NCBI RefSeq assembly: GCF_006517175.1
Contig: NZ_CP041186.1
Span: forward strand, 6,413,074 to 6,477,073
Reading direction: 5' to 3'
DNA length: 64,000 nt
Origin: Persicimonas caeni
GTDB lineage: Bacteria; Myxococcota_A; Bradymonadia; Bradymonadales; Bradymonadaceae
How positions within the stretch are numbered: position 1 is the stretch's first letter; each line of letters opens with the position of its first letter. The notes below the pieces were generated by a model. That model had not been told where the DNA came from. It searched no databases and saw only the letters and a list, made by a program, of their open reading frames with translations. The translations under genes were made by a program, and so were the position numbers. Shown here piece by piece: positions 1 through 64,000 of the stretch.

Positions 1-130
1 CACGTGGCTTGTCAGCAATGCGTGCTCTTCGCTCGAATGTTGCGAGTCGTCCGCCCTTCAATTGTCTTTCGCGAGGGCGCTGTCGAGCCCTCGCCTCAAA
101 TAGCTGGCCTTCAAGAATCGAGGCGCTGCA

Positions 131-1492
131 TCACACCTCCGGAAGCTCGGCCAACGCCGCGTCGAGCTTTTCGGCGTCGTAGTCGCGGTCTTCCAGGTTA
201 CCTGCGAAGTACTCGTCGTAGGCGGCCATGTCGAAGTTGCCGTGGCCCGACAGGTTGAACAGGATCGTCTTCTCTTCGCCGCGCTCCTTGCAGGCCAGCG
301 CCTCGTCGATGGCGCCTTTGACGGCGTGGTTGCTCTCGGGGGCGGGGATGATGCCCTCGGCGCGCGAGAAGAGCACGCCGGCCTCGAAGCAGCCCGTCTG
401 GTGGAAGGCGCGCGCTTCGATGATGCCGAGCTCCTTGAGGTGGCTCACCAGCGGCGACATGCCGTGGTAGCGCAGCCCGCCGGCGTGGAAGCCGGGCGGG
501 ATGAAGTTCGAGCCGAGGGTGTGCATCTTCATCAACGGCGTCAGGTGGCCGGTATCGCCGAAGTCGTAGGCGTATTTGCCGCGGCTGAGCGTGGGGCAGG
601 CGGTCGGCTCGCAGGCGACGATCTCGACGTCCTGGCCGCCGCGAAGCTTCTGGCCGATAAACGGGAAGGTCAGCCCGGCGAAGTTGCTGCCGCCGCCGGC
701 CGCTCCGAAAATGACGTCGGGGTAGGCGTCGGCCATCTCCATCTGCTTGATCGCCTCGAGCCCGATGACGCTCTGGTGGGTCATCACGTGGTTGAGCACG
801 CTGCCGAGCGAGTATTTGGTGTCGTCGTTCTTGGCGGCCAACTCGACCGCCTCGCTGATGGCGATGCCCAGGCTGCCGGTGGTGTTGGGGTCTTTGGCCA
901 GAATTTTTCGGCCCGACTCGGTCTCCTCGCTCGGGCTCGGCACGCACTCGGCGCCGTAGGCCTGCATCATCGCCTTGCGATACGGCTTCTGCTCGTAGCT
1001 CACCCGCACCATGAAGACTTTGATGTCGATGCCGAAGATCGCGCCGGCAAAGGCCAGCGACGAGCCCCACTGGCCGGCGCCGGTTTCGGTGGTGATGCGC
1101 GTGATGCCCGCCTCTTTGTTGTAGAAGGCCTGCGCGACCGAGGTGTTCGGCTTGTGGCTGCCGGTGGGGCTTGTGCCCTCGTATTTGTAGAAAATCTTGG
1201 CCGGGGTATCGAGCACGCGCTCGAGGTTTCGCGCCCGGTACAGCGGGGTGGGCCGCCACATGCGCAGCACGTCGATGATCGGGTTGGGGATCTCGATTTC
1301 GCGCTCGGTCGAGACCTCCTGCTCGATCAGTGCCATCGGAAAGAGCGGGGCGAGGTCGTCGGGGCCAATGCCTTCGCCGGTGGCCGGGTGCAAGACCGCC
1401 GGGGGCGGCTCGGGCAGGTCGGCGGCAATGTTGTACCAAGATTTGGGGATGTCCTGCTCGTCGAGCAGATATTTGAGGCGATCATCGGACAT
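131..1492 (-). CDS. trpB: Tryptophan synthase beta chain, TrpB2 type
   Basis: This 453-residue PLP enzyme probably condenses indole with L-serine to make tryptophan in the cytoplasm. The motif SHKPNTS (about residues 112-118) carries the Schiff-base lysine near position 114, and AAGGGSN (about 264-270) is the glycine-rich phosphate-binding loop. The long N-terminal extension and the total length fit the TrpB2 subgroup better than TrpB1 (about 400 residues). TrpB2 is often encoded away from trpA and may act as an indole-salvage or serine deaminase-like enzyme. No trpA or other trp gene lies nearby, which agrees with that. The ATG is preceded by GGAG. The gene diverges from the acsA-pdh operon. 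Family assignment is firm; exact substrate use is inferred. Confidence 0.93.
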
Positions 1493-1783
1493 GGGTGCTC
1501 CGGTATCGAGTAGACTGCTGGTTGGCGTGTGCGAAGCATCGTAGCGGGTGAGGCCCGGCGGGAAAAGGGAAGCGCAGATGGACGTCGATTATTTCACACG
1601 GGCGGGAGCAGGTTTGGCGCATTTTTTGCGACAGTTTGGCTCCCGTGCAGAATTTTCGCGGCCCTCGGCCTTCGAACCCTCCTCGCACGCCATTTTATCT
1701 GCTGGCAACCCACTTGGTCCGTGTTTTGCTTTCAAGGGAGGTAAGTGCAGTAAAACTTAGCCCACGTCTGGAGAGCAGCGGAT

Positions 1784-3541
1784 ATGGACCCTTCGATCAT
1801 TCGAAAGGGCGCGGCAATACGCGGCGTCGAACCGAATCTTCGCGACTACGAAAGCGCGCGTACGTCGTTTCGCTGGGAGGATGCCCGCGCGCGGCTCAGC
1901 GGGTTGCCCGACGAGCGAGGGCTCAATATTGCCTACGAGGCGGTCGACCGCCACGCCGAGGGAGAGCTGGCCGACAAGGTCGCCATTCGGTGGCTGTCGG
2001 CCGACGGTGAGCAGCACGACTTCACCTACGCTCGGCTGCGCGATTTGACCAACCGATTTGCCAACGCGCTGGGCGAGCTCGGCGTGGGCAAAGGCGATCG
2101 CGTCTTCGTGCTGTCGAGCCGGGTGCCCGAGCTGTACATCGCCATGCTCGGCACCCTCAAGAACGGCAGCGTCTTCTCGCCGCTCTTTTCGGCGTTCGGC
2201 CCCGAGCCGATTCGCCAGCGCGTCGAGTCGGGTGACGGCAAGGTGTTGGTGACCACGCCTGCGCTGTACCGCGACAAGGTCGCCCAGATTCGCGACGAGC
2301 TTCCCGAGCTCGAGCACGTGTTGCTGATCCCTTCGCGCGACGAGACCTCCGACATCGAGGGCACCCTCGATCTGGGGCAGCTGCTCGACGAGGCGTCGGT
2401 CGACTTCGAGATTGCGCCGACCGACCCGCAGGACATGGCCTTGCTGCACTTTACGAGCGGGACGACCGGCAAGCCCAAAGGGGCGGTGCACGTGCACGAA
2501 GCAGTGGTCGCCCACCACATCACCGGCGAGTTCGCGCTCGATTTCCATCCCGACGACATCTTCTGGTGTACCGCCGACCCGGGCTGGGTGACCGGCACGT
2601 CTTACGGGATCATCTCACCGCTGACGCACGGGCTGACGATGGTCGTCGACGAGGCGGAGTACAGCGCACAGCACTGGTATAGCGTGCTCGAGGAGCACCA
2701 GGTCAGTGTCTGGTACACCGCTCCGACCGCGATTCGCATGCTCATGAAAGCCGGAAGCGAGGCCGCCGAGGGCTTTGATTTGAGCGCGCTGCGCTTTATC
2801 GCCAGCGTCGGCGAGCCGCTCAACCCCGAGGCGGTCGTTTGGGGCGACGAGACCTTCGGCATGCCTATCCACGACAATTGGTGGCAGACCGAGACGGGCG
2901 GCATCATGATCTCGAACTACGCCTCGATGGACATCAAGCCCGGCTCGATGGGCAAGCCCCTGCCGGGGATCGAGGCGGCGATCGTCGAGCGTAATGACGA
3001 CGGCGTCGAGGTGGTGACCGACGACCGTGAGGGCGAGCTCGCCTTAAAGCCGGGTTGGCCGTCGATGTTCCGTGGCTATCTGCACAACGAGGAGAAGTAC
3101 CGCAACTCCTTTGTCGACGGGTGGTACTTGAGCGGGGACATGGCTCGCAGGGACGCGGACGGCTACTTCTGGTTCGTCGGCCGCGCCGACGACATGATCA
3201 AATCTGCCGGCCACCTCATCGGACCCTTCGAGGTCGAGAGCACGCTCATCGAACACCCGGCTGTCGCCGAAGCGGGCGTCATCGGCGTGCCACACCGCGT
3301 CGCCGGTGAAATCGTCAAGGCCTTCGTCTCGCTCCACAAAGACTACGAGCCCTCCAAAGAACTTCGGCGCGAGCTGATGGGCTTTGCTCGCACCCACCTG
3401 GGCTCGACAGTCGCCCCGCGCGAGATTGAATTCGCCGACAGCCTCCCCAAAACCCGAAGCGGCAAGATCATGCGCCGGCTGCTCAAGGCGCGCGAGCTCG
3501 GCTTGCCCGAGGGCGATACTTCCACGCTGGAGAGAGAGTAA
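1784..3541 (+). CDS. acsA: Acetyl-CoA synthetase (AMP-forming)
   Basis: Acetate-CoA ligase of 585 residues, which activates acetate with ATP and CoA to acetyl-CoA, AMP and PPi. The adenylate-forming P-loop [11 protein letters not shown] lies near residue 224, the A5-like region [10 protein letters not shown] near 364, and the C-terminal catalytic lysine in TRSGKIMRR near 558-566. In acetyl-CoA synthetases this lysine is usually open to acetylation control. The length matches the shorter Bacillus AcsA type rather than the roughly 650-residue Acs. GGAG stands 11 bases before the ATG. It is the first gene of a compact operon: its TAA overlaps the ATG of pdhA by one base (TAATG). The pairing puts two acetyl-CoA-forming routes, from acetate and from pyruvate, under one promoter. 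A propionyl- or other short acyl-CoA ligase is possible. Confidence 0.92.
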
Positions 3542-4524
3542 TGAGTGACCAGACCACACCCGATCGTGAGAGGGCGTTGCATCTGTTCAAGCAGATGCTT
3601 CGCGTGCGGCGCATGGAGGAGAAGTGCGCCGAGATGTACTCCGCCCAGAAGATCCGCGGCTTTTTGCACCTGTATATCGGCGAGGAGGCGATCGCCGTGG
3701 GCGTCATGGAGTCGCTTCGCGACGACGACGCAGTCGTGGCGACCTACCGCGAGCACGGCCACGCGCTCGTCAAAGGCATGTCGATGAACTGCCTGATGGC
3801 CGAGATGTACGGCAAGATGAGCGGCTGTAGCCGCGGCCGTGGCGGCTCGATGCACCTCTTTTCGAAGAAGCATCGCCTCTACGGCGGCAACGCCATCGTC
3901 GGCGGCGGCATCCCGTTGGCCACTGGACTGGCGCTCGCCGACAAGATGCAGGGGCGCGACCGGGTCACAGTATGCTTTTTCGGCGAGGGCGCTGTCGCCG
4001 AGGGCGAGTTTCACGAGTCGATGAACCTGGCCGAGCTGTGGAATCTGCCGGTGCTCTTTTGCTGCGAGAATAACCTCTATGCGATGGGCACCGCGCTGGA
4101 TCGCTCGGAATCACAGCCCGACATCCACCTGAAGGCGGCCAGCTACGGCATGCACTCGTCGCAGGTCGACGGGATGAACGTGCGCGAGGTCGAAAAGGCC
4201 GCCAAGAGCGCCGTCGACGCGGTGCGCCGCGGCGAGGGGCCGCGGTTCATCGAGCTTCGCACCTTCCGCTACCGCGCACATTCGATGTTCGACGCCGAAC
4301 TGTACCGCACCAAGACGGAGGTCCAGCAGTGGAGAGAGCGCGACCCGCTGGCAAATTACCTCGATTATCTCGAGCGTGAAGATCTCGTCGACGACGACGA
4401 GCTCGCGCGCATCGAGCAGGAGGTGATCGAGGAGGTCGAGCAGGCGGTCGAGTACGCCGAAAACGCAGATTGGGAGCCTGTCGAAGAACTGACCCGGTTC
4501 GTCTACAGCGAGGAGAAAGAGTGA
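3541..4524 (+). CDS. pdhA: Pyruvate dehydrogenase E1 component, alpha subunit
   Basis: Alpha subunit (327 residues) of the heterotetrameric thiamine-diphosphate E1, which decarboxylates pyruvate and reductively acetylates the lipoyl group of E2. The ThDP/Mg motif runs from [16 protein letters not shown] (about residue 148) to CENN (about 175). The phosphorylation-loop-like region around YRAHSMFD is also present. The N-terminal half resembles PDH and acetoin dehydrogenase E1 alpha. The stop overlaps the start of the beta subunit by one base, so the two are probably translationally coupled. Because acetoin and branched-chain 2-oxo acid dehydrogenases share this architecture, the substrate is inferred from the general sequence type and the acsA neighbour. 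Confidence 0.9.
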
Positions 4525-5513
4525 TGAGCGCCGAGACGATTACCTACCGTGAAGCCGTACGCCGGGCGATGTGCTCGGCGATGAGTGAAGACCCTCGGGT
4601 CTTTTTGATGGGCGAGGACGTGGGCGCCTACGGCGGCTGCTACGCCGTGAGCAAGGGGATGCTCGACGAGTTTGGCGAGCAACGGGTGCGCGATACGCCG
4701 TTGTCGGAGTCGGGCTTCGTCGGCGCCGGTATCGGCGCAGCCATCGGCGGCATGCGACCCATCGTCGAGATTATGACGGTCAACTTCAGCCTGCTCGCGC
4801 TCGACCAGATCGTGAACACGGCGGCGACCTTCCTGCACATGTCTGGCGGCCAATTCAACGTGCCGGTGGTCATCCGCATGGCCACCGGCGGCGGCAAGCA
4901 ACTCGCCGCGCAACACTCGCACAGCCTCGAGGGCTGGTACGCCCATATCCCGGGCATCAAGGTGGCGGTGCCGGCGACCATCGAGGACGCCCGGTGGATG
5001 TTGGCCACGGCCCTCGAAGACCCCGATCCGGTTCTCATCTTCGAGCATGCGGCGCTCTACAATATGGAGGGGGAGCTGCCCGAAGATGGTGCGCCGGTCG
5101 ACTTGGAGAAGGCGGTGGTGCACCGGCAGGGCAACGACGTCTCGCTCATCACCTACGGCGGCTCGCTCCACAAGTGCCTCGAGGCGGCCGACCAGCTCGC
5201 CGAGGACGGCATCAGCGCCGAAGTTGTCGACCTGCGCATGCTCCGCCCGCTCGACACCGAGGCGCTGGTCGAAACGGTAACCAAGACCCATCGCGCCGTG
5301 ATCGTCGACGAGGGGTGGAAGACCGGCTCGATTTCGGCCGAGATCACCACGCGCCTCGTCGAAGAGGCGTTCTACGAGCTCGACGCACCGGTCGCACGCG
5401 TGTGCACCGAAGAGGTGCCCATTCCCTATGCGAAGCACCTCGAGGATGCAGCGATTCCGCAGGTGCCCGACATTCTCGACGCGGTTCGAAAGGTGGTGGA
5501 ACATCATGTTTGA
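4524..5513 (+). CDS. pdhB: Pyruvate dehydrogenase E1 component, beta subunit
   Basis: Beta subunit (329 residues) of E1, pairing with the product of the preceding gene. It shows the transketolase-like pyrimidine domain ([12 protein letters not shown] near residue 26) and the C-terminal transketolase domain ([13 protein letters not shown] near 260). The start is ATG at 4524 inside TGATG, 1 bp overlapping pdhA, with AGGAGAAAGA just upstream. An in-frame ATG further upstream would lie wholly inside pdhA and is rejected. The 3' end overlaps the E2 start by 8 bases. Overlapping starts and stops through the cluster indicate one transcript and fixed stoichiometry. Confidence 0.91.
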
Positions 5514-6891
5514 ATTCAAGATGCCATCGTTGGGAGCGAGCATGGAGTGGGGCGTGCTCGCCGAGTGGAACGTTCGAGAAGGCGATACCGTCGAGCGTGG
5601 CCAGGTCATCTGCGAGGTGGAGACCGAAAAGGGTAATATCGACGTCGAGATCTGGCAGGACGGGGTGGTCCAGAAGCTCGTTGCGGAGCCGGGGACGAAG
5701 GTGCCGGTGGGGGAGACACTCGCATTGGTCGCAACGGAGGCTGAGGCCGAGGGAGAGCCGGAGCCGGTCGCGGAGCCGGAGCCGGTCGAGGAGCCGAAGC
5801 CGGTCGCGGAGCCGAAGCCGGTCGCGGAGCCGGAGCCGGTCGCGGAGCCGGAGCCGGTCACAGAGCCGGAGCCGGTTGCTGACATGGAAGAGGAGCGCCA
5901 ACGGCTGCGGGTGTCGCCGGCGGCCCGCAAGCGGGCGGCCGAGCTCGGCGTGCCGCTCGAGCAGGTCGAGCCGACAGGGGCTGACGGGGCGATAACACTG
6001 GTCGATGTCGAGGCCGCGGCGAAGAAAGCCCCCGAAGCACCCGAGCATCACGTGCGTGTGTCGCCTGTGGCCAAGAGGCTCGCCGCAGAGCTTGGCGTCG
6101 ACTTGTCGGCCGTCGACGGAACCGGCGAGCATGGCGCGATTGTGCGGGCCGATGTTGAGCGAACTGCCCGGGAGCGACGCAGGGAGGAAGCCGTCGAGAA
6201 GCCGACTGTCGACGAAGCCGACTCCCAGCGCCAGGCGATGCGCCACGCGATCGCTGCGGCGATGGAGCGCTCGAAGCGCGAGATTCCGCACTACTACCTC
6301 GAGCACACCGTCGACGTGACCGACACGCTGCAATGGCTCGCCGACAGAAACGCCGAGGTCCCGCCCACCGAGCGTGTGCTCCCCGTGGTTCTGTTCATGA
6401 GGGCCGTGGCGCTGGCTGCGCGCGAGGTGCCCGAGATGAACGGCCACTTCGTCGACGGCGAGTTTCGCCCCAGCGAGGCGGTCCACTTGGGCAATATCGT
6501 GTCGATGCGCGGCGGTGGTGTGGTCGCTCCCGCGGTCCATGACGTCGACAAAAAGAGCTCGGGCGAGGTGATGGCCGCCCTGCGCGATGTGGTCAAGCGG
6601 GCGCGTCGCGCCAAGCTGCGCGCCTCCGAGATGACCGACCCCACGCTGACGCTGACCAACCTGGGCGACCAGGGCGTCGAGAAAGTGTGGGGCGTGATCT
6701 ACCCGCCCCAGGTCGCCATCGTCGGGGTCGGCAAGATCACCGAGCGTCCGTGGGCCAAAGACGGCATGCTCGCTGCACGTCAAACCGCCACCCTAACCCT
6801 GGCCGCCGACCATCGTGTCAGTGACGGCATCGTCGGCGCGAAATTCTTGTCACTCATCGAAGCATTCTTACACCAACCGGAGGAACTGTGA
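5506..6891 (+). CDS. pdhC: Dihydrolipoamide acetyltransferase E2 with two subunit-binding domains
   Basis: Core E2 enzyme (461 residues), which moves the acetyl group from lipoamide to CoA. In order: one lipoyl domain (residues 1-80, lipoylated lysine in ETEKGNID at about 42); a linker of Glu-Pro-rich repeats (about 84-125); two consecutive peripheral-subunit-binding domains (about 132-168 and 183-218, each with an RVSPxAxRxAAELGV-like start and a DGAI or HGAI turn); and the CoA acyltransferase domain with catalytic ADHRVSDG (His near 436). Most E2 proteins have one such binding domain, so the pair is unusual. The start was chosen at the ATG giving [13 protein letters not shown], the usual lipoyl N-terminus. 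No E3 gene lies in the window, so lipoamide dehydrogenase must be encoded elsewhere. Confidence 0.92.
5755..5880 (+). repeat. Seven 18-bp tandem repeats coding the E2 linker
   Basis: Seven back-to-back 18-bp units close to GAGCCGGAGCCGGTCGCG encode Glu-Pro-Glu/Lys-Pro-Val-Ala steps between the lipoyl domain and the first binding domain of E2. The units differ at one to four bases. Such in-frame repeats can change number by slippage, altering swing-arm length without breaking the frame. Confidence 0.9.
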
Positions 6892-7133
6892 GCAACGAAG
6901 GCGTACGAACGGAAGTGGTCGATATCCTGCGAGATGTGGTGCCCGAGGTCGACTCGTCCGAAATTGACGACGACACGAGCTTCCAGGCCGATTTAGGCAT
7001 GGACTCGATGGACTCGTTGACGGTCGTCGAGCAGGTCTACGAGCGCTTCGGCATCGACATCCCCGAGTCGGACTACGGCGACATCGATACCTTCGGAAAG
7101 CTGGTGAACTACGTCGAGGCGCGTGTCGACTGA
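6888..7133 (+). CDS. Acyl carrier protein-like protein (intact 4'-phosphopantetheine site)
   Basis: An 81-residue acidic protein of the acyl/peptidyl carrier family. The motif DLGMDSMDSL places the serine for 4'-phosphopantetheine at residue 40, at the head of helix II; ESDYGDIDTFGKLVNYVE matches the end of the ACP fold. It starts with GTG overlapping the E2 stop (GTGA), with GGAGGAAC upstream, so it belongs to the pdh operon. Its job there is not known. A carrier receiving acetyl or another acyl group made by the AcsA/PDH enzymes is a reasonable guess, but nothing in the sequence proves it. No ketosynthase or phosphopantetheinyl transferase is nearby. Confidence 0.85.
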   Translation: MSNEGVRTEVVDILRDVVPEVDSSEIDDDTSFQADLGMDSMDSLTVVEQVYERFGIDIPESDYGDIDTFGKLVNYVEARVD

Positions 7134-7214
7134 CCTGATCGAGGCTCGACAACAACCTTCTGCGTGATGACCTTTGCCGTGCGCGTTGTACGAAAGCACA
7201 GCAGTGGAGGAACT

Positions 7215-7460
7215 ATGAGCAATCAAAGTGTACGCATGGAAGTCGTCGACATCTTGCGCGAGATCGAGCCCGACATCGACGTCGAGAGCCTCGAGGAGGA
7301 CTCGAGTCTCACCCGCGACCTCGGCATCGACGATAGCGACAAGCGCGCGGTGGCCGGCGAACTCAACCAACGCTTCGACCTGGCGATGTCCGAGCAGGAG
7401 TGCGAGGAGATCGACACCGTTGGCGGACTCGTCAGCTACGTCGAGTCGCATATCCAGTAG
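7215..7460 (+). CDS. Degenerate acyl carrier protein paralogue lacking the carrier serine
   Basis: This 81-residue protein is a tandem copy of the preceding carrier: the same length, the same N-terminal pattern (MSNxxVRxEVVDILR) and even the same ribosome-binding stretch GGAGGAACT. At the prosthetic-group site DLGMDSMDSL has become DLGIDDSDKR, so residue 40 is aspartate instead of serine and the hydrophobic residues after it are charged. Ser41 is shifted by one and is unlikely to be modified by a normal phosphopantetheinyl transferase. The frame is intact and the C-terminal helix (EEIDTVGGLVSYVE) is kept, so the gene looks maintained rather than decaying. A structural or decoy partner of the first ACP is possible. 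Confidence 0.8.
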   Translation: MSNQSVRMEVVDILREIEPDIDVESLEEDSSLTRDLGIDDSDKRAVAGELNQRFDLAMSEQECEEIDTVGGLVSYVESHIQ

Positions 7461-7490
7461 CCGCGCCGGTGCTGCCAGCCCTGCAGGCAC

Positions 7491-8147
7491 TCATAAGTGG
7501 CCGCGTTTAATCCACACGGTGCATCCGTTTGCCGTCGACACCTCTTGGGTGCTGCCTGCGGGCACCCGCAGCCAACTCCCCTCGGCGTAGGCGCCGAAGT
7601 CGTCGGCAAACGAGCCGGTGAGCACGAAGTACTCCGCGCCGCCGGACCACTCGCGCGGCGAGAAGGTCGTGTCGGGCTTCCAGCGCTCCAGGCAGACGGA
7701 TTCGCCGGTTTTATGTGACTCGAAGAGCGGGATGCGCTCGACGGGAGCATCGTCGACCGGCTGCCACGTCTCTTCGTTGGTGTCGACCACCACACGCGGC
7801 TCGTCCGGGTCGCTCATCTGTCTCAACTTGACCAGAATGACGCAGCCATCGTCGCTTCGCGGCGAGTGGCTCGAGTCGATCGGGTTTCGCACGTACGTCC
7901 CCGCCGGGTAGTCACCCTTCTCGTCCGAGAAGGTGCCCTCGAGCACAAAGAACTCCTCGCCACCTCCATGGGTATGCTCGGGAAACGAGCTGCCGGGGGC
8001 GTAGCGCACCAGCGAGGTCGCGCGGGCGACTTCTTCGCCGTCGCGGTCGAGCATTTTGCGCCACACTCCCTCGGCGGGCGACTCCTGCCACTCCATATCC
8101 GTGGTGTCGGCGGTGGCGCGTTTGGTCAGGTCGGCGTTGATTTTCAT
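7491..8147 (-). CDS. Double-cupin protein, ChrR-like
   Basis: A 218-residue cytoplasmic protein of two cupin domains. The first (about residues 35-105) has a metal-type signature, PEHTHGGGEEFFVLEG followed by PAGTYVRNP and a later His (SSHSP). The second (about 140-215) keeps the fold pattern (GGAEYFVLTGSF, PAGSTQE) but lacks the histidines. The arrangement resembles the cupin half of ChrR-type anti-sigma factors and anti-ECF cupins, but the zinc-binding N-terminal anti-sigma domain is missing and no sigma factor is adjacent, so a small-molecule-binding or oxidoreductase role is equally possible. No Shine-Dalgarno sequence is visible; the start is preceded by a C-rich tract. Confidence 0.8.
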   Translation of the reverse strand: MKINADLTKRATADTTDMEWQESPAEGVWRKMLDRDGEEVARATSLVRYAPGSSFPEHTHGGGEEFFVLEGTFSDEKGDYPAGTYVRNPIDSSHSPRSDDGCVILVKLRQMSDPDEPRVVVDTNEETWQPVDDAPVERIPLFESHKTGESVCLERWKPDTTFSPREWSGGAEYFVLTGSFADDFGAYAEGSWLRVPAGSTQEVSTANGCTVWIKRGHL

Positions 8148-8152
8148 TGGGT

Positions 8153-8207
8153 TGGTAGGGGTTTAGGGGTTTCGGGTTTAGGGGTTTCGGGTTTAGGGGT
8201 TTCGGTT
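8153..8207. repeat. G-rich tandem repeat (GGGTTTAGGGGTTTC) upstream of the cupin gene
   Basis: On the plus strand about three units of GGGTTTAGGGGTTTC follow each other, giving eight or more runs of three or four guanines with three- to four-base loops, enough for an intramolecular G-quadruplex. Read in the direction of the cupin gene, this is a C-rich leader that ends a few bases before its ATG, where a ribosome-binding site would be expected. A near-equivalent tract precedes the methyltransferase gene at 28276. Confidence 0.85.
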
Positions 8208-8245
8208 GAGGGGAAGGATAGACACGGAGGGGGGGATGCGAAAGG

Positions 8246-8853
8246 TGTGTCGGTAGGTTCGAAAAGACCATTTGCATGCGAGGCGCCGAGGCAGCCGAAG
8301 TCTTCTACGACACCGAGCGCTTCGCCCGACTGTCGCCGTCGCTCGCTACATCGTGTTCGCCGCGCTCGCTTTGCACGACTACCCTCGACAGGCCGTCGAC
8401 CTGCGTGACGCAGACGACGATGCCCTGGAGCTATTCGCTCACGAGGTGCGCCGTTTCTACCCGTTCTTCCCGTTCGTCGCTGCGATCGTGCGCCGCAACT
8501 TCACCTGGCGCGGCTACGAGTTCGAGGAGGGCACCCGTACCCTGCTCGATCTGTACGGCACCAACCGCGACCCGCGGGTGTGGGACGCGCCCGATACCTT
8601 CCGCCCCGAGCGCTTCCGCGACTGGGATGAAAGCCCTTTCAACTTCATCCCGCAGGACGGCGGCGATTTCCTGCACAACCACCGCTGCGCCGGAGAGTGG
8701 ATCACCAAAGAGTTGATGGAGGCGGCGGTCGACTTTCTGGTCCACTCCATCGACTACGAGGTGCCCGCACAAGACCTGAGCGTCGACTTGTCGCGCATGC
8801 CGGCTATACCTGCCAGTTGCTTCCGCATCACCAACGTGCGCCGGGTGCACTAA
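8246..8853 (+). pseudogene. CYP152 (fatty-acid peroxygenase P450) remnant with internal deletion
   Basis: The 3' part (from about 8325) encodes the C-terminal half of a CYP152-type P450: LRPTVAVARYIVF, then HEVRRFYPFFPFVAA (K helix, ExxR), LLDLYGTNRDPRVW, FRPERF, and the haem loop FIPQDGGDFLHNHRCAGEW with the cysteine ligand. The 5' part (about 8246-8329), in another frame, encodes TICMRGAEAAEVFYDTERF, which matches the N-terminal region of the same family. About 200 residues between them are missing, and the two pieces meet out of frame at CGCCCGAC (about 8328). An internal deletion has therefore removed the middle of the protein. A full-length CYP152 is about 410-420 residues. The remnant is too short to fold as a P450 even if translated. 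Confidence 0.8.
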
Positions 8854-8944
8854 CGGCGATTGCGCGGAACATCCTCCCATCCCCGTTGTCCAACCTGCAG
8901 GAGGTTGATTGGATTGATGGATTCAGATGACGCGAGGCTGGACG

Positions 8945-10321
8945 ATGGCGAAGCAAACGCAAGGACGAGTGCAGCAGGCGCTGCGTGTGGGCATCTTCTT
9001 GGAGGGGCGACTGATCGAAGAGCGGCTCCTCTTCGAGCCGCAATCGGTCACCATCGGTCGGTCGTCGTGGCGCACCGACTTTGTGGTGCCGTCTGAGTCG
9101 CTGCCTGCGCGATTGGAGCTCTTTGCAACGGCCGAAGGGCGCTTCGTGTTGAAGCTCGTCGACGGCGCCACGGTGCGCCTGGCGAGGACGGCCGAGGCTG
9201 CCGTCGAGCAAATCGAAGCCGGCGATGGGCACGTTGCCATCGAGCGCGGTACGCGCGGCAAGGTGACGTTGGGGGAGGTGACCGTGATGTTTCACTACGT
9301 CGAGCGGCGCCGGCCCCCTGCCAATCCACGGCTGCCGCGGGCGTTTCGGGGGGCGTGGATGACGCAGCTTAGTCCGGTTTCGGCCATGGCGATCGCGCTG
9401 TCGGCGGTGCTGCAGGCCGGGTTCGTTGTCTGGGTCCTGAACCAGGAGTGGCCCGAGCCGCTCGAAGCGCAGGTGTTCGCCGACAACACCTTCGCCGAGG
9501 TGCTCGTTCGGCCCAAGGAGGAGCGCGATAGGCCGCCCGAGCCCCTCGATCCGTCTGGGCCGACCGAGGAGGGCGAACATGGAGAGCCGGGAGAGGCGCC
9601 GCCCGCCGAGTCGGCGGCGTCTGAGCAGCCGACCGACAGCGAGCCGTCCGAGCCGGTCGATCGGCTGCGCATGACCGAGCAGGTCGAAAAAGAGACCATC
9701 ATCGGGGTCATCGGCAGCCGCAACGCCGACGGTGACAACGCCGTCGACGAGATCTTGGCGATGAGCGAGGAGATGGACGTCGAGGGGGCGTTCGCCGGTG
9801 CCGGAAAGGTGCGCCGCGGTCAGGTGGGTGAGGAGCGCATGGCGGGGTCGGGACGCGACGACGATGGGCCCGGCAAGACCGTGGGCGTAGGCGGGCTCGA
9901 GCGCACGAGCGGAGCGCGCCAGGCGGGCCAGGGCGTGCAAACCGGTCAGAAGGACGAAGAGGAAGTGGAATGTCGGGGGTGCTCGGTGAGTATCCCCGAA
10001 GATTCTCCGAGTGGGTCGACCCCGCCCGCTCTCGCCGCGGAGGTGTCCGAGCAAATCCGGCGCATCAAGTCGCGTATCGAGAGCTGCTACGTGCGCCGCG
10101 TCAAGCAGTACCCGAGCCTGTCGGGCAAGGTCGTCATCACCTTCACGGTCGAGGCCCGAGGCAGCCGCGGCCAGGTGTCGGACGCGCGCGTCAGCGTCGA
10201 CAAGGTCGGCCACGGGGTGGGCAAATGCGTCGCCCGTGAGATCAAACGAATCCGGTTGCGCGGGGCGCCGCAGGTGCCGGCGGTCTTCAACAAGGCGTTC
10301 GTCTTCGACACCGGCCGATAA
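8945..10321 (+). CDS. Inner-membrane protein with FHA-like N-terminus and AgmX/PglI-type C-terminal domain
   Basis: A 458-residue protein. Residues 1-115 form a beta-rich region with an FHA-like start (VTIGRSS near 41) that probably sits in the cytoplasm. A single hydrophobic segment (about 145-166, SAMAIALSAVLQAGFVVWVL) follows. A long acidic Pro/Glu/Gly linker leads to a C-terminal domain (about 360-458) with paired cysteines (CRGC) and the pattern RIKSRIESCYVRRVKQYP...GKVVITF typical of the TonB-like AgmX/PglI C-terminal domain of myxobacterial gliding and energy-transduction proteins. The ATG at 8945 is preferred over one 18 bases upstream because GAGG is correctly spaced. A periplasm-spanning or energy-coupling role is inferred. 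No ExbB/ExbD partner is seen nearby. Confidence 0.75.
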   Translation: MAKQTQGRVQQALRVGIFLEGRLIEERLLFEPQSVTIGRSSWRTDFVVPSESLPARLELFATAEGRFVLKLVDGATVRLARTAEAAVEQIEAGDGHVAIERGTRGKVTLGEVTVMFHYVERRRPPANPRLPRAFRGAWMTQLSPVSAMAIALSAVLQAGFVVWVLNQEWPEPLEAQVFADNTFAEVLVRPKEERDRPPEPLDPSGPTEEGEHGEPGEAPPAESAASEQPTDSEPSEPVDRLRMTEQVEKETIIGVIGSRNADGDNAVDEILAMSEEMDVEGAFAGAGKVRRGQVGEERMAGSGRDDDGPGKTVGVGGLERTSGARQAGQGVQTGQKDEEEVECRGCSVSIPEDSPSGSTPPALAAEVSEQIRRIKSRIESCYVRRVKQYPSLSGKVVITFTVEARGSRGQVSDARVSVDKVGHGVGKCVAREIKRIRLRGAPQVPAVFNKAFVFDTGR

Positions 10322-10478
10322 GTGCAAACACGGAAGTTGTGTGCGATTGAGGGCGAGCGCATCGCCGGGAGGCCAAGGAGAAAGAACGCAGTGGTAGCAG
10401 CGCTACATCAAGTTCCTTCGACGCAGGCATCGTGGCGATGAGCCGACCTCAAAGCACCAGAATTTCCGTGTTTGCACT
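10321..10478. repeat. Long imperfect palindrome between convergent genes
   Basis: The 15-bp outer arms AGTGCAAACACGGAA (10321-10335) and its exact complement (10464-10478) enclose a symmetric interior: GTGCG...TTGAGG...CATCGCC on the left matches the complement of the right side, and the centre is GTAGC-AGC-GCTAC (10394-10406). The midpoint of the outer arms falls on the centre hairpin. The element begins at the stop codon of the AgmX-like gene and ends before the stop of the P-type ATPase gene. It could act as a two-way terminator or be a MITE-like element. Confidence 0.8.
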
Positions 10479-10482
10479 GAGC

Positions 10483-12546
10483 TCAGGGAGAGGTGGCGGC
10501 TGGCTGGAGGGTGTGGCCTGCGGGACTCGACGGCGCTGAAGTCTCGGTGCTCCGAGAGACAAGCTCGTCGGCTTCGCCGGGCTCCATGGCAAAGGCGGTC
10601 CGCCAGGTCACGAATGCGCTCGAAGCGACCATAATGACGGCAGCCAGCACGGGATGGAGCAGTCCGAGGGCCGCGGCTGACATACCTATCGCGTTGTACG
10701 AGGCGGCGTAGAGTAAGTTGCTGCGAACGAGCGAGACGGCCTGGCGCGCGCGGTCGACGGCCTCGGCTACTACGGTCGGGTCGGAGCCGTGCCAGGTCAG
10801 GTCGGCGACGCCGACCGCCAGATCGGAGCCATGGCTCGCCGATATGCTCACGGTGCTCGAGGCCATGGCGGCCGCGTCGTTGACGCCGTCGCCCACAAAG
10901 GCCACCCGTCGGCCTTCACTCTCCATCTGGGCTACTCGGGCGCGCTTCTGTTCGGGGCTTTGCTCCGCATAGACCTCGGGAAAGCCCAGTCGATTGGCAC
11001 GCGTGGACCGGTCGCCGGTCATCAGCACGGGAGTGATGTCGAGGGTTTCGAGTCGCGTGAGCAACTGATCGAGGCCATTGTGCGGCGTCTCGTCGACCGC
11101 GGCCACTGCGGCCAGTCGGCCGTCGACCACCACGGCCAGCCGACGCGCGCCGATCTCGGCGTGCAGGCGCTTGGCGAGCATGTCAAAGAGTGGCTCGTCT
11201 TGTGGGGGCACGAGATGGTCGGTGCCGATACGGACCGAGATGAGTTGGTCGGAGCCGCGTGATTGCACGGTGGCTTCGACTCCAAGTCCGGGCAACGACC
11301 GCGAGGCACGTACACCGAAAGAAGGGCGTTCCCCGTCCGCCGGGTTGCGGTGAAACGCACGCGCGACCGGGTGATTACTGGTCTCTTCGACAGCGCCGGC
11401 CAACGCGTGGAGCCACGTGCGATCGAGCCCTTCGCGTACGACGAGGTCGACCATCCGGTGGTCTTGGCTGGTGAGCGTGCCTGTTTTGTCGAAGACAACC
11501 GTGTCGACCTCCACGAGTCGCTCGACACAGTCGCCTCCGCTGGAGACGAGTCCGCGCGCGGCGAAGTTGCCGAGGGTCATCCAGATTGCCAAGGGGATGG
11601 CAAAGCCCATCGCGCACGGACAAGCGACCAACAAGACCGCCAGCGCATTGAACAGGCCCGTCTGCCACGAGTCGATGAGCGTCCACGTCAGGAACGTGGT
11701 GGCGGTCACCACCATGACCAACGGCAGGAACCAGCGCACCAGCCGGTCGGCCTGGCGCTGCCACTGCGACGGCTGTGCCCATGCCTGCTCGACCGAGTGG
11801 GCGATGCGATCAATCAACCTGCTCCCGTGCGCCGCGCTCACGTCGACCTCGAACATGGCGTCCATCGCGATTGACCCGGCGTGCACGGTGTCGCCGGGGC
11901 GTTTGACCGCCGCAAACGATTCACCGGTGAGCTGCGATTCCTGAACGAAGCCCACCCCGGCGGTGACCTTCCCGTCGACCGGTAGCGATTCGCCCGGGAG
12001 CACGCGCACGGTCTGGCCTACGGCCACCTCATCGAGCCTCAGTTCGTGCTCCTGGCCGCAACACGTCACGATACGACAGGTGGGGTTGTCGTCGATCCAA
12101 CTGCGCGCCAATGTCAGTCCACGCTGGCGGCTGGCACGGCCGACCTCGTTGCCGATGGCGTAGATGACGAGCAACAACGAGGCGACCTCGAAATAGATAG
12201 GGCCGTGGCCGCGCACCATCGAGAAGATCGAGACGCCCATCGCGCCCACGATGCCCGAGAGAAACAAGAACTCGAAGCTCAGTTGCCGCTGGCGAAGCTT
12301 GTGCCATGCGCTGGACAACAGGGGGCCGGCCAGCAGCGCGCCCACGATGATCGTGGCCCCGAGAAGGCCGAGTTCGACCAGCCGACGCATCTGGGGCTCC
12401 ATGGTCGAGATGTTGATGGAGAGCCCGACGATCATGCTGTTGGCGGCGAACATGGCGCCGATCCCGATGGCGACCCATGCGGAGTGGTCGCTAGGGGATT
12501 GGTCGACAGCTGGAATCGAGCCGGCAGGTTGCTCACAACATTTCAT
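10483..12546 (-). CDS. Copper-type P1B ATPase of the first cbb3 cluster
   Basis: Heavy-metal-translocating P-type ATPase of 687 residues in the inner membrane. Visible are the actuator loop TGES, the transmembrane metal site CPC (LVACPCAMGF), the phosphorylation site DKTGTLT, the MTGDR motif and the hinge GDGVNDAAA. The N-terminus has only a CC pair and lacks a heavy-metal-associated domain. It is the last gene of a minus-strand cluster of cbb3 oxidase subunits, overlapping the preceding cytochrome c gene by ATGA, so it probably exports copper towards the periplasm for assembly of the CuB site, like CcoI. A general copper-efflux role cannot be excluded. Compare the second, larger ATPase at 38221, which has the usual CcoI N-terminus. 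Confidence 0.88.
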   Translation of the reverse strand: MKCCEQPAGSIPAVDQSPSDHSAWVAIGIGAMFAANSMIVGLSINISTMEPQMRRLVELGLLGATIIVGALLAGPLLSSAWHKLRQRQLSFEFLFLSGIVGAMGVSIFSMVRGHGPIYFEVASLLLVIYAIGNEVGRASRQRGLTLARSWIDDNPTCRIVTCCGQEHELRLDEVAVGQTVRVLPGESLPVDGKVTAGVGFVQESQLTGESFAAVKRPGDTVHAGSIAMDAMFEVDVSAAHGSRLIDRIAHSVEQAWAQPSQWQRQADRLVRWFLPLVMVVTATTFLTWTLIDSWQTGLFNALAVLLVACPCAMGFAIPLAIWMTLGNFAARGLVSSGGDCVERLVEVDTVVFDKTGTLTSQDHRMVDLVVREGLDRTWLHALAGAVEETSNHPVARAFHRNPADGERPSFGVRASRSLPGLGVEATVQSRGSDQLISVRIGTDHLVPPQDEPLFDMLAKRLHAEIGARRLAVVVDGRLAAVAAVDETPHNGLDQLLTRLETLDITPVLMTGDRSTRANRLGFPEVYAEQSPEQKRARVAQMESEGRRVAFVGDGVNDAAAMASSTVSISASHGSDLAVGVADLTWHGSDPTVVAEAVDRARQAVSLVRSNLLYAASYNAIGMSAAALGLLHPVLAAVIMVASSAFVTWRTAFAMEPGEADELVSRSTETSAPSSPAGHTLQPAATSP

Positions 12547-13241
12547 GGCGTCTCTCCCTCGGAAGCTGCGTCCGGCTCGATCGCCTGGAGTTCATCGGCG
12601 GTCCACGCTCGAGCGCGATCGGCGGTCTCCTCGCGGACCTTGCCGACGAAGTCGGGCTCGATGGGGGGAGCGTCATTCCCCCACTCCGAGCGGATATACG
12701 TCATCACCGCGGCGATTTCGCGATCGTCGAGCTGGTCGCCCCAGGCCGGCATCTGGCCTTCGTAGACTTCGCCTTTGACCTCGATGGGGCCCTCCATTCC
12801 GTGCAGCAGGATGCGGGTGAGTATGTCGGGCGATCCAGTGACCCAGTCGGTGCCGTCCAGCGGGGGAAAGGCCCCGGGGACGCCTTGGCCGTTTTGCTGG
12901 TGGCAGGCCGCGCACTGGTTGTAGACCCGTTTGCCGAGCACGGTGAGGTCGACGTCTTCGTCGGCACCGTTTGGCGCTCCGGCGGCTGCGCCGGCGCGAA
13001 GCTCGCCCTTGGGAGCGAGAATGTCGACGCGCCAGTTGCCGTTGTAGGTGCCCAAGTAATAACCGCCCCACATCAGCAGCGCGAAGAAGATGAGCAGCAA
13101 TGTAGTTGGGATGGGCTGGTAACCATCGCGCGGTCGCTCCTTCTCTCTCAGAATGGGGTCGTGCATCTCGTGGACGTCGGCGGGCATGTCCTCCGGGTGC
13201 TCGCTCGCCATGCGATCTTGCGGTGTGGACTCGCTGGTCAT
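12543..13241 (-). CDS. ccoP: Membrane-anchored monohaem cytochrome c, CcoP-like
   Basis: A 232-residue protein with a cytoplasmic N-terminus containing HEMHDPILREKERP, one transmembrane helix (about residues 46-64) and a periplasmic cytochrome c domain with a single CAACH haem site (about 111-115) and a distal Met in GQMPAWGDQL. Its place after CcoN and CcoO and before the copper ATPase suggests the CcoP role: delivering electrons from soluble cytochrome c. Classical CcoP has two haems; this one has one. A Glu/Asp/Ala-rich tail follows the haem domain. Both ends overlap their neighbours by ATGA. Confidence 0.85.
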   Translation of the reverse strand: MTSESTPQDRMASEHPEDMPADVHEMHDPILREKERPRDGYQPIPTTLLLIFFALLMWGGYYLGTYNGNWRVDILAPKGELRAGAAAGAPNGADEDVDLTVLGKRVYNQCAACHQQNGQGVPGAFPPLDGTDWVTGSPDILTRILLHGMEGPIEVKGEVYEGQMPAWGDQLDDREIAAVMTYIRSEWGNDAPPIEPDFVGKVREETADRARAWTADELQAIEPDAASEGETP

Positions 13242-14116
13242 GGTGCACCTCCTTCGAGCGCCCCATCGGTCGCCTCGGGGGACGGCTGGCCTTCATCGGC
13301 GGCGTCCGGCTCGGCGTCGGCGTCTGGTTCGGCGTCTGGTTCGGCGTCGGCGTCTGGTTCGGCGTCGGCGTCCGAGTCTGCTTCATCCTGCTCGTCTGCC
13401 GCGGCCGGGCCCATCGCGGAGGCCGGTACGTCGGCTTGGTAAGTCAGCGAAAGCAGGTAATCGACGAGTCGCTCGCCGCGCTCGTTGGGCACCACGTACT
13501 GCCCCTCGGGGGCGTATTCCTCCGGGATATCGAGCGCTCCTTCGGGAGGGGCCAACGTCTTGTCGGCGTCGATGTGCCGAAACAGGAAGGGGAAGGGCGG
13601 CATGGTCGAGTAGTCACTGGTGATGCGCGGATTGTACAAGTGCAAGTAATGCCAGGTACGGCTGGGTTGACGGGCGCCGATATTGCGCAAGTCGGGACCG
13701 GTGCGCATCGTGCCGAACAGGGGCCGCTCGGCGTGCACATAGTCAATGGGGAGGCTGGCGCGTGCGCCGTAGCCTCGCGAGATGTCTCCGCCGAAGTCGT
13801 CGGTGCGCACCTGTTGGGAGTGGCAGTACACGCAGCCCAGGTCGACGTAGACCTCGCGGCCTTGCTGGGCCTCGACCGACAACTCTTTGGGATAGATGTC
13901 GCCGTTGTCGAGCAGCACTGGCTCGAGCGGCTCGACCTGCCAGTTGGGGACGACGACCAGTCCTACATAAGAGGAGAGCACCGCGGCGACGATGCCCCCG
14001 GCGAGCGGCACCGCACGGCTCATACCCGCCGTCGCCTTCATGATGGGGGCCAGCTTGCGGTCCTTGGCGTCTTCGCCAACTTCGACGCGTCCTTCGTCCG
14101 TTCGTTCGGTCATCAC
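13238..14116 (-). CDS. ccoO: cbb3-type cytochrome c oxidase subunit II
   Basis: CcoO/FixO homologue of 292 residues. A transmembrane anchor (about residues 36-56) is followed by the characteristic haem-binding stretch GCVYCHSQQVR (about 94-104) and by RTGPDLRNIG, RTWHYLHLYNPR and STMPPFPFL, which contain the usual axial methionine region. The C-terminus carries an acidic repeat built from Asp-Ala-Glu-Pro units (about 243-276), coded by repeated short GC-rich blocks and absent from ordinary CcoO, so it is probably a lineage-specific disordered tail in the periplasm. It transfers electrons to CcoN. Start and stop overlap ccoN and ccoP (ATGA). Confidence 0.9.
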   Translation of the reverse strand: MMTERTDEGRVEVGEDAKDRKLAPIMKATAGMSRAVPLAGGIVAAVLSSYVGLVVVPNWQVEPLEPVLLDNGDIYPKELSVEAQQGREVYVDLGCVYCHSQQVRTDDFGGDISRGYGARASLPIDYVHAERPLFGTMRTGPDLRNIGARQPSRTWHYLHLYNPRITSDYSTMPPFPFLFRHIDADKTLAPPEGALDIPEEYAPEGQYVVPNERGERLVDYLLSLTYQADVPASAMGPAAADEQDEADSDADAEPDADAEPDAEPDADAEPDAADEGQPSPEATDGALEGGAP

Positions 14117-15699
14117 TGACCTCCTGCGCTGGCGGCGCTCGACTCGGCCCCGCCGCTTCTACGCAGCGCACCAAACAGCGTCGGTCCCTCTTCAGAGCGC
14201 ACCTGGCGCAGCCAGTCGTACAGCATCCGAAACACCAGGTAGGCGAAGACGATGTGGCCAATTGTCAGCAAGATGCCCGCCGTCGAGCGCGACCAGAGCC
14301 AGGGCAAGGTGGCCACGACGACTTCACCGAAGGCCGTCTCCGGATCGAGCATCATCCGGCCCTGGATGACCCCGCCGATGCTCAACCCCACAAAGTAGAT
14401 GACCATGCCGATGGCCGTCGTCCAGAAGTGCACCTTGATGAGCGCCGAGGAGGACCACTCTTGGCCGGTCAGCCGCGGCATGACGTAATACATCGAGCCG
14501 AACAGGATCATCGTGGCGAACGCGTAGACCCCCAGGTGGGCGTGGGCGATGGTGTAGTGGGTGAAGTGGGTGGTCTCCTGGACGGTACGCAGTGCGGTCA
14601 ACGAGCCCTGCACGCTGACCAGGGTGTACGACATGGCTCCAAAGACGATGAAGCGCAGCGTCGGACTCCAACGCAGCTTCGAGAAGTGGCCGACCATGGT
14701 CATGTGGTGGTTGATGGCGACCGTGATCACCGGAATGAACATCATCACGCTTGCCACCACCCCGACCGACTGCATCCAAATGGGGATCGGACCGCCGATC
14801 AAGTGGTGCGTGCCCGCCCAATTATAGAAGATGGCCAGCGTCCAGAAGCCCAGGATGGACAGGTAATACGAGTGAATGGGCCGGCCGATGACTTTGGGGA
14901 TGAAGTAGTAGGCGGCGGCCAAGCCGATAGGGGTGAACCACAGCCCGAGCACGTTGTGGGCAAACCACCAGTTGGCCGTGCCCAACGCGATGCCGCTGGC
15001 GAATTGGCCGTGGATGACAATGTGGGCGGCGACGTACAGAAACGGAAACCAGAAGACCGCCGCGAAGATATACCACTGGGAGACGTACACGTGGCCCGCT
15101 TTGCGGCGCAGGAACGTGAGGACCGATGCGGCGAAGATGATCAAGAACAGCCCCGACAGCACCCAGCCCACCTCGGGAGGGAACTCGAGCCATTCTACGC
15201 TGGTCGACTCCCCGAAGAGGATGGCCAAGGTGCCGGCGAGGACCGCCAGGTTCCAGACCAGGCAGGCGACCACGAGCAGGCGTTTGAGGGGCAGGTTGAC
15301 GCGGCTCAAGCGCGCTTGCAGCCAGAAGAGCAGTCCAATGCCCGCCATTGACGCCCACCCGTAGATCATGGTGTTCAAGTGGGCGGGGCGTACACGGCCG
15401 AAGGTCAACCAGGCGGCGTCGTCCAAGAAGCCGGGCGTATGCAGCTTGATGGAGGCAATCAGGGCCAGCAGGCTGCCGGCGAGCAACCACAGCACGCCGG
15501 TCACGAAGAACAGCAGCACCGGGCCACGCGCGGACCTGTCGATCGCCGCACGGGTGCGCAACTCCAAAAAGCGCTCCTCGGAGCGGTCGGCCTCCTCGAG
15601 CGGCGGCGCCTCGGCCGCCGGCGCGTCGGGCCAAGGGCCGGGCGGTGGCTGGCGCATCGAGCGATCGGGTTGGTGTTCGGGAGGCTGCTCAGTGGGCAT
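14113..15699 (-). CDS. ccoN: cbb3-type cytochrome c oxidase catalytic subunit I
   Basis: CcoN homologue of 528 residues with about 12 transmembrane helices. It reduces O2 at a haem b3-CuB centre in the inner membrane. The ligands are visible: the low-spin haem His in RPAHLNTMIYG, the CuB His in FAHNVLGLW with the paired histidines in WAGTHHL, and the haem His pair in HYTIAHAHLGVY. The N-terminal 60 residues are Pro/Glu-rich and longer than usual. The start has GGGGAGG six bases upstream and overlaps the end of the small upstream gene by 11 bases. It belongs to a complete S-N-O-P-ATPase cluster distinct from the fused CcoNO at 33105, so the organism has two cbb3-type enzymes encoded 17 kb apart. 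Confidence 0.93.
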   Translation of the reverse strand: MPTEQPPEHQPDRSMRQPPPGPWPDAPAAEAPPLEEADRSEERFLELRTRAAIDRSARGPVLLFFVTGVLWLLAGSLLALIASIKLHTPGFLDDAAWLTFGRVRPAHLNTMIYGWASMAGIGLLFWLQARLSRVNLPLKRLLVVACLVWNLAVLAGTLAILFGESTSVEWLEFPPEVGWVLSGLFLIIFAASVLTFLRRKAGHVYVSQWYIFAAVFWFPFLYVAAHIVIHGQFASGIALGTANWWFAHNVLGLWFTPIGLAAAYYFIPKVIGRPIHSYYLSILGFWTLAIFYNWAGTHHLIGGPIPIWMQSVGVVASVMMFIPVITVAINHHMTMVGHFSKLRWSPTLRFIVFGAMSYTLVSVQGSLTALRTVQETTHFTHYTIAHAHLGVYAFATMILFGSMYYVMPRLTGQEWSSSALIKVHFWTTAIGMVIYFVGLSIGGVIQGRMMLDPETAFGEVVVATLPWLWSRSTAGILLTIGHIVFAYLVFRMLYDWLRQVRSEEGPTLFGALRRSGGAESSAASAGGQ

Positions 15700-15919
15700 C
15701 TTCGCCTCCCCGGGCGTTGAGCCGCTCCAACACCTCCGGATCGGTGTTCGGAAAGACGTCGGTCATCTGCCCGACGGGTTCTTCGTCGTCGAAGATCGAG
15801 CGCGCTCCTTGGTCGAGCCGTTGGAATTGGCCCGTGCGCACTGCCCAGACCAGGCCCCAGATGGTGGTGATCCCGAAGATCACCCATGAGCCCCAGATCA
15901 GTCCGTGAACCAGTATCAT
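15689..15919 (-). CDS. ccoS: Small membrane protein, CcoS-like
   Basis: This 76-residue protein has one N-terminal transmembrane helix (about residues 4-25) followed by WAVRTGQFQRLDQGARSIF and an acidic FDDEE stretch. That matches the CcoS pattern (helix, then WAVRxGQFDDL, then an acidic end). CcoS is needed for cofactor insertion into cbb3 oxidases. Here it is the first gene of the oxidase cluster, whereas CcoS is usually last. Its extra 30-residue tail (MTDVFPNTDPEVLERL) is not typical, so a structural CcoQ-like role is an alternative. A small hairpin covers its ribosome-binding site. Confidence 0.7.
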   Translation of the reverse strand: MILVHGLIWGSWVIFGITTIWGLVWAVRTGQFQRLDQGARSIFDDEEPVGQMTDVFPNTDPEVLERLNARGGEDAH

Positions 15920-15925
15920 AGGAGT

Positions 15926-15939
15926 ACCCCTTCAGGGGT
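15926..15939 (-). promoter_or_regulatory. Inverted repeat covering the ribosome-binding site of the first cbb3 operon
   Basis: ACCCCT-TC-AGGGGT forms a 6-bp stem. On the minus strand AAGGGG, the only Shine-Dalgarno-like sequence before the CcoS-like ATG, lies inside the stem. Pairing would hide the site. No known regulator is implied. Confidence 0.45.
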
Positions 15940-16048
15940 GCACATAGCGGCGACCGCTAACTCCCACCGGCTAACTCGTGTTTACCCTGGTTGTGGTGCG
16001 TGGTGATGGTGGTGAATGACGTTGCTCCTTCGCATTTCCCCGTCCGGC

Positions 16049-16735
16049 TTACGAGTCTTTGTCGACGTCGCGGCTCTGGTAGTACCAGTCGACGACCTCG
16101 ACGAACCCGGCGTTCGACTGCAGTCGTAGTTGGTTGACGGTGCGCGGCGGGTCGGTCAGCACCGGCTGACCAGGCGACCAGTCCGCCGGACACTGCACGT
16201 CGTGGCGATCGGCGGTCTGCAGCGCGTCGATCAGGCGCAGCAGCTCGTCGGTGCTGCGGCCGGCTTCCAACGGGTAGTGAAACATCGCGCGCAAGCGCCG
16301 CTCGGGATCGATGATAAACATCGCGCGCACCGGGGCGGTGTTCGAACTCGCCTCGTGCACCATTCCATACAGCCGGGCGACCTTCTGGTCGACGTCGGCG
16401 ATGATTGGAAATGGCACATCTATATGAAACTTGTTGCGGATGCTCTCCAGCCAAGCCAGGTGGCTGAACACGCTATCGACCGAGCACCCTAGCAAGACGA
16501 CGTTTCGCTCCTGGAATTGCGGCGAGGCTTCTGCCAGCGAGACAAACTCCGAAGTGCACACCGGGGTGAAGTCGGCCGGATGCGAAAACAAGACGACCCA
16601 TTTGTCCGGGTGCCAATCGTACAGGCCGATGTAGCCGTGGGTGGTCTCGGCTTCGAAGTCGGGGACCGGGGCATGAAGCTGTAAGCAGGGGGCTTGCGCG
16701 CGAGTATCTTCGTGTGATTGACGGGGATCGCTCAT
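16049..16735 (-). CDS. Peroxiredoxin, 1-Cys / Prx6 type
   Basis: A 228-residue thiol peroxidase that reduces hydrogen peroxide, alkyl peroxides or peroxynitrite. The peroxidatic site PADFTPVCTSEF places Cys at about 60. The C-terminal extension with DVQCPADWSPGQPV (Cys about 182) and NAGFVEVVDWYY is typical of the long Prx6 branch, in which the second cysteine may resolve in archaeal-like members. The ATG at 16735 was chosen over one 22 codons upstream because the Prx fold begins just after it and GGAG/GAAG stands upstream. It diverges from a sigma-54 activator gene, and the intergenic region contains a candidate operator and a -24/-12-like promoter facing this gene. Confidence 0.9.
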   Translation of the reverse strand: MSDPRQSHEDTRAQAPCLQLHAPVPDFEAETTHGYIGLYDWHPDKWVVLFSHPADFTPVCTSEFVSLAEASPQFQERNVVLLGCSVDSVFSHLAWLESIRNKFHIDVPFPIIADVDQKVARLYGMVHEASSNTAPVRAMFIIDPERRLRAMFHYPLEAGRSTDELLRLIDALQTADRHDVQCPADWSPGQPVLTDPPRTVNQLRLQSNAGFVEVVDWYYQSRDVDKDS

Positions 16736-16796
16736 GGTTCTTCGATGCTCCGCGTTGTAAAAAACAGCCACGACAGCCGCTGGAGTCTTATTAGGA

Positions 16797-16812
16797 AACA
16801 AACTTCATGCCA
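16797..16812 (-). promoter_or_regulatory. Candidate sigma-54 promoter of the peroxiredoxin gene
   Basis: Read towards the peroxiredoxin gene the sequence is TGGCATG-N4-TTGTT, close to the sigma-54 consensus TGGCACG-N4-TTGCT. The -24 GG is present; the -12 GC is GT. It lies about 60 bases before the ATG, and the adjacent divergent gene encodes a sigma-54 activator. Confidence 0.45.
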
Positions 16813-16927
16813 ACACCGACGCGATGACTGCCTCGGCGGACAATCCGCGCCAGCGCTGCCTCAGGCGCATCGCGCAGGTGCGCCCGATACTTTGATGCGC
16901 CGGGGAGATGGGGAGTTGCAGTTCGTC

Positions 16928-16948
16928 GTTGAAACGATATGTTTCAAC
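16928..16948. promoter_or_regulatory. Perfect 8-bp inverted repeat, candidate activator-binding site
   Basis: GTTGAAAC-N5-GTTTCAAC is a perfect dyad with a five-base spacer. It stands about 116-151 bases upstream of the sigma-54-like promoter, a normal distance for an enhancer-binding protein, and 47-67 bases before the activator gene's ATG, so it could also control that gene. A further ATTCAAC half-site follows about 8 bases later. Confidence 0.5.
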
Positions 16949-16994
16949 ATCAGGATTCAACACTCGGTCCCTACACCATCTGGTCTGCAGCGTC

Positions 16995-17978
16995 ATGGGT
17001 AAACTCTTGAAGCCACCGGGGCACGAGCCCACCAACTTCCACGGGCTGATCACCGTGTCGCCCCAGATGCGCCAACTCTTCTCCGAAATCGAAAAGGCCT
17101 CGGCCAGCAGTGCTCCGGTGCTGCTGCGTGGCGAGACGGGTACCGGCAAAGAACTCGTCGCCCGCGCGCTCCACCGCTTGAGCCGCCGGTTTCGCGGCCC
17201 ATTTCGCGCCCTCAACTGCGCGACCCTGACCCGCGAGATGCTCGCCTCGGAGCTGTTCGGCCACATCAAGGGGGCGTTTACCGGGGCGACGCGCAGCCGC
17301 AAAGGGCTCTTCGAGCTCGCCGACGGCGGCACGCTCTTCCTCGACGAGATCGCCGAGCTGCCGCTCGACTTGCAGGCGCGTCTGTTGCGGGTCATCGAGC
17401 AGCGAAGCTTCGTGCCGCTGGGCGGCACCGAGCAGGTCTCCGTCGACGTACGACTGCTGTCGGCCACGCACCGCTCCCTGCGACACGCGGTCGACGAAGG
17501 TCGCTTTCGGGCCGACCTGATGTTTCGCTTGCGCGTGGTCCCCATCTTCTTGCCGCGCCTGGCCGAGCGCGAGGGCGATATCGAGGCGTTGACCTGGCAT
17601 TTTATCAGCGTCTTCAACGGCCGCGGCCCCCGGCGGGTCGAGGCGGTCGACTCCGAGGCGATGGACGCGCTCGAGGCTTACGACTGGCCGGGCAACGTAC
17701 GCGAGCTGAGCAACGTCATCGAGTACGCCTTCGTCATGGGCGAAGGGGAGGTGTTGACCCTCGACGAACTCACCCCCGAGCTGCGCGAGGAGCCGCCGCC
17801 GATCGCCGCGCATCGGCGCGCTGACGATCGAGGTGACGAGCAGGACGAGGAGCGCCGGGAGCTCATCGACGCCCTCGAGCGGGCCCATGGCAAGAAGACC
17901 AAGGCGGCGGATCTACTCGGGATCAGCCGCACGACCCTTTGGCGCAAGCTCAAAGAGCACCAGATCGATGATTGGTGA
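16995..17978 (+). CDS. Sigma-54-dependent transcriptional activator without receiver domain
   Basis: A 327-residue enhancer-binding protein. A short N-terminus (about 20 residues) leads straight into the AAA+ domain: Walker A GETGTGKE near 48, the sigma-54 contact loop GAFTGAT near 93, Walker B GGTLFLDEIAE near 110, and the arginine-finger and sensor regions to about 250. A Fis-type HTH ends the protein (AADLLGISRTTLWRKLKEH). With no sensory domain, its activity must be set by expression, by a partner or by direct effects, as in PspF-like proteins. The start MGKLLKPP was chosen because upstream codons have no family features; the ribosome site is weak. It probably controls the divergent peroxiredoxin. 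Confidence 0.88.
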   Translation: MGKLLKPPGHEPTNFHGLITVSPQMRQLFSEIEKASASSAPVLLRGETGTGKELVARALHRLSRRFRGPFRALNCATLTREMLASELFGHIKGAFTGATRSRKGLFELADGGTLFLDEIAELPLDLQARLLRVIEQRSFVPLGGTEQVSVDVRLLSATHRSLRHAVDEGRFRADLMFRLRVVPIFLPRLAEREGDIEALTWHFISVFNGRGPRRVEAVDSEAMDALEAYDWPGNVRELSNVIEYAFVMGEGEVLTLDELTPELREEPPPIAAHRRADDRGDEQDEERRELIDALERAHGKKTKAADLLGISRTTLWRKLKEHQIDDW

Positions 17979-18090
17979 GTAATCACTTACCACTTAACTC
18001 CAGGCGGGGAGTTGTCTATACTCGGTCCGCGTTGACCATCCGGTCAGACGCGTTGCACGCGAATCAAACTTACACGAGTGCGGGACAATC

Positions 18091-19464
18091 ATGGCAAACC
18101 AGAAGGAGCGCGAGCCCGTCGACCGTCGCAGCGCCATTTGCGTGGTGGGCGCCGGGAGCTCGGGGCTGGCGACCGGCAAGAACCTGCGCGAGTACGGCTT
18201 CGACGTCGACATCATCGAGCGTGAGGACGAGGTCGGCGGCAACTGGAATTTCGGCAAAGAGAACTCGCGCGTCTACGAGTCGACGCACACCATCTCGTCG
18301 AAGCCGTTTACCCAGTATCCCGACTTCCCGATGCCGGATGCCTTTCCGGATTACCCGCACCACTCCGAGATCCTCGAGTACCTCATCCACTACAAGCAGC
18401 ACTTCGGCCTCGCCGAACTCATCGAGTACGACACCGAGGTCGTCGGGGTCGAGCCGCGAGACGAAGGCTTGTTCTGGGACGTGACGCTCCGATTGCCCGA
18501 CGGCAGCGAAGAGACCCGCCGCTACGGCGGCCTGGTCATCGCCAATGGGCACAACTGGTATCCGAAGATCCCCAACTTCCCGGGCGAGTTCGACGGCGAG
18601 GTGCTCCACTCGGCCGACTACAAGAGCCCGGAGGTCTTCGAGGGCAAACGCGTGTTGGTCGTCGGCGCCGGCAACACCGGCTGCGACGTGGCCGTCGAGG
18701 CGGGACAGCACGCCGAGATCTGCTATCACAGCACCCGGCGCGCCTACTGGTATTCGCCCAAATACGTCATGGGCAAGCCCTCCGACCAGATCTTCGACAT
18801 GCTCCTGGCCGCCCCGATTCCGCACCGGGTGGTCCAGTTTCTGCTCGAGAAAGCCTCGCGGCTGACCTCCGGCGATATCGAGCGCATCGGCCTCCCCGAG
18901 CCCGACCACCACTTTTTGGAGACCCACCCCATCGTCAATAGCCTGCTGCTCTACTATATCGGCCACGGCGAAATCGTGCCCAAGCCCAACGTAGAGCGCT
19001 TCGAGGGCAAGACGGTCCACTTCGAGGACGGCTCGTCGGTCGAGGTCGACGTGGTCGTCTACTGCACGGGTTACCTGATTCGGTTCCCGTTCATCGACCA
19101 CGACCACCTCAATTGGCACAACGGTCGGCCGCAGCTGTACATGCACGTGTTTCACCCCACCTACGACAACTTGGCGGTCATCGGGCTGATCCAACCCGAC
19201 AGCGGCCAGTTCAAGCTGGTGCACTGGCAGAGCGTGGCCCTTGCCAAGTTGATGAGGTTACGTCGCGAAAACCCGGCGGCGGTGCGTCCGTTCTTGCGCC
19301 ACTTTCGAAAGCACTGCGACGAGGTGTTGGGCGCCGGGGTCAAATACAAGGAGTCGACGCGTCACTACGTCGAGATCCAGCACATGTCGTACCTGGAAGA
19401 ATTGGCTGAATTGATCGAACGATTGGATGCCGCACGCCCCCAACTGTCCCGACTGGAATATTGA
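18091..19464 (+). CDS. Flavin-containing monooxygenase
   Basis: A 457-residue FAD/NADPH-dependent monooxygenase of the FMO/YUCCA/Baeyer-Villiger superfamily. The FAD site VVGAGSSGLATGKNL lies near residue 19, with EREDEVGGNWNFG following. The NADPH-binding Rossmann motif VVGAGNTGCDVAVEA lies near 190, and the late motif VVYCTGY is also present. FPGEFDGEVLHSADY resembles the FMO fingerprint FxGxxxHxxxY. It oxygenates a soft nucleophile (N or S) or a ketone; the substrate is unknown. The next gene, an alpha/beta hydrolase-fold protein, overlaps its stop by one base (TGATG). Such pairings are common where a Baeyer-Villiger ester is hydrolysed, but that hydrolase lacks its nucleophile. Confidence 0.88.
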   Translation: MANQKEREPVDRRSAICVVGAGSSGLATGKNLREYGFDVDIIEREDEVGGNWNFGKENSRVYESTHTISSKPFTQYPDFPMPDAFPDYPHHSEILEYLIHYKQHFGLAELIEYDTEVVGVEPRDEGLFWDVTLRLPDGSEETRRYGGLVIANGHNWYPKIPNFPGEFDGEVLHSADYKSPEVFEGKRVLVVGAGNTGCDVAVEAGQHAEICYHSTRRAYWYSPKYVMGKPSDQIFDMLLAAPIPHRVVQFLLEKASRLTSGDIERIGLPEPDHHFLETHPIVNSLLLYYIGHGEIVPKPNVERFEGKTVHFEDGSSVEVDVVVYCTGYLIRFPFIDHDHLNWHNGRPQLYMHVFHPTYDNLAVIGLIQPDSGQFKLVHWQSVALAKLMRLRRENPAAVRPFLRHFRKHCDEVLGAGVKYKESTRHYVEIQHMSYLEELAELIERLDAARPQLSRLEY

Positions 19465-20291
19465 TGCGAAGAGCTTACGCAGATACCCGAGAGCGCGTGT
19501 TGCGGCGGCTGGACTGGGCGTTTCCGCCCGAGCCGGTCGACCTGGAGATTGTTCGCCGTGTTCCGCAGCACAAGACCGACAAGCCCCCCATTCTGTTCGT
19601 CCACGGGCTGGGCCACGCCGCCTGGGCGTTCGACGAGCACTGGATGCCCGCCCTGGCCGAGCGCGGCTGGCCCTGCTACGCGGTCAGCTTGCGCGGCCAC
19701 GGCAACAGCGGCTCCGCAGACGGCGCCACCCTGCGCCACTACGAGCACGACGTGATGCAGGCGGTCATCGAGCTGCCCGAGCGCCCCGTCATCGTCGGCC
19801 ACGCCGCCGGCGCGTTGGTGGTGATGCGTGTGCTCGAGCGCTACGCCGCTCGCGCCGGGGTCTTCGTGGCGCCGGTCCCCGCCCACGGCGGTGTCGGCAT
19901 CGCCAGGCGAATGGCGACACGTTTCCCGGGTGATTTCGCCAAGGGCTTGCTCGCTCGGCCGCTGCGCTGGCGGAAAGAGCACTTCTTCTCCGACAAGCTC
20001 GACGACGCCACCGCCCAGCGCTATCTGCGCCGCTTCGAGTCGCCGTCGGCCTGCAACCAATACGAGATGCTCCTGCCGCGTGAGCCGCGCCCGTCGAAGG
20101 CGCCGGTATTCGTCATCGGCAGCCGCGACGACGCCTTCGTCCCCCCGCGCGACACCGAACGCACCGCGCTCTCCTACAACGCTCGCCTGCGCATGTTCGT
20201 GGGCATGGGTCACTCGATGATGCTCGACGCCGGCTGGGAAGAGCCGCTCAAGGCGATGGAGGCGTGGCTGGAGCGCACGGTACTCGACTGA
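19464..20291 (+). CDS. Alpha/beta hydrolase-fold protein lacking the nucleophilic serine
   Basis: A 275-residue alpha/beta hydrolase-fold protein. The oxyanion region LFVHGLGHAAWAFDEHW (near 38) and LRGHGNSG (near 75) are normal, as are the acid (GSRDDAFVPP, near 218) and the histidine (GMGHSMMLDAGW, near 245). The nucleophile elbow, normally GHSxGG, reads GHAAGA (near 113), so Ser is replaced by Ala at the DNA level (GGCCACGCCGCCGGC). It cannot use the usual acyl-enzyme mechanism. It may bind without catalysis, or act as a lyase, cofactor-free oxygenase-like enzyme or partner protein for the co-translated monooxygenase. The ATG overlaps the previous stop; a TTG one codon earlier is an alternative start. 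Confidence 0.82.
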   Translation: MRRAYADTRERVLRRLDWAFPPEPVDLEIVRRVPQHKTDKPPILFVHGLGHAAWAFDEHWMPALAERGWPCYAVSLRGHGNSGSADGATLRHYEHDVMQAVIELPERPVIVGHAAGALVVMRVLERYAARAGVFVAPVPAHGGVGIARRMATRFPGDFAKGLLARPLRWRKEHFFSDKLDDATAQRYLRRFESPSACNQYEMLLPREPRPSKAPVFVIGSRDDAFVPPRDTERTALSYNARLRMFVGMGHSMMLDAGWEEPLKAMEAWLERTVLD

Positions 20292-20389
20292 GCGCGTCGC
20301 CCACCGAGTCACAGAGCGGGGTTGGGATTTCGCGGCGTCTTCGGGTAATATCCACGCATCGAGCTACTTTTTTCGGAGATGACCGCGTG

Positions 20390-21613
20390 ATGCGCCTCAC
20401 TCACGCCCTGACAACGATTGTTCTATCCGCCGCTTTGGCTGCCGGTTGTGCGAGCACCGAGCTGCCCGAGCAGACGTCCGACGCCACACTCCAGGACGCC
20501 TCCGTCGAGCCCGACGCCGGCGGGGATGTCGCTCCTTTCGACGCGCAAAACGACACGGCTGACGCCTCGCCACCGCAGGACACCGGCGAGGACGCGAGCT
20601 GTGAGCCCACCACCTGCGAGGCGCTGCAGGCCTGCGGCCCCGTCGACGACGGGTGCGGCGGCTCGCTCGACTGCGGGGCGTGCCCCGAGGTCGAGCAGGT
20701 CAAGATCTCTCCGACGGGCAATCAGGTACTGCAGGTCGGCGCCGAACTCCAACTCGACGCGGTGGCCACGGCGACCGACGGCTCGCAGACCTTCTGTGAG
20801 TTCGGGTGGTCGAGCGGGGACCCCACGATCGCACGCGTCACGACCGACGGCACGGTCTCGGGGCTCGAGGCGGGCATCACCGACATTCGCGTGGAGTGTC
20901 GCGGGGCGACCGACCGCGTGCGCGTCTACGTCAACGACAGCGGGCTTTCGGCGGCGTTGACCGACCCGGCGAGCCTGGCCATGTGGTTTCGCGCCGACGT
21001 GGGCCTGAACTTTTCGGGCGGGGCTTCGGTCGAGGAGTGGGAAGATCTGTCGGGCAACGGCTCCATCGTCGCCAACGACAGCTTTTCGAGGCATCCGCGG
21101 CGGGTCAACGGCGCCATCAACGACAAGCCGGCGCTGCAATTTACCGGCAATCAGGAGCTTCGCACCACCGCGAGTCACGCCGCGCTCGACGAGGCGACGA
21201 TCTTCGTGGTCGCCAAGAACACCGAGGCGACCCACCGCGGCCAGATTCTGTCGAATTGCAACGACGGCGGGAACAACCAACTTCGCTTCGACGGCTCGGC
21301 CGACGGGCTCTACTTCTACGGCCAAGAAAACGGGCTCGACGAAGCGGTCACCGTCGGAAGCCCCACCACCGACTACAGCGTCGTCACGGTGACGTTGTCG
21401 AATTCGCAGCTACGCGTGCGTCAGAACGCCCAGGACCAGGCGAGCGTGTCGGTGTCGGCCAACGGGACGTGGAACTTCGGCCAGATCGGCGCGCGCTGCT
21501 CCTCGGAGCACCTCGAAGGCGAGGTCGCCGAGATCTTGGCCTACTCACGCGTGCTCGGCGACACGGAGCTCGGCGAAGTCGAAGCCTACCTCATGACCCG
21601 CTACGGCCTGTAG
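20390..21613 (+). CDS. Lipoprotein with Ig-like and LamG/lectin-like domains
   Basis: A 407-residue predicted outer-surface lipoprotein. The signal peptide ends in the lipobox ALAAGC (about residues 15-20). A Asp/Thr/Pro-rich linker of about 50 residues leads to a Cys-rich knot (CEALQACGPVDDGCGG). A bacterial Ig-like (Big2) domain (about 100-180) and a concanavalin/LamG-like domain (about 195-405) with PASLAMWFRADVGLNF and WEDLSGNG follow. Such lectin folds bind glycans or other surface ligands. GTG three bases earlier is an equally likely start because GGAG stands eight bases before it. No partner gene is evident. Confidence 0.82.
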   Translation: MRLTHALTTIVLSAALAAGCASTELPEQTSDATLQDASVEPDAGGDVAPFDAQNDTADASPPQDTGEDASCEPTTCEALQACGPVDDGCGGSLDCGACPEVEQVKISPTGNQVLQVGAELQLDAVATATDGSQTFCEFGWSSGDPTIARVTTDGTVSGLEAGITDIRVECRGATDRVRVYVNDSGLSAALTDPASLAMWFRADVGLNFSGGASVEEWEDLSGNGSIVANDSFSRHPRRVNGAINDKPALQFTGNQELRTTASHAALDEATIFVVAKNTEATHRGQILSNCNDGGNNQLRFDGSADGLYFYGQENGLDEAVTVGSPTTDYSVVTVTLSNSQLRVRQNAQDQASVSVSANGTWNFGQIGARCSSEHLEGEVAEILAYSRVLGDTELGEVEAYLMTRYGL

Positions 21614-21616
21614 CGT

Positions 21617-22045
21617 TCAATCCGGTTTGTTGGCGGTGGTGCGCTCCTCTTTGCGCTGCAGGTGCACCGTCAGCAGCATGCGCGAGTCTTCGACCGCGCG
21701 CACGTCGTGCTCGACGTTGGGCGCCAAGAACAGAAGCTGGTCGTCCTCCAGGTGGTGGATCTCCTCGTCGGTCTCGACTTCAAGATACCCGTCGAGCACG
21801 TGAATGGTCACCGCCCCGTCGACCACGTGCTCGGGCATGCAGCCTCCCTCCTCGAAATGGAAGAAGGTCAGCGTCAGCGAGTTGCTGTGGGCGATGGTGA
21901 TCTGGCGGTGCCCGTCGACCGCAGGATGGTCTTCCTCGACGAGCTCGTCATAACACCTGTCGAGGTCGATCTTTCGCTCGGCCGGGGCAAATCGCACGGT
22001 CGGATGGGGGCGCAATCGTCCTTCTCCGCGGCGTTCGGTGGTCAT
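21617..22045 (-). CDS. Single-domain cupin protein
   Basis: A 142-residue small cupin_2 protein. The core motif GGCMPEHVVDGAVTIHVLDGYLEVE (about 66-90) and LLFLAPNVEHDVRA (about 106-119) give the two cupin motifs, although the first has one histidine rather than the usual two, so metal binding is uncertain. Family members include sugar isomerases, dioxygenases and sensory proteins; no function can be assigned. The gene faces the lipoprotein gene across three bases, and the terminator of another gene lies upstream of its start. Confidence 0.78.
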   Translation of the reverse strand: MTTERRGEGRLRPHPTVRFAPAERKIDLDRCYDELVEEDHPAVDGHRQITIAHSNSLTLTFFHFEEGGCMPEHVVDGAVTIHVLDGYLEVETDEEIHHLEDDQLLFLAPNVEHDVRAVEDSRMLLTVHLQRKEERTTANKPD

Positions 22046-22125
22046 CGTATCGGCTCCGTCTCAGTCAGTGTGGTCAGCGATGGGCTGTCTCCGTGGAAGG
22101 TAAGCACGCGCCGAAGGCGAAACAA

Positions 22126-22163
22126 AACCGCCCGGGCGAGGGGAGTCCCTCGCCCGGGCGGTT
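22126..22163 (-). terminator. Strong rho-independent terminator of the 22189-23970 gene
   Basis: Seventeen-base perfect arms (22126-22142 and 22147-22163) enclose a four-base loop. On the minus strand the stem is followed by TTTTGTTT. The hairpin lies 26 bases after the stop codon of the secreted repeat-protein gene. Confidence 0.92.
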
Positions 22164-22188
22164 GGTGTGCGCTAGTTGTTAGCCGCGG

Positions 22189-23970
22189 TTACGGCTGGAT
22201 GCTCGTGACCTCGTAGTCGACGTAGCAGCCGTAGAAGCGCAACGCCGACGACTCGGTGTCCGGGGTGAAGTTACCCGAGATGTAGTAGGTGTACGCGTCG
22301 TTGTCGACGTTCGCGTAGGCAATGGTGGTGTCCGGCGCGTCGTAGAAGCTGGTCCGCGAGCCAACTGTGTCGTCCTCGGAGGAGATAGCGACGGTTCTGT
22401 AGGTCGGAGTGGTCCCGCCGATACTCAGGCGGCGAAGCGCGAAATCCCACGCCAGATCATCGTCGGGCGACAAGTTGGTGTCATCCAAATTGTCGACTGC
22501 GAGGCAGTTGAACTCGGTGATCGTGGCACCCTGGGGCAACTCGATGCGTGCATCGAGATCGACGCGTGTGCCAGACCCTCCCGTTTGTACGTACATGTAG
22601 CCAGCCAGGGAGATGAACGTGTTGGTGTTTTCCGGGTTTCTGCTGAACTGGAAGTCGTGGACCGACACGAACCGACGTCCGCTCTTGGCGGTGTTGTAGT
22701 TGAAGTTGTCGGCCGAGACGTTTCCACCGAAGCTCTGATCACCGGTCAGCGTCGCCGCCGTGCCGTCGATCTTGGTCGGCGCGATCGCCGCGTTGCTGGC
22801 CACCTGAGCATCCGAGATGCCGCCGTTGGCCACCGAGAAGGTCGTGCCGCTGAGCGCCAGGCCGGTGCCCGCGTTGTAGGTGGTGTCGGTGTCGGTGTCG
22901 ATGTCCGTGGCGCACTGGACGGTGCCGTCGGCGTTGACGCCCACGATCTTGTCACCCGAGGCGCACGTGCCGCTGACGCGCGACTGGATCGTGCCCGTGT
23001 CGACCGAGAAGGTCCCGCCGTTCAAGGCCAGACCGCTTCCGGCGGCGTAGGTGTTCTGGGTGTCTTGGTCGGTGCCGCACACCACGCTGCCGTCCTGGTT
23101 GACGCCCATGACGTACTGGCCGCTGCCGCAGGTGCCCGTCACGCGCTGCTGCACGGCGGTGTAGTCGACCGCAAATTGGTTGCTGGTCAACTGCAGGCCG
23201 GCGCCGGCCAGGTAGGTGGTGTCTTCGTCGGCCTGGCAGGCCCAACTGGTGCCGTTCCACTTCAGAAGCTGGCCGCTCGTGCAGCCCGAGTTCAGGCTGA
23301 TGGCGTTGTTGGCGTCGATCTCGACGCCTGCGCCGGCGGTGTAGGTGGTGTCCTCGTCGGCGTCGGCCGCGCACGACCACTGGCTGTTACCCGCGTCCCA
23401 CTTCAGGATATTGTCGTCGGGGCAGGTGGTGATCAGGCCGATCTCGTTGTTCGAGTTGACCTGGACTGCGCCGGTGCCCGCGTAGGTGGCGCCGTCGTCG
23501 CCGTCGCTCAGGTCCGCCGGCACGTTCTGGATGTCGGCCCAGTCGGGCTGGTAGCCGGACGGGGCGAAGTCGGCCGAAGTCTTGCCCTCGAGGGTCGCGG
23601 CGTTGCCGGCCACGGCGGCGTACGGCACGCTCGCCATCTTGAGCCGCGGGCTCATCTCGCTGCCTCCGTCGACCGCCAGGCCAAGATACAGATCTTGGTA
23701 GTCCTCGAAGATCACCAAGTCGGGGGTCAGATACGCGGTAAACGCGCCGGCGTCGGCGCTCACGTCGAGCGTCTCGGAGTGCAACTCTGCGCCGCCGCTC
23801 TGGGCGTCGTAGATCTTGAAGGTGACCGTGACGCTGCCGTCGACCGGCACGCCGCTGTCGTAGGTCAGGTAGGCCTGGACCGGTACCTCTGCGGGTACCT
23901 GGGCTGCGGCCACCGAGGGCACCGAGAGTGCCAGGGCGAGCGCTGCTGCTGCTACTGTGCGCAATTTCAT
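22189..23970 (-). CDS. Secreted repeat-containing surface protein
   Basis: A 593-residue protein with a clear signal peptide (cleavage after SVAAA, about residue 23). A beta-sandwich region (about 25-125) has DSGVPVDGSVTVTFKIYDAQ and the phrase MASVPYAAVAGNA, often seen in bacterial and phage tail-fibre-like surface proteins. From about 130 to 400 there are several copies of a 40-50-residue repeat with the pattern DTTYxAGxGLxLxxxxFxV. Two conserved cysteines per repeat (GTCxSGxxVxGVNxDGxVxC) probably form disulphides. A C-terminal domain (about 420-593) follows. The pattern resembles trimeric fibre or collagen-like appendage proteins. ATG at 23970 is chosen because GAGG precedes it. It probably forms an operon with the lipoprotein gene upstream. 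Confidence 0.75.
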   Translation of the reverse strand: MKLRTVAAAALALALSVPSVAAAQVPAEVPVQAYLTYDSGVPVDGSVTVTFKIYDAQSGGAELHSETLDVSADAGAFTAYLTPDLVIFEDYQDLYLGLAVDGGSEMSPRLKMASVPYAAVAGNAATLEGKTSADFAPSGYQPDWADIQNVPADLSDGDDGATYAGTGAVQVNSNNEIGLITTCPDDNILKWDAGNSQWSCAADADEDTTYTAGAGVEIDANNAISLNSGCTSGQLLKWNGTSWACQADEDTTYLAGAGLQLTSNQFAVDYTAVQQRVTGTCGSGQYVMGVNQDGSVVCGTDQDTQNTYAAGSGLALNGGTFSVDTGTIQSRVSGTCASGDKIVGVNADGTVQCATDIDTDTDTTYNAGTGLALSGTTFSVANGGISDAQVASNAAIAPTKIDGTAATLTGDQSFGGNVSADNFNYNTAKSGRRFVSVHDFQFSRNPENTNTFISLAGYMYVQTGGSGTRVDLDARIELPQGATITEFNCLAVDNLDDTNLSPDDDLAWDFALRRLSIGGTTPTYRTVAISSEDDTVGSRTSFYDAPDTTIAYANVDNDAYTYYISGNFTPDTESSALRFYGCYVDYEVTSIQP

Positions 23971-24035
23971 TATAAACCTCAAAATTCTCGTTCAGCTCTA
24001 GATAGTTCTGTGCTGTCTTGTCGTGTCGTTTACGC

Positions 24036-24428
24036 CTACGGGCTCACCGGGCCGAGTTGGATGCGGTAGCCACCGCCTTCGGCTTGTCCGCGAATGGGCG
24101 CGCCGATGCCGATGACGGCTTTGTAGCCGCCGCCTTCGGTGGTGCCCCCGCCAGAAGCGGACTGGTAGAACTCGGGTGGGGTGAACGACGGGCCGGTGTC
24201 GGGTCCGGTATCGGGACCGACGTCGGGACCAGTATCCGGACCAGTATCCGGACCAGTGTCCGGACCGGAGTCTGGGCCGCTGTCGGGCCCGACATCAGGT
24301 CCCGTGTCCGGGCCTACGTCAGCCTGCGAGTTGTTCTCGGACAACTCTCCGCCGGTTTCATCACCGCCACAGGCTGCGAGCGACACAGACAGACAGGCGA
24401 TGCAAATCAATAACCTGCGTCTGAGCAT
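24036..24428 (-). CDS. Small lipoprotein with Pro-Asp-Thr-Gly repeats
   Basis: A 130-residue lipoprotein: signal peptide with lipobox SLAAC (about residues 16-20), then about 11 four-residue steps of PDTG/PDSG/PDVG, then a short Gly-rich globular end ([21 protein letters not shown]). The acidic repeat is typical of linkers that project a domain from the outer membrane in this group of bacteria. It precedes the secreted repeat protein by 65 bases on the same strand. Its function is unknown. The promoter region upstream (24429-24502) is A/T-rich compared with its surroundings. Confidence 0.72.
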
Positions 24429-24502
24429 GGGTGGTACCCCCTCGTTAAATTAGGGAAAAAACTTCTTGTAAAACGTTGAGGGGATTTTAAGACAAGAGAT
24501 TA

Positions 24503-25855
24503 TTAATGTCCAGAAGGTTGTCTGGGCCCGTTTGGCGGGCGTGTGAGAGCGTCAGGTAGTGGTGCGCCGGTGAGCGTTTCAAAGAAGGCGACAAGCGCGT
24601 CGACCTCCTCGTCGCTCAGGTCGAGCTCGACGAGGGTCTCGTCGCGGTGGCCGACGAGCACGGGGGATTCGTCGAGCTCGGCGTAGAAGCGCACGACCTC
24701 TTCGAGGGTCTCGAAGTGGCCGCCGTGCATATAAGGTGGGGTGAGGGCGACGTTTCGCAGCGTCGGCGTCTTGAATTGGCCCTCGTTTTCGGGCTGCTGG
24801 GCCAAAAAGCGAAGCTCTCGGGCGCGCTCGCCGTCGGGGGCGTCCGAAAACGCGCCGGCGGCGTTGAACGGGTCGGCTTTGACCTCGGGGACGGCGTCCC
24901 AGCGGCCCAGGTCGTCGGGGACGAGCCAGCCTCGCGGCTCGAAGCCGAGGTTGTGGAACTCGAAATTGGTCATCAGGGGGCCGGCGTGGCATTTGGTGCA
25001 GCCGGCGCGGCCGACAAAGAGCTTCAGCCCCTCTTTTTGCTGCTCGTCCAATGCCGACAGTTTCTCGGCGTCGCCGTCGCGCAGCCCCTCGACGTAGCGA
25101 TCGAAGGGGGCGTCGAGGGAGACGAGCTGCATCTCGTAGGCCGCGATGGCCTTCGTGACGTTCGTCAGGATGCGGTCGACCGTTCGCTGGTCCTCGGCGC
25201 TCATCGACGCCCAGGCTCGTGCGTGCGGATGGTCGGGGCTGCCGGGGACAGGGCGGCCGGAGGCGGGGAATCGGTCGGGGTCGCTCAGGTCGGGCAGGGC
25301 GCCGAAGACCGCCTCGTAGGCCGCGCGCAGCTCGGCGTCGCCGGCGACCAGGTGTGCGATGTCGAGCCGCGTCGTTCCCTGCTCGTTGGGCGCCTCGAGC
25401 GGCTCGATCGCCTGCGCCCACAGCGAGTCGGTGCGCCCGTCCCAAAAATACCAGCGGTTGAACGCCGCGTTGAGCAGCGTGGGGGCGTGGCGGGCGGTCG
25501 TACCCATCGCCTCGGAGAGCTGTCTGGGGTCGGCAAAGCCGTGGTCAGGGCGGTGACAGGTCGCGCACGACTGCTCGCCGTCGCCCGACAGGCGGGTGTC
25601 GAAGTACAAAAATTGGCCCAGACGCGCGGCGCCCGGGTCGTCGGCGACCGCGTTGGTCGGGTCGGCGGGCAGAAATTCGCCCTCGGGCGACAGCTTGTTG
25701 ATCGCTTCGAGCTCGTCGTGATCGAACGTCCCGCTCGGGTCGGTCAGGCCGCTCGGCGAGGCGGTCGCCCCCGGCGGGACGTCCGTGTCGTCGGCGCAGC
25801 CCGCGGCGGCGAGCCAGCCTGCGAGCATCGCTATGGCGAGTGATTCGCGCTTCAT
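24503..25855 (-). CDS. Di-haem cytochrome c peroxidase/MauG-family lipoprotein
   Basis: A 450-residue periplasmic lipoprotein (lipobox AAAGC near residue 19) with two c-type haem motifs, CATCH (about 96) and CTKCH (about 286). The family pattern is clear: GQFLYFDTRLSGDG, GTTARHAPTLLNAAFNRWYFWDGR, FKTPTLRNVALTPPYMHGGHF. It reduces hydrogen peroxide with electrons from a small donor, or oxidises protein side chains as MauG does. The ATG overlaps the stop of the YtkA-like gene (ATGA), so the two are co-translated. The pair YtkA-like protein plus MauG-like peroxidase suggests a periplasmic metal or redox role. Confidence 0.9.
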   Translation of the reverse strand: MKRESLAIAMLAGWLAAAGCADDTDVPPGATASPSGLTDPSGTFDHDELEAINKLSPEGEFLPADPTNAVADDPGAARLGQFLYFDTRLSGDGEQSCATCHRPDHGFADPRQLSEAMGTTARHAPTLLNAAFNRWYFWDGRTDSLWAQAIEPLEAPNEQGTTRLDIAHLVAGDAELRAAYEAVFGALPDLSDPDRFPASGRPVPGSPDHPHARAWASMSAEDQRTVDRILTNVTKAIAAYEMQLVSLDAPFDRYVEGLRDGDAEKLSALDEQQKEGLKLFVGRAGCTKCHAGPLMTNFEFHNLGFEPRGWLVPDDLGRWDAVPEVKADPFNAAGAFSDAPDGERARELRFLAQQPENEGQFKTPTLRNVALTPPYMHGGHFETLEEVVRFYAELDESPVLVGHRDETLVELDLSDEEVDALVAFFETLTGAPLPDALTRPPNGPRQPSGH

Positions 25856-26322
25856 TGGCCGCAGCACATCACTTCGAAGACCGCCGTGTCGGCAGTGCCG
25901 TCTCGGTCAACGCTCACCGCAATCTCCCAGCGCTCGGCGGGCGACTGGCTCTCCATGTGGAACTTCATGCCCTCGACGAGGTAGGTCCCGTCGTCGTTGT
26001 TGGTCACCGTCGGCTCGGTATTCATGCCGTGGCCGTGGGCGGGCATCGTCACCTCGACGCTCACGTCGGCGTCGGCGACGGCGTTCGCCATGTCGGCCGA
26101 CTCCCAGACTTCGACGTCGAGCTCGAAGAGTTGATTGAACGGAATCGGGTCGGGGGAGGGCGTGTAGGCGACGTAAAACGCGCCGCTTTCGGTGAGCTTG
26201 GCGCGCGACTCGCCGGAGTCCTGGCCGTCCTCTTCGGCGCCGCAGCCCAGCCCGAAGACGACGAGCGCGCAGACGAGCACCGCTCGGAGACGAAAAGAGA
26301 GCAATTGATCAGATAAGCGCAC
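25852..26322 (-). CDS. YtkA-like domain lipoprotein
   Basis: A 156-residue lipoprotein (lipobox VFGLGC). The body resembles the YtkA/FixH-like beta-sandwich: PIPFNQLFELDVEVWES, the metal-like motif MPAHGHGMNTEPTV and GTYLVEGMKFHM. MPxHxHGM is typical of this family and may bind copper. The GTG at 26322 is chosen because GAGG stands six bases before it; an ATG at 26343 lacks a ribosome-binding site. It is co-translated with the downstream di-haem peroxidase. It ends in CCGQ, a further possible thiol metal site. Confidence 0.75.
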   Translation of the reverse strand: MRLSDQLLSFRLRAVLVCALVVFGLGCGAEEDGQDSGESRAKLTESGAFYVAYTPSPDPIPFNQLFELDVEVWESADMANAVADADVSVEVTMPAHGHGMNTEPTVTNNDDGTYLVEGMKFHMESQSPAERWEIAVSVDRDGTADTAVFEVMCCGQ

Positions 26323-26456
26323 GCCGTACCTCACACAGGACATCACAAGGCGGAAAGTTCTTCGCGACCGTAGGGACGAGCCTAGAGACTCGCTCGGGCG
26401 ATGTCCACCGCTCGTCAGCCCGCGCGGTGGTGTCGACTTTCCGGGAGGAAGTGGAC

Positions 26457-28181
26457 GTGTCTTCGACTCGCGGCGATGTGATGGACGCTCGCAACCTACT
26501 TATTTCGACAGCCCTCGCGCTGGCGGTGGGCACGGTCGGGGTGTCGTGCTCGTTTTTGGCGACGCCCATCTCCGAGCAGATCGAGTACGTCATCGAGGGC
26601 GAGCAGGTCGAGCTGCGCGACCCGATGCGCCCGGCCCGCGGCGCGCCCCGAGTGCTCGTCTTCGCCCTCGACTCGGTCGGCCGCGACGCGTTTCGACGCG
26701 GGGTCGACTCGGGCGAGCTCGCCCAGGTCGCGCGGCTCCTTGGTGAGCGCCGCGCACACGACACCTACGAGCACGCCTACATGGCCCGCGACGCCCTGAC
26801 GACGCTCCCGTCGGTGACCATTCCCGCCTGGACGAGCGTCTACACAGGCCGCCCGCCGGCCGACACCGGCATCCCCGGCAACGAGTGGTACGACCGGCAG
26901 ACCTCGAGCTTCTTTGCCCCGGCGCCGACCACGGTGGGCGACCACGACCACATCATCCGGATCTTGACCGACAACTTCCTGAACAACCAACTCGAGGTGC
27001 CCACGCTCTTCGAGCTGGCCAAGGTGCGCAGCTTCGTGGCCATGGCGCCGGTCTACGAGGGCGCCGACCTGTTCACCAAGCCCGACCTCGACGAGATCCT
27101 CCCCGTGCTCGGCGGCATCGCCGAGGGCGTGGTCGGCCCGAACAGCGTCGACCGCGAGATCTACGCCGAGCTCGACGAGGAGGCGGCCGACGGGGCGGTC
27201 GACGCCATCGAGGAGCACGGCGTGGCCGACCTGCAGGTGCTCTACCTGCCCGGCATCGACCTCTATACCCACGTCGCCAAACGCCCCAAGCAGAGCCAGC
27301 GCCGCTACATGCGCGAGGTCATCGACCCGCTCATCGGCGAGGTCCTCGACGCCTACCGCGAGCGCGGCGCGCTCGACGACACCTACGTGCTCTTCATCTC
27401 CGACCACGGGTTTACGCCCACCAAAAACGACGACCGCCACGCCCTCGAATGGGACGGGCGCGACGAGCCCCCGCAGGTGCTTCGCCACGCGGGCTTTCGC
27501 GTGCGTCGCGACAAGCTCGAGGTCGACGACGACGAGCGCGACTACTCGGCGGTGGTCGCCTACCAGGGCGCCATGAGCTACATCTACCTGGCCGACCGCT
27601 CGACGTGTGCCCGCCGCGGCTCGCGCTGCGACTGGACGAAGCCGCCACGCTTCGACGAGGACGTCCTGGAGGTGGTGCGCGCGTTTCACGCCAACAACGC
27701 GCTCGGCTGGCCGGTCCGCGAGCTGCAGGGCACCCTCGACCTCATCCTCGCTCGCCGCCCGGTCCCCGCCGGGCAGGACGCTGGGCCCTTCGAGGTCTGG
27801 GACGGCCAAAAGCTCGTGCCCATCGACCGCTACGTCGCCGAGCACGGCCGCGACGACCTCCTCGACTTCGACCGCCGCATGCGCCAACTCGCCGCCGGCC
27901 CTTACGGCCACCGCGTCGGCGACGTCGTCCTGCTCAGCAAGGCCGGCATGGGCCGGCGCATCGACGACCGCTACTATTTCTCCGAGCCGTACCGCTCCTG
28001 GCACGGAAGCGCCCACGAGGCCGACTCCCTGGTCACCTTCACGCTCGCCCACCCCACCCGCAGCGGCGATGAGCTGCGTGAGTTGGTGCGTGGCGTGGCC
28101 GGCGACGGGCTGGACGTGTTAGATGTGACGCCGTTGGTGCTCACTCTTTTGGAGAAGGATGGCGATTTGTCGCACGATTGA
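26457..28181 (+). CDS. Type I phosphodiesterase/nucleotide pyrophosphatase-like lipoprotein
   Basis: A 574-residue exported protein of the alkaline phosphatase superfamily. The N-terminus is a lipoprotein signal (VGTVGVSC). The metal site begins at VLVFALDSVGRDAF (about 66-79); the catalytic Thr region is LPSVTIPAWTSVYTGRPPADTGIPGNEWYD (about 120-149); YLPGIDLYTH and FISDHGFTP provide further metal ligands. It hydrolyses phosphodiesters or phosphate esters of unknown identity in the periplasm or at the surface. GTG at 26457 has GGAGGAAG upstream; an ATG at 26481 (MDARNLL) is an alternative. The intergenic stretch after it is C-rich. Confidence 0.82.
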   Translation: MSSTRGDVMDARNLLISTALALAVGTVGVSCSFLATPISEQIEYVIEGEQVELRDPMRPARGAPRVLVFALDSVGRDAFRRGVDSGELAQVARLLGERRAHDTYEHAYMARDALTTLPSVTIPAWTSVYTGRPPADTGIPGNEWYDRQTSSFFAPAPTTVGDHDHIIRILTDNFLNNQLEVPTLFELAKVRSFVAMAPVYEGADLFTKPDLDEILPVLGGIAEGVVGPNSVDREIYAELDEEAADGAVDAIEEHGVADLQVLYLPGIDLYTHVAKRPKQSQRRYMREVIDPLIGEVLDAYRERGALDDTYVLFISDHGFTPTKNDDRHALEWDGRDEPPQVLRHAGFRVRRDKLEVDDDERDYSAVVAYQGAMSYIYLADRSTCARRGSRCDWTKPPRFDEDVLEVVRAFHANNALGWPVRELQGTLDLILARRPVPAGQDAGPFEVWDGQKLVPIDRYVAEHGRDDLLDFDRRMRQLAAGPYGHRVGDVVLLSKAGMGRRIDDRYYFSEPYRSWHGSAHEADSLVTFTLAHPTRSGDELRELVRGVAGDGLDVLDVTPLVLTLLEKDGDLSHD

Positions 28182-28195
28182 GGGGTGGAACGGCC

Positions 28196-28275
28196 GATCA
28201 CGATCACGATCACGACGACGATCACGTCCGACCCCAAACCCCAAAACCCCAAAACCCCCAAACCCCTACATCCCC
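28196..28275. repeat. CGATCA repeats followed by a C-rich leader before the methyltransferase gene
   Basis: Several CGATCA/CGACGA hexamers (28196-28228) pass into runs of four or five cytosines separated by A3-4 (about 28230-28268), ending AAACCCCTACATCCCC directly before the ATG. No Shine-Dalgarno sequence is present. The leader matches the one before the cupin gene at 8147, where AAACCCCTACCAACCCA precedes ATG. Confidence 0.85.
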
Positions 28276-28878
28276 ATGTCCGAAAACTTCTGGAACGAAA
28301 AATACGATATCGAAGGCTACCGCTACGGCACCACGCCGAACACGTTCGTCGCCGAGCAGGCCGTCGCGCACGTGCCCAGCCAGGGCAAGGTGCTGTGCCT
28401 GGGCGCAGGCGAGGGCCGAAACGCCGTCTGGCTGGCCGAGCAGGGCTTTCTGGTCACGGCGGTCGACGTCTCCAGCCGCGGCCTGGGCAAGCTCGAGCAG
28501 CTCGCCGAGGACCGCGACGTGTACGTGACCACCGTGCAGGCCGACGTCGCCGACTACACGCCGGAGGCCGGCGAGTTCGACGCCGTCGTGCTCAACTACC
28601 TGCACCTACCCGCCGCGCTGCGCCGCCCGGTGCACCAAAAGGTCGTCGACGCGTTGCGCCCCGATGGCGTCGTCATCCTGGAGGCGTTTCGCCCCAAACA
28701 GCTCGACTACGGCACCGGCGGGCCGCCCTCGGCGGACCTGATGTATAGCGCGCAATTATTGCGTGAGGATTTCGGCGAGTTGACGTTCGAGTATCTCGAG
28801 GAGCTCGAGATCGAGCTCGACGCCGGCCACGGGCACCGGGGAACCGGTGCGGTGGTGAGGATGGTGGCGGTGCGGTAG
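28276..28878 (+). CDS. SAM-dependent methyltransferase, TehB-like
   Basis: A 200-residue class I methyltransferase in the cytoplasm. Motif I is VLCLGAGEGRNAVWLAEQG (about 39-57), and ERK-like motif II is VTAVDVSSRGL (about 60-70). FDAVVLNYLHLP (about 100-111) and LRPDGVVILEAF (motif III) complete the fold. FWNEKYDIEGYRYGTTPN at the start resembles the tellurite/thiopurine (TehB/TPMT) group, which methylates metalloids or thiols; the substrate is not defined. The preferred start lies next to the C-rich leader. An array of 26-bp repeats begins at its stop codon. Confidence 0.85.
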   Translation: MSENFWNEKYDIEGYRYGTTPNTFVAEQAVAHVPSQGKVLCLGAGEGRNAVWLAEQGFLVTAVDVSSRGLGKLEQLAEDRDVYVTTVQADVADYTPEAGEFDAVVLNYLHLPAALRRPVHQKVVDALRPDGVVILEAFRPKQLDYGTGGPPSADLMYSAQLLREDFGELTFEYLEELEIELDAGHGHRGTGAVVRMVAVR

Positions 28879-28879
28879 G

Positions 28880-29153
28880 CGCGTTCGGTGCGGGTGCTTC
28901 CAGCGCGCGTTCGGTGCGGGTGCTTCCAGCGCTCGTTCGGTGCGGGTGCTTCCAGCGCTCGTTCGGTGCGGGTGCTTCCAGCGCGCGTTCGGTGCGGGTG
29001 CTTCCAGCGCGCGTTCGGTGCGGGTGCTTCCAGCGCGCGTTCGGTGCGGGTGCTTCCAGCGCTCGTTCGGTGCGGGTGCTTCCAGCGCTCGTTCGGTGCG
29101 GGGGCTTCCAGCGCTCGTTCGGTGCGGGTGCTTCCAGCGCTCGCTCGGTGCGA
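28880..29153. repeat. Eleven-unit 26-bp tandem array
   Basis: Units begin at 28884 and every 26 bases to 29144, based on TTCGGTGCGGGTGCTTCCAGCGC with a C/T variable CG. All units are nearly identical except the last. The array starts right after the methyltransferase stop codon. All reading frames are open on both strands, which creates spurious ORFs. Each unit contains GCTTCCAGCGC, also found twice at 55979-56071. Confidence 0.9.
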
Positions 29154-29271
29154 GGCCATCTTGGCCTCGTCGACGAGGGCAAGATGCCCCCGCACCGAAG
29201 GAGGGTCGACGAGGGCAAGATGCCCCCGCACCGAAGGAGGGTCGACGAGGGCAAGATGCCCCCGCACCGAT
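29151..29271. repeat. Hairpin plus three 36-bp repeats in inverted register
   Basis: CGAGGCCA-TCT-TGGCCTCG (29151-29169) is an 8-bp hairpin that caps the 26-bp array. Three 36-bp units then start at 29169, 29205 and 29241 (GTCGACGAGGGCAAGATGCC...CGCACCGAAGGAGG). Their CCCGCACCGAA is the reverse complement of the TTCGGTGCGGG head of the 26-bp units, and GGGCAAGATGCCC-like cores are themselves hairpins. Confidence 0.88.
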
Positions 29272-29279
29272 CGTCTCGC

Positions 29280-30074
29280 TCACGCCTCGACGGGCTCCTC
29301 GTCCGTGTCGACGACCGGCTCGTCGGGCGTTTGCGGCTCGTCGAGGTCTTCGGGTTCGGGAAGCCCCTTGTTGCGCCGCGCCGTCGGGCGCACCTTCTCG
29401 GCGAGCGCGTCCTTGCGGGCCAGGTAGAACAGGCCCACGGCCACCTCGGCGACGCCGCGGTAATCGTACTTCAACTCGGCCTCGGCCTCGTCGCGCTCCG
29501 AGCGCGCCTGCTGGGTCTGGCGGGTGTCGGACTCGTTGTCGCGGGTGGCCTGCTCGACCTCGGCGCGCAGCGCGGCGAGCGTGTTGGCGTACTCGTTGGC
29601 GTCCAGCGGCTGTCGCCGCGGGCGCGTCTCGCTCGGAAAGCCCACCTGACGAAGCTGCTGCTCGAAGCCGGCCGACGCCTGGATGATGTCGTGGGCGTCG
29701 GTCGGCGTCTCGCCGGTGTAGCCGAGCCGGTCGGCGACCTGGGCGCCGTAGGTGCCCGCGATCTGGCTGCGCTGCCAGAAGACTTCCTCGCGCAGTGTCT
29801 CTACCGTTTCGTCTTCCGACTGGCTCGCCGCGGAGTCCTCACCCATTTCGACCATCACGCGGCTGGCCAACGCCGAGAAACTCTCGGTCGAGCCCTCCAG
29901 GTAATCGGCCAAGTCGAGCATGAACTGCTCGACGGTCAGGTCGGTCGGCGCATTGCCGTCGTAGACGAGCTCGACGATGCTCGCGGCGACTTCGGGACCC
30001 TGCGTGCGCAGGGCTCCGATGACCGTACCGGTGACCAGTTTGAAGTTGGCTGCTGTCTTCGAAAGAACTGCCAT
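29280..30074 (-). CDS. Unknown protein with helical central region and acidic tail
   Basis: A 264-residue protein with no recognised domain. It starts MAVLSKTAANFKLVTGTVIGALRTQG; AAGGAG lies before the ATG. Residues 45-185 look alpha-helical. A stretch rich in Arg, Gln and Glu with heptad-like spacing (about 165-205) may be a coiled coil. A short conserved-looking segment (YDYRGVAEVAVGLFYLARKDALAEKVRPT) precedes a Pro/Glu/Asp-rich tail. There is no signal peptide or membrane helix, so it is probably cytoplasmic. It is bounded on both sides by repeat arrays. The codon pattern agrees with neighbouring genes, which supports it as real. Confidence 0.72.
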   Translation of the reverse strand: MAVLSKTAANFKLVTGTVIGALRTQGPEVAASIVELVYDGNAPTDLTVEQFMLDLADYLEGSTESFSALASRVMVEMGEDSAASQSEDETVETLREEVFWQRSQIAGTYGAQVADRLGYTGETPTDAHDIIQASAGFEQQLRQVGFPSETRPRRQPLDANEYANTLAALRAEVEQATRDNESDTRQTQQARSERDEAEAELKYDYRGVAEVAVGLFYLARKDALAEKVRPTARRNKGLPEPEDLDEPQTPDEPVVDTDEEPVEA

Positions 30075-30316
30075 AGCGTCTCCTTGTTTAGTGCCACGGC
30101 CCGAACTCAATCGGATTCGGCGGGCACCACGCGTGAGTAACGAGTTACAAACACGCGCCTGCACACGGATCGACTTCGCGGTGCCATCCCACAGCAAAGA
30201 GGCGAGCTGGGGCGGTCACGGCGAGACCACACGGCCCTCAGACAGGCACACTCCCCATCGAGGAGTTTTGATTGATGAGGCCCAACCATACCGAACCGTT
30301 GGAGGGGGGCCAAGTA
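30075..30316. other. Non-coding stretch with one hairpin
   Basis: No gene is seen. CGCGTG-A-GTAAC-GA-GTTAC-AAA-CACGCG (30130-30157) can form a two-part stem and lies upstream of the unknown gene on the minus strand. The remainder leads into the 42-bp array. Confidence 0.5.
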
Positions 30317-30780
30317 GAAATGGGCGGCGGCGCTGAACCCGACCTCGTTTCGGGATTGGAAACGCACTCGAGTTCAGCCCGCGACACCATTTTCAGCCGG
30401 GAGGTCGACTGGAAGCAGACTCCCGCGCCATTTTGCAGCGGAACCTGCTTCCGAGGGCAGGGCGGCGCGGCTTTCGCAGACTAGAAGAGGGCCGGCGAGC
30501 AGGCCTCATCGCTTTTCGGGGCTGGAAGACGGCTCGAAAACAGACCGCGACGCCGTTTCCAAGTTGGAAATGACGTCTCGGTCTGCTCGGCGAAGCATTT
30601 GGTCGTGCGAAATGGTCGGCGGGTCTGCTCGCGAGGCGTGTTCGCGTCGCAAATGCGCGCGAGTTCTGTTCCGGAGGTCTTTTCCGTCCGCAGAATGCGG
30701 TCGGGGTCGCGTTGCGACCGAAGGCTCGTGTCGCAAATGAGGGCGAGTTCAGCTCGTGCGTCTATTTCGGCGGGGCGCGC
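30317..30780. repeat. Degenerate tandem array with a period of about 42 bp (11 units)
   Basis: Units begin at about 30317, 30359, 30401, 30441, 30484, 30525, 30567, 30609, 30650, 30692 and 30734, spaced 40-43 bases apart. The shared pattern is GAAATG, then about five bases, CG, a TCTGCTCG-like core, then GCC and TTTTCG near the end. At each boundary TTTC and GAAA face each other across a few bases and can pair. The units share perhaps half their bases, so the array is old or constrained in spacing. No convincing gene overlaps it; 30781-30915 has nothing recognisable. Confidence 0.8.
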
Positions 30781-30915
30781 GGCGTCCTCGCCCGCCCTGG
30801 GGCGTCCCCGCCCCAGCTTGTGTGTCCTTAGGCGAGGCGTTCGCACCGCCTACACACGTGCGGGGCCCGAGACGGACCCCGGCGGTCGGGGACGACCGCG
30901 CCCCAACGTCCGCAC

Positions 30916-31794
30916 TCACGGCACGGTCATCACCGCGCAGGGCGGGTGGCGCAGCACGCGGGCGGCGGTGCTGCCGAGCATGACGCGTTTGAGGCCGCGG
31001 TGGCCGGCGGTGCCCATGCAGATGAGGTCGACGCCTTCTTCGTCGGCGACGTTGTCGATGGCGGCCGAGGGCGTGCTGATGCGCAGCAGGCGCGAGCTGT
31101 CGAGGTCGGTCAGGTCGAACTCCTCGATGAACTGGTCGAACTCGGCCCACTTTTGCTCTTCGTAGGCTTCGACCGACTCGGGCGGGGCCTGCATGTCGAG
31201 CAGGGCGAGGCTGGCGGCGGGTAGGGCGAAGGCGTGCAAGATCAGCAGCTCGGCGTCGTTTTGGCGGGCGAGGTCGGCGGCGAGCTCGAGGCTTTTTCGG
31301 CTGAAGTCGGAGAAGTCGACCGGGGCCAAGATCTTGTGGAACGACTCGCCTTTGGCCTCGGGCGGTACGGTGAGCACGGGGATTTCGCTGCTGCGGACGA
31401 CGTGCTCGGCGCTGCTTCCCAGCAGGACGTTTTTGAGGGGGCCCGCGCCCGTCGAGCCGAGCACGAGCAGGTCGGCGTTGTGGGCGTCGGCGGCGGCGAG
31501 GATGCCGTCGGCGGCGCTTTTGAGCTCGACGACGTAGGAGACGTCGGCGGGCATCTCGTCGTCGTCGAGGACCTCGCGCACCGTCTCGCGCAGCCGCGAC
31601 TCGGCGACCTTGCGGATGCGCTCGGGGACCTCCCAGGGGGTCTGGACCAGGTGGCGCCAGAACGCGTCCTCGTCGGCGTGGACCACGCTGTGGGCCACGA
31701 CCAGCTTGCCGTCGCCCGCGCGCGCCAGGTGGGCGGCGTGGCACAGCGCGGCGTGCGAGTTTTTCGAGAAGTCGATTGCTGCGAGGACGGTCAT
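30916..31794 (-). CDS. Universal stress protein with two UspA domains
   Basis: A 292-residue protein made of two tandem UspA domains (about residues 1-140 and 148-292). Each has the nucleotide-binding pattern near its end: GSTGAGPLKNVLLGSSAEHVV and GTAGHRGLKRVMLGSTAARVL (G-2x-G-9x-G-S/T), so ATP binding is expected in both. It is cytoplasmic. Such proteins aid survival under low oxygen, energy stress or oxidants. The ATG is chosen at MTVLAAIDFSKNS, the family N-terminus, with GGAG upstream. It stands upstream of the second cbb3 locus, next to an FNR-box gene, which agrees with a role in oxygen limitation. Confidence 0.9.
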   Translation of the reverse strand: MTVLAAIDFSKNSHAALCHAAHLARAGDGKLVVAHSVVHADEDAFWRHLVQTPWEVPERIRKVAESRLRETVREVLDDDEMPADVSYVVELKSAADGILAAADAHNADLLVLGSTGAGPLKNVLLGSSAEHVVRSSEIPVLTVPPEAKGESFHKILAPVDFSDFSRKSLELAADLARQNDAELLILHAFALPAASLALLDMQAPPESVEAYEEQKWAEFDQFIEEFDLTDLDSSRLLRISTPSAAIDNVADEEGVDLICMGTAGHRGLKRVMLGSTAARVLRHPPCAVMTVP

Positions 31795-31879
31795 GGCGTC
31801 TCTCCGGTGGGTATAGCGCGGGAGCAGGCCTTGCGGGGTTGGGGCGCCACAAGGCCTACTCTCCAATTAACATTTTCAG

Positions 31880-32677
31880 CTACCAAAACATAATTACCAG
31901 CTTTTCGCCAAATAGCTCGAACGGCACGTGCAGGTGGTCGATCCAGCCGTTGGCGGCGGCCGAGATCAGCCCGAGCCAAAGGCCCGACAGGATGATGGCG
32001 TAGGGGATGATCTTCTCGCCGAGTTGCCGCACTGCGGGTTTGCATACCAGAGGGGCGGTGCCCGCGAAAAGCAAAACCGGGGTGGTCAGCGCGACCAGGC
32101 CCACCATGATCAGCGCGCCGTGCAGCGGGCTTGCCGTCGAGGCGGAGAGGCCGAGCACCCAGAACATGAGCATGCAGGGGAGCAGGCCCATGACCGCGCC
32201 GATGAGCATCATCTGCATGGGGCCGCGCCGCGGGGCGAGCCGGCGCACGCGGCGCATAACATTTCCTAAGAATTTTCCGGTCGCCGAACTCGTTGACGAG
32301 CCGGAGGGCAGCTTGAGGCGCTTGGCGACCGGCTCGATTCGCAACAAGCCGGCGCCTACGAGCGCCACGGCGACGAGCAGGCCGGCGACCTTGGTCAGCG
32401 GGCCGATGAATGCCTCGGCCGCGGCCCCCGCTAGACCGGCGGCGGCGCCAATTAACGCGTAAGTTAGCGCGCGGCCGCCCTGGTAGGCGAGCACGTTGCC
32501 GGCGCGTTGGCGAAGCTGGGTGAACCAGCTCGCGTCCGCCTCGCCGGGTCCATGCGCGCCACTTTGAGTGGCCACCAAGCTGCCCACGATCGGCCCGCAC
32601 ATGCCCGAGCAGTGCACGGTGACCCACAGCAAGCCAAGCCCCAGAAGTTGTGTATATTGAGGTAGATACTCTTCCAA
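31880..32677 (-). CDS. TauE/SafE-like membrane protein with HCSGMCGP motif
   Basis: A 265-residue polytopic protein with about six membrane helices. It carries the cysteine-rich signature VHCSGMCGPIVGSL in the first helix (about residues 20-33) and a second region with LLPCMLMFWVLG. This is the UreH/SafE-like group commonly found beside ccoGHIS genes and thought to serve copper or haem maturation of cbb3 oxidase. The TTG start at 32677 is supported by GGAG six bases upstream; there is no suitable ATG. Two FNR-type boxes lie 26-54 bases upstream. It diverges from the fused oxidase gene. Confidence 0.82.
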   Translation of the reverse strand: MEEYLPQYTQLLGLGLLWVTVHCSGMCGPIVGSLVATQSGAHGPGEADASWFTQLRQRAGNVLAYQGGRALTYALIGAAAGLAGAAAEAFIGPLTKVAGLLVAVALVGAGLLRIEPVAKRLKLPSGSSTSSATGKFLGNVMRRVRRLAPRRGPMQMMLIGAVMGLLPCMLMFWVLGLSASTASPLHGALIMVGLVALTTPVLLFAGTAPLVCKPAVRQLGEKIIPYAIILSGLWLGLISAAANGWIDHLHVPFELFGEKLVIMFW

Positions 32678-32702
32678 ACCGCTCTCCGTGTCCCGGATGA
32701 GG

Positions 32703-32731
32703 TGATCCAGATCAGCGCATGATCCAGATCA
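32703..32731 (-). promoter_or_regulatory. Two tandem FNR/ANR-type boxes
   Basis: TGATCCAGATCA occurs twice (32703-32714 and 32720-32731; start-to-start 17 bases). Each fits the FNR/CRP core TGAT-N4-ATCA, missing only the outermost T/A. They stand just before the TauE/SafE-like gene and about 375-400 bases before the fused oxidase gene. Oxygen control of the divergent pair is likely. The rest of 32678-33104 shows no gene; only a weak dyad GTTCA-N8-TGAAC at 32882-32899 was noticed. Confidence 0.6.
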
Positions 32732-33104
32732 GGCGTCATTGCCCTGGCCCACCTGACACAAGAGCATAACCCGTGCCAATTGTTCCAAATCGGCAGATTT
32801 TGCGTATTTGCGACACCTCGATGGGGCAAGGGGTGCGCAAAATGTGCGCATCGCCCGCGACGCCTGCAAATATTACGGGGTGTTCAAAATGGATTGAACT
32901 GAATCTGTGTTCATTTTCGCCCGCAGGACGTTGAGGCGTCCACTCACGCTAAAACTTTCCACCTGCTTGGCATGGATCGTGAAAGTAGCGCACGACGACT
33001 CCGCGCGATGTGTGGAGACCCAGTTGTTAGAAAGTAAGTCAGAGAGACCTAGGTGTCATGAACTCATTCTTCTTCGATAGAACTGAAACAGGAGGGCGCT
33101 CCCA

Positions 33105-35360
33105 ATGAGTACAGGGACGAGCGCTAAAGCGCCAAAGACCAAACTCGAGAAAGTAAAATACGACGATAAGATCGTCCGGATGTTCGTCTGGGCGACGATG
33201 ATCTGGGGTATCGTCGGCATGCTAGTGGGTGTGGTGATCGCCCTCCAATTGGCATGGTGGCCGTCGAATATCGGTGAGCACTTCACCTTCGGCCGGCTGC
33301 GTCCCCTGCACACGAACGCGGTGATCTTTGCGTTCGCGGGTAACGCGATCTTTGCGGCGGTGTATCACTCGTCGCAGCGTCTGCTGAAGACGCGCATGTT
33401 CAGCGACGTTATGAGTCGGTTCCACTTCTGGGGCTGGCAGGCCATCATCGCCTCGGCGGCGATCACATTACCCTTAGGGTTTACACAAACCCACGAGTAC
33501 GCCGAGCTGGAGTGGCCGATCGACATCGCCATCACCCTGGTGTGGGTTGTGTTCGCGGTGAACTTCTTCGGGACGCTCAAGAAGCGTCGCGAGAAGCACA
33601 TGTACGTGGCGCTGTGGTTCTATATCGCCACGATCGTGACCGTGGCGATTCTGCACATCTTCAACAACCTGGTCGTGCCGGTCGACGCCTTCAAGAGCTA
33701 CCCGGTCTTCGCAGGCGTGCAGGACGCGCTGATCCAGTGGTGGTACGGCCACAACGCGGTCGCCTTCTTCCTGACCACCCCGTTCTTGGGCCTGATGTAC
33801 TACTACCTGCCCAAGGCGGCCGACCGTCCGGTCTTCTCGTACAAGTTGAGTATCGTTCACTTCTGGTCGCTCATTTTCATCTACATCTGGGCCGGCCCGC
33901 ACCACCTTCACTACACCGCGCTGCCCGAGTGGGCGTCGACGCTGGGGATGATCTTCTCGATCATGCTCTGGATGCCGTCGTGGGGTGGTATGATCAACGG
34001 TCTGTTCACCCTGCGAGGGGCGTGGCACAAGCTGCGTAAAGACCCGGTGCTCAAGTTCTTCGTGGTCGGTATCACCTTCTACGGCATGTCGACCTTCGAG
34101 GGTCCGATGCTGTCGGTCAAAGCGGTGAACTCGCTGAGCCACTACACCGACTGGACCATCGGCCACGTCCACGCCGGCGCGCTGGGCTGGAACGGCTTCA
34201 TGACCTTCGGCATGATCTACTGGCTGATTCCGCGCATGTGGAAGACCAAGCTGTACAGCAAGACCTTGGCCAACGTGCACTTCTGGATCGGCACCGTCGG
34301 TATCCTGCTGTACGTCATCGCCATGTACTCCTCGGGTATCACCCAGGGTCTGATGTGGCGCGCCTTCGACGAGACCGGTCGCCTGATGTACCCCGACTTC
34401 ATCGAGACGGTCGTCCAGATCGTGCCGATGTACTGGGTGCGCTTGGTGGGTGGCTCGCTGTACCTCATCGGTGTGCTCATCGGCTTCTACAACCTGGTGA
34501 TGTCGGTGCTCAAAGCGCCCAAGGGCCTGACCGACGAAGAGGTCGAAGTGGCCGCGCCGGCATGGCGTCACAAGGCTGCCGACCAGGGCGAAGACGGCAC
34601 CGTCGAGACCTACGACGCCGCGCTGTTCCGCCTGCAAGAGAAGCTCAAGGGTGGATGGCACCGCTTCCTGGAAGGTTGGCCGCTGGTCTTCACCGTGCTG
34701 ACCACCATCGCGGTGGCCATCGGTGGCGCCGTCGAGATCTTCCCGACGCTGCTCATCGACAGCAACATCCCCAAGATCGCCTCGGTCAAGCCGTTGACCC
34801 CGCTGGAGCTCGAGGGCCGCGACATCTACATCGAAGAGGGCTGCGTGAGCTGCCACTCCCAGATGGTGCGTCCGCTGCGCCACGAGATCGAGCGCTACGG
34901 CGAGTACTCCAAGCCGGGCGAGAGCGTCTACAACCGTCCGTTCCTGTGGGGCTCGAAGCGTACCGGTCCGGACCTGGCCCGCGTGGGCGGCAAGTACCCG
35001 CACCTGTGGCACGTACGCCACATGAAAGACCCCAGGCTGACCAGCCCGAAGTCGATCATGCCGTCGTACCCGCACTTGTTGACCAACGAGCTCGACCTGA
35101 GCGACGCGGACGACAAGCTCGAGACGATGGCCATGCTCAACGTGCCCTACACCGCCTCGGACATCGAGACGGCCGAGGAGCACGCGCGTAAGCAGGCCAA
35201 AGAGATCGCGACCGAAGTCGAGACTCAGGGTGGCCCGGCCGGCCTCGAGGATCGCAAGATCGTCGCGCTGGTGGCCTACCTGCAGCGCTTGGGCACGGAC
35301 ATCAAACGAGAAGAAGCCAACGAGAACGCCGTCGAAGACGACAAGGCAGGTGACCAATGA
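33105..35360 (+). CDS. ccoNO: Fused cbb3 oxidase subunits I and II (CcoN-CcoO)
   Basis: A 751-residue fusion. Residues 1-480 are CcoN with about 12 helices: RLRPLHTNAVIFAFAGN (haem b), WWYGHNAVAFFLTTPFLGLMYYYLP (CuB His and the tyrosine region), WAGPHHLHY (paired His) and HYTDWTIGHVHAGALGWNG (haem His pair). Residues 535-751 are CcoO: a helix (about 530-550), GCVSCHSQMVRPLRHE (haem c, near 580), KRTGPDLARVGGKYPHLWH and SIMPSYPHL. Fused CcoNO occurs in Bacteroidetes and several deltaproteobacteria. GGAGGG precedes the ATG. The stop overlaps ccoQ by ATGA. It is the catalytic core of the window's second, high-affinity oxidase. Confidence 0.95.
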   Translation: MSTGTSAKAPKTKLEKVKYDDKIVRMFVWATMIWGIVGMLVGVVIALQLAWWPSNIGEHFTFGRLRPLHTNAVIFAFAGNAIFAAVYHSSQRLLKTRMFSDVMSRFHFWGWQAIIASAAITLPLGFTQTHEYAELEWPIDIAITLVWVVFAVNFFGTLKKRREKHMYVALWFYIATIVTVAILHIFNNLVVPVDAFKSYPVFAGVQDALIQWWYGHNAVAFFLTTPFLGLMYYYLPKAADRPVFSYKLSIVHFWSLIFIYIWAGPHHLHYTALPEWASTLGMIFSIMLWMPSWGGMINGLFTLRGAWHKLRKDPVLKFFVVGITFYGMSTFEGPMLSVKAVNSLSHYTDWTIGHVHAGALGWNGFMTFGMIYWLIPRMWKTKLYSKTLANVHFWIGTVGILLYVIAMYSSGITQGLMWRAFDETGRLMYPDFIETVVQIVPMYWVRLVGGSLYLIGVLIGFYNLVMSVLKAPKGLTDEEVEVAAPAWRHKAADQGEDGTVETYDAALFRLQEKLKGGWHRFLEGWPLVFTVLTTIAVAIGGAVEIFPTLLIDSNIPKIASVKPLTPLELEGRDIYIEEGCVSCHSQMVRPLRHEIERYGEYSKPGESVYNRPFLWGSKRTGPDLARVGGKYPHLWHVRHMKDPRLTSPKSIMPSYPHLLTNELDLSDADDKLETMAMLNVPYTASDIETAEEHARKQAKEIATEVETQGGPAGLEDRKIVALVAYLQRLGTDIKREEANENAVEDDKAGDQ

Positions 35361-35530
35361 AGCGTGAAGTCATGGAAGCCGCAGATCTTTCGATCTATGC
35401 GGAAATCGGACTGATTTTATTCGTCCTCGGGTTCGTGTTCGTCCTCATTCGCGTGCTTCTCTACAAGAAGGAAGAGGTCGAGCATCTGGAGCAACTTCCA
35501 CTGGATGGAGACGCCGAATCTGGCGCCTGA
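35357..35530 (+). CDS. ccoQ: CcoQ-like small subunit
   Basis: A 57-residue single-helix protein. It begins MKREVMEAADLSIYAEIG, has one membrane helix (about residues 15-36, rich in Leu/Phe/Val) and then RVLLYKKEEVEHLE with an acidic end. CcoQ stabilises interaction of CcoP with the core and protects the enzyme from oxygen. The ATG overlaps the ccoNO stop (ATGA), and ccoP follows after 22 bases, which is the standard NOQP order. Confidence 0.85.
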   Translation: MKREVMEAADLSIYAEIGLILFVLGFVFVLIRVLLYKKEEVEHLEQLPLDGDAESGA

Positions 35531-35552
35531 ATAGCCTCGAAGGTGATATACA

Positions 35553-36155
35553 ATGAGTAGTCAGACGAACAATCAACAGAGCTCCTCGGGCGACCAGTAC
35601 GCCGACGAACTGCTCGACCACAACTACGACGGCATTCAGGAGTACGACAACCCGATGCCGGGATGGTGGAAAGCCATCTTCTACATCACGATCGTGTGGG
35701 CGGCGGTCTACTTCGTCGGGATCAACATGGGCTATATCCCCACCTACCAGGACGACCTGGAGCGGGGACAAGCCGAGCTGCAGGCGATGCGTGACAAGCA
35801 TCAGCAAGAAGCTCCCGCGGTCGACGCGGCCATGTTGGCCCAGGCCGTCGAGGACGAAGCCATGCTCGCCGACGGCAAGGCCGCCTTCATGACCAACTGT
35901 GCGTCGTGTCACGGCCAGAAAGGCGAGGGCCTCATCGGCCCGAACCTGACCGACAAGTACTGGCTGCACGGTGGCGAGCTGACCGACATTCACAAGGTCG
36001 TCAAAGACGGCGTGACCGCCAAGGGCATGCCGGCCTGGGGCAATATCCTGACCCAGGACGAAGTGGTCGGCGTGGTCGCCTACATCGAAACGATCAAGGG
36101 CACCAATCCGCCGAACGCCAAAGAACCTCAGGGTGAGCCCGTCGAGGGCAAGTAG
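35553..36155 (+). CDS. ccoP: cbb3 oxidase subunit III, monohaem CcoP
   Basis: A 200-residue protein. The CcoP N-terminal pattern YDGIQEYDNPMPGWW (about 24-38) precedes one transmembrane helix (about 40-60). A periplasmic cytochrome c domain follows with one haem site CASCHGQKGEG (about 122-126) and its axial Met in KGMPAWG. Typical CcoP is dihaem (about 300 residues); this shorter, single-haem form is seen with fused CcoNO. It accepts electrons from the bc1 complex or soluble cytochrome c. A weak AAGGTGA stands before the ATG. Confidence 0.93.
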   Translation: MSSQTNNQQSSSGDQYADELLDHNYDGIQEYDNPMPGWWKAIFYITIVWAAVYFVGINMGYIPTYQDDLERGQAELQAMRDKHQQEAPAVDAAMLAQAVEDEAMLADGKAAFMTNCASCHGQKGEGLIGPNLTDKYWLHGGELTDIHKVVKDGVTAKGMPAWGNILTQDEVVGVVAYIETIKGTNPPNAKEPQGEPVEGK

Positions 36156-36161
36156 GACATT

Positions 36162-37628
36162 ATGTCTGCACCATCCACAACTGATAGCAACAAGCAAAAA
36201 GGGGGCGTCCCCGACGCCCCCATCCAGGTCCTCTCCACGATGACCAACGACGGCAAGCGCCGCTGGCTCTACCCCGTGTTGAGCAAGGGCAAGCACTTCT
36301 GGCGGCGGCTCGCCGTCGCCGTGGGGCTGATCGCGCTCTTTTTGGCGCTTCCCGTCGTCCACGTCGGTGGCAACCCGGCGGTGTTCCTGGATGTGATTCA
36401 CCGCGAGTTCCACTTTTTCGGTCTGACGCTGTATCCGACCGACACCATCTTGCTGATGGTCTTCTTGCTGCTCAGCCTGCTGGGCGTCTTCATCCTGACC
36501 GCCTTTTTGGGGCGTGTCTGGTGTGGGTGGGGATGTCCGCAGACAGTCTATTTGGAGTTCGTGTTCCGGCCCATCGAGCGGCTCATCGAGGGCCGCGAGA
36601 TGCAGCGCAAGCGGCGCGACGAGGGGCCGTGGAACTTCGACAAGATCTGGCGCAAAGGGGCCAAGTGGGGCATCTTTGCGGCCATCGCCATCTTCCTGTC
36701 GCACGCCTTTTTGGCGTACTTCGTCAGCTGGGATTCCCTGCTGGCTTGGATGGGGGGCTCGCCCGGTGAGCATTTCGGCGTCTTCTTCGCCATGCTGCTC
36801 GTCAGCGGACTGATCTTTTTCGACTTCGCCTATTTCCGCGAGCAGATGTGCACGATCACGTGCCCGTATGCTCGTCTGCAGTCGGCCCTGCAGGACAAAG
36901 ACTCGATGATCGTGGCCTACGACCCCAACCGCGGTGAGCCGCGAGGGCGTCGCACCCGCGAGCTTCGCAAAAAGGAGAAGGCCGGCCTCGACATCCCGCT
37001 GGGCGACTGCATCGACTGCGGGGCGTGCGTGCGCACCTGCCCGACCGGTATCGACATTCGAGAAGGTCTGCAGATGGAGTGCATTGCTTGCACCCAGTGC
37101 ATCGACGCGTGCAACGGCATCATGGAGGGCATCGGCAAGCCCCACGGGCTCATCCGATACAGCTCCGAGCATGCCATCGAGGACAACAAGCCCACGCGCA
37201 TCATCCGCCCGCGCACCATCGCTTACGGCCTGGTGTGGACGGCTCTGCTCAGCGCGTTCGTGTGGATGCTCGCCGGCCGCGAGCCGCTCCATGTCGACGT
37301 GGGCCGCATCCCGGGCGCGCCGTTCACCATGATCGATGACGACTCGGTGGCCAACCGCGTGCGCTTCCGCATGCGCAACCAAACCGGCGAGAAGGCGACG
37401 TTCCACATCGAGCCGATCACGCCCAAGAGCGCCGAGGTCAAGGTCGTGGGTCAACCCGACATCGTCCTCGACCACGGCGAGATGCGTCGCGTGGAGACCT
37501 TCGTGGTCGCGCCCAAGGCCGATTTCGGCGCGGACGGCCAGATCGACTCTCAGTTTCGCGTCGTCGGTCCCGACGGCATCGAGCAAGTGGTCGACTTCAC
37601 CCTGATGGGTCCATCAAAACAACTCTAA
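36162..37628 (+). CDS. ccoG: Cytochrome c oxidase accessory protein CcoG
   Basis: A 488-residue membrane ferredoxin-like protein (FixG/RdxA family), thought to reduce Cu(II) for cbb3 assembly. It has five to six membrane helices. CGWGCPQTVYLEFVFRPIERLIEG (near 125) and TITCPYARLQSALQDKDSM (near 228) mark the NapH-like part. Two [4Fe-4S] clusters come from CIDCGACVRTCPTGIDIR and CIACTQCIDAC (about 283-325). A C-terminal immunoglobulin-like domain (about 390-488) faces the periplasm. The start codon follows ccoP by six bases. Confidence 0.95.
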   Translation: MSAPSTTDSNKQKGGVPDAPIQVLSTMTNDGKRRWLYPVLSKGKHFWRRLAVAVGLIALFLALPVVHVGGNPAVFLDVIHREFHFFGLTLYPTDTILLMVFLLLSLLGVFILTAFLGRVWCGWGCPQTVYLEFVFRPIERLIEGREMQRKRRDEGPWNFDKIWRKGAKWGIFAAIAIFLSHAFLAYFVSWDSLLAWMGGSPGEHFGVFFAMLLVSGLIFFDFAYFREQMCTITCPYARLQSALQDKDSMIVAYDPNRGEPRGRRTRELRKKEKAGLDIPLGDCIDCGACVRTCPTGIDIREGLQMECIACTQCIDACNGIMEGIGKPHGLIRYSSEHAIEDNKPTRIIRPRTIAYGLVWTALLSAFVWMLAGREPLHVDVGRIPGAPFTMIDDDSVANRVRFRMRNQTGEKATFHIEPITPKSAEVKVVGQPDIVLDHGEMRRVETFVVAPKADFGADGQIDSQFRVVGPDGIEQVVDFTLMGPSKQL

Positions 37629-37741
37629 ACCTTTTGTGCCGAAAATCTTGCGCCTTGGCCACAATCTTGCACGTGGTCGAGGCGTAAGTTGCATCAGAGA
37701 CGCCGCAGAGGGTGCGTCGTAGGACGCTCTAGGAGAAAGAT

Positions 37742-38224
37742 ATGTTTGGCATTCCCGAGAAGTACTTTTGGCCTGGCCTGATCATCACGCTGCTTTCGTC
37801 GAGCGTGATCTGGTGGACCAGCATGCTGTTCATCGCCAAGTCCGACGGCGGCCCGCAGGTCGTGGACAACTACTATCAGAAGTCGGTCGACTACGAGGTC
37901 ACGAAGGCCTCGCGCCTCGCCGCCCAGAAGAGCGGCTGGACGGTCGACGTGGCCTGGACGGTGGCCCAAGACAATACCGTCGAGCTTCGCTTCGTCGACA
38001 AGAGCGGAGCGCCCATCAGCGGCCTCGAGGGGAGCGTCGAGTTGCGCCGCCCCGACCGCGCCGGCGCCTTCGGCTCGGCCAAGCTCGAGCCGGTCGACGG
38101 CACACCGGGAAGCTATATGGTGCAGGTCGCACCCGACAAACCCGGATTGTGGGACATGGTCATCGACGCGCGTCAGGGCAGCCAGGACTATCGGTTCGAG
38201 GTCCGTGAGGAGGTCTCCCTTTGA
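37742..38224 (+). CDS. ccoH: FixH/CcoH family protein
   Basis: A 160-residue cbb3 assembly protein. One N-terminal transmembrane helix (about residues 10-32) is followed by SDGGPQVVDNYYQKSVDYE, the usual CcoH motif, and by a periplasmic beta-sandwich (about 62-155). CcoH is a stable assembly partner needed for oxidase maturation. GGAGAAAGAT stands before the ATG. The stop overlaps the TTG start of ccoI (TTGA). A 113-base gap separates it from ccoG. Confidence 0.9.
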   Translation: MFGIPEKYFWPGLIITLLSSSVIWWTSMLFIAKSDGGPQVVDNYYQKSVDYEVTKASRLAAQKSGWTVDVAWTVAQDNTVELRFVDKSGAPISGLEGSVELRRPDRAGAFGSAKLEPVDGTPGSYMVQVAPDKPGLWDMVIDARQGSQDYRFEVREEVSL

Positions 38225-40827
38225 GCGACGTCGTCTCCGATAAGCGGGTCGACGAGGCGCTCGAGTGCGCCCACTGCGGCCTGCCCGTGCCCGGCGAGCC
38301 GGAAGGGCCGGGGCCGCATTTTTGCTGTCCGGGTTGCCGCGCGGTCTACAGCGCGCTGCACGAGGCGGGGTTGGAAGATTTCTACCAACTCCGCGAGATC
38401 ACGGGCGCCGACGGCGGCGCGCCGGTGGGAGAAGAGCTTCCCAGCGCCGGCGAAGACTTCGACGCCGAATGGTTCACCGAGCGGCACACGCGCGAGCTGG
38501 CCGACGGCACGCGCGAGGCCGAGCTGTATATCGAGGGCGTCCACTGTGCGGGCTGCGTTTGGATCACCGAGCGCATGCCCCAATACGTCGATGGCGTGGT
38601 CGACGCCCGCCTCGACTTGCCCCGCGCCCGCCTGACGGTGCGCTGGGAGCCCGAACAGGGCAAATTGTCGAAGGCCGCCGATTGGCTGGCCCACTTTGGC
38701 TACTCCCCCCATCCGATTCGCGGCGAAAACAGCCGTGCGCGCACTCGCGGCGAGCGCAAACTCCTGTTCAAAGTCGGCGTCTCTTGGGCGCTGGCGGCCA
38801 ACGTCATGTTGCTCGCCCTGGCGCTGTATGCCGGCCTCGATCTGGCCAACGATGCAGCGCTGGCCACCGGCGTGCGTTGGCTGAGCCTGGTGCTCGCCAC
38901 CGGCTCGGTGCTGTATGGCGGCGCCGAGTTCTTCCGGCGCGCGGCCGTGTCGATTCGATCCGTATTCGGCGAAGGCGGCCTGGGCGGGCTGCTCAAGCTG
39001 TCGATGGACGTGCCCATTTCACTGGGCATTTTCGTCGGTTGGGCGCACAGCGCCTGGGCGACGGCGTCCGGAAGCGGCGAGATCTGGTTCGACTCCATCG
39101 CCGTGCTCATCGCCGCGCTGTTGACCGCGCGTTGGCTGCAGATCCGCGGCCGTCGCGTCGCGGGCGACGCGGCCGACAGGTTGCTCTCGCTCATCCCGAC
39201 CACCGCACGGCGCGTGCGCGACGGCGAAGAAGAGCAGGTGCCCGTCGAAGAGCTCCAGATTGGCGACATCATCGACGTGCGCCCGGGCGAGGTCGTGCCG
39301 GCCGACGGCACGCTCGTCACCGGGCAGACCACCGCCCACCGGGCCGTGCTCACCGGCGAGAGCCGGCCCGAGCCGGTCAAAAAAGGCGAGCCGATGCACG
39401 CCGGCGAGACGAACCTGGGCGCGCCCATTCGCCTGGAAGTCGCGGCCGTCGGCGAAGAGACCCGCGTCGGGAAGCTTTTGGCCTGGGTCGAGGAGCGTTC
39501 GCGAAAGCGCGCGCCCATCGTGCAGAAGGCCGACCGATTGGGCGGCATCTTCGTGCTCGTGACCGTCTTCGCCGCGCTCGTGACCGGACTCGTGTGGTGG
39601 CAAATCGCGCCGTCCGAGGCCGTCGCCCACGTGGTGGCGCTACTGGTGGTCGCCTGTCCGTGTGCGTTGGGCATGGCTACGCCGCTCGCCTTATCGGTGG
39701 GCGTGGGCCAGGCCGCGCGGCGCGGCATCTACGTCAAACACGACGACGTGCTCGAGGCGCTAGCGCAGGTGAGCTGGGTGGTCTTCGACAAGACCGGCAC
39801 GCTCACACGCGGCGAAATGGCGGTGACCGACGTGGTCGGCTCGGCCGAGGCTGTGCAACTCGCCGCCGCGCTCGAGTCGCAGAGCAACCACCCGATTGCA
39901 CGCGCGCTCGCCGCCGAATTGGACGCGCAGAAATTGCGTGAGAGGGTCGGCGGCCTGCAAAACTTGCGTGACATCCTTTCAGACACGGTGGAACACGCAG
40001 GAAAGGGCATCGAGGGCGTGGTCGGCGGCCGAAAGATCTGCGTCGGAAAACCCGACTGGATCGCCGAGACGGCCGTATCTTCGTTCTCCGTCGACGAGGC
40101 GGTCGCCCAAATGACCGGCCGTGGACACACGCCCGTGGCGATCAGCGTCGACGGCAAGCTCGAGGCGGTGGTCGGCATCGGCGATCCCATTCGCGACGAG
40201 TCTGCGAAATTTTTGCGCGAGCTCGAGCGACGCGGCGTCCAGCCCGTCATCCTTTCGGGCGACCATCCGGAAGTCGTCGCGCACGTGGCCAGCGAGTTGG
40301 GCATCGACGCTCGATTCGCCCACGGCGGTGTGTCGCCCGAGGGCAAAGCCGCCTTCGTCAGTGACCTGCGTGAGCGTCAACAACAGGACGCGTCCGGCGG
40401 CCGGATTGCGATGGTCGGAGACGGCGTCAACGACGCTGCAGCCCTGCAGGCGGCCGATATTGGCATCGCCGTCGACGGCGGCGCCGAGGCGAGCCTGGTC
40501 GCCGCCGACGTCTTTATGACCCGCCCCGGACTCGAGCCGGTCTACGAGCTCATCGAGGGCTCGCACCGGGTGATGAAGGTGGTGCATCGCAACCTGTCGA
40601 TGTCGGCCGGTTACAACGCGATCGCCGTCGCCGCGGCAGCCTTCGGTTTGATTGGCCCGCTTATTGCAGCGGTGGCTATGCCGTTGAGTTCGGTGGCCGT
40701 GGTAGTGTCATCGCTGGTTCAAACTTCGTTCGCAGAGAAGTCGTATGGAAATTCTCTTCCTGCTCATTCCGATCGCGCTGGTCATCGTGGCGGCGGCGGT
40801 CACCGGGTTTTGGTGGGCGACGCGTGA
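38221..40827 (+). CDS. ccoI: Copper-exporting P-type ATPase CcoI of the second cbb3 locus
   Basis: An 868-residue P1B ATPase. The N-terminal cysteine-rich segment CAHCGLPVPG...HFCCPGCRAVY (about 16-42) and the metal-binding GVHCAGCVW (near 105) are typical of CcoI. Core motifs are LTGES, VACPCALGMATPLALS, VFDKTGTLT, ILSGDHPEV and MVGDGVNDAAAL. It delivers copper to the periplasm for the CuB site. The start is TTG overlapping the ccoH stop (TTGA). The final 30 residues look unlike the family and overlap the ccoS coding sequence by 83 bases in another frame, which suggests loss of an earlier stop codon. Confidence 0.93.
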   Translation: MSDVVSDKRVDEALECAHCGLPVPGEPEGPGPHFCCPGCRAVYSALHEAGLEDFYQLREITGADGGAPVGEELPSAGEDFDAEWFTERHTRELADGTREAELYIEGVHCAGCVWITERMPQYVDGVVDARLDLPRARLTVRWEPEQGKLSKAADWLAHFGYSPHPIRGENSRARTRGERKLLFKVGVSWALAANVMLLALALYAGLDLANDAALATGVRWLSLVLATGSVLYGGAEFFRRAAVSIRSVFGEGGLGGLLKLSMDVPISLGIFVGWAHSAWATASGSGEIWFDSIAVLIAALLTARWLQIRGRRVAGDAADRLLSLIPTTARRVRDGEEEQVPVEELQIGDIIDVRPGEVVPADGTLVTGQTTAHRAVLTGESRPEPVKKGEPMHAGETNLGAPIRLEVAAVGEETRVGKLLAWVEERSRKRAPIVQKADRLGGIFVLVTVFAALVTGLVWWQIAPSEAVAHVVALLVVACPCALGMATPLALSVGVGQAARRGIYVKHDDVLEALAQVSWVVFDKTGTLTRGEMAVTDVVGSAEAVQLAAALESQSNHPIARALAAELDAQKLRERVGGLQNLRDILSDTVEHAGKGIEGVVGGRKICVGKPDWIAETAVSSFSVDEAVAQMTGRGHTPVAISVDGKLEAVVGIGDPIRDESAKFLRELERRGVQPVILSGDHPEVVAHVASELGIDARFAHGGVSPEGKAAFVSDLRERQQQDASGGRIAMVGDGVNDAAALQAADIGIAVDGGAEASLVAADVFMTRPGLEPVYELIEGSHRVMKVVHRNLSMSAGYNAIAVAAAAFGLIGPLIAAVAMPLSSVAVVVSSLVQTSFAEKSYGNSLPAHSDRAGHRGGGGHRVLVGDA

Positions 40828-40906
40828 CGGCCAGTTCGACGATCTGGAAACGCCGGCCGTGCGCATTCTGCTCGACGACAAGAATACCGACGAATCTAAG
40901 AAGTGA
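40745..40906 (+). CDS. ccoS: cbb3 oxidase maturation protein CcoS
   Basis: A 53-residue protein: MEILFLLIPIALVIVAAAV (membrane helix), then GFWWATRDGQFDDLETPAVR and ILLDDK, an exact CcoS pattern. CcoS is required for inserting haem and copper cofactors. It lies in a different frame over the last 83 bases of ccoI, closes the NO-Q-P-G-H-I-S series and precedes the globin-coupled kinase by 45 bases. Confidence 0.92.
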   Translation: MEILFLLIPIALVIVAAAVTGFWWATRDGQFDDLETPAVRILLDDKNTDESKK

Positions 40907-40951
40907 GGGGCCGCCCAGCGGAATTTGGCCTCGACTGAAAGGTTAATACAC

Positions 40952-42121
40952 ATGCATTTCTCGAAGGAAATCAAAGACTATATGGGCTTTAGCGGCCGGG
41001 ACGCCGAGTGCCTCAACGGGCTGCACCCGATCGTGAGGCCGTACTTCGAGGAGATCGTCGATCACTTCTACAGCTCACTGAAGCAGAACCCGCGCACCAA
41101 AGACGTCTTCACCGGGCCCGAGCAACTCGAGCGGTTGGGCAAGAGCCTTCACCGTTGGCTCGACGAGGTGTTTACCGGGCCGTTCGACGAAGAGTATTTT
41201 CGCAAGCGTCAACATGTCGGGCGGGTGCACGTCGACGTCGGCCTGCAGCCGCAATTCATGTTCGGGGCGATGAATATCATTCGCATCGACCTGACGCGCG
41301 CGGTTTTCAAGGAGGAAGAGCGGCTCGAAGAGCTGCAGGTCAACCCGCGCGACTGCGTCGAGAGCATCGAGCGCATCCTCGACCTCGAGCTGACGATCAT
41401 GACCCAGGCGTACTGGGACAAGCTCATGGAGATGAAGCTCGAGATTCCCTCGGCGCTCGCCGCCGGGTTGGCTCACGAGATTCGCAACCCGCTGAACACC
41501 ATGGGGCTGCAGTTGACCTTATTGGACCGGCGCATTCGCGACGTCGCCAAGGTCGACGACACCGCCGAAGAGCGCATCTCGCCCATCGTCGACGCGCTGC
41601 GCTCGGAGCTCGAGCGCATTCGCACGCTGACCAGCGAGATCATGGACTTCGCCAAGCCGATCGAAGTCAGCCCCGCCTGGCATGACGCCGGCGAGCTGCT
41701 CGGTGAGCTCGAGCGGGTCCACGGCCCCACGTTGGAGACTTCTCAGATTACCTTCGAGACCGAACTCGAGGGCGACGCGCCCATCTGGTGCGACATCGAC
41801 CGCATGCGCCAGGTGCTTGTGAACCTGCTGACCAACGCCGTCGAGGCCATCGACGACGAAGGCACCATCAGAGTGTGCGTCGACAACGCCGAGTACGGCA
41901 CCACGTTGACCGTCGAGGATAGTGGCGAGGGCATGGCTCCCGCGCTCAAGTATCGCATCTTCGATTTGTTCTTTACGACCAAAGCGGCGGGGACCGGAAT
42001 CGGCCTGCCGATCATCAAAAAGATTGTCGAAGCGCACGGCGGCTCGATCGACGTGTCTTCACAGCCTGGCAAGGGCTCGAAATTCTCCGTGTTTCTTCCA
42101 CGGCCGGAGCTTCGAGACTGA
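40952..42121 (+). CDS. Globin-coupled sensor histidine kinase
   Basis: A 389-residue cytoplasmic kinase. Residues 1-160 match a protoglobin-type globin-coupled sensor: YMGFSGRDAECL, YFEEIVDHFYSSL and KRQHVGRVHVDVGLQPQFM, in which the VGRVH histidine would be the proximal haem ligand. A histidine kinase follows: H box LAAGLAHEIRNPLNTMG (His near 179), N box LVNLLTNAVEAI, G1 VEDSGEGM, F box FDLFFTTK and G2 GTGIGLPI. It has no membrane helices. It would sense O2, CO or NO through haem and phosphorylate the NtrC-type regulator encoded next. AAAGG precedes the chosen ATG. Its place after the cbb3 genes suggests an oxygen-responsive loop. Confidence 0.88.
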   Translation: MHFSKEIKDYMGFSGRDAECLNGLHPIVRPYFEEIVDHFYSSLKQNPRTKDVFTGPEQLERLGKSLHRWLDEVFTGPFDEEYFRKRQHVGRVHVDVGLQPQFMFGAMNIIRIDLTRAVFKEEERLEELQVNPRDCVESIERILDLELTIMTQAYWDKLMEMKLEIPSALAAGLAHEIRNPLNTMGLQLTLLDRRIRDVAKVDDTAEERISPIVDALRSELERIRTLTSEIMDFAKPIEVSPAWHDAGELLGELERVHGPTLETSQITFETELEGDAPIWCDIDRMRQVLVNLLTNAVEAIDDEGTIRVCVDNAEYGTTLTVEDSGEGMAPALKYRIFDLFFTTKAAGTGIGLPIIKKIVEAHGGSIDVSSQPGKGSKFSVFLPRPELRD

Positions 42122-42159
42122 GCCCGACTGATTCGAGACTATAAAACCCCGAGAATCAC

Positions 42160-43557
42160 ATGTCCTCCATGACCATGCACGACGAAACGATGAACGAGAT
42201 GAGCGCCGACCGTGGTCGGATCCTGATCGTCGACGACGAGCAGCACGCCCGCGAGGCGCTGGCTGTTTTGCTCGAGGAAGACGGCTATGACGTGCGCGAC
42301 GCCCCCGACGGCTTCAAAGCCCTGGGAGTGCTGCGCGACTGGGAGTGCGACATCCTGGTGACCGACTTGCGTATGCCGGTCATGGATGGGCTCACGCTCA
42401 TCAAGAAGGCGCGCGAGGAGTTCCCGGAGCTCACCTGCTTGGTCATGACCGCGTTCGGCAGCGTCGAGAACGCCGTCGAGGCGATGAAGTCGGGCGCCGA
42501 CGATTACCTGACCAAGCCGCTGAACTTCGACGCGGTCGAAATCGTCATCGACCGAGCCTTGGAGCGCACCCGCATGCGCCGCGAGCTCGATCGTCTGCGC
42601 AACGGCGTGAGCCTGGGCGGGGCGACCACGCAGATGGTCGGCAACAGCCCTCCGATGCAGAAGCTCAAGGGCATGATCGACCAGGTCGCCACCTCGCGCG
42701 CCACGGTGCTCATCACCGGCGAGTCGGGTACCGGTAAAGAGCTCGTCGCTCGGTTGATTCACGAGCGCAGCGACCGCTCCGAGAAGCCGTTTGTGCGGCT
42801 TCACTGCTCGGCGCTGGCCGAGACGCTGCTCGAGAGTGAGCTGTTCGGACACGAGAAGGGCGCCTTCACCGGCGCGGCCAGTCAGCGCACCGGTCGCTTC
42901 GAGGAGGCCAACGGCGGCACGCTCTTCCTCGACGAGATCGGCGAGATTCCGATGGCCACTCAGGTCAAGCTGCTTCGCTTCCTGCAAGAGCGCGAGTTCG
43001 AGCGCGTCGGCGGCAACCAGACCATCTCGGTCGACGTGCGCATCATCGCCGCGACCAACCGCGACCTCGAGCAAGAGGTGCGCGACGGCAACTTCCGCGA
43101 GGACTTGTACTACCGCCTCAACGTCATCCACCTGAACACGCCGCCGTTGCGCGTGCGCCGCGGCGATATCGCGCCGTTGGCGAGTCACTTCGTGGCCAAG
43201 TATGCCCGGCAGAACGGCAAAGAGATCGACGAGATCTCTCCCGAGGTCATCGAGGCGCTGTCTCAGTACGACTGGCCGGGTAACGTGCGTGAGCTCGAGA
43301 ACACCATCGAGCGCGCCGTGGTGCTGGCCAACGGAACGCGCATCGAGATGAGCCACCTGCCCGACAACTTCGGCCAGACGTCGTTCGCGCCCAACAGCGA
43401 GATTCGCATCCCCGGGTCGACCCTCGAGGATATCGAGCGCTACGCCATCTTGAAGACCTACGAGGCCGCCGGCGGCAGCACCAGCGAGACCGCCGAGGTG
43501 CTCGACATCAGCGTGCGCAAGGTGCAGTACAAGCTCAAAGATTACCGGGGTGAGTGA
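42160..43557 (+). CDS. NtrC-family sigma-54 response regulator
   Basis: A 465-residue two-component regulator. The receiver domain (about 18-135) has ILIVDDEQ, the phosphoacceptor Asp in DILVTDLRMPVMDG (near 66), MTAFGS and the Lys in DDYLTKPLNF. The AAA+ domain (about 160-395) has Walker A GESGTGKE, GAFTGA and GGTLFLDEIGEIP; a Fis HTH closes it (TSETAEVLDISVRKVQYKLKDY). It is the likely partner of the globin-coupled kinase 38 bases upstream and would activate sigma-54 promoters. No clear -24/-12 promoter was found upstream of the cbb3 genes, so the targets may be elsewhere. A terminator follows. Confidence 0.94.
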   Translation: MSSMTMHDETMNEMSADRGRILIVDDEQHAREALAVLLEEDGYDVRDAPDGFKALGVLRDWECDILVTDLRMPVMDGLTLIKKAREEFPELTCLVMTAFGSVENAVEAMKSGADDYLTKPLNFDAVEIVIDRALERTRMRRELDRLRNGVSLGGATTQMVGNSPPMQKLKGMIDQVATSRATVLITGESGTGKELVARLIHERSDRSEKPFVRLHCSALAETLLESELFGHEKGAFTGAASQRTGRFEEANGGTLFLDEIGEIPMATQVKLLRFLQEREFERVGGNQTISVDVRIIAATNRDLEQEVRDGNFREDLYYRLNVIHLNTPPLRVRRGDIAPLASHFVAKYARQNGKEIDEISPEVIEALSQYDWPGNVRELENTIERAVVLANGTRIEMSHLPDNFGQTSFAPNSEIRIPGSTLEDIERYAILKTYEAAGGSTSETAEVLDISVRKVQYKLKDYRGE

Positions 43558-43580
43558 GAGTTCGAGATAGCGAATGATCG

Positions 43581-43625
43581 AGTGACCGAGTGACGCTGAG
43601 GGCGTGGCTCGGTCACTTGCTTTTT
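43581..43625 (+). terminator. Rho-independent terminator after the NtrC-type regulator
   Basis: AGTGACCGAG (43581-43590) and CTCGGTCACT (43608-43617) form a perfect 10-bp stem with a 17-base loop, followed by TGC and a run of five T (43621-43625). It lies 24 bases after the stop codon and closes the cbb3/two-component transcript. Confidence 0.85.
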
Positions 43626-43722
43626 GTCCTCACCTTATCGAACCGCGAAATTGAAAGTCGTTATCAGTATGTGGTAGTGCAAGTTCGTGGTCAGTTGTTC
43701 TCTCCCTCGGTGTCCTCCAGCC

Positions 43723-45666
43723 ATGTTCCATCTCCTCGAGCAGCACGTGTTCTCCCGGTTTCTTGCTGCGCTTATCTTGGTTTGCAGTGTCCTCTTCGCC
43801 GCGACTGCGTCGGCGCAGACCGATGACGGTCACCGACTCGTCGGGCTGCTCGACTATATCGGCGCGGACTACGCGGCTGCGGTCAAAGACGGCGAGGTCA
43901 TCAACGACTTCGAGTTCCGCGAGATGCAGGAACTCGCGGACGACGCGCAGACCTTCGCCAAAGGCTCGAAGCAGGCCCCGGAAGAGCTCTCCAAGACCTT
44001 GGTCGAGCTCGACGCGCTCATCGAACGAAAGGCGAGTCGTGCCGAGGTCGCCCAGACGGCGCTGCACGCTCGGAAGCTCGTCGTCGATAGCTTCGAGGTG
44101 GCCCTCGCACCGACGCAGGCGCCGGAGCTGACGAGCGGGCGCGAGTTGTACGAGGCCAACTGCGTGCAGTGTCACGGCGCAGACGGGCGCGCCCAGGTGC
44201 CGGGCGTCGACCAGATGGAGCCCACGCCGACCAACTTCACCGACGCGGGCACGCGTGCGGTGCTCTCGCCGTACAGGGTGTTCAACACGACCAGCTTCGG
44301 CATCGAGGGCACGCCGATGCGCGCCTTCTCGGAGCTCTCTGCGAGCGAGCGCTGGGATATCGCCTTCTACGTGATGTCGCTGGCGCACGGACATCAAACG
44401 GAGGGCTCGGCCGCCGAGTTGCCCGAGAGCTTCGACGCCAGCTTGGCGACGTTGGCGTCGCTGTCGGACAGAGACCTGCGAGGCCGCTTGATCGAAGCAG
44501 GCGTCGCGAAAGAGCAGGTCGACGCGGCCGTGTCGTACCTGCGCGTCGAGGCTCCCAAGGCGGTTGAAGAGGGCAAGGCGGACGCGCTCGCGGTGGCGTT
44601 CTCGCACATCGATCGGGCCGAGAGTGCGTTCGAAGGGGGCGACTACAAGCTCGCCAGAAAGGAAGTCCTGTCGGCGTATCTCGACGGGTTCGAGCCCGTG
44701 GAGAGCAGGCTGTCGGCCATCGACGGCGACCTCGTCGCGCAGACCGAAGCGCACTTCATGACGCTTCGCGACGCGCTCGAAAACGAAAAGGCCGAGCGGG
44801 CCGAGGCGCAGTTCGCCGCGCTTCGCGCTTCGCTCGACCAGGCCGAGGCGGCGCTGGGGCAGGGCGGCGGCCAAGCGTGGACCGCGGCGGTAGCCAGCGC
44901 AGTCATCATCTTGCGCGAAGGTCTCGAGGTGGTGTTGCTGATCGGCTTGCTGCTCGGTTTGCTGCGCCGGTTCGGCGCTCCCGAATCGCGCAAATTCGTG
45001 CACGCGGGCTGGGCGGCTGCGCTGCTGGCCGGCGGCGCGACCTGGTGGGTCGCCAACGAGCTCATCGCGATTTCGGGCGCCGGGCGTGAACTCATCGAGG
45101 GAATCGTCGGGTTGCTGGCCGCGGCGGTGCTCTTCTCGGTCAGCTATTGGTTCATGTCGAACCTGCACGGCCAGAAGTGGCTGGAGTTCATCAAGGAGAA
45201 GATCGCGCAGAAGGCCAGCGGCGGGCAGATGTTCGCCTTGTTCGGGCTCGCTTTCCTGGCGGTCTATCGCGAGGCGTTCGAGACCATTTTGTTCTATCAG
45301 GCGCTGCTCATCGAGGCCGAGGGCAGCGAGGGCGCAGTGATCGCCGGCATGGTGGGCGGCGGCGCGGTCTTGGCGGTGGTCGCCGTCTTGATTTTGAAGG
45401 CCGGGAAGAAGTTACCCATCAAGCCGTTCTTTGCTGTGTCCGGGGCGCTGTTGTACGCGCTGTGCATCGTTCTGGTGGGCAGCGGGCTCCACGCGTTTGT
45501 CGAGGCAGGTTATCTGCCTGTGTTCTCGTTGCCCCTGCCGACCGTCTCGTGGCTCGGGTTCTATCCCGAGGTCATCACGGTGACGGCTCAGACGTTGTTG
45601 ATCGTCGCCGGGGTGGTTTGGGGAGTTCACACGGTCAAAAAGACTCGGGCCGGAGCGCCCGCGTGA
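43723..45666 (+). CDS. FTR1-family iron permease fused to cytochrome c
   Basis: A 647-residue fusion. A signal peptide (to about ASAQ, residue 32) precedes a helical periplasmic domain, a cytochrome c module with haem site CVQCHGADGRAQ (Cys near 147) and a conserved MEPTPTNF segment, then a long helical linker. The C-terminal 270 residues are the seven-helix FTR1 permease, with the two Fe-binding motifs ILREGLE (near 398) and YREAFE (near 516). Fusion suggests that ferrous iron is oxidised, or electrons removed, by the haem as it enters. The same layout is known as cytochrome c/FTR1 iron permease. The start MFHLLEQ gives the signal peptide. Confidence 0.92.
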   Translation: MFHLLEQHVFSRFLAALILVCSVLFAATASAQTDDGHRLVGLLDYIGADYAAAVKDGEVINDFEFREMQELADDAQTFAKGSKQAPEELSKTLVELDALIERKASRAEVAQTALHARKLVVDSFEVALAPTQAPELTSGRELYEANCVQCHGADGRAQVPGVDQMEPTPTNFTDAGTRAVLSPYRVFNTTSFGIEGTPMRAFSELSASERWDIAFYVMSLAHGHQTEGSAAELPESFDASLATLASLSDRDLRGRLIEAGVAKEQVDAAVSYLRVEAPKAVEEGKADALAVAFSHIDRAESAFEGGDYKLARKEVLSAYLDGFEPVESRLSAIDGDLVAQTEAHFMTLRDALENEKAERAEAQFAALRASLDQAEAALGQGGGQAWTAAVASAVIILREGLEVVLLIGLLLGLLRRFGAPESRKFVHAGWAAALLAGGATWWVANELIAISGAGRELIEGIVGLLAAAVLFSVSYWFMSNLHGQKWLEFIKEKIAQKASGGQMFALFGLAFLAVYREAFETILFYQALLIEAEGSEGAVIAGMVGGGAVLAVVAVLILKAGKKLPIKPFFAVSGALLYALCIVLVGSGLHAFVEAGYLPVFSLPLPTVSWLGFYPEVITVTAQTLLIVAGVVWGVHTVKKTRAGAPA

Positions 45667-45698
45667 GAGTCGGCCGACGCGCCGGCGAGGGAGATGTG

Positions 45699-46208
45699 AT
45701 GTCATCGACAGATTTTTTCGACAAGTTATTCGGCGATCTAGAGACGCTGCCAGAGATCGATCCCGAAGACCGTATCGTCGTCAGGGATCTGATGACCGCC
45801 TACGTGTTGGCCGTCGACGTCGACGCGGCCCTGCGCACGGCCAAACGTGCGATGGAGAAGCACGCCATCCGTCACGTGCCGGTCGTCGACTGCGGGCGCG
45901 TCATCGGGATGCTCAGCCAACGTGAGCTCGCCTCGGCGGCGTATATCGCCCACCACTTCGACGCCGATCGCGACGCCTACGAGGAGTTCATCGAAAGCCC
46001 CGTGCGCGGCTTCCTCAAGACGCGTTTCAGCGCCGAGCGCGACGTGATCACCATCGGCGCCGACGAGTCGATCCAGCGGGCGGTCGATTTGCTCGTGCAG
46101 AACCGGCTCACCGCGCTGCCTGTGCTGGGCAGCCGCGGTGATTTGGTCGGCATCCTCAGCTATATCGATGTGCTGAACGGGCTTCGCGGACTCTTCGAGC
46201 GCATCTGA
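45699..46208 (+). CDS. CBS-pair domain protein
   Basis: A 169-residue soluble protein with two CBS motifs: MTAYVLAVDVDAALRTAKRAMEKHAIRHVPVVD (about 31-63) and ITIGADESIQRAVDLLVQNRLTALPVLGSRGDLVGILSYIDVL (about 118-160). CBS pairs bind adenosyl ligands and set the activity of channels and enzymes. GAGGGAG stands before the ATG. It follows the iron permease by 32 bases, possibly on the same transcript, and could modulate it; this is inference. Confidence 0.87.
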   Translation: MSSTDFFDKLFGDLETLPEIDPEDRIVVRDLMTAYVLAVDVDAALRTAKRAMEKHAIRHVPVVDCGRVIGMLSQRELASAAYIAHHFDADRDAYEEFIESPVRGFLKTRFSAERDVITIGADESIQRAVDLLVQNRLTALPVLGSRGDLVGILSYIDVLNGLRGLFERI

Positions 46209-46317
46209 GCGATGCGTCGGGCGAGGCCGCGCCGCACCGGGCTTCAATCGATACGATGATTTTCACCGGGTTGAACGATTTGCTAGACTCCCAGCCATGA
46301 TCGTTTGGGAGTCACAG

Positions 46318-47325
46318 ATGTTCAGAATCACCGCGCTCGCCCTGGCTTTGCTGCTCGTCGCATGCGGGCCCGATGGCGGCGACAATAACGACCCAGCCGA
46401 GGGGTGGCAGGATGCATTCGACGCCAGTCAGTCCGGCTGGTTGTTGAGCGTAGCTGGCGCGTCTTCCTCGGAGGTCTACGCCGCGGGCGGAACTCCGGAG
46501 GAGGGCCGGCTCTGGCGCTACGACGGAAGCACTTGGGCCGAGGATGAACTCCCCGAGGGCGTCCCGCTCCTCAACTGGGTGCACGTGTTCGACGACGGCA
46601 CCCCCATCATCGCCGGCAACGGCGGCACCGTGCTTCGCCGCGAAGGCGACGCGTGGGTCGCCGAGCAGACTCCGACCGAACAAGACCTGTGGGGTATTTG
46701 GGGCGCGAGCCCCGACGATGTGTGGGCCGTAGGCGGCAACGGGCGCGACGAAGGCGCCGCGACCGTGCTTCGGCGCGGGGCCGACGGCACCTGGCAAGCG
46801 CAGACGCTGCCCGAGATGGAGCGCCCCAACGTGCGCGCCTTCTTCAAGGTCTGGGGCACCGGGGCGGACAACGTCTACATTGTCGGCCAGCGCGGCGCGG
46901 TGCTCCGTTGGGACGGGCAGGCGCTCGAAGAGCTGCTCGTCGGCACGAGCGAAGATCTCATCTCGCTGTGGGGCACAGGCCCTGACAATATCGTGATGGT
47001 CGGGGGACGCTCGAACGGCGTCGTCGTTCGCTTCGACGGCACCGAATGGACGCACGCGTCGCTCGCGCCCACGCCGGGGCTCAACGGCGTGTGGATGGAC
47101 GAGGCGGAGACGGCCTGGGTGGCCGGCAACGCCGGCACGCTCGGCCGACTCGATACGGCTGAGTTGAGCTTGGAGACCCAACCGATCGACACGACCCTCG
47201 AGATGCACGCCATTTTCGGCACGGGCGACGCGCTCTTTTCGGTCGGCGGGAACTTCGGCATGCCGATGGGGCCTTATGAAGGCGTGGCGCTGCAACGCGC
47301 GGCCGGCGGGGAGGGCTCGCGATGA
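46318..47325 (+). CDS. Beta-propeller-like lipoprotein
   Basis: A 335-residue exported lipoprotein (lipobox LLVAC, about 12-16). The body is five to seven repeats of about 45 residues with SxxDVWAVGGNG, GTGADNVYIVGQRGAVLRWDG, GTGPDNIVMVGGRSNG and similar, the Trp/Gly-rich signature of a BNR/WD-type propeller common in myxobacterial surface proteins. No enzyme residues are identifiable. GGGAG stands eight bases before the ATG. It is co-translated with the following di-haem protein (ATGA), so it may act with it at the cell surface. Confidence 0.8.
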   Translation: MFRITALALALLLVACGPDGGDNNDPAEGWQDAFDASQSGWLLSVAGASSSEVYAAGGTPEEGRLWRYDGSTWAEDELPEGVPLLNWVHVFDDGTPIIAGNGGTVLRREGDAWVAEQTPTEQDLWGIWGASPDDVWAVGGNGRDEGAATVLRRGADGTWQAQTLPEMERPNVRAFFKVWGTGADNVYIVGQRGAVLRWDGQALEELLVGTSEDLISLWGTGPDNIVMVGGRSNGVVVRFDGTEWTHASLAPTPGLNGVWMDEAETAWVAGNAGTLGRLDTAELSLETQPIDTTLEMHAIFGTGDALFSVGGNFGMPMGPYEGVALQRAAGGEGSR

Positions 47326-49679
47326 AGACTCGGCTGATCACGACTCTGTTGGCGATCGCGGCGGTGCTCGCGGGCGGCTGTAGCGGCTGCGACGAGCCCA
47401 ACGATCCGCCCCCGAAGGTGGCGACCGATATCTTCGCCGAGATGGGCGAGCCGATGCCGTCGGCGACCGACGAGCAGCTCGAGGCCTTCGAGCGCGGCCG
47501 CGCCGTGGCGCTCGAGCGCCACACCGTGGACACCGGGTTGGGGCCGGAGTTCAATACCTCCTTTTGCGCGAGCTGCCACGAGCAGCCTACGACCGGCGGG
47601 TCGAGCCCGCGCTACCGCAATTTCCTGCTCACGGGCACGCGCTTGTCCGACGACTCGTTGGTGCTCTTCGGAAAGGACGGGGTGCAGACGCAGTTTCGCA
47701 CCGAGGCGCCGTATCGCGTGGCCACCGACGAGCGGGCGACGCTCTTCGCCACGCGCAACGCCATTCCGTTCTTCGGCGTCGGCGCATTGGCCGAAATCCC
47801 CGAAGCGTCCATCCTGGCCAACTCCGACCCCGACGACGAGGACGGCGACGGCATCAGCGGCCGGCCCAACTGGGACCGCGGCTTTGTCGGCCGCTTTGGC
47901 CGAAAGGCGCAGACGGTCTCCATCGAGGGCTTCATTCGCGGGCCGCTCTTCAACCATCTGGGGCTGACGTCGAATCCGCTGCCGAACGCGCGCAAGGCAG
48001 AGTTGCCGGTGCCCAGCGACCTCGAGACTGGCATGGTCGTTCGGTCGGGCTCGGGCTTTGGGTTGGGCGTGCCTTTTTGCCCGCATTGTCAGGCCGCTGC
48101 GCCCGAGGAGCCGCTCTTCGACAGCGACGACGCGGCCGACCCGGAGCTCTCCGAAGACGAGCTCTTCGACCTGGTCTCCTTCGCGATGCTCTTGGCGGCC
48201 CCCGCGCCCGACGCGCCGACCGAGGAGAGTGAGCGCGGTGAAGCGCTCTTTGGTGAAATCGGCTGCGCGAAGTGCCACGTGCCGGCGCTCGAAGGCCCGC
48301 GTGGACTCGTGATGGCCTACACCGACATGCTCCTGCACGACATGGGCGACGAGCTCGCCGATGGGCTCGCGCAGGGCGTGGCGACCGGCTCGGAGTATCG
48401 CACGCAGCCCCTGTGGGGCGTGGCGGCCACCGAGCCGTACCTGCACGACGGCCGCGCCGACACCCTCGACGAGGCGATTCGGTGGCACGGCGGCGAGGCG
48501 AAGGCGGTGCGCGAGCGCTACGAGGCGCTGGCCGAGGACGAGCGGGCGGCGATCATCGCGTTTCTGGAGTCACTCGGAGGCCGCGAGCAGCGCTCCTCGG
48601 GGCTTCTGCCCCCCGGCCAGCCGGTCGCCGACGTGGGCGAGTACGGCGGGCCCGTGCACGACCTGACGGGCGCCTCGGCCGAGCTCTACAAGCGTGGGCG
48701 CGAGGTCTTCGACCGCGATATGACGCTCGAGGCCGGCCTCGGGCCGATGTTCAACGGCGATAGCTGCCGCGCGTGTCACTTCGAGCCGACCATTGGCGGG
48801 GCGGGGCCCGTGGGCTTGAACGTCACCCGCGAGGGGATCATCGAAGGTGAATCCGGGCTCTTCTTTACGCCCGAAGGCGGCACGCTCTTGCACCGTTTGG
48901 CGACCGACGTGCACGGCCGCCCGGCGGCGGACCCGGACGCCAACGTCGTCGAGCTGCGCCAGACGCCGCCGCTATACGGGCTGGGGCTCGTCGACCAGAT
49001 CCCGGAGGCGGCGATCGAGGCGAACGCCGATCCCGACGATATGAACGGAGACGGCATCTCCGGCCGCGTCGCCCGACTCGCCGACGGCCGTGTGGGCCGC
49101 TTTGGCTGGAAGGGCGACTTTCCCACGCTCGAAGACTTCGTGCGCGACGCGCTCTCCAACGAGGTCGGGCTGACGCTCGCCGACGACGAGGCCTTCTTGG
49201 CCGGGGTGGCGACCGACGACGATGCTGTCGAAGACCCCGAATTCGGTGGCGAAGACTACCTGGCGCTCGTCTTCTACACCGCGATGCTCGGCCCGCCCCC
49301 GCAGGCCGCGTCCCTCGACGAGACGCAGACTGAGGGCGAGCGCCTCTTTGGGCAGGTCGGCTGCGACAGCTGTCACGTGCCCGAGTTGCCGACGGGGTCG
49401 GGCGAGCCGGTTCGGCTCTTCAGCGACCTGTTGCTGCACGACGTGGCACCCGAGGATTACCGCGGCGTCGAGGGCGTGGTCGCCGGGACGCGCGAGTTTC
49501 GCACGCCGCCGCTCTGGGGCATCTCGCAGACCGGCCCCTACATGCACGACGGACTCGCCGGCACGCTCGACGAGGCGATTCGACGCCACGCGGGCGAGGC
49601 GGCGGGCGTCGTCGAGCGCTACGAACTGATCAGTGACGAAGAGCGCGCCGCGCTCGTCGAATATTTGGAGGCGCTGTGA
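47322..49679 (+). CDS. Tandem di-haem oxidoreductase (DHOR) protein with four haem sites
   Basis: A 785-residue lipoprotein (lipobox LAGGC) containing two homologous DHOR modules (about residues 35-425 and 445-785). Each has two c-type haem motifs: CASCH near 81, CAKCH near 315, CRACH near 482 and CDSCH near 681, and the family segments DPDDxxGDGISGR (a Ca-like loop), AVxRFG/GRFGWK, LLLHDM and YMHDGxAxTLDEAIRxH. Single-module DHOR proteins are usually about 450-500 residues, so this looks like an internal duplication. The first module also carries an extra CPHC pair. The activity is not defined; peroxidase or thiol-oxidase roles have been proposed for the family. Confidence 0.9.
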   Translation: MKTRLITTLLAIAAVLAGGCSGCDEPNDPPPKVATDIFAEMGEPMPSATDEQLEAFERGRAVALERHTVDTGLGPEFNTSFCASCHEQPTTGGSSPRYRNFLLTGTRLSDDSLVLFGKDGVQTQFRTEAPYRVATDERATLFATRNAIPFFGVGALAEIPEASILANSDPDDEDGDGISGRPNWDRGFVGRFGRKAQTVSIEGFIRGPLFNHLGLTSNPLPNARKAELPVPSDLETGMVVRSGSGFGLGVPFCPHCQAAAPEEPLFDSDDAADPELSEDELFDLVSFAMLLAAPAPDAPTEESERGEALFGEIGCAKCHVPALEGPRGLVMAYTDMLLHDMGDELADGLAQGVATGSEYRTQPLWGVAATEPYLHDGRADTLDEAIRWHGGEAKAVRERYEALAEDERAAIIAFLESLGGREQRSSGLLPPGQPVADVGEYGGPVHDLTGASAELYKRGREVFDRDMTLEAGLGPMFNGDSCRACHFEPTIGGAGPVGLNVTREGIIEGESGLFFTPEGGTLLHRLATDVHGRPAADPDANVVELRQTPPLYGLGLVDQIPEAAIEANADPDDMNGDGISGRVARLADGRVGRFGWKGDFPTLEDFVRDALSNEVGLTLADDEAFLAGVATDDDAVEDPEFGGEDYLALVFYTAMLGPPPQAASLDETQTEGERLFGQVGCDSCHVPELPTGSGEPVRLFSDLLLHDVAPEDYRGVEGVVAGTREFRTPPLWGISQTGPYMHDGLAGTLDEAIRRHAGEAAGVVERYELISDEERAALVEYLEAL

Positions 49680-50224
49680 GACTGCGCATGTCCCCCTGCT
49701 TCTTGCTCATCGCAGCGCTGCTGCTCGCCGGATGCCCCGACGAGCCGCCGGATTCCGACGCCGGACACGACGGCGGTGCCGACGGCACGCCGCCTGCGAT
49801 CGAGGTCGAGCTGGGTGGCCGCCAAGACGGCTCCTTCGTGAAAGTCACCGAGGAGGAGCCCACGCTCGAGGTCGTCTCTGGCTTCCAGGGCGGCTATCAT
49901 ATCGAACCGGGACTGCGCATGGAGACGATCGGCGCCGAGGAGTTTATCTCGGTCGTCGAGTACCGCGTCACCGACGCCGAGACCGGCGAGCTGCTCTCGT
50001 CGGACCCCATGAGCTACCGCATCAACCAACGGGCGTGGAATTACGAGCCGGGCGTGGGCCACTTTCGGGTGTGGGAGCAGGTCATCCTCAACGTCGTCGA
50101 CCCGGATGATGCCGCCGGGCGTCTGGTCGACATCGACGTGCGCGTCTTCGTCGAGGGCGGGCTCGGCGAGGGCACCGACTCGATGACCGTGCGTCTGATC
50201 AACGAGGTCAATGAGCTGCGCTAG
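49676..50224 (+). CDS. Small lipoprotein of unknown function
   Basis: A 182-residue lipoprotein. GTG overlaps the preceding stop (GTGA), and the lipobox is LLLAGC; an ATG four codons in is a second choice. After an Asp/Gly-rich linker the body (about 45-182) looks like a beta-sandwich with DGSFVKVTEEEPTLEVVSGFQGGYHIEPG and HFRVWEQVILNVVD. No catalytic or binding motif is visible. Its place between the DHOR and DUF192 genes suggests the same periplasmic pathway. Confidence 0.75.
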   Translation: MRLRMSPCFLLIAALLLAGCPDEPPDSDAGHDGGADGTPPAIEVELGGRQDGSFVKVTEEEPTLEVVSGFQGGYHIEPGLRMETIGAEEFISVVEYRVTDAETGELLSSDPMSYRINQRAWNYEPGVGHFRVWEQVILNVVDPDDAAGRLVDIDVRVFVEGGLGEGTDSMTVRLINEVNELR

Positions 50225-50792
50225 AACCATCGTCGCTTTGCTCGTCGCCCTCACGCTCGTAGCCTGCGGCGACGGACAACCTCCTGCGCCGAGTTGCCCA
50301 CCCGCCGAAGAACCCCCAGCGTTCGGCCGCGCATGCTCGGCGGACGGCGAATGCTCGGGCTACCTCGTCTGCATCGACCAAGCGTGCGGCTGGCCCGAGG
50401 CGATGTCGGGTGTCGAGGGGCAGGGCACGACGACGATCACCTTCACACGCGCCGACGAAACACTCACCACCTACACCGCCGAAGTCGCCGCCGGCGACCT
50501 CGCCCGCTCACGCGGCCTGGCCGAGCGCCCCTGTATGCAGCCCGGCTGGGGCATGCTCTTCGTCCACCCCGACGAAGAGGAACTCCAATACACCGTCGAG
50601 GCGATGCGCTTCCCCATTGATCTGGTCTTCGCCGACGCCGACGGCGTCGTCGTGGCGGTCGCCTCCGACCTCACACCCGGCGCGCCGGGGCTGATTTCGT
50701 CGGGCGCGCCGGCGAAATATGCCGTCGAGTTGGCGGCCGGGGAGGTCGAGGGGCGTGGGATTGAGGTGGGGGATGGGTTGGTGGTGGAGTGA
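50211..50792 (+). CDS. DUF192-family lipoprotein
   Basis: A 193-residue lipoprotein (lipobox TLVAC). A Cys-rich knot (CSADGECSGYLVCIDQACG, about 42-60) precedes a DUF192 domain (about 75-193): ARSRGLAERPCMQPGWGMLFV and AMRFPIDLVFADADGVVVAV match its core. The family has no agreed function and is often found beside metal or envelope genes. The ATG overlaps the previous gene by 14 bases. It is the last gene of the 46318-50792 cluster, and a REP-like element follows 45 bases later. Confidence 0.85.
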   Translation: MSCARTIVALLVALTLVACGDGQPPAPSCPPAEEPPAFGRACSADGECSGYLVCIDQACGWPEAMSGVEGQGTTTITFTRADETLTTYTAEVAAGDLARSRGLAERPCMQPGWGMLFVHPDEEELQYTVEAMRFPIDLVFADADGVVVAVASDLTPGAPGLISSGAPAKYAVELAAGEVEGRGIEVGDGLVVE

Positions 50793-50837
50793 TGTGTGGG
50801 GAGGGATGTGTGTTTGGGGTTGTTGTGCCTCAACTCC

Positions 50838-51067
50838 CCGGACTCCCTTCGGTCGCCCGGGGCTACCGAGGCCTCGCAAAAGGCGCTCGGCGCGGCGCTG
50901 GACGGCGGCGCCTTGGTGGGTGGGTTGGCGGTGGTAGGCGACGGGTTGGCGGTGGCCGGCGAGTTGCCCACCAAGGCGCGTAGTCCGCGCCGCGCCGGAG
51001 TGAAGCGAAGCGAAACGAAGGCCTCGGTAGCCCGGGGCGACCGTAGCGAAGCGAAGGGAGTCCCGGG
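50838..51067. repeat. REP/BIME-like 230-bp palindromic element, left copy
   Basis: It begins CCGGACTCCCTTCGGTCGCC and ends with its inverse (GGCCTCGGTAGCCC...GGGAGTCCCGGG), the ends differing by a 10-base insertion. Inside, CGCCTTGGTGGG and CCCACCAAGGCG form a 12-bp stem. It differs from the right copy at only two of 230 positions. A partial duplicate of its end (GCGAAGGGAGTCCCGGGACG) follows to about 51098. Confidence 0.9.
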
Positions 51068-51113
51068 ACGAGAAGCGAAGGGAGTCCCGGGACGAGAAGC
51101 GAGAAGCTCCCAT

Positions 51114-51542
51114 CTAGGCTGCCTCCTCAAATCCCTCCTCCATGATTTCCTCGAACACGCTCCAGGTGATGCCTCGTCGATGATGCTCCTTTTGCTTTTC
51201 TACGTAGCGAACGGCGTCTTGGTAATCGAGCGCGCTCAACGTGAAGGCGCCGAACCCGACCTGCCACTTGAAGTTGCGGCGACGACGGAAGTTGCGGCGA
51301 ATCGCACCGGAAGACTCGGACTTGGTTCGATCGATGAAATGGGACGGAGCAACTTTGGGCTTGATTGCCGCGATGAGATGCACGTGGTCTTCGACGCCGC
51401 CAAGGGTGATGATCTTTCCGTCATTTCGAGCTGCCGAACTGATGAGCACCGGGTAGAGGAATTCCTCGATCTCGGCGTCGATCCATTTGGCGCGACCTTT
51501 CGTGGCGAAGACAATATGAAAGCGAAAGCGGGTGAATGGCAT
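51114..51542 (-). CDS. REP-associated tyrosine transposase (IS200/Y1 HUH family)
   Basis: A 142-residue Y1 transposase. It begins MPFTRFRFHIVFATKGR, has the HUH metal pair in GGVEDHVHLIAAI (about 48-60) and the catalytic tyrosine in YVEKQKEHH (about 113-121). Such enzymes cleave single-stranded hairpins; RAYT members act on REP elements. GGAG six bases before the ATG supports the start. The frame is intact and all key residues are present, so it may be active. Flanking palindromes share its likely specificity. Confidence 0.87.
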   Translation of the reverse strand: MPFTRFRFHIVFATKGRAKWIDAEIEEFLYPVLISSAARNDGKIITLGGVEDHVHLIAAIKPKVAPSHFIDRTKSESSGAIRRNFRRRRNFKWQVGFGAFTLSALDYQDAVRYVEKQKEHHRRGITWSVFEEIMEEGFEEAA

Positions 51543-51734
51543 ATCTGGCTCCATAGTGGCTAGGGTGTGCGCAAACCTCTCACTATGGTTTTCGGCAGAA
51601 TGGGCCGAATCGTTGCGTGGTTTTTGGGTGGATCGCGGCGAGGAGGTCGTGGGGGCGGGATTTTTCTTGGTTGGGGCTATTCGGGGACGTTCGAAGGGAA
51701 ATGAGCGTTTTGGGTTGTTGTGGCTCGTTTTCCC

Positions 51735-51964
51735 CCGGACTCCCTTCGGTCGCCCGGGGCTACCGAGGCCTCGCAAAAGGCGCTCGGCGCGGCGCTGGAC
51801 GGCGGCGCCTTGGTGGGTGGGTTGGCGGTGGTAGGCGACGGGTTGGCGGTGGCGGGCGAGTTGCCCACCAAGGCGCGCAGTCCGCGCCGCGCCGGAGTGA
51901 AGCGAAGCGAAACGAAGGCCTCGGTAGCCCGGGGCGACCGTAGCGAAGCGAAGGGAGTCCCGGG
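51735..51964. repeat. REP/BIME-like 230-bp palindromic element, right copy
   Basis: Direct copy of 50838-51067 with two substitutions (GGCGGGCGAG for GGCCGGCGAG, and GCGCGCAG for GCGCGTAG). It lies 192 bases upstream of the transposase start. The remaining 51965-52002 is a short spacer before the stop of the RCC1 lipoprotein gene. Confidence 0.9.
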
Positions 51965-52002
51965 AGGATAGGGCGCACCAACTCACCACGTCCCATCCCC
52001 CA

Positions 52003-53955
52003 CTAAAAACCTACAACCTTCGTCGGCACGCGAACCCCACTCGGTGCGCCCCAGCACCACGGCTTGCCTGACGTGTCGAGGGCGCAGGTGCCGGCGCCGC
52101 CGGCGGTGACGTCGGTGAAGTCGGCCGAGGAGCTGATTTTGGTGGCTTGTGGGCGGCTCGTAGTCGAGCCGAGGCCGAGTTGGCCGGCGCCGTTTTGGCC
52201 CCAGCAGTAGACGTCGCCGCCCGGACCGAGGGCGCAGGTGTGGGCGTGGCCGGCGGCCAGGCGCGAGAAGGAGACCGGGGCCGAGATCAGGATCGGGGTG
52301 TGGCGCTCGGTTGTGGTGCCGTCGCCGAGTTGGCCGGCGTCGTTGGCGCCCCAGCAGGCGGTGCTGCCGTCGGTGCCGATGCCGCAGGTGTGTGCGTCGC
52401 CGAGTGCGAGGGTGACGAACTCGTAGCCGCCGAGCACCTGGGTGGGGTTGTTGCGGTCGTTGGTGTCGTTGACGCCGAGTTGGCCGCGGTCGTTTTTGCC
52501 CCAGCAGTAGGCGTGGCCGGCGGTGTCGAGGGCGCAGGTGTGTTGGGCGCCGGCGAAGACTTTGGCGAAGCTCGAGCCGGGGGCGCGCACCGGGCTCGTC
52601 GAGGCGGTGGTGGTGCCGTCGCCGAGCTGGCCGGCGTCGTTTTTGCCCCAGCACCAGACCTGGCCGCTGTTCGTCACGCCGCACGTGTGCTGGGCGCCTG
52701 CCGAGACTCCCTGCAGGTCGGAGGCGTTGGTGACCTGGGTCGGGACGGCGCGGGCGGTGGTGGTGCCGTCGCCGAGCTGGCCGGCGTCGTTCTTGCCCCA
52801 GCACCAGGCTTGGCTTCCGTCCGTGGCGCACGAGTGCGCGTCGCCCAGCGAGATGACGTCGAGCGGCGAGCCGGTCGAGGCGCGGCCGAGCGCGGCGGTC
52901 GCGCCGGTGGTGCCTTGGCCGACCTGGCCGTGGTCGTTTTGGCCCCAGCAAAACGCGATGCCTTGCACCAGGCCGCAGCCGTGGCCTGCGCCGAGTCCGA
53001 GCGCCGAGACCGAGAAGTCGACGTCGATATAGGCGGTGTCGCTCTTGCCTCCGCTCGAGGCGATGATCGTCGCGCTCCCTTCGCCGACCGCCTCGACGCG
53101 TCCGTTGGCGTCGACGGTGGCGACGTCGGGCGCCGAGCTCGTCCAGGTGAGGTCGGGGTCGCTCATGACTTGGCCGTTATTGTCGAAGACCTGCGCCTGC
53201 AGCTGCACGGTGTCGCCGCGCACGAGCTGGTCACTCGCCGGGGTCACCTCGACACGCTCGACATTCGTCGGCGTCGCCTCGACGATGATCGCTGCGGTGT
53301 CGCTCTTTCCCTCACAGGTCACCGTAATGGTGGCGTTCCCCGCGCTCACGCCGGTGACGACGCCCGCCGGCGAGACGACCGCCACCTCGGGAGCCGACGA
53401 CACAAATTCGATGTCGCGCTCATCTTCGATGGCCGATCGGTTGACGTCCTCCAAGAAGACCGTCAGCTCGACCTGCTCGCCGATCTGGAGGGTGCGGTCG
53501 TCGGGGATGACCTCGACGGTCTCGACGGGCTTGCCTTTGACGCGCACGCTGACCGACGCGCTGACGTCCTCGAGGGTGGCCGTGATCGTGGCCGTGCCGA
53601 GCCCTCGCCCGTAGATCTTGGCGTACTCGTTGACCGTGGCGACGTCCTCGTTCGAGCTGCTCCAGACGACGTCGTTGGTCGGAAGCTCCGAGCCGTCCGA
53701 GCCGAGCGCGGTCACCTCGAGCGTCAGCGCCGTGTTCACCTCGATGACCGGATCGGCCGGGGAGATCTCGAGGCCCACGAGCGTCGGCTCGGGCTCGGCG
53801 GTGTCGGTGGAGGCGTCGGCGGTGTCGGAGCTCGTGTCGGGCGTCAGCGCGGCGTCAGGCGTCTCGATCTCGTCGCCGGGGTCGAGGACCGAGCAGGCGG
53901 TGATGGGGGCTAGGCTGACGGCGAGGGCTAGGAGGGCGAGCGTGCGATACTTCAT
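52003..53955 (-). CDS. Lipoprotein with Ig-like domains and RCC1 repeats
   Basis: A 650-residue surface lipoprotein (lipobox PITAC near residue 21). After a Thr/Asp-rich linker come three Big2 Ig-like domains (about 60-140, 145-230 and 235-315, each ending GxATITAT/GNATITVT-like) and seven RCC1-type blades (about 320-650). Each blade has CWGxNDxGQLGDGTT or a close variant preceded by AGxxHTCAL. RCC1 repeats form a seven-bladed propeller, so one full propeller is predicted. Its role is probably binding at the cell surface; no enzyme signature is visible. Confidence 0.87.
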   Translation of the reverse strand: MKYRTLALLALAVSLAPITACSVLDPGDEIETPDAALTPDTSSDTADASTDTAEPEPTLVGLEISPADPVIEVNTALTLEVTALGSDGSELPTNDVVWSSSNEDVATVNEYAKIYGRGLGTATITATLEDVSASVSVRVKGKPVETVEVIPDDRTLQIGEQVELTVFLEDVNRSAIEDERDIEFVSSAPEVAVVSPAGVVTGVSAGNATITVTCEGKSDTAAIIVEATPTNVERVEVTPASDQLVRGDTVQLQAQVFDNNGQVMSDPDLTWTSSAPDVATVDANGRVEAVGEGSATIIASSGGKSDTAYIDVDFSVSALGLGAGHGCGLVQGIAFCWGQNDHGQVGQGTTGATAALGRASTGSPLDVISLGDAHSCATDGSQAWCWGKNDAGQLGDGTTTARAVPTQVTNASDLQGVSAGAQHTCGVTNSGQVWCWGKNDAGQLGDGTTTASTSPVRAPGSSFAKVFAGAQHTCALDTAGHAYCWGKNDRGQLGVNDTNDRNNPTQVLGGYEFVTLALGDAHTCGIGTDGSTACWGANDAGQLGDGTTTERHTPILISAPVSFSRLAAGHAHTCALGPGGDVYCWGQNGAGQLGLGSTTSRPQATKISSSADFTDVTAGGAGTCALDTSGKPWCWGAPSGVRVPTKVVGF

Positions 53956-53969
53956 GTGTCGGGCCGGGT

Positions 53970-54977
53970 TCAGTGGGTTTGGAACCAGTCGAGGATAGCC
54001 GCAGGCGCCTCTTCAATCCAGTGGTGGCCGGCGTCTTCGTCGACGAGCAGGCGCGTGGGCGTGCCCCCGTCGCTCAGGCCCTCTTCGTAGGGCGTCATCG
54101 TCCAGATGGGCACGGTGTTGTCGAGGCGGCCGTGCACGAAGAGCGTGGGCGGATGGTCGTCGGGCAGGTCGCTGGGGACGTAGCAGGTGTAGCCGGCGCA
54201 CCAGCAGTAGGAGGCCGATAAGATGGCCAGCGCGCGAAAGCGTCCGGGATACGCGACGGCCATGCGGCTGGTCATGTACCCGCCGCTCGAGATGCCGCCG
54301 GCGTAGAGACGGTCGGGGTCGACGTCGCCGAACTCACCTGCCTCGATGGCCTCGAAGATGTCGAGCATCAACTCGTGGTCCGGCGCGCTCGTCCAGTTCG
54401 TGGCCCACGGCGCGATATTGGTGTCCCAGTAAGTCGAGCCGGCGAAATGGGCCTCCGGCGTGATGACCGCAAAGCCCGCCCCGAGCAGCTTGTCGATGGT
54501 GCGCACCCGGTGGAAGAGGCCCATGGGGTCGTTGCGCTCGCCCTCCCAATAGCGCTCGGAGCTGTAGAACGAGCCCTGAAAGAGGATGGCCGTGGGCCAG
54601 CCCTCGGCGGGCGGCGAGCCCGTGGGGACTTGCCAATGGACCTCGCGGCGCTCGTAGAAGCCGTCGGAGGGGTCGAAGACGGCGGTGTTGCGGGTGCACT
54701 GGATGGCGTCTTCGGTCGACGTGCAGCGCGGTGGAGTGGGCGTTGTGTCGGCTGAGTCGGCGTCCGGTTGTGCAGTGTCGGGGGCTGTGTCTGCGGAGGC
54801 GTCGCGGGTGTCGCGGCCTGCATCGAGCGCGTCGGCGTCCTGCGAAGTCGCGTCCTGCGAGTTCGTGTCCTGCGAGTTTGTGTCAGGGCGCGTGCCGTGG
54901 CCGCCGACGTCCGACTGGCACGCCGTCACGGCGAGCAGCGTCGACAGAACGATGATGTGCAGGGGAGCCATTTGCAT
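53970..54977 (-). CDS. Secreted esterase / PHB-depolymerase-like lipoprotein
   Basis: A 335-residue lipoprotein (lipobox AVTAC). A long Asp/Thr/Ala linker precedes an alpha/beta hydrolase (about 90-335) with an intact triad: nucleophile in GGISSGGYM (near 221), acid in VHGRLDNTVP (near 280) and His in DAGHHW (near 317). The sequence near the nucleophile resembles extracellular PHB depolymerase or feruloyl/acetylxylan esterases. An extra cysteine cluster (YCWCAGYTCYV) follows the nucleophile. The polyester or glycan substrate is unknown. The gene lies 14 bases upstream of the RCC1 lipoprotein gene and may share its transcript. Confidence 0.85.
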   Translation of the reverse strand: MQMAPLHIIVLSTLLAVTACQSDVGGHGTRPDTNSQDTNSQDATSQDADALDAGRDTRDASADTAPDTAQPDADSADTTPTPPRCTSTEDAIQCTRNTAVFDPSDGFYERREVHWQVPTGSPPAEGWPTAILFQGSFYSSERYWEGERNDPMGLFHRVRTIDKLLGAGFAVITPEAHFAGSTYWDTNIAPWATNWTSAPDHELMLDIFEAIEAGEFGDVDPDRLYAGGISSGGYMTSRMAVAYPGRFRALAILSASYCWCAGYTCYVPSDLPDDHPPTLFVHGRLDNTVPIWTMTPYEEGLSDGGTPTRLLVDEDAGHHWIEEAPAAILDWFQTH

Positions 54978-55246
54978 GGTCTCAGCGTAACGCAATCCGC
55001 CTGCGATGCAATGCCGAACGGGAGGTAGGGAAAGCGCGCGTCACTCCGAACGCCTCGTTAGAGAAATGCGGCGCCTGAGCGCCGCTGCAGGCCGATCTTG
55101 AAAAAAGTACGCAACGATTTTCGATTTTTGCCGAAAACAGTAGTGAGGGGTGGAAGTATCGTGGCCACGAATCTCTCCTTCAAATGGGCGGGTGGGTCGT
55201 CGTTAGCGTTGGCCCACCAGCTGGTGGCTGAGCCGGAGGGCTCAGA

Positions 55247-55410
55247 AGGTTCTGTGCGACAACTCACTCCCGTCGCCGAAGGCGGTTGATTCGTGCTTCT
55301 TCGGCGCCGTCTGTCCTCGACGATGCGCTGCATCGCCTGCGTCAGACGGCATCCGAATCTGCAGCGAATCCCCTCGCCTCGGCTCGGTCCGGAGTTGTCG
55401 CACAGAACCT
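55247..55410. repeat. Long imperfect palindrome
   Basis: Nineteen-base perfect outer arms, AGGTTCTGTGCGACAACTC (55247-55265) and its complement (55392-55410), flank a symmetric interior: GATTCG/CGAATC, GCCGTCTG/CAGACGGC and the centre CGATGC-GCT-GCATCG (55321-55335). The centre coincides with the midpoint of the outer arms. The strand could fold into one hairpin of about 80 bp with bulges. Confidence 0.85.
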
Positions 55411-55850
55411 GGACTGCGGCGGAACGGTTTCCCGATCCGCAAAACAAAGCCTTCGTGGCGAGCGTATCTTCGAGGAGATGTGGGACCGTACCTCTTTGGC
55501 GCGCTCGGCGGAGGCCGAGCCGGCAGTTTGGTCCTTGTGGCGAAACGGTCGGATTTGCCCGGTGCGGGTTCGTTGATGCGTCGATTTGGAAGTGTCGGCG
55601 TGGCGTGAAGATGGACCTGTGCCATGAGGAGTGCCGCAGCGGCGTCGTTGGAGGTCGTGGCGTCGGGGTGGGCATGTGCGTAGCGCATGACCTATCCGAG
55701 GTGGCTTGAAAACGGGGCGGGCTTTGCCCGTTGACTGTTCACAATCACAAGCAAATCCGCAGCGCCCATGCCGGCGAATTTCGTCGGCAGACGCACCGGT
55801 ATGTCGTGATGAGCAGCCTGTGCGGGCGCTTAGCTGCGCAGGCTGATTCA

Positions 55851-55968
55851 CCGGCGGGGTAGAACCCGCCGGGGTCTGGGGGGCGGGGTGAAGAGTCTGT
55901 CGCGATAGACCGCCGTCACGGGGTCTGGGGGGCGGGGTGAAGAGTCTGTCGCGATAGACCGCCGTCAA
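55851..55968. repeat. GC hairpin and two 49-bp direct repeats
   Basis: CCGGCGGG-N6-CCCGCCGG (55851-55872) leads into two nearly identical units starting at 55871 and 55920 (GGGGTCTGGGGGGCGGGGTG, then AAGAGTCTGTCGCGATAGAC and CGCCGTCA). TCTGTCGCGATAGA in each is a small dyad. Confidence 0.85.
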
Positions 55969-55970
55969 TT

Positions 55971-56092
55971 GGAGGCAGCGCTTCCAGCGCTGGTTGCAGG
56001 AGAGTGCGGCCTTGCTCCCAGGGCAAGATGCCCTGCCTCCTAAGGCTTATCCGACAGCCTAGAGGCAGCGCTTCCAGCGCTGGGAGCAAGGC
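55971..56092. repeat. Block of hairpin words shared with the 28.9-kb array
   Basis: GAGGCAGCGCTTCCAGCGCTG occurs near 55972 and 56062 (AGCGCT-TCC-AGCGCT hairpin), and GGGCAAGATGCCC-type at 56021-56033. GCCTTGCTCCCAG (about 56009) and CTGGGAGCAAGGC (about 56080) are inverted copies. AAGGCTTATCCG also appears twice. Both GCTTCCAGCGC and GCAAGATGCCC are the cores of the two arrays at 28880-29271. Confidence 0.8.
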
Positions 56093-56149
56093 TTATCCGG
56101 GAGCCTGAAGGCAGCGCACCTCAGCCGGCCGGGCCGGTTCACCGGGCGG

Positions 56150-56668
56150 TCAGGTTCCCCGCGCCGGCTGCAGGGGGCGGCCTGACGGTGGGACGCGTCG
56201 CAGTCGGTCGTTGAGGGTGTTGACGATGTTGGCGAAGTGGCTCAGCGGGATGTGGGTGAAGGTGATGGGCCCGCGGGTGGTCTCCAGGCGGAGGTTGCCG
56301 CCCACGTGGGGCTCGCTCTCGAGGTCGGTGATGTGATCGTAGGGGATGGTCTGCGCTTCGGCGCCCGTGCGGCCCATGGTCGCGGCGACGTAGACGAGCC
56401 GGTCGTCGAGGAGCACCAGGATGGCCTTTTTGCTGGCGTGGCGTGCGCGGGTGGCCGCCAAGATAGAGTCGCCGTCGCGCACGTGGAGGCGCAGCAGCTC
56501 GAAGGGCGGCGTGGCGTCGCCGCCGGGTTCGACGCCCAACTCGGCGAGCCGGGTCTCGAGGCGGTCGAGGCGGATGCTGTCGGTGCGCGAGTTGCGTTGG
56601 CGTACCAGCCAGAAGGCGATGGCCGCGGCGATGAAGAGCGCGAGGAATGCGATGAGATACCATTCCAT
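56150..56668 (-). CDS. Membrane-anchored protein with PH-like domain
   Basis: A 172-residue protein: one N-terminal transmembrane helix (about 4-22, WYLIAFLALFIAAAIAFWLV), a short Arg-rich helix with RLDRLETRLAEL (about 32-45), then a compact beta-rich domain (about 55-160) with KKAILVLLDDRLVYVAATMG and IPYDHITDLESEPHVGGNLRLET, similar to bacterial PH/YokE-like domains. It probably faces the cytoplasm or membrane surface, and its role is unknown. A 21-bp repeat array fills the region upstream of its start. Confidence 0.7.
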   Translation of the reverse strand: MEWYLIAFLALFIAAAIAFWLVRQRNSRTDSIRLDRLETRLAELGVEPGGDATPPFELLRLHVRDGDSILAATRARHASKKAILVLLDDRLVYVAATMGRTGAEAQTIPYDHITDLESEPHVGGNLRLETTRGPITFTHIPLSHFANIVNTLNDRLRRVPPSGRPLQPARGT

Positions 56669-56761
56669 GACTGATCCTGTGGAGCCTTGCTAAAAACCTG
56701 CGTCGGTCGAAACGTCTCCCGGGCTCAAACCTATGTGCTCGCGCGGTATTAACAAGACCGG

Positions 56762-57034
56762 TCGCCGAGCTACAAATACAGCTCGCCGGGCTACAGAGAA
56801 GTGTCGCCGGGCTACAGAGAAGTGTCGCCGGGCTACAGAGAAGTGTCGCCGGGCTACAGAGAAGTGTCGCCGGGCTACAGAGAAGTGTCGCCGGGCTACA
56901 GAGAAGTGTCGTCGGGCTACAGAGAAGTGTCGCCGGGCTACAGAGAAGTGTCGCCGGGCTACAGAGAAGTGTCGCCGGGCTACAGAGAAGTGTCGCCGGG
57001 CTACAGAGAAGTGTCGCCGGGCCACAAACAGGTG
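56762..57034. repeat. Thirteen-unit 21-bp tandem array
   Basis: Exactly 13 units of 21 bases (273 bp), based on TCGCCGGGCTACAGAGAAGTG. The first and last units are diverged; the internal units are almost identical, one having TCGTCGGGC. It lies between two minus-strand genes, 94 bases upstream of the PH-like gene start and 7 bases after the stop of the next gene. All six frames stay open, producing false seven-residue repeat proteins. Confidence 0.92.
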
Positions 57035-57041
57035 TCTCGGC

Positions 57042-57398
57042 TCAGTCTTCGTCTTTCTGGTTGAACAGGGGAAAGGCGTCGAATTGGGTGTGGAACTTGT
57101 AGAGGAGTTTTTTGAGGTGGTGGAGCGGGCGGTCGCGGCCTTCGATGAATCGAAAGAGGAGGGGGCCCTGGCCGCGTGCGCCGGGTTGGTCGATCTCGTC
57201 GCCGAAGAGCTCCTCGAGGGTTTCTCGGGCGTTCTCGGAGGCGTAGAAATAGCAGACCATCGCGCTGCTGCGGCCGCTGGGGTAGTCGACCAGGCCCTCC
57301 TCGACGCGGATCTGGACGGCGGCGGGGCCTTCAGGGGCGTGGGCGTCGACGCCGGGGCGGTCGAGGGGATACCAGCTGGTGAATTGTAGCTGTCTCAT
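57042..57398 (-). CDS. Small protein of unknown function
   Basis: A 118-residue soluble protein starting MRQLQFTSWYPLDRPGVDAHAPEGPAAVQIRVEEGLVDYPSGRSSAMVCYFYAS. The alternation of beta strands and one helix, and a closing KFHTQFDAFPLFNQ motif, suggest a small alpha/beta fold. No family is recognised. The codon usage agrees with neighbours. Its stop is next to the 21-bp array; it diverges from the M32 carboxypeptidase gene. Confidence 0.65.
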   Translation of the reverse strand: MRQLQFTSWYPLDRPGVDAHAPEGPAAVQIRVEEGLVDYPSGRSSAMVCYFYASENARETLEELFGDEIDQPGARGQGPLLFRFIEGRDRPLHHLKKLLYKFHTQFDAFPLFNQKDED

Positions 57399-57481
57399 AG
57401 AACGATTTTCTGCAAATCGGGCGTTTTATGGTAAGGGGGAGGGTGTACTGAATGTCGCCCTTCGGCAAGTGAGGAGATGAA

Positions 57482-58966
57482 ATGGACGCCTACAAGGAAC
57501 TAGAACGCCGGTTCGCCCGGCTCAACAAGCTCAACGAGGCGCTCGGGGTGCTGCGCTGGGACCACGCGGCGATGATGCCCGACGGGGGCGCCGAGGGGCG
57601 CTCGGAGCAGATGGCGACGCTGGAGTTGATCGCCCACGAGCAGCTCACCGACTCGGCGCTGGGCGACCTGTTCGAGGGCGTCGATGCGTCGGCGCTCGAC
57701 GAGTGGCAGAGCGCGAACCTCGAGGAGATGCGCCGCAAATGGGTGCACGCGACCGCGGTGCCCGGTGAGCTCGTCGAGGCGGAGAGCCGGGCGACGTCGC
57801 GCTGCGAGATGATCTGGCGTCAGGCTCGGCCGGACAATGACTTCGAGCGGCTGGCTCCCGCGCTCGAAGAGGTCGTCGAGGTGGTGCGTGAGGCTGCGGC
57901 GGCCAAGGCCGAGGTGCTCGGCTGCTCGGCGTACGACGCGCTGCTCGACCAATTCGACCCGGGCATGCGCGCCGAGAAGATCGACCCGATCTTCGATGAA
58001 CTCGCCGCGTTTTTGCCCGACTTCATCGACGAGGTGCTCGAGCATCAGGCGAAGGCCGCCGACCCGATCGCGCCCGAGGGGCCGTTCCCCGAGGCGATCC
58101 AGAAGGGGCTGTCGCACGAGTTCATGGAGCAGTTGGGCTTCGATTTTCGACACGGTCGCCTCGACACCAGCGCGCACGCCTTCTGTGGCGGCACGCCCGA
58201 CGACGTGCGGCTGACGACGACCTACTACGAGCACGACTTTACCCGCGCCTTGATGGCCACGATGCACGAGACCGGCCACGCGCTCTACAATATGGGGCTG
58301 CCCAAAGAGTGGCGCTACCAGCCGGTGGGGCACGCCCGCGGCACGAGCATCCACGAGAGTCAGTCCTTGCTCGTCGAGATGCAGGTGTGCCGAAGCCGCG
58401 ACTTCATGGAGTGGGCCGCCCCGCGCATCGCCGAAGCCTTCGGGGCGAGCGGTGAGGCGTGGACGCCCGATAACCTGTACCGGCACGGCACGCGCGTGGA
58501 GCGAAGCCTCATTCGCATCGACGCCGACGAGGTGACCTACCCGGCGCACGTGATTTTGCGCTACCGCCTGGAGCGTCAGATGATCGCCGGCGAGTTGGCC
58601 GTGCGTGATCTGCCCGAGGCGTGGAACGCGGCGATGCAGGAGATGGTGGGTATCGAACCGCCCGACGACCGTGACGGCTGCATGCAGGATATCCACTGGA
58701 TGATCGGCGGGTTCGGCTACTTCCCGACGTACACGCTGGGCGCGATGATCGCCGCGCAACTCTTCGCGGCGGCCAAGGAGCAAGACCCCGAGATCGTCCC
58801 GTCGATTCGGCGCGGCGAGTTCGGCCCGCTGCTGAGTTGGCTGCGCACGAATATCCACGAGAAGGGCTCGAGCCGCAGCACCGAGGGGCTCATCGAGGAG
58901 GCGACGGGGAGCGAGTTGGATGCTTCCATCTTCGAGGCTCACCTGCGCACTCGTTACCTCGGTTAG
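57482..58966 (+). CDS. Carboxypeptidase Taq, M32 metallopeptidase
   Basis: A 494-residue cytoplasmic zinc carboxypeptidase that trims C-terminal residues other than proline from peptides. The zinc site HETGHALYN has His near 262 and 266, with the third ligand in HESQSLLVEMQ (near 290). Flanking conserved pieces are DVRLTTTYYEHDF, TRVERSLIRIDADEVTYPAHV and QDIHWMIGGFGYFPTYTLG, all typical of M32. The length is normal for the family. GAGGAG seven bases before the ATG sets the start. No operon partner is evident. Confidence 0.95.
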   Translation: MDAYKELERRFARLNKLNEALGVLRWDHAAMMPDGGAEGRSEQMATLELIAHEQLTDSALGDLFEGVDASALDEWQSANLEEMRRKWVHATAVPGELVEAESRATSRCEMIWRQARPDNDFERLAPALEEVVEVVREAAAAKAEVLGCSAYDALLDQFDPGMRAEKIDPIFDELAAFLPDFIDEVLEHQAKAADPIAPEGPFPEAIQKGLSHEFMEQLGFDFRHGRLDTSAHAFCGGTPDDVRLTTTYYEHDFTRALMATMHETGHALYNMGLPKEWRYQPVGHARGTSIHESQSLLVEMQVCRSRDFMEWAAPRIAEAFGASGEAWTPDNLYRHGTRVERSLIRIDADEVTYPAHVILRYRLERQMIAGELAVRDLPEAWNAAMQEMVGIEPPDDRDGCMQDIHWMIGGFGYFPTYTLGAMIAAQLFAAAKEQDPEIVPSIRRGEFGPLLSWLRTNIHEKGSSRSTEGLIEEATGSELDASIFEAHLRTRYLG

Positions 58967-59041
58967 TTCATTGGGGCGTGGAGGCGCGGAGGCTCGGAGG
59001 CGCGGAGGGCCCGGAATTGAAGAGTCGCGGGACGCTAAGGC

Positions 59042-59163
59042 GCTGAAGATTCATCTGATTGTGCGCGGAAGGCGCTGTAGAACCCAACGTCGAGGTGCGT
59101 CGACAGGTCGCGGCGGGGCTGCCTTCTGCAGCGCTTTCAGCGAACTTTAGATGAATCTTCAGC
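59042..59163. repeat. Imperfect palindrome between convergent genes
   Basis: Fifteen-base perfect outer arms GCTGAAGATTCATCT (59042-59056) and its complement (59149-59163). Further in, GAAGGCGCTGTAGAA pairs with TTCTGCAGCGCTTTC with two mismatches. It lies between the ends of the M32 and SelD-fusion genes. It is a third member, in plan if not in sequence, of the palindromes at 10321 and 55247. Confidence 0.75.
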
Positions 59164-59195
59164 TCTCCAGTTTTCCTCGCCTCCCAATTCAGCGC

Positions 59196-59255
59196 GTTCA
59201 GCGCCTCAGCGTTCAGCGCCTCAGCGTTCAGCGCCTCAGCGTTCAGCGCCTCAGC
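59196..59255. repeat. Four 15-bp tandem repeats
   Basis: Four exact units of GTTCAGCGCCTCAGC, followed by a partial unit, in the non-coding interval 58967-59301. A GC-rich GGAGGCGCGG run at about 58980-59010 lies on the other side of the palindrome. No gene is seen in this interval. Confidence 0.9.
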
Positions 59256-59301
59256 GTCCGAGGCGCCGACGCCGGTCGGGGCGTTTGGGTGGGCGTCACT
59301 C

Positions 59302-61569
59302 TCAGAGAATCAGGCGAATCGGCGCCGGGGCGTCGGTGCGGGGGGCGATGTGGCCGATGATGGCGGCGTGGGCGTAGCTGCCTCGGCGCAAGGCGGAGAC
59401 GCAGTCGGCGGCGCGCTCGGCGGGGATGGAGGCGAGGAGGCCGCCGGCGGTCTGCGGGTCGAAGAGGAGCGGGTAGACCGGGTGGTCGGCGGCCTCGTCC
59501 ATGTTCTGCAGGGCGCGGCGTAGCCGGATATTGTCGGGCTGCAGGGAGCTGAAGATGCCTGCTGCGGTCGTCTCGAGGGCGCCGTCGAGCAGGGGGATCT
59601 TGTCGAGGTCGAGGGTGGCGTCGACGCCCGAGGGGCGGGTCATCTCGACGAGGTGGCCGAGCAGGCCGAAGCCGGTGATGTCGGTACAGGCGGTCGCGCC
59701 GTGCTCGCGCATGCACCGGGCGGCCTCGCGGCTCGACTGGGCCATCGTGTCGAGGGCGGCGTCGATCCAGCGGCCCTTGGCCTCCTGGCGCATGTTGGCG
59801 GCGAAGAGGGTGCCGGTGCCGATGGGCTTGGTGAGCACGAGGGCGTCGCCCGGCTGCATGCCGCCTTTGCGCAAGATGTCGTCGGGGTCGACGAGGCCGT
59901 TGACCTGCAGGCCGAAAGACATCTCGGCGCCTTCGCCGCTGTGGCCGCCCACGAGCGCGGCGCCGCTGTCTCGCAGCACGTCCACCGCGCCGGCGAGTAG
60001 CTGGTAGAGGTCTTGCTCGATCTTGTCTTCGACACCGTAGGGGACCACGGCGACGGCCAGGGCCGATTGTGGCTCGGCGCCCATCGCCCAGATATCGCCC
60101 AGGCTGTGGTTGGCGGCGATGCGCCCGAAGGTGTACGGGTCGTCGATGAAGGTGCGGAAGAAGTCGACCGTCTGGACCACGGCCATGCCGTCGGGCACGC
60201 GGGTCACGGCGCTGTCGTCGGGGGCGTCGAGGCCGATGATGACGTCGTCGCGCTCGACGACGTCGAGGCGTTGGAGCACGCGCGAGAGCACCGTGTGGCC
60301 GAGCTTCGAGCCGCACCCGCCGCAGCGCATCGCCATGGCGGAGAGGGCCTCGCGGGTGGTCGGGGAGTCAATCTGGACGTCGACGTCGGTCGCCTCGTCG
60401 TCTTCCATCTCGGGGAGCTCGTCCCACTGCTCCATCCAGCGCCGGTCGATCCAGTCTTTGAGCTTCCAGACCCAATCTCCCTCGAACGCGAGCAGGCTCT
60501 TGGAGCCGACGGCGTAACCGTCGCCGGTGCCGATGAGGCTCAAGAAGTTCTTCTGGGGCCGGTAGGCCTTCAGGGGGCGTCCCTGGGCGATGCGGCGCAG
60601 GTTCTCGGCGAGCGGCATGCCCTGTCGCACTGCGTAGACGCCGGACTTGGCGAGGTCGTGATTGCTCATCGAGGCGATGTCGCCGGCGGCGAAGACGCCC
60701 GGGTGTGAGGTCGACTGCAGGTGGTCGTCGACGGCGATGAAGCCGGCCTCGTCGGTGGCCAGGCCCGCCTGGGCGATCCAGCCGGGCGCCGATGCGTTGG
60801 TGACCCACATCACCGCGTCGAAGGGGTGGTGCGTGCCGGCGGTGTCGATCACACCGTCGGGCTCGACGCGCTGCACGCGGCAGTCGCGGCGCACCGCGAT
60901 GCCGCGCTCGTCGAGAATGCGCGACAGCTTTTTGCGCACCCGGGGGTTGTGGGTGGGCATGATGTCGCTGCTGGCTGAAAAGAGGGTGCATTCGAGGGTC
61001 GTCTCGGGGGTCGACTGGGCCCGAAGGATGGTGCGCAGGCGATGCTCGAGGGCGAGCACGAGCTCGACGCCGCCGGCGCCGGCGCCGACGACGGCTACGC
61101 GAAGGCTGTCGCCGGGGTTGCTCTCGATGGTGCGTGTCAACTCGGCGAGGCGCTCGAGGAATTGGTCGACGGGCTTGACCGGCGTCGAATGCTCGGCGGC
61201 GCCGGGCACGTTGTGGGTCTGCGGGGTCGAGCCGATGTCGAACGAGACGAAGTCGTAGGAGACGGGCGGGCGATTCTTGCAGGCGAGTTGCTTGGCGTCG
61301 AGGTCCATCCCGGTGACGGTGTCGTGATAGAGGCGTGCTCCGGCGAACTCGCACAGCGGCCGCAGGTCGATATGGGCCTCGTCGAGGCTGTACTGGCCGG
61401 CGATGAGGCCCGGGAGCATGCCCGAGTAGGGTGTGTGGACGTCGCGGGTGACCAGGGTGACGCGTAGGCCTTCGACCGGGCGCATGCCGAGCATCTTGAG
61501 GACCGCCACGTGGCTGTGTCCGCCGCCGACGAGCACGAGGTCTTTGATAATGGGCGCAGTTGACTTCAT
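59302..61569 (-). CDS. selD: NADH-dehydrogenase-like / selenide, water dikinase fusion
   Basis: A 755-residue fusion. Residues 1-390 are an FAD-dependent oxidoreductase of the NDH-2/sulfide-quinone group (LVLVGGGHSHVAVLKML at 12-28, VAVVGAGAGGVELVLALEHR near 167, HPGVFAAGDIASM near 300). Residues 405-755 are SelD, which makes selenophosphate from selenide and ATP: the catalytic cysteine region MRCGGCGSKLG (near 416), GLDAPDDSAV, VQTVDFFRTFIDDPYTFGRIAANHSLGDIWAMGA and GGHSGEGAEM. The N-terminal flavoprotein probably supplies reduced selenium to the kinase. NDH-SelD fusions are known. No selA, selB or mnmH is in the window, so the selenium product used (Sec, selenouridine or cofactor) is not determined. 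It diverges from the protein-kinase gene. Confidence 0.94.
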   Translation of the reverse strand: MKSTAPIIKDLVLVGGGHSHVAVLKMLGMRPVEGLRVTLVTRDVHTPYSGMLPGLIAGQYSLDEAHIDLRPLCEFAGARLYHDTVTGMDLDAKQLACKNRPPVSYDFVSFDIGSTPQTHNVPGAAEHSTPVKPVDQFLERLAELTRTIESNPGDSLRVAVVGAGAGGVELVLALEHRLRTILRAQSTPETTLECTLFSASSDIMPTHNPRVRKKLSRILDERGIAVRRDCRVQRVEPDGVIDTAGTHHPFDAVMWVTNASAPGWIAQAGLATDEAGFIAVDDHLQSTSHPGVFAAGDIASMSNHDLAKSGVYAVRQGMPLAENLRRIAQGRPLKAYRPQKNFLSLIGTGDGYAVGSKSLLAFEGDWVWKLKDWIDRRWMEQWDELPEMEDDEATDVDVQIDSPTTREALSAMAMRCGGCGSKLGHTVLSRVLQRLDVVERDDVIIGLDAPDDSAVTRVPDGMAVVQTVDFFRTFIDDPYTFGRIAANHSLGDIWAMGAEPQSALAVAVVPYGVEDKIEQDLYQLLAGAVDVLRDSGAALVGGHSGEGAEMSFGLQVNGLVDPDDILRKGGMQPGDALVLTKPIGTGTLFAANMRQEAKGRWIDAALDTMAQSSREAARCMREHGATACTDITGFGLLGHLVEMTRPSGVDATLDLDKIPLLDGALETTAAGIFSSLQPDNIRLRRALQNMDEAADHPVYPLLFDPQTAGGLLASIPAERAADCVSALRRGSYAHAAIIGHIAPRTDAPAPIRLIL

Positions 61570-61754
61570 GAGGGACTGGCTGAGGGGCGCGGTTGGTCTT
61601 GCTTTGCCGGGTTTGGCCTAACTTCGTTTACGTCGTGTCACAATTGCGAGTGTGTGACGAGCGTGATACTTTTGCATGGAACGATAAATGAGAACAACAT
61701 GAGCATCATCGCCTCCGCATCTTCTTTGCCCGTCGAGCAGCAGGCTGACGCCCC

Positions 61755-63437
61755 ATGAGCGGTCGTTTCCCGGAACCAGGAAAGATCTTCGAGGAAAAGT
61801 ACCACGTCGAGAAACTTCTCGGCAGCGGTGGTTTTGCTCGGGTATACCTCGCCGAACAGACCGATTTGGGGCGCCACGTGGCCATCAAGGTGCTCAGCCC
61901 CAAGGTTGCCCGCGCGGTCAACGCCGAGGAGACCGATCCGAAGATCGAGTCGGTGGCGCTTCGCTTCGAGCGCGAGGCACGCGTCGTCTCGCAGCTCAAG
62001 AGCGCCCAGACGATCACCATGTACGATTACGGCCGGACCGAGTCCGGGCTGCTGTACATGGTCATGGAGTACGTCGACGGCGTCGGCCTCGACGAGCTCG
62101 AGGTGCCCATCGAGCCCAGGCGGGTGATCAAGATCCTCAAGCAGATGCTGCAGAGCCTGCACGAGGCGCACGCCAACGGGCTTTTGCACCGCGATCTGAA
62201 GCCCGCCAACATCATGGTGTATGAGCACCTGGGCGAGAAAGACCAGGTCAAATTGCTCGACTTCGGCATCGCCAAGGCGGTGGGGCAGGCGGCCAACGAC
62301 GACCAGCAAGACCTGACCGCCTCCGACTCGCTCATCGGCACCCCGCGGTATATGTCGCCCGAGCAGATTCGCGGCCAAGACATCGGGCCGGCCAGCGATA
62401 TCTACAGCCTGGGCTTGGTCGCCTACGAGCTGTTGATGGGCGAGAAGGCGATCACCAACTCCGACAGCATCGAGATCTTGGGGCGTCACCTCTCCTCGGA
62501 GTCGTTCGAGATTCCGCGCCACCACGCGATCCACCCGCGGCTGCGTCGGCTCATCAACAAGATGCTCTCGAAGAACCTCGAGACGCGCTACCAGGAGACC
62601 AAAGCGGTGCTCGCCGATCTGGCCGAGATCGAGCGCATCGACGGCGATTTGCGCGTCGGTGGGCCGCCGCCGACGCCTTCGGACGACGGCGGTGAATTTG
62701 GCGATGACGGAGAGTTGGTCCTCGACGAGGCCGATATCGAGTTCGAGGGCGACTCCTCTTCCTCGAATTCGCGCCCGTTGATTATCGGCGCGGTGATTGT
62801 GTTGCTCTTGAGCGGAGTCGGAATTGCAGCCTGGCAATTGACGGGTGCCTCGGGGACCGACGAGAAGGCCGAGCCGATCGAGATTGCCGAGACGCCAGAC
62901 GAGGCCAACACCGAAGAGGCGGAGCCGGAGAAGGCCCGGGTAGAGAAGGGCGAAGAGGAGAGCGTCGTCACCCTGATTCGCACGCGACCCAAAGGGGCGA
63001 GCGTCTGGCTGGGCGACAAGCTCGTCGGGATGGCTCCGGTGCAATTCGAGTCGACCGATTACGAGTTTCCGCTGAAGGTCATCGCCAAGATGGGCGAGAA
63101 GAACGTCGAGCAGACGCTCGAGCAGCCTGGCGGCGAGATCTGGCTGGAGTTGCCCGAGCCCGAAGAGCTCGCCGAGAAGGACGACCCGCAAGGGGAAGGC
63201 GACGAGGCCGAGAAGGTCGCTTCGGGATCGAAGGCGACAAAGAGTCGATCGGACGACAAGGGCGGGGCGAGCAAAGGGCGAGGCGGCGCCAAAGAGAGAA
63301 CCCGTACAAAGACTACGAAGAACGAAAAGACCTCCGAGAAGAAGGGCGGGCAGACCGCTACGGTCAAAGAGAAGCCCGAGCCCGACGAGAAAGAGGAAGA
63401 AGACGTCGACACGCGAAAGTATCTGCCGCTCGAGTGA
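61755..63437 (+). CDS. Membrane Ser/Thr protein kinase with PEGA-like domain
   Basis: A 560-residue Hanks-type kinase. The kinase domain (about 16-290) has the Gly loop LLGSGGFARVYLA, VAIKVL, HRDLKPANIM (Asp near 146), LLDFGIAKA and GTPRYMSPEQIRG. An acidic linker leads to one transmembrane helix (about 335-355). Outside is a PEGA-like beta domain (about 400-465, VTLIRTRPKGASVWLGDKLVGMAPVQF), then a Lys/Glu-rich tail. It transmits an envelope signal by phosphorylating cytoplasmic proteins. It is followed by a TPR protein gene that may be its partner. Confidence 0.93.
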   Translation: MSGRFPEPGKIFEEKYHVEKLLGSGGFARVYLAEQTDLGRHVAIKVLSPKVARAVNAEETDPKIESVALRFEREARVVSQLKSAQTITMYDYGRTESGLLYMVMEYVDGVGLDELEVPIEPRRVIKILKQMLQSLHEAHANGLLHRDLKPANIMVYEHLGEKDQVKLLDFGIAKAVGQAANDDQQDLTASDSLIGTPRYMSPEQIRGQDIGPASDIYSLGLVAYELLMGEKAITNSDSIEILGRHLSSESFEIPRHHAIHPRLRRLINKMLSKNLETRYQETKAVLADLAEIERIDGDLRVGGPPPTPSDDGGEFGDDGELVLDEADIEFEGDSSSSNSRPLIIGAVIVLLLSGVGIAAWQLTGASGTDEKAEPIEIAETPDEANTEEAEPEKARVEKGEEESVVTLIRTRPKGASVWLGDKLVGMAPVQFESTDYEFPLKVIAKMGEKNVEQTLEQPGGEIWLELPEPEELAEKDDPQGEGDEAEKVASGSKATKSRSDDKGGASKGRGGAKERTRTKTTKNEKTSEKKGGQTATVKEKPEPDEKEEEDVDTRKYLPLE

Positions 63438-63475
63438 GCCGGGCTTTCGCAGCCAAACAGCGTAGGACGAGTCCG

Positions 63476-64000
63476 ATGCAGACGAAGAATGTCGCCGAGT
63501 GGAATGGTCACCTCCTCGCCGCGCTTGTTGCCGGTATGGTCGCCGGCATGGTCGTCCTGGGCAGCTTCGCGGCTCCGGCGTCCGCGCAAGAGTCGGGTGG
63601 CGAGCAAGGTTCGGCCGGCCAGGAGGCGTCGGACGAGAAGAAAGCCGAGGCCTATTACAACAAGGGCGTCGACGCGTTCTTCAAGAAAAAATACTCGCTG
63701 GCGATCACCTACTTCCAGCGGGCCAACACCCTCGACCCCGACCCGGTCGTTCTCTACAACATCTCGCTGGCCCACTCCAAAATGGGCAACCCCAAAGAGG
63801 CGCTCACCGCAGCGCTCGAAGCCCAGAAGATGGGCAACCTTCCCGAAGATACGGCGCTGAAGAACCAGTTTCGCATCGTCGGCTACCGGCGCGCGATTGC
63901 CGCGCGTGAGGTCACCGAGGCGATCAACCCGCCGGCCAAGGCCGAAATCGACCCGAACAAGGTGCCCGACAAGCAGCCGCAGACCGACGAAGGTTTGAGC
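63476..64000 (+). CDS. Secreted TPR protein (cut by the window edge)
   Basis: The open frame runs past the right end; 175 codons are visible. A signal peptide (hydrophobic 15-34, cleavage after PASA) is followed by TPR-like repeats: KAEAYYNKGVDAFFKKKYSLAITYFQRANTLDPDP (about 56-90) and VLYNISLAHSKMGNPKEALTAALEAQKMGNLP. AGGA stands before the ATG. It probably forms a two-gene unit with the kinase upstream (38 bases between them). The C-terminal part, which may hold another PEGA-like domain, is not in this window. Confidence 0.85.
   Translation, partial: MQTKNVAEWNGHLLAALVAGMVAGMVVLGSFAAPASAQESGGEQGSAGQEASDEKKAEAYYNKGVDAFFKKKYSLAITYFQRANTLDPDPVVLYNISLAHSKMGNPKEALTAALEAQKMGNLPEDTALKNQFRIVGYRRAIAAREVTEAINPPAKAEIDPNKVPDKQPQTDEGLS

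Follow-up and report, generated by a model that had tools for sequence, protein, structure and literature searches.

A degenerate eleven-unit array in Persicimonas caeni and its probable place in a class of intergenic minisatellites with 41-44 bp units

What keeps a tandem array in step when the sequences of its units have drifted apart? The question is raised by a locus within a 64,000-nucleotide stretch of the Persicimonas caeni genome (contig NZ_CP041186.1, positions 6,413,074 to 6,477,073; hereafter the window), where eleven degenerate units spaced at about 42 bp had been predicted between 30317 and 30780 and tentatively read as a nucleoid-protein array, a structural transcript or an origin-like iteron field. 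We observe an autocorrelation match of 41.5% at lag 42 (z 6.85), with lag 41 at z 4.8, lags 83 and 84 at z 5.6 and 5.4, and lag 125 at z 7.42. In 500 dinucleotide shuffles the highest z at any lag had a 99th percentile of 3.99; the lag 42 and lag 125 peaks stand far above this null, and the eleven diverged units at 40-43 bp spacing are borne out by the autocorrelation that had been proposed as their check. The units start at 30317, 30359, 30400, 30441, 30484, 30525, 30567, 30609, 30650, 30691 and 30734, and the array ends at 30770; full units are 41-43 bp long, and 40-43 bp in a paralogue described below. Mean identity between units is 48% (shuffled units: 34%), and at score 30 the array escapes TRF, which marks it as degenerate. 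The motifs said to be shared by the units, GAAATG at the front and TTTTCG near the end, persist as consensus features (GAAATG and TTTTC) but are not invariant, as only 1 of 43 columns is constant among 20 aligned units. A profile of unit pairs aligned poorly and was dropped.

The array occupies part of the 841 bp that separate two minus-strand genes, with the following features:

29280..30074, minus strand: hypothetical gene without a Pfam match, its start 243 bp from the array
30317..30770, no strand assigned: degenerate array, 11 units of ~42 bp (autocorrelation, unit matrix)
30317..30562, plus strand: left arm, units 1-6, of an array-wide imperfect inverted repeat (inverted score, fold)
30556..30570, no strand assigned: central palindrome TTTCCAAGTTGGAAA, perfect (pattern search of the genome)
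30564..30770, minus strand: right arm, units 7-11, reverse-complement-like to the left arm (inverted score, paralogue copy)
30771..30907, no strand assigned: GC-rich multi-copy intergenic element between the array and the Usp gene, separate from the array
30916..31794, minus strand: universal stress protein gene with two Usp domains, its 3′ end facing the array

The array thus falls slightly short of its predicted extent, since positions 30771-30780 belong to the GC-rich element, which has more than 80 matching places in the genome. This element contains several inverted repeats and occurs elsewhere singly or in tandem, with units of 47 bp and 157-159 bp. Other repeats were also found in the window. 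Two homogeneous intergenic arrays lie behind a methyltransferase gene: a 26-bp array of 10.4 copies at 28882-29152 (97% identity) and a 36-bp array of 2.8 copies at 29169-29270 (100%). A 21-bp array of 12.7 copies (GTCGCCGGGCTACAGAGAAGT) at 56761-57026 has a unit of half of 42 bp, and six copies of a ~150-bp repeat at 52048-52950 (65% identity) are probably coding.

Comparison of the left arm with the reverse complement of the right arm gives a score of 63.5, against 44 for the direct comparison and a shuffle maximum of 34; the two halves are inverted copies of each other and the array can fold back on itself. The predicted pairing of TTTC...GAAA at unit boundaries is real and includes the perfect TTTCCAAGTTGGAAA palindrome at the center. 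A second place in the genome (G000:C1:7196194-7196481) holds a copy of the right arm and of the adjoining ~44 bp of the GC-rich element, at 85% identity and with few indels, and the two copies are oriented oppositely relative to their flanking genes. Only these two loci carry this array in the genome; consistent with this, TTTYCAANTTGRAAA, allowing up to one mismatch, is confined to the window array and its paralogue in the 8.05 Mb. The least-changed columns between the paralogues are 1-7 (GAAATG, 10%) and 15-22 (the GTCTG core, 8%), with 21-23% elsewhere, although the numbers are small. Substitutions between the two copies are distributed over codon positions as 10/15/14, without bias; each of the six frames is interrupted by stops in both arrays, and no frame survives units that vary between 40 and 43 bp. 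A coding repeat was therefore rejected, as the original prediction had expected, there being neither codon-position bias nor an open frame across all units, and the eleven-unit array is both real and non-coding. A blastn search of the paralogous array against 58 genomes (its own and relatives) returned beyond its own genome just three short matches, all to the flanking GC-rich end; phage records gave no match to the window array, and Rfam gave only sub-threshold chance matches.

Loci chosen only for the GC-rich element proved to contain other arrays of about 42 bp. The genome is a single contig of 8,047,206 bp, of which we sampled 80 stretches of 20 kb plus the window (1.66 Mb, 21% of the genome); genes were called with a home-made caller, so that intergenic assignments are approximate. 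The sample contains 29 arrays with a period of 40-43.5, and 25 of these lie between genes. Among intergenic arrays with 30-60 bp units and at least about three copies, 21 of 30 have units of 41-44 bp (binomial p ~1e-12, the arrays being not fully independent because some are related). For coding arrays the figure is 7 of 53, which is chance level, and unit lengths there are multiples of 3. The dinucleotide-shuffled sample yielded just four rows, with about three copies. The commonest unit length in the genome is 41 bp, and lengths of 43-44 bp also occur. Unit consensuses from different loci are mostly unrelated; a minority fall into small families, with four pairs scoring above any shuffle. 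Extrapolation from 21% of the genome gives ~120 such arrays, so that there are probably more than a hundred. The window array is therefore not the single special field that had been envisaged but one of these ~120 (extrapolated), mostly with unrelated units. Literature searches, confined to open-access papers, found no description of this array class for the order.

These arrays have a characteristic position relative to genes. When an array end faces the 3′ end of a gene, it lies within 50 bp of it in 8 of 20 cases (2-46 bp), and when it faces a gene start it is at least 126 bp away in 16 of 18. Five loci (L150, L018, L215, L040 and L019) have as their end unit a canonical intrinsic terminator with homology to the rest of the array (p <= 0.015). 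Three of these, L150, L018 and L215, form one family of terminator-ended arrays, and three terminator-ended arrays lie 26-30 bp from a gene 3′ end. The window array has no unit with a GC stem and T-tract homologous to its other units.

With the same pipeline, relatives gave no such array in G005 (200 kb), one of 44 bp in G008 (200 kb), three in G013 (100 kb; 42, 43 and 43 bp) and one of 43 bp in G051 (71 kb). In the sister genus to which G013 belongs, three species have an orthologous array of 8 units in register downstream of a conserved terminator. It is 85-86% identical between species, compared with 95-96% for the gene, with 2-3 gap columns, so that the conserved spacing with drifting sequence predicted within the window array is also seen directly between species. 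This array family occupies 17-24 places per genome. At another orthologous site, G016 and G018 have a 43-bp array in common, and G013 carries a 43-bp array at the same junction without detectable similarity to it. As a further observation, G008 contains at L240 a perfect 44-bp array of 7.6 copies with the hairpin CCAGACCATCTTGGTCTGG (4253-4587), ~120 bp from a Y1_Tnp gene, and on the other side a 108-bp array with the same hairpin (4708-4920).

The reading that we favor, with modest confidence, makes the window array an old representative, now decayed, of a class of intergenic minisatellites that is specific to the lineage, often prone to hairpins and built of units of ~41-44 bp. In this genome the arrays mostly lie between genes, often immediately downstream of one gene and at a distance from the promoter region of whichever gene follows. 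Their units are mostly quasi-palindromic, but about half of the arrays lack strong self-complementarity, which counts against this reading. They may arise through tandem amplification of about 42 bp of local DNA, and at several loci the amplified source would be the intrinsic terminator hairpin of the neighboring gene. Arrays are sometimes copied between loci, as for the window array and the array at C1:7196 kb, and would then drift by substitution with few indels, so that the period outlasts the sequence. The window array has no intact terminator and the nearest strong hairpin belongs to the GC-rich element; a terminator ancestry is thus suggested for it only by analogy with the other loci. 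The window copy is probably a passive 3′-side spacer or fold-back structure, without a specific function. As in bacterial intergenic minisatellites (VNTR loci), the class comprises tandem intergenic units of tens of bp, from near-identical to degenerate, at many loci, and the window array itself consists of head-to-tail repeats beyond chance that lie between genes and are non-coding. The class differs from VNTR minisatellites in a narrow 41-44 bp unit length common to mostly unrelated arrays, in strong divergence with the register preserved, and, at the one locus compared, in a copy number that is the same between species.

What sets the unit length? The 41-44 bp unit is already present in homogeneous arrays (84-98% identical), which favors a length set at the birth of the array. 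Against our reading, we identified no known mutational mechanism that would generate units of 41-44 bp. The unit length in the window array and its paralogue has a standard deviation of 0.79 bp, a value that simulation reaches readily only with substitutions outnumbering indels about 50-fold; so low a variance is hard to obtain at commoner indel rates and could mean selection on spacing. A broader proposal, which we put forward tentatively, is that in this order some mutational or selective process makes or keeps intergenic arrays at ~42 bp regardless of sequence, so that what is conserved would be the unit length, whereas the sequence turns over, orthologous sites included. If true, such arrays would be the bacterial equivalent of a satellite DNA whose monomer length is fixed. 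Unit lengths of bacterial non-coding repeats are usually regarded as arbitrary. The sharp 41-44 bp preference across mostly unrelated arrays, including young ones and a site where the sequence has turned over, offers a testable handle on minisatellite unit length.

The arrays could instead act as structured 3′ transcripts or multiple terminators, with the repeated hairpins serving to end transcription, to insulate it or to protect the mRNA upstream. No shuffle folds as well as the whole array on either strand (z -4.12 and -4.95), and across the class the location near 3′ ends and the canonical terminators that close several arrays, three of them 26-30 bp from a gene, point in the same direction. 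At several loci a terminator hairpin with homology to the remaining units closes the array; however, the T-tract and perfect stem of intrinsic (Rho-independent) terminators are missing from most units and from all units of the window array, and the hairpins of the window array have weak T-tracts at best. It is the GC-rich element, not an array hairpin, that adjoins the Usp gene, and the opposite orientations of array and paralogue relative to their flanking genes also speak against this reading. Several arrays elsewhere are unstructured. A structural transcript, one of the roles originally predicted, is compatible with the fold of the window array, but structure is strong in only about half of the class, and we regard it as unlikely.

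Alternatively, the array could be a spacing-constrained binding array for a nucleoid or architectural protein or gyrase, with one site per ~42 bp, in which the spacing is selected and most of the sequence is not. The unit lengths vary less than under common neutral indel rates (simulation, P <= 0.0065 for indels at 1:30 or more frequent), spacing and copy number are kept in three species despite 15% sequence divergence, and the period is kept at an orthologous site with completely different sequence. However, the units of most arrays have no common motif, young homogeneous arrays already show the length, and a histone-fold gene search of the genome found none. The original prediction had placed all motifs on the same face of the helix (4 x 10.5 = 42 bp), which is doubtful because 41 bp, the commonest length, fails to hold one face at 10.5 bp per turn, and 43-44 bp units also occur. 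This reading too is improbable.

REP/BIME repeats resemble the arrays in being extragenic, more or less palindromic and mostly downstream of genes, and can form larger fold-back structures (PMC3733652, PMC2817692). A REP/BIME-like element mobilized by a REP-associated tyrosine transposase would accord with the quasi-palindromic, extragenic units, with the 26 Y1_Tnp places in the genome, with a 43-bp array (L165) ~180 bp from one such domain, and with the sampled 44-bp array of G008 ~120 bp from another. This explanation is nevertheless very unlikely. Just 1 of the 26 transposase loci has a ~42-bp array nearby, about the chance rate, the units have no invariant tetranucleotide tag of the GTAG/CGTC type, and with two loci in the genome the array is not a high-copy dispersed family. 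Unlike REP/BIME elements, the arrays have neither a common tag nor a high-copy consensus, form long head-to-tail runs and show no general link to transposase genes. The units of the window array are imperfect quasi-palindromes, slightly longer than the 20-40 bp REP unit. Transposase-driven spread, tested at the 26 loci of the genome and about 20 in relatives, was unsupported. One of the 26 Y1_Tnp (RAYT-like) transposases is encoded in the window at 51192-51530 on the minus strand, flanked by near-identical direct repeats at 50922-51020 and 51819-51917.

A protein-coding 14-residue repeat or a replication-origin iteron field can be dismissed as extremely improbable: 42 is divisible by 3, and a single minus-strand frame is open over ~120 codons in both paralogues, but the substitution, stop and frame data above argue against coding, intergenic arrays peak at 41 bp and not at multiples of 3, and the origin role in the original prediction has no support because similar arrays are scattered over the genome, the array has no strictly conserved motif, and the adjacent genes encode Usp and a protein without a Pfam match, with no initiator seen.

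Paired CCAANTTGGAA palindromes were also looked for across genome contigs, which turned up arrays in other phyla; units of 21 or 42 bp occur in some of them, and some clearly encode protein. What these arrays have in common is a short palindrome, and any kinship with the window class is conjectural. The palindrome CCAAGTTGG/CCAACTTGG recurs every 21 bp in Paenisporosarcina sp. TG20 (L084), where spacers vary and there are many such loci, and in Anaerolineales (L069 and L074). Long arrays carrying CCAAATTGG or CCAACTTGG have 42-bp units in a Sphingobacteriaceae contig (L104 1659-2295) and 39-bp units in Cupriavidus lacunae (L110 888-1514).

Follow-up and report, generated by a model that had tools for sequence, protein, structure and literature searches.

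Hairpins in common, heads apart: two REP/REPIN-type repeat families and their adjacent RAYT genes in Persicimonas caeni

Why should two hairpin-forming words, which serve as the tails of a repeat array near 28.9 kb of the 64,000-nucleotide stretch of DNA analysed here (the window), be found together again some 27 kb away behind a different head sequence? The array (28885-29270) has the head TCGGTGCG and consists of ten 26-bp plus-strand units with GTGCTTCCAGCGC, followed by minus-strand units with GGGCAAGATGCCC. At the second site (55971-56092) both words are present as the original prediction had stated, with GCTTCCAGCGC located at 55980 and 56070 and GCAAGATGCCC at 56023, and the site as a whole comprises three copies of one repeat: a plus-strand copy with a TCC loop, a minus-strand copy with a TCT loop and a plus-strand copy with a degenerate head. 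The first is a left arm (55971-55992, plus strand) in which GGAGG is followed by the 7-bp stem CAGCGCT/AGCGCTG around the loop TCC, and the second, 26 bp further on, is a right arm (56019-56040, minus strand) in which GGAGG is followed by CAGGGCA/TGCCCTG around TCT, so that the two make up a 70-bp inverted pair (REPIN-like). The third copy (56061-56082, plus strand) joins the degenerate head AGAGGCAG to the hairpin of the left arm. All of this lies in the gap before a minus-strand gene, the coding sequence of which ends at 56150. Both words had been described as self-complementary hairpins, which they are; the limits given for the hairpins were too narrow, in that the last three bases of GGAGGCAG, CAG, pair with CTG and form part of the stem.

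A chance origin of the words, and of the families to which they belong, was rejected, as the counts are far above those of shuffled or reversed-pattern controls. With at most one mismatch, the window holds 20 matches to GCTTCCAGCGC, where shuffles lead one to expect 3.8, and 6 matches to GCAAGATGCCC, where 1.5 are expected. In the genome, a single contig of 8,047,206 bases (8.05 Mb) in which the window lies at C1:6413074-6477073, the comparison with chance that had been proposed at the outset gives 465 exact copies of GCAAGATGCCC against 2 of its reversed pattern, and 118 exact copies of GCTTCCAGCGC against 31. Among the first 30 listed of the 118 GCTTCCAGCGC places, GCAAGATGCCC is found within 100 bp in 11 and either head within 100 bp in 21, while 9 have neither. 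A replichore strand bias was also considered, the first 100 listed GCAAGATGCCC places all being on the plus strand, but known minus-strand copies in that range are missing among the matches listed; the order of the list is therefore not plain position order, and the idea was dropped.

With head and hairpin taken together, two families can be defined. The F2 family, GGAGGCAG-N4-TC[CT]-N4-CTG, has 160 copies genome-wide and none when read backwards, and the F1 family, TCGGTGCG-N3-GC-N-TC[CT]-N-GC-N-C, has 431 copies, with a control of 0. It had been supposed that the head differs from locus to locus; since both families are genome-wide, this is replaced by two heads that recur throughout. When any loop is allowed in F2 (GGAGGCAG-N11-CTG), 207 places are found (control 7), 160 of them with a TCC or TCT loop, and the loop starts with TC nearly always. 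The loops are not strictly TCY, as the array flanking the F2-associated RAYT gene described below (RAYT-B) has TCG loops. In a 464-kb sample TCC/TCT loops are no commoner than other loops, so that the TC-loop rule is confined to these repeats. Of 87 distinct flanks upstream of F2, all but one (86) have T at position -2, and the head is accordingly written TNGGAGG.

In F2 the arm stems vary (CGC, ACC, GGC, GCC), as does the closing pair (T-A, A-T), and pairing is kept: across 31 distinct F2-type sequences, 24 from this genome and 7 from a genome of the sister genus (G008), 95.9% of cells are paired, with 44 double changes against 16.4 after shuffling and a covariation score of 0.467 against 0.120, a level reached in 0 of 500 shuffles. 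Sliding of the stem partners abolishes this signal. The F1 stem follows GCG-N-G-N-GC-W, and its positions 4 and 6 are often mismatched (130 elements). Inverted F2 pairs span 47-70 bp in 22 of the 23 listed, and 78 bp in one; many of them combine a TTCCA-type with an ATCTT-type hairpin, and pairs of two TTCYA hairpins are also present. The two words, which had been taken for unrelated hairpins, are both loop-TC hairpins, and one inverted pair uses them as its two arms. Three elements (L002, L021 and L176) are hybrids whose arms have different heads, one of them GGAGGCAG and the other of TCGGTGCG type. The idea of a modular repeat system is supported by these hybrids, by hairpins that are common while the heads differ and by the genes that the two head families flank.

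As for placement, 129 of 141 repeat copies are intergenic (F1 99 of 102, F2 30 of 39) in a sample that is 12% non-coding, a count that depends on our own gene model, built on codon hexamers, by which 88% of the sample is coding, and on many loci chosen for holding repeats, with array copies that are not independent. F2 copies within open frames occur at L008, L011, L089, L122 and L136, and those in L011, L122 and L008 apparently leave their host frames unbroken. It could be argued that selection has kept the hairpins as RNA structures at gene ends, in the role of terminators or of stabilisers of mRNA, and 57 of the 99 intergenic F1 copies do lie in gaps between convergent genes, which make up 13% of background gap length, although here too array copies are not independent. 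The hairpins are, however, not followed by a T run, and a role in RNA leaves both the heads and the adjacency to RAYT genes unexplained; we consider this explanation highly improbable.

That adjacency was found by looking for a RAYT, as the original prediction had advised. A search for Y1 transposases returned 26 genes including RAYT-A, and a query with the RAYT-A protein added RAYT-B and RAYT-C, giving 28. RAYT-A (C1:5453046-5453792; L146:747-1493) is flanked by F1, with five plus-strand heads upstream and one minus-strand head that starts 27 bp past the stop. RAYT-B (C1:3489459-3490109; L157:560-1210) has an open frame of 216 codons and lies between two F2 blocks, with 14 plus-strand and 7 minus-strand F2 heads within 1.8 kb on both sides of the gene. 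Among the 28 Y1-type genes found, these are the only two beside F1 or F2 repeats complete with hairpins, each with its own family on both sides, and neither family with its hairpin was seen beside the other Y1 loci examined (20 loci and five more). The suggested link to a RAYT is supported by this adjacency.

Other Y1 genes were rejected as partners. One of them, within the window (51114-51554, minus strand), has a Y---Q--HH motif and no such hairpin within 1.5 kb; it sits among repeated sequence of its own. A family of about 20 copies encoding Y1 proteins of ~330 aa was set aside because none of the members examined is flanked by repeats. These multi-copy proteins (L037-L050) are 66-99% alike and without REPs, have the motifs NHFH, FWE and YIVCNP in the three checked, and resemble subclass 2.3 as it appears in the accessible text of PMC6006769. 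RAYT-C (L183:1330-1962) lies amid several copies of another kind of repeat, a longer one (GAGGCGCGCAGC..., with GGGCGTCCCCGCCC).

Might the repeats owe their spread to tandem duplication and recombination, together with template switching at hairpins, so that the RAYT genes merely lie in repeat-rich gaps? Long tandem arrays with locus-specific linkers, the head hybrids and, at the site itself, an inverted partial duplication in which the hairpin was swapped are all of the kind that such processes would leave. Against this stand the exclusive association of RAYT-A and RAYT-B, each with its own family on both sides, and the recurrence of the same arrangement in the sister genus and, in general form, at 13 of 15 related loci, which make this explanation quite unlikely. 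F1 and F2 share with REP/REPIN repeats high copy number, a mostly intergenic location, a hairpin palindrome, inverted pairs and a RAYT flanked by its own REPs, and the 5' tetranucleotide GT(A/G)G is absent, the heads being TNGGAGG and TCGGT; by these sequence traits they are REP/REPIN-type elements. Taken as a whole, the probable explanation is that the words are arms of such repeats, and that F2 and F1 are each most likely copied by their own RAYT.

RAYT-A and RAYT-B are 62% identical, and RAYT-C is a 39-40% relative. All three proteins match the NCBIfam model for REP-associated tyrosine transposases (NF047646) with E-values of 3.9e-18 to 8e-20, at bit scores of 65.7, 71.2 and 69.1 that are all under the curated cut-off of 80. 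RAYT-B scores 20.6 against Pfam Y1_Tnp, under its cut-off of 23, and a Pfam search of RAYT-C gave no match. The best solved structure, and the sole convincing solved relative, is TnpArep 4er8 (E 3.9e-4). The HUH region reads HAH in RAYT-A and RAYT-B, and this Ala is outside the middle residues listed as permitted (L, V, I, F, Y, M) in the accessible text of PMC6006769. Tyr186 aligns with the Tyr motif of 4er8, and the motif in RAYT-A is YIWHNA, without the P of Y---NP. In E. coli, the residues that contact GTAG are given as W94, Q95, E/D100, H/R101 and R104 (PMC6006769, accessible text); the corresponding guide-contact positions in RAYT-A are W165, Q166, D171, R172 and R175, and RAYT-B has the identical set. 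RAYT-A also has a C-terminal tail of ~32 residues, which is absent from RAYT-B, and the frame of the sister genus likewise stops before the tail.

A check in related species had also been called for. A RAYT search of 377 genomes of the phylum (E<=1e-25) matched 7 genomes, this one included, and yielded seven foreign loci, to which a scan of named genomes added eight from Planctomycetota, Thermoflexia, Verrucomicrobia, Kiritimatiellales and Acidobacteria. A TCC or TCT loop is present in 78 of 106 hairpins with a stem of at least 7, and in 13 of these 15 loci, where resampled sequence leads one to expect 0.38 in total; no TC[C/T]-loop hairpin was seen at the other two, L202 and L205. The heads differ from those described here, being GTAG or GGTAG at L194, L196, L199, L200, L203 and L204, and elsewhere CTGGGAG(T/C), CCGGGAGC, CTGGGGAA, CTGGGTAC or CTGGGACC, with CGGAG in the sister genus. 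Across the 13 loci no part varies less than the loop, a result consistent with the earlier suggestion that function may reside in the hairpins.

The sister genus has a 48%-identical RAYT surrounded by GGAGCCAG repeats, in which ATCTT/TTCCA is again the loop pair. When the pattern is loosened, 86 GGAG-type matches are found across the whole of its genome, against 24 in the control, and many of them are pairs of GGTC-ATCTT-GACC and ACC-TTCCA-GGT. In a RAYT tree built without L207, RAYT-A, RAYT-B and the sister-genus RAYT form one clade with support of 100/99, and RAYT-B is grouped with the sister-genus RAYT at 94/85, which is short of firm. On this grouping, GGAG is likelier to be the old head and TCGGT the newer one.

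A mechanism can be proposed in which a REP consists of a short unpaired head and a hairpin with a three-base loop starting with TC, often in inverted pairs with two different hairpins. Folded, single-stranded F2 (TNGGAGG+CAG...) would most likely be copied by RAYT-B, and folded, single-stranded F1 (TCGGT+GCG...) by RAYT-A, both putative Y1 HUH nucleases. The enzyme would dock by way of loop and stem, and the head would act as a guide choosing the cut site, by analogy with the group 3 REPtrons Sm and Mb, where loop bases are critical and where, for Mb in vitro, the head sets the cut site (PMC8266576, accessible text). The sequences show the families, the pairing and covariation, the adjacency to RAYT genes, the paralogy and the MITE target duplications, while cleavage, copying, the guide role and the order of events we infer. 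A duplication, in this lineage or in its family, probably gave rise to RAYT-A and RAYT-B, after which the head would have changed in the RAYT-A system with the hairpins unchanged. That the two families have hairpins in common under different heads, each around its own RAYT, suggests that lead sequence and hairpin can evolve separately. A fuller version, to which we give somewhat less than an even chance, is that after duplication RAYT-A gained both the TCGGT guide head and its ~32-residue tail while both enzymes kept loop-TC hairpins, so that head and hairpin would be separable modules, the loop a docking code held clade-wide across several phyla and the head a replaceable cut-site address.

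Much of this resembles known REP/BIME/REPIN and RAYT systems (REPtrons), such as the Y/Z REPs of E. coli, the REPINs of Pseudomonas and the REPs of Stenotrophomonas, in which the repeats are likewise of high copy and intergenic, an unpaired motif of constant sequence precedes each short hairpin, hairpins of two types are combined in inverted pairs and the RAYT is flanked by its own repeats. They differ in having GT(A/G)G heads in place of TNGGAGG and TCGGT, and in the present genome one set of hairpins is common to two sister RAYTs that have different heads. As far as the accessible text of Nunvar 2013 (PMC3686654) goes, RAYT-associated REPs, two RAYT/REP pairs or REP classes per genome and REP class switches were already known, and in its 'orthoswitch' and duplicated orthogroup IV RAYTs the REPs on the flanks of a duplicated RAYT have diverged; there, however, GT(A/G)G is kept constant and the palindrome stem changes, whereas here the hairpin words are kept and the head changes. 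The group 3 REPtrons, in the available part of PMC8266576, also have a perfect short stem and a head that tolerates change and, for Mb in vitro, can move the cut to another site, but their loop motifs are GCT and TTTA as opposed to TC[C/T], and their head changes were made in vitro, as opposed to a natural pair. Since atypical motifs other than GT(A/G)G are described for subclass 2.6 and class 3 in the part of PMC6006769 available, loss of GTAG is by itself nothing new, and since many REP loops fit TY or CMA (PMC3733652, in part), the TC-loop rule may be partly known. What differs here from the known cases is that the head has switched and the hairpin has stayed, with heads outside GT(A/G)G. 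A literature search, with subscription papers outside its reach, found no account of REPs in Bradymonadales. One genome holds nature's reverse experiment, two 62%-identical RAYTs having near-identical hairpins and different heads, and with such native pairs one can test directly whether the head is a guide or a recognition tag. The loop-TC rule is, in addition, a simple means of finding REPs that GTAG-based searches would miss in Myxococcota, Planctomycetota, Chloroflexota, Verrucomicrobiota and Acidobacteriota.

How the F2 pair came to lie at 55971-56092 involves a further element. A degenerate copy of a 120-bp MITE occupies 55942-56061, with 108 of 120 bases equal to the consensus of nine copies; it has no coding capacity and its terminal inverted repeats (TIRs) are decayed, that of the left end from GAGGCTGTCGCAAAAG to GAGTCTGTCGCGATAG. 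About a dozen copies of the element share the GAGGCTGTCGCAAAAG TIRs. In 8 of 10 other copies (11 rows less L044, a chance pattern match), target duplications of 5-7 bp are present, six of them exact and two with one mismatch. By eye, each of the eight targets is the loop of a palindrome, for example GGCGGG-TTCAC-CCCGCC or GGGC-GAGAC-GCCC; a scripted test found pairing in 5 of 11 rows as against 6% of random sites, with the first three pairs required in a fixed 5-bp register and the rest needing one mismatch or another register. Three of the targets (L148, L151 and L172) are F1-type repeats; REP-like loops have thus received insertions of a MITE that bears an F2 pair. Insertion inside palindromic repeats is also described for IS1397, ISKpn1 and ISRm22 (PMC1525189, accessible text), but here the inserting element is a 120-bp MITE that itself bears a REP pair, and the loop is the target duplication.

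From these copies it might be supposed that a DDE-type transposase dispersed F2 as a whole by way of the MITE, in which the REP pair would be a passenger. The shared TIRs, the duplications in hairpin loops and the membership of the window copy in the 120-bp class are all in keeping with this, but TIRs are missing from most of the 109 F2 copies examined, single units and pairs of 47-55 bp exist, and no longer TIR pair was seen as a possible autonomous parent. As an account of the family it is unlikely; for the last move of the window copy, MITE transposition may well be right. Under copying by RAYT-B, which we prefer for the family, the F2 pair at this site would have come, or later travelled, inside a MITE that inserts into hairpin loops and that has since decayed and been partly duplicated. 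The window copy has no target site duplication, its right flank being replaced by a partial REP. This flank was lost to an inverted partial duplication (56009-56092), the arms of which (56009-56039 and 56062-56092) are 84% complementary, with one hairpin word swapped for the other.

Further repeats lie close by. A perfect 49-bp tandem duplication (window 55870-55967) ends in the decayed MITE terminus, and a 21-bp tandem array of at least 9 copies with the core GAAGTGTCGCCG lies beside the site at 56719-57000. A third hairpin repeat, around CAGGCTGATTCACCGGCGGGGT, is present at 55840-55885 of the window and at L013, L015, L152 and L173, and is also a MITE target.
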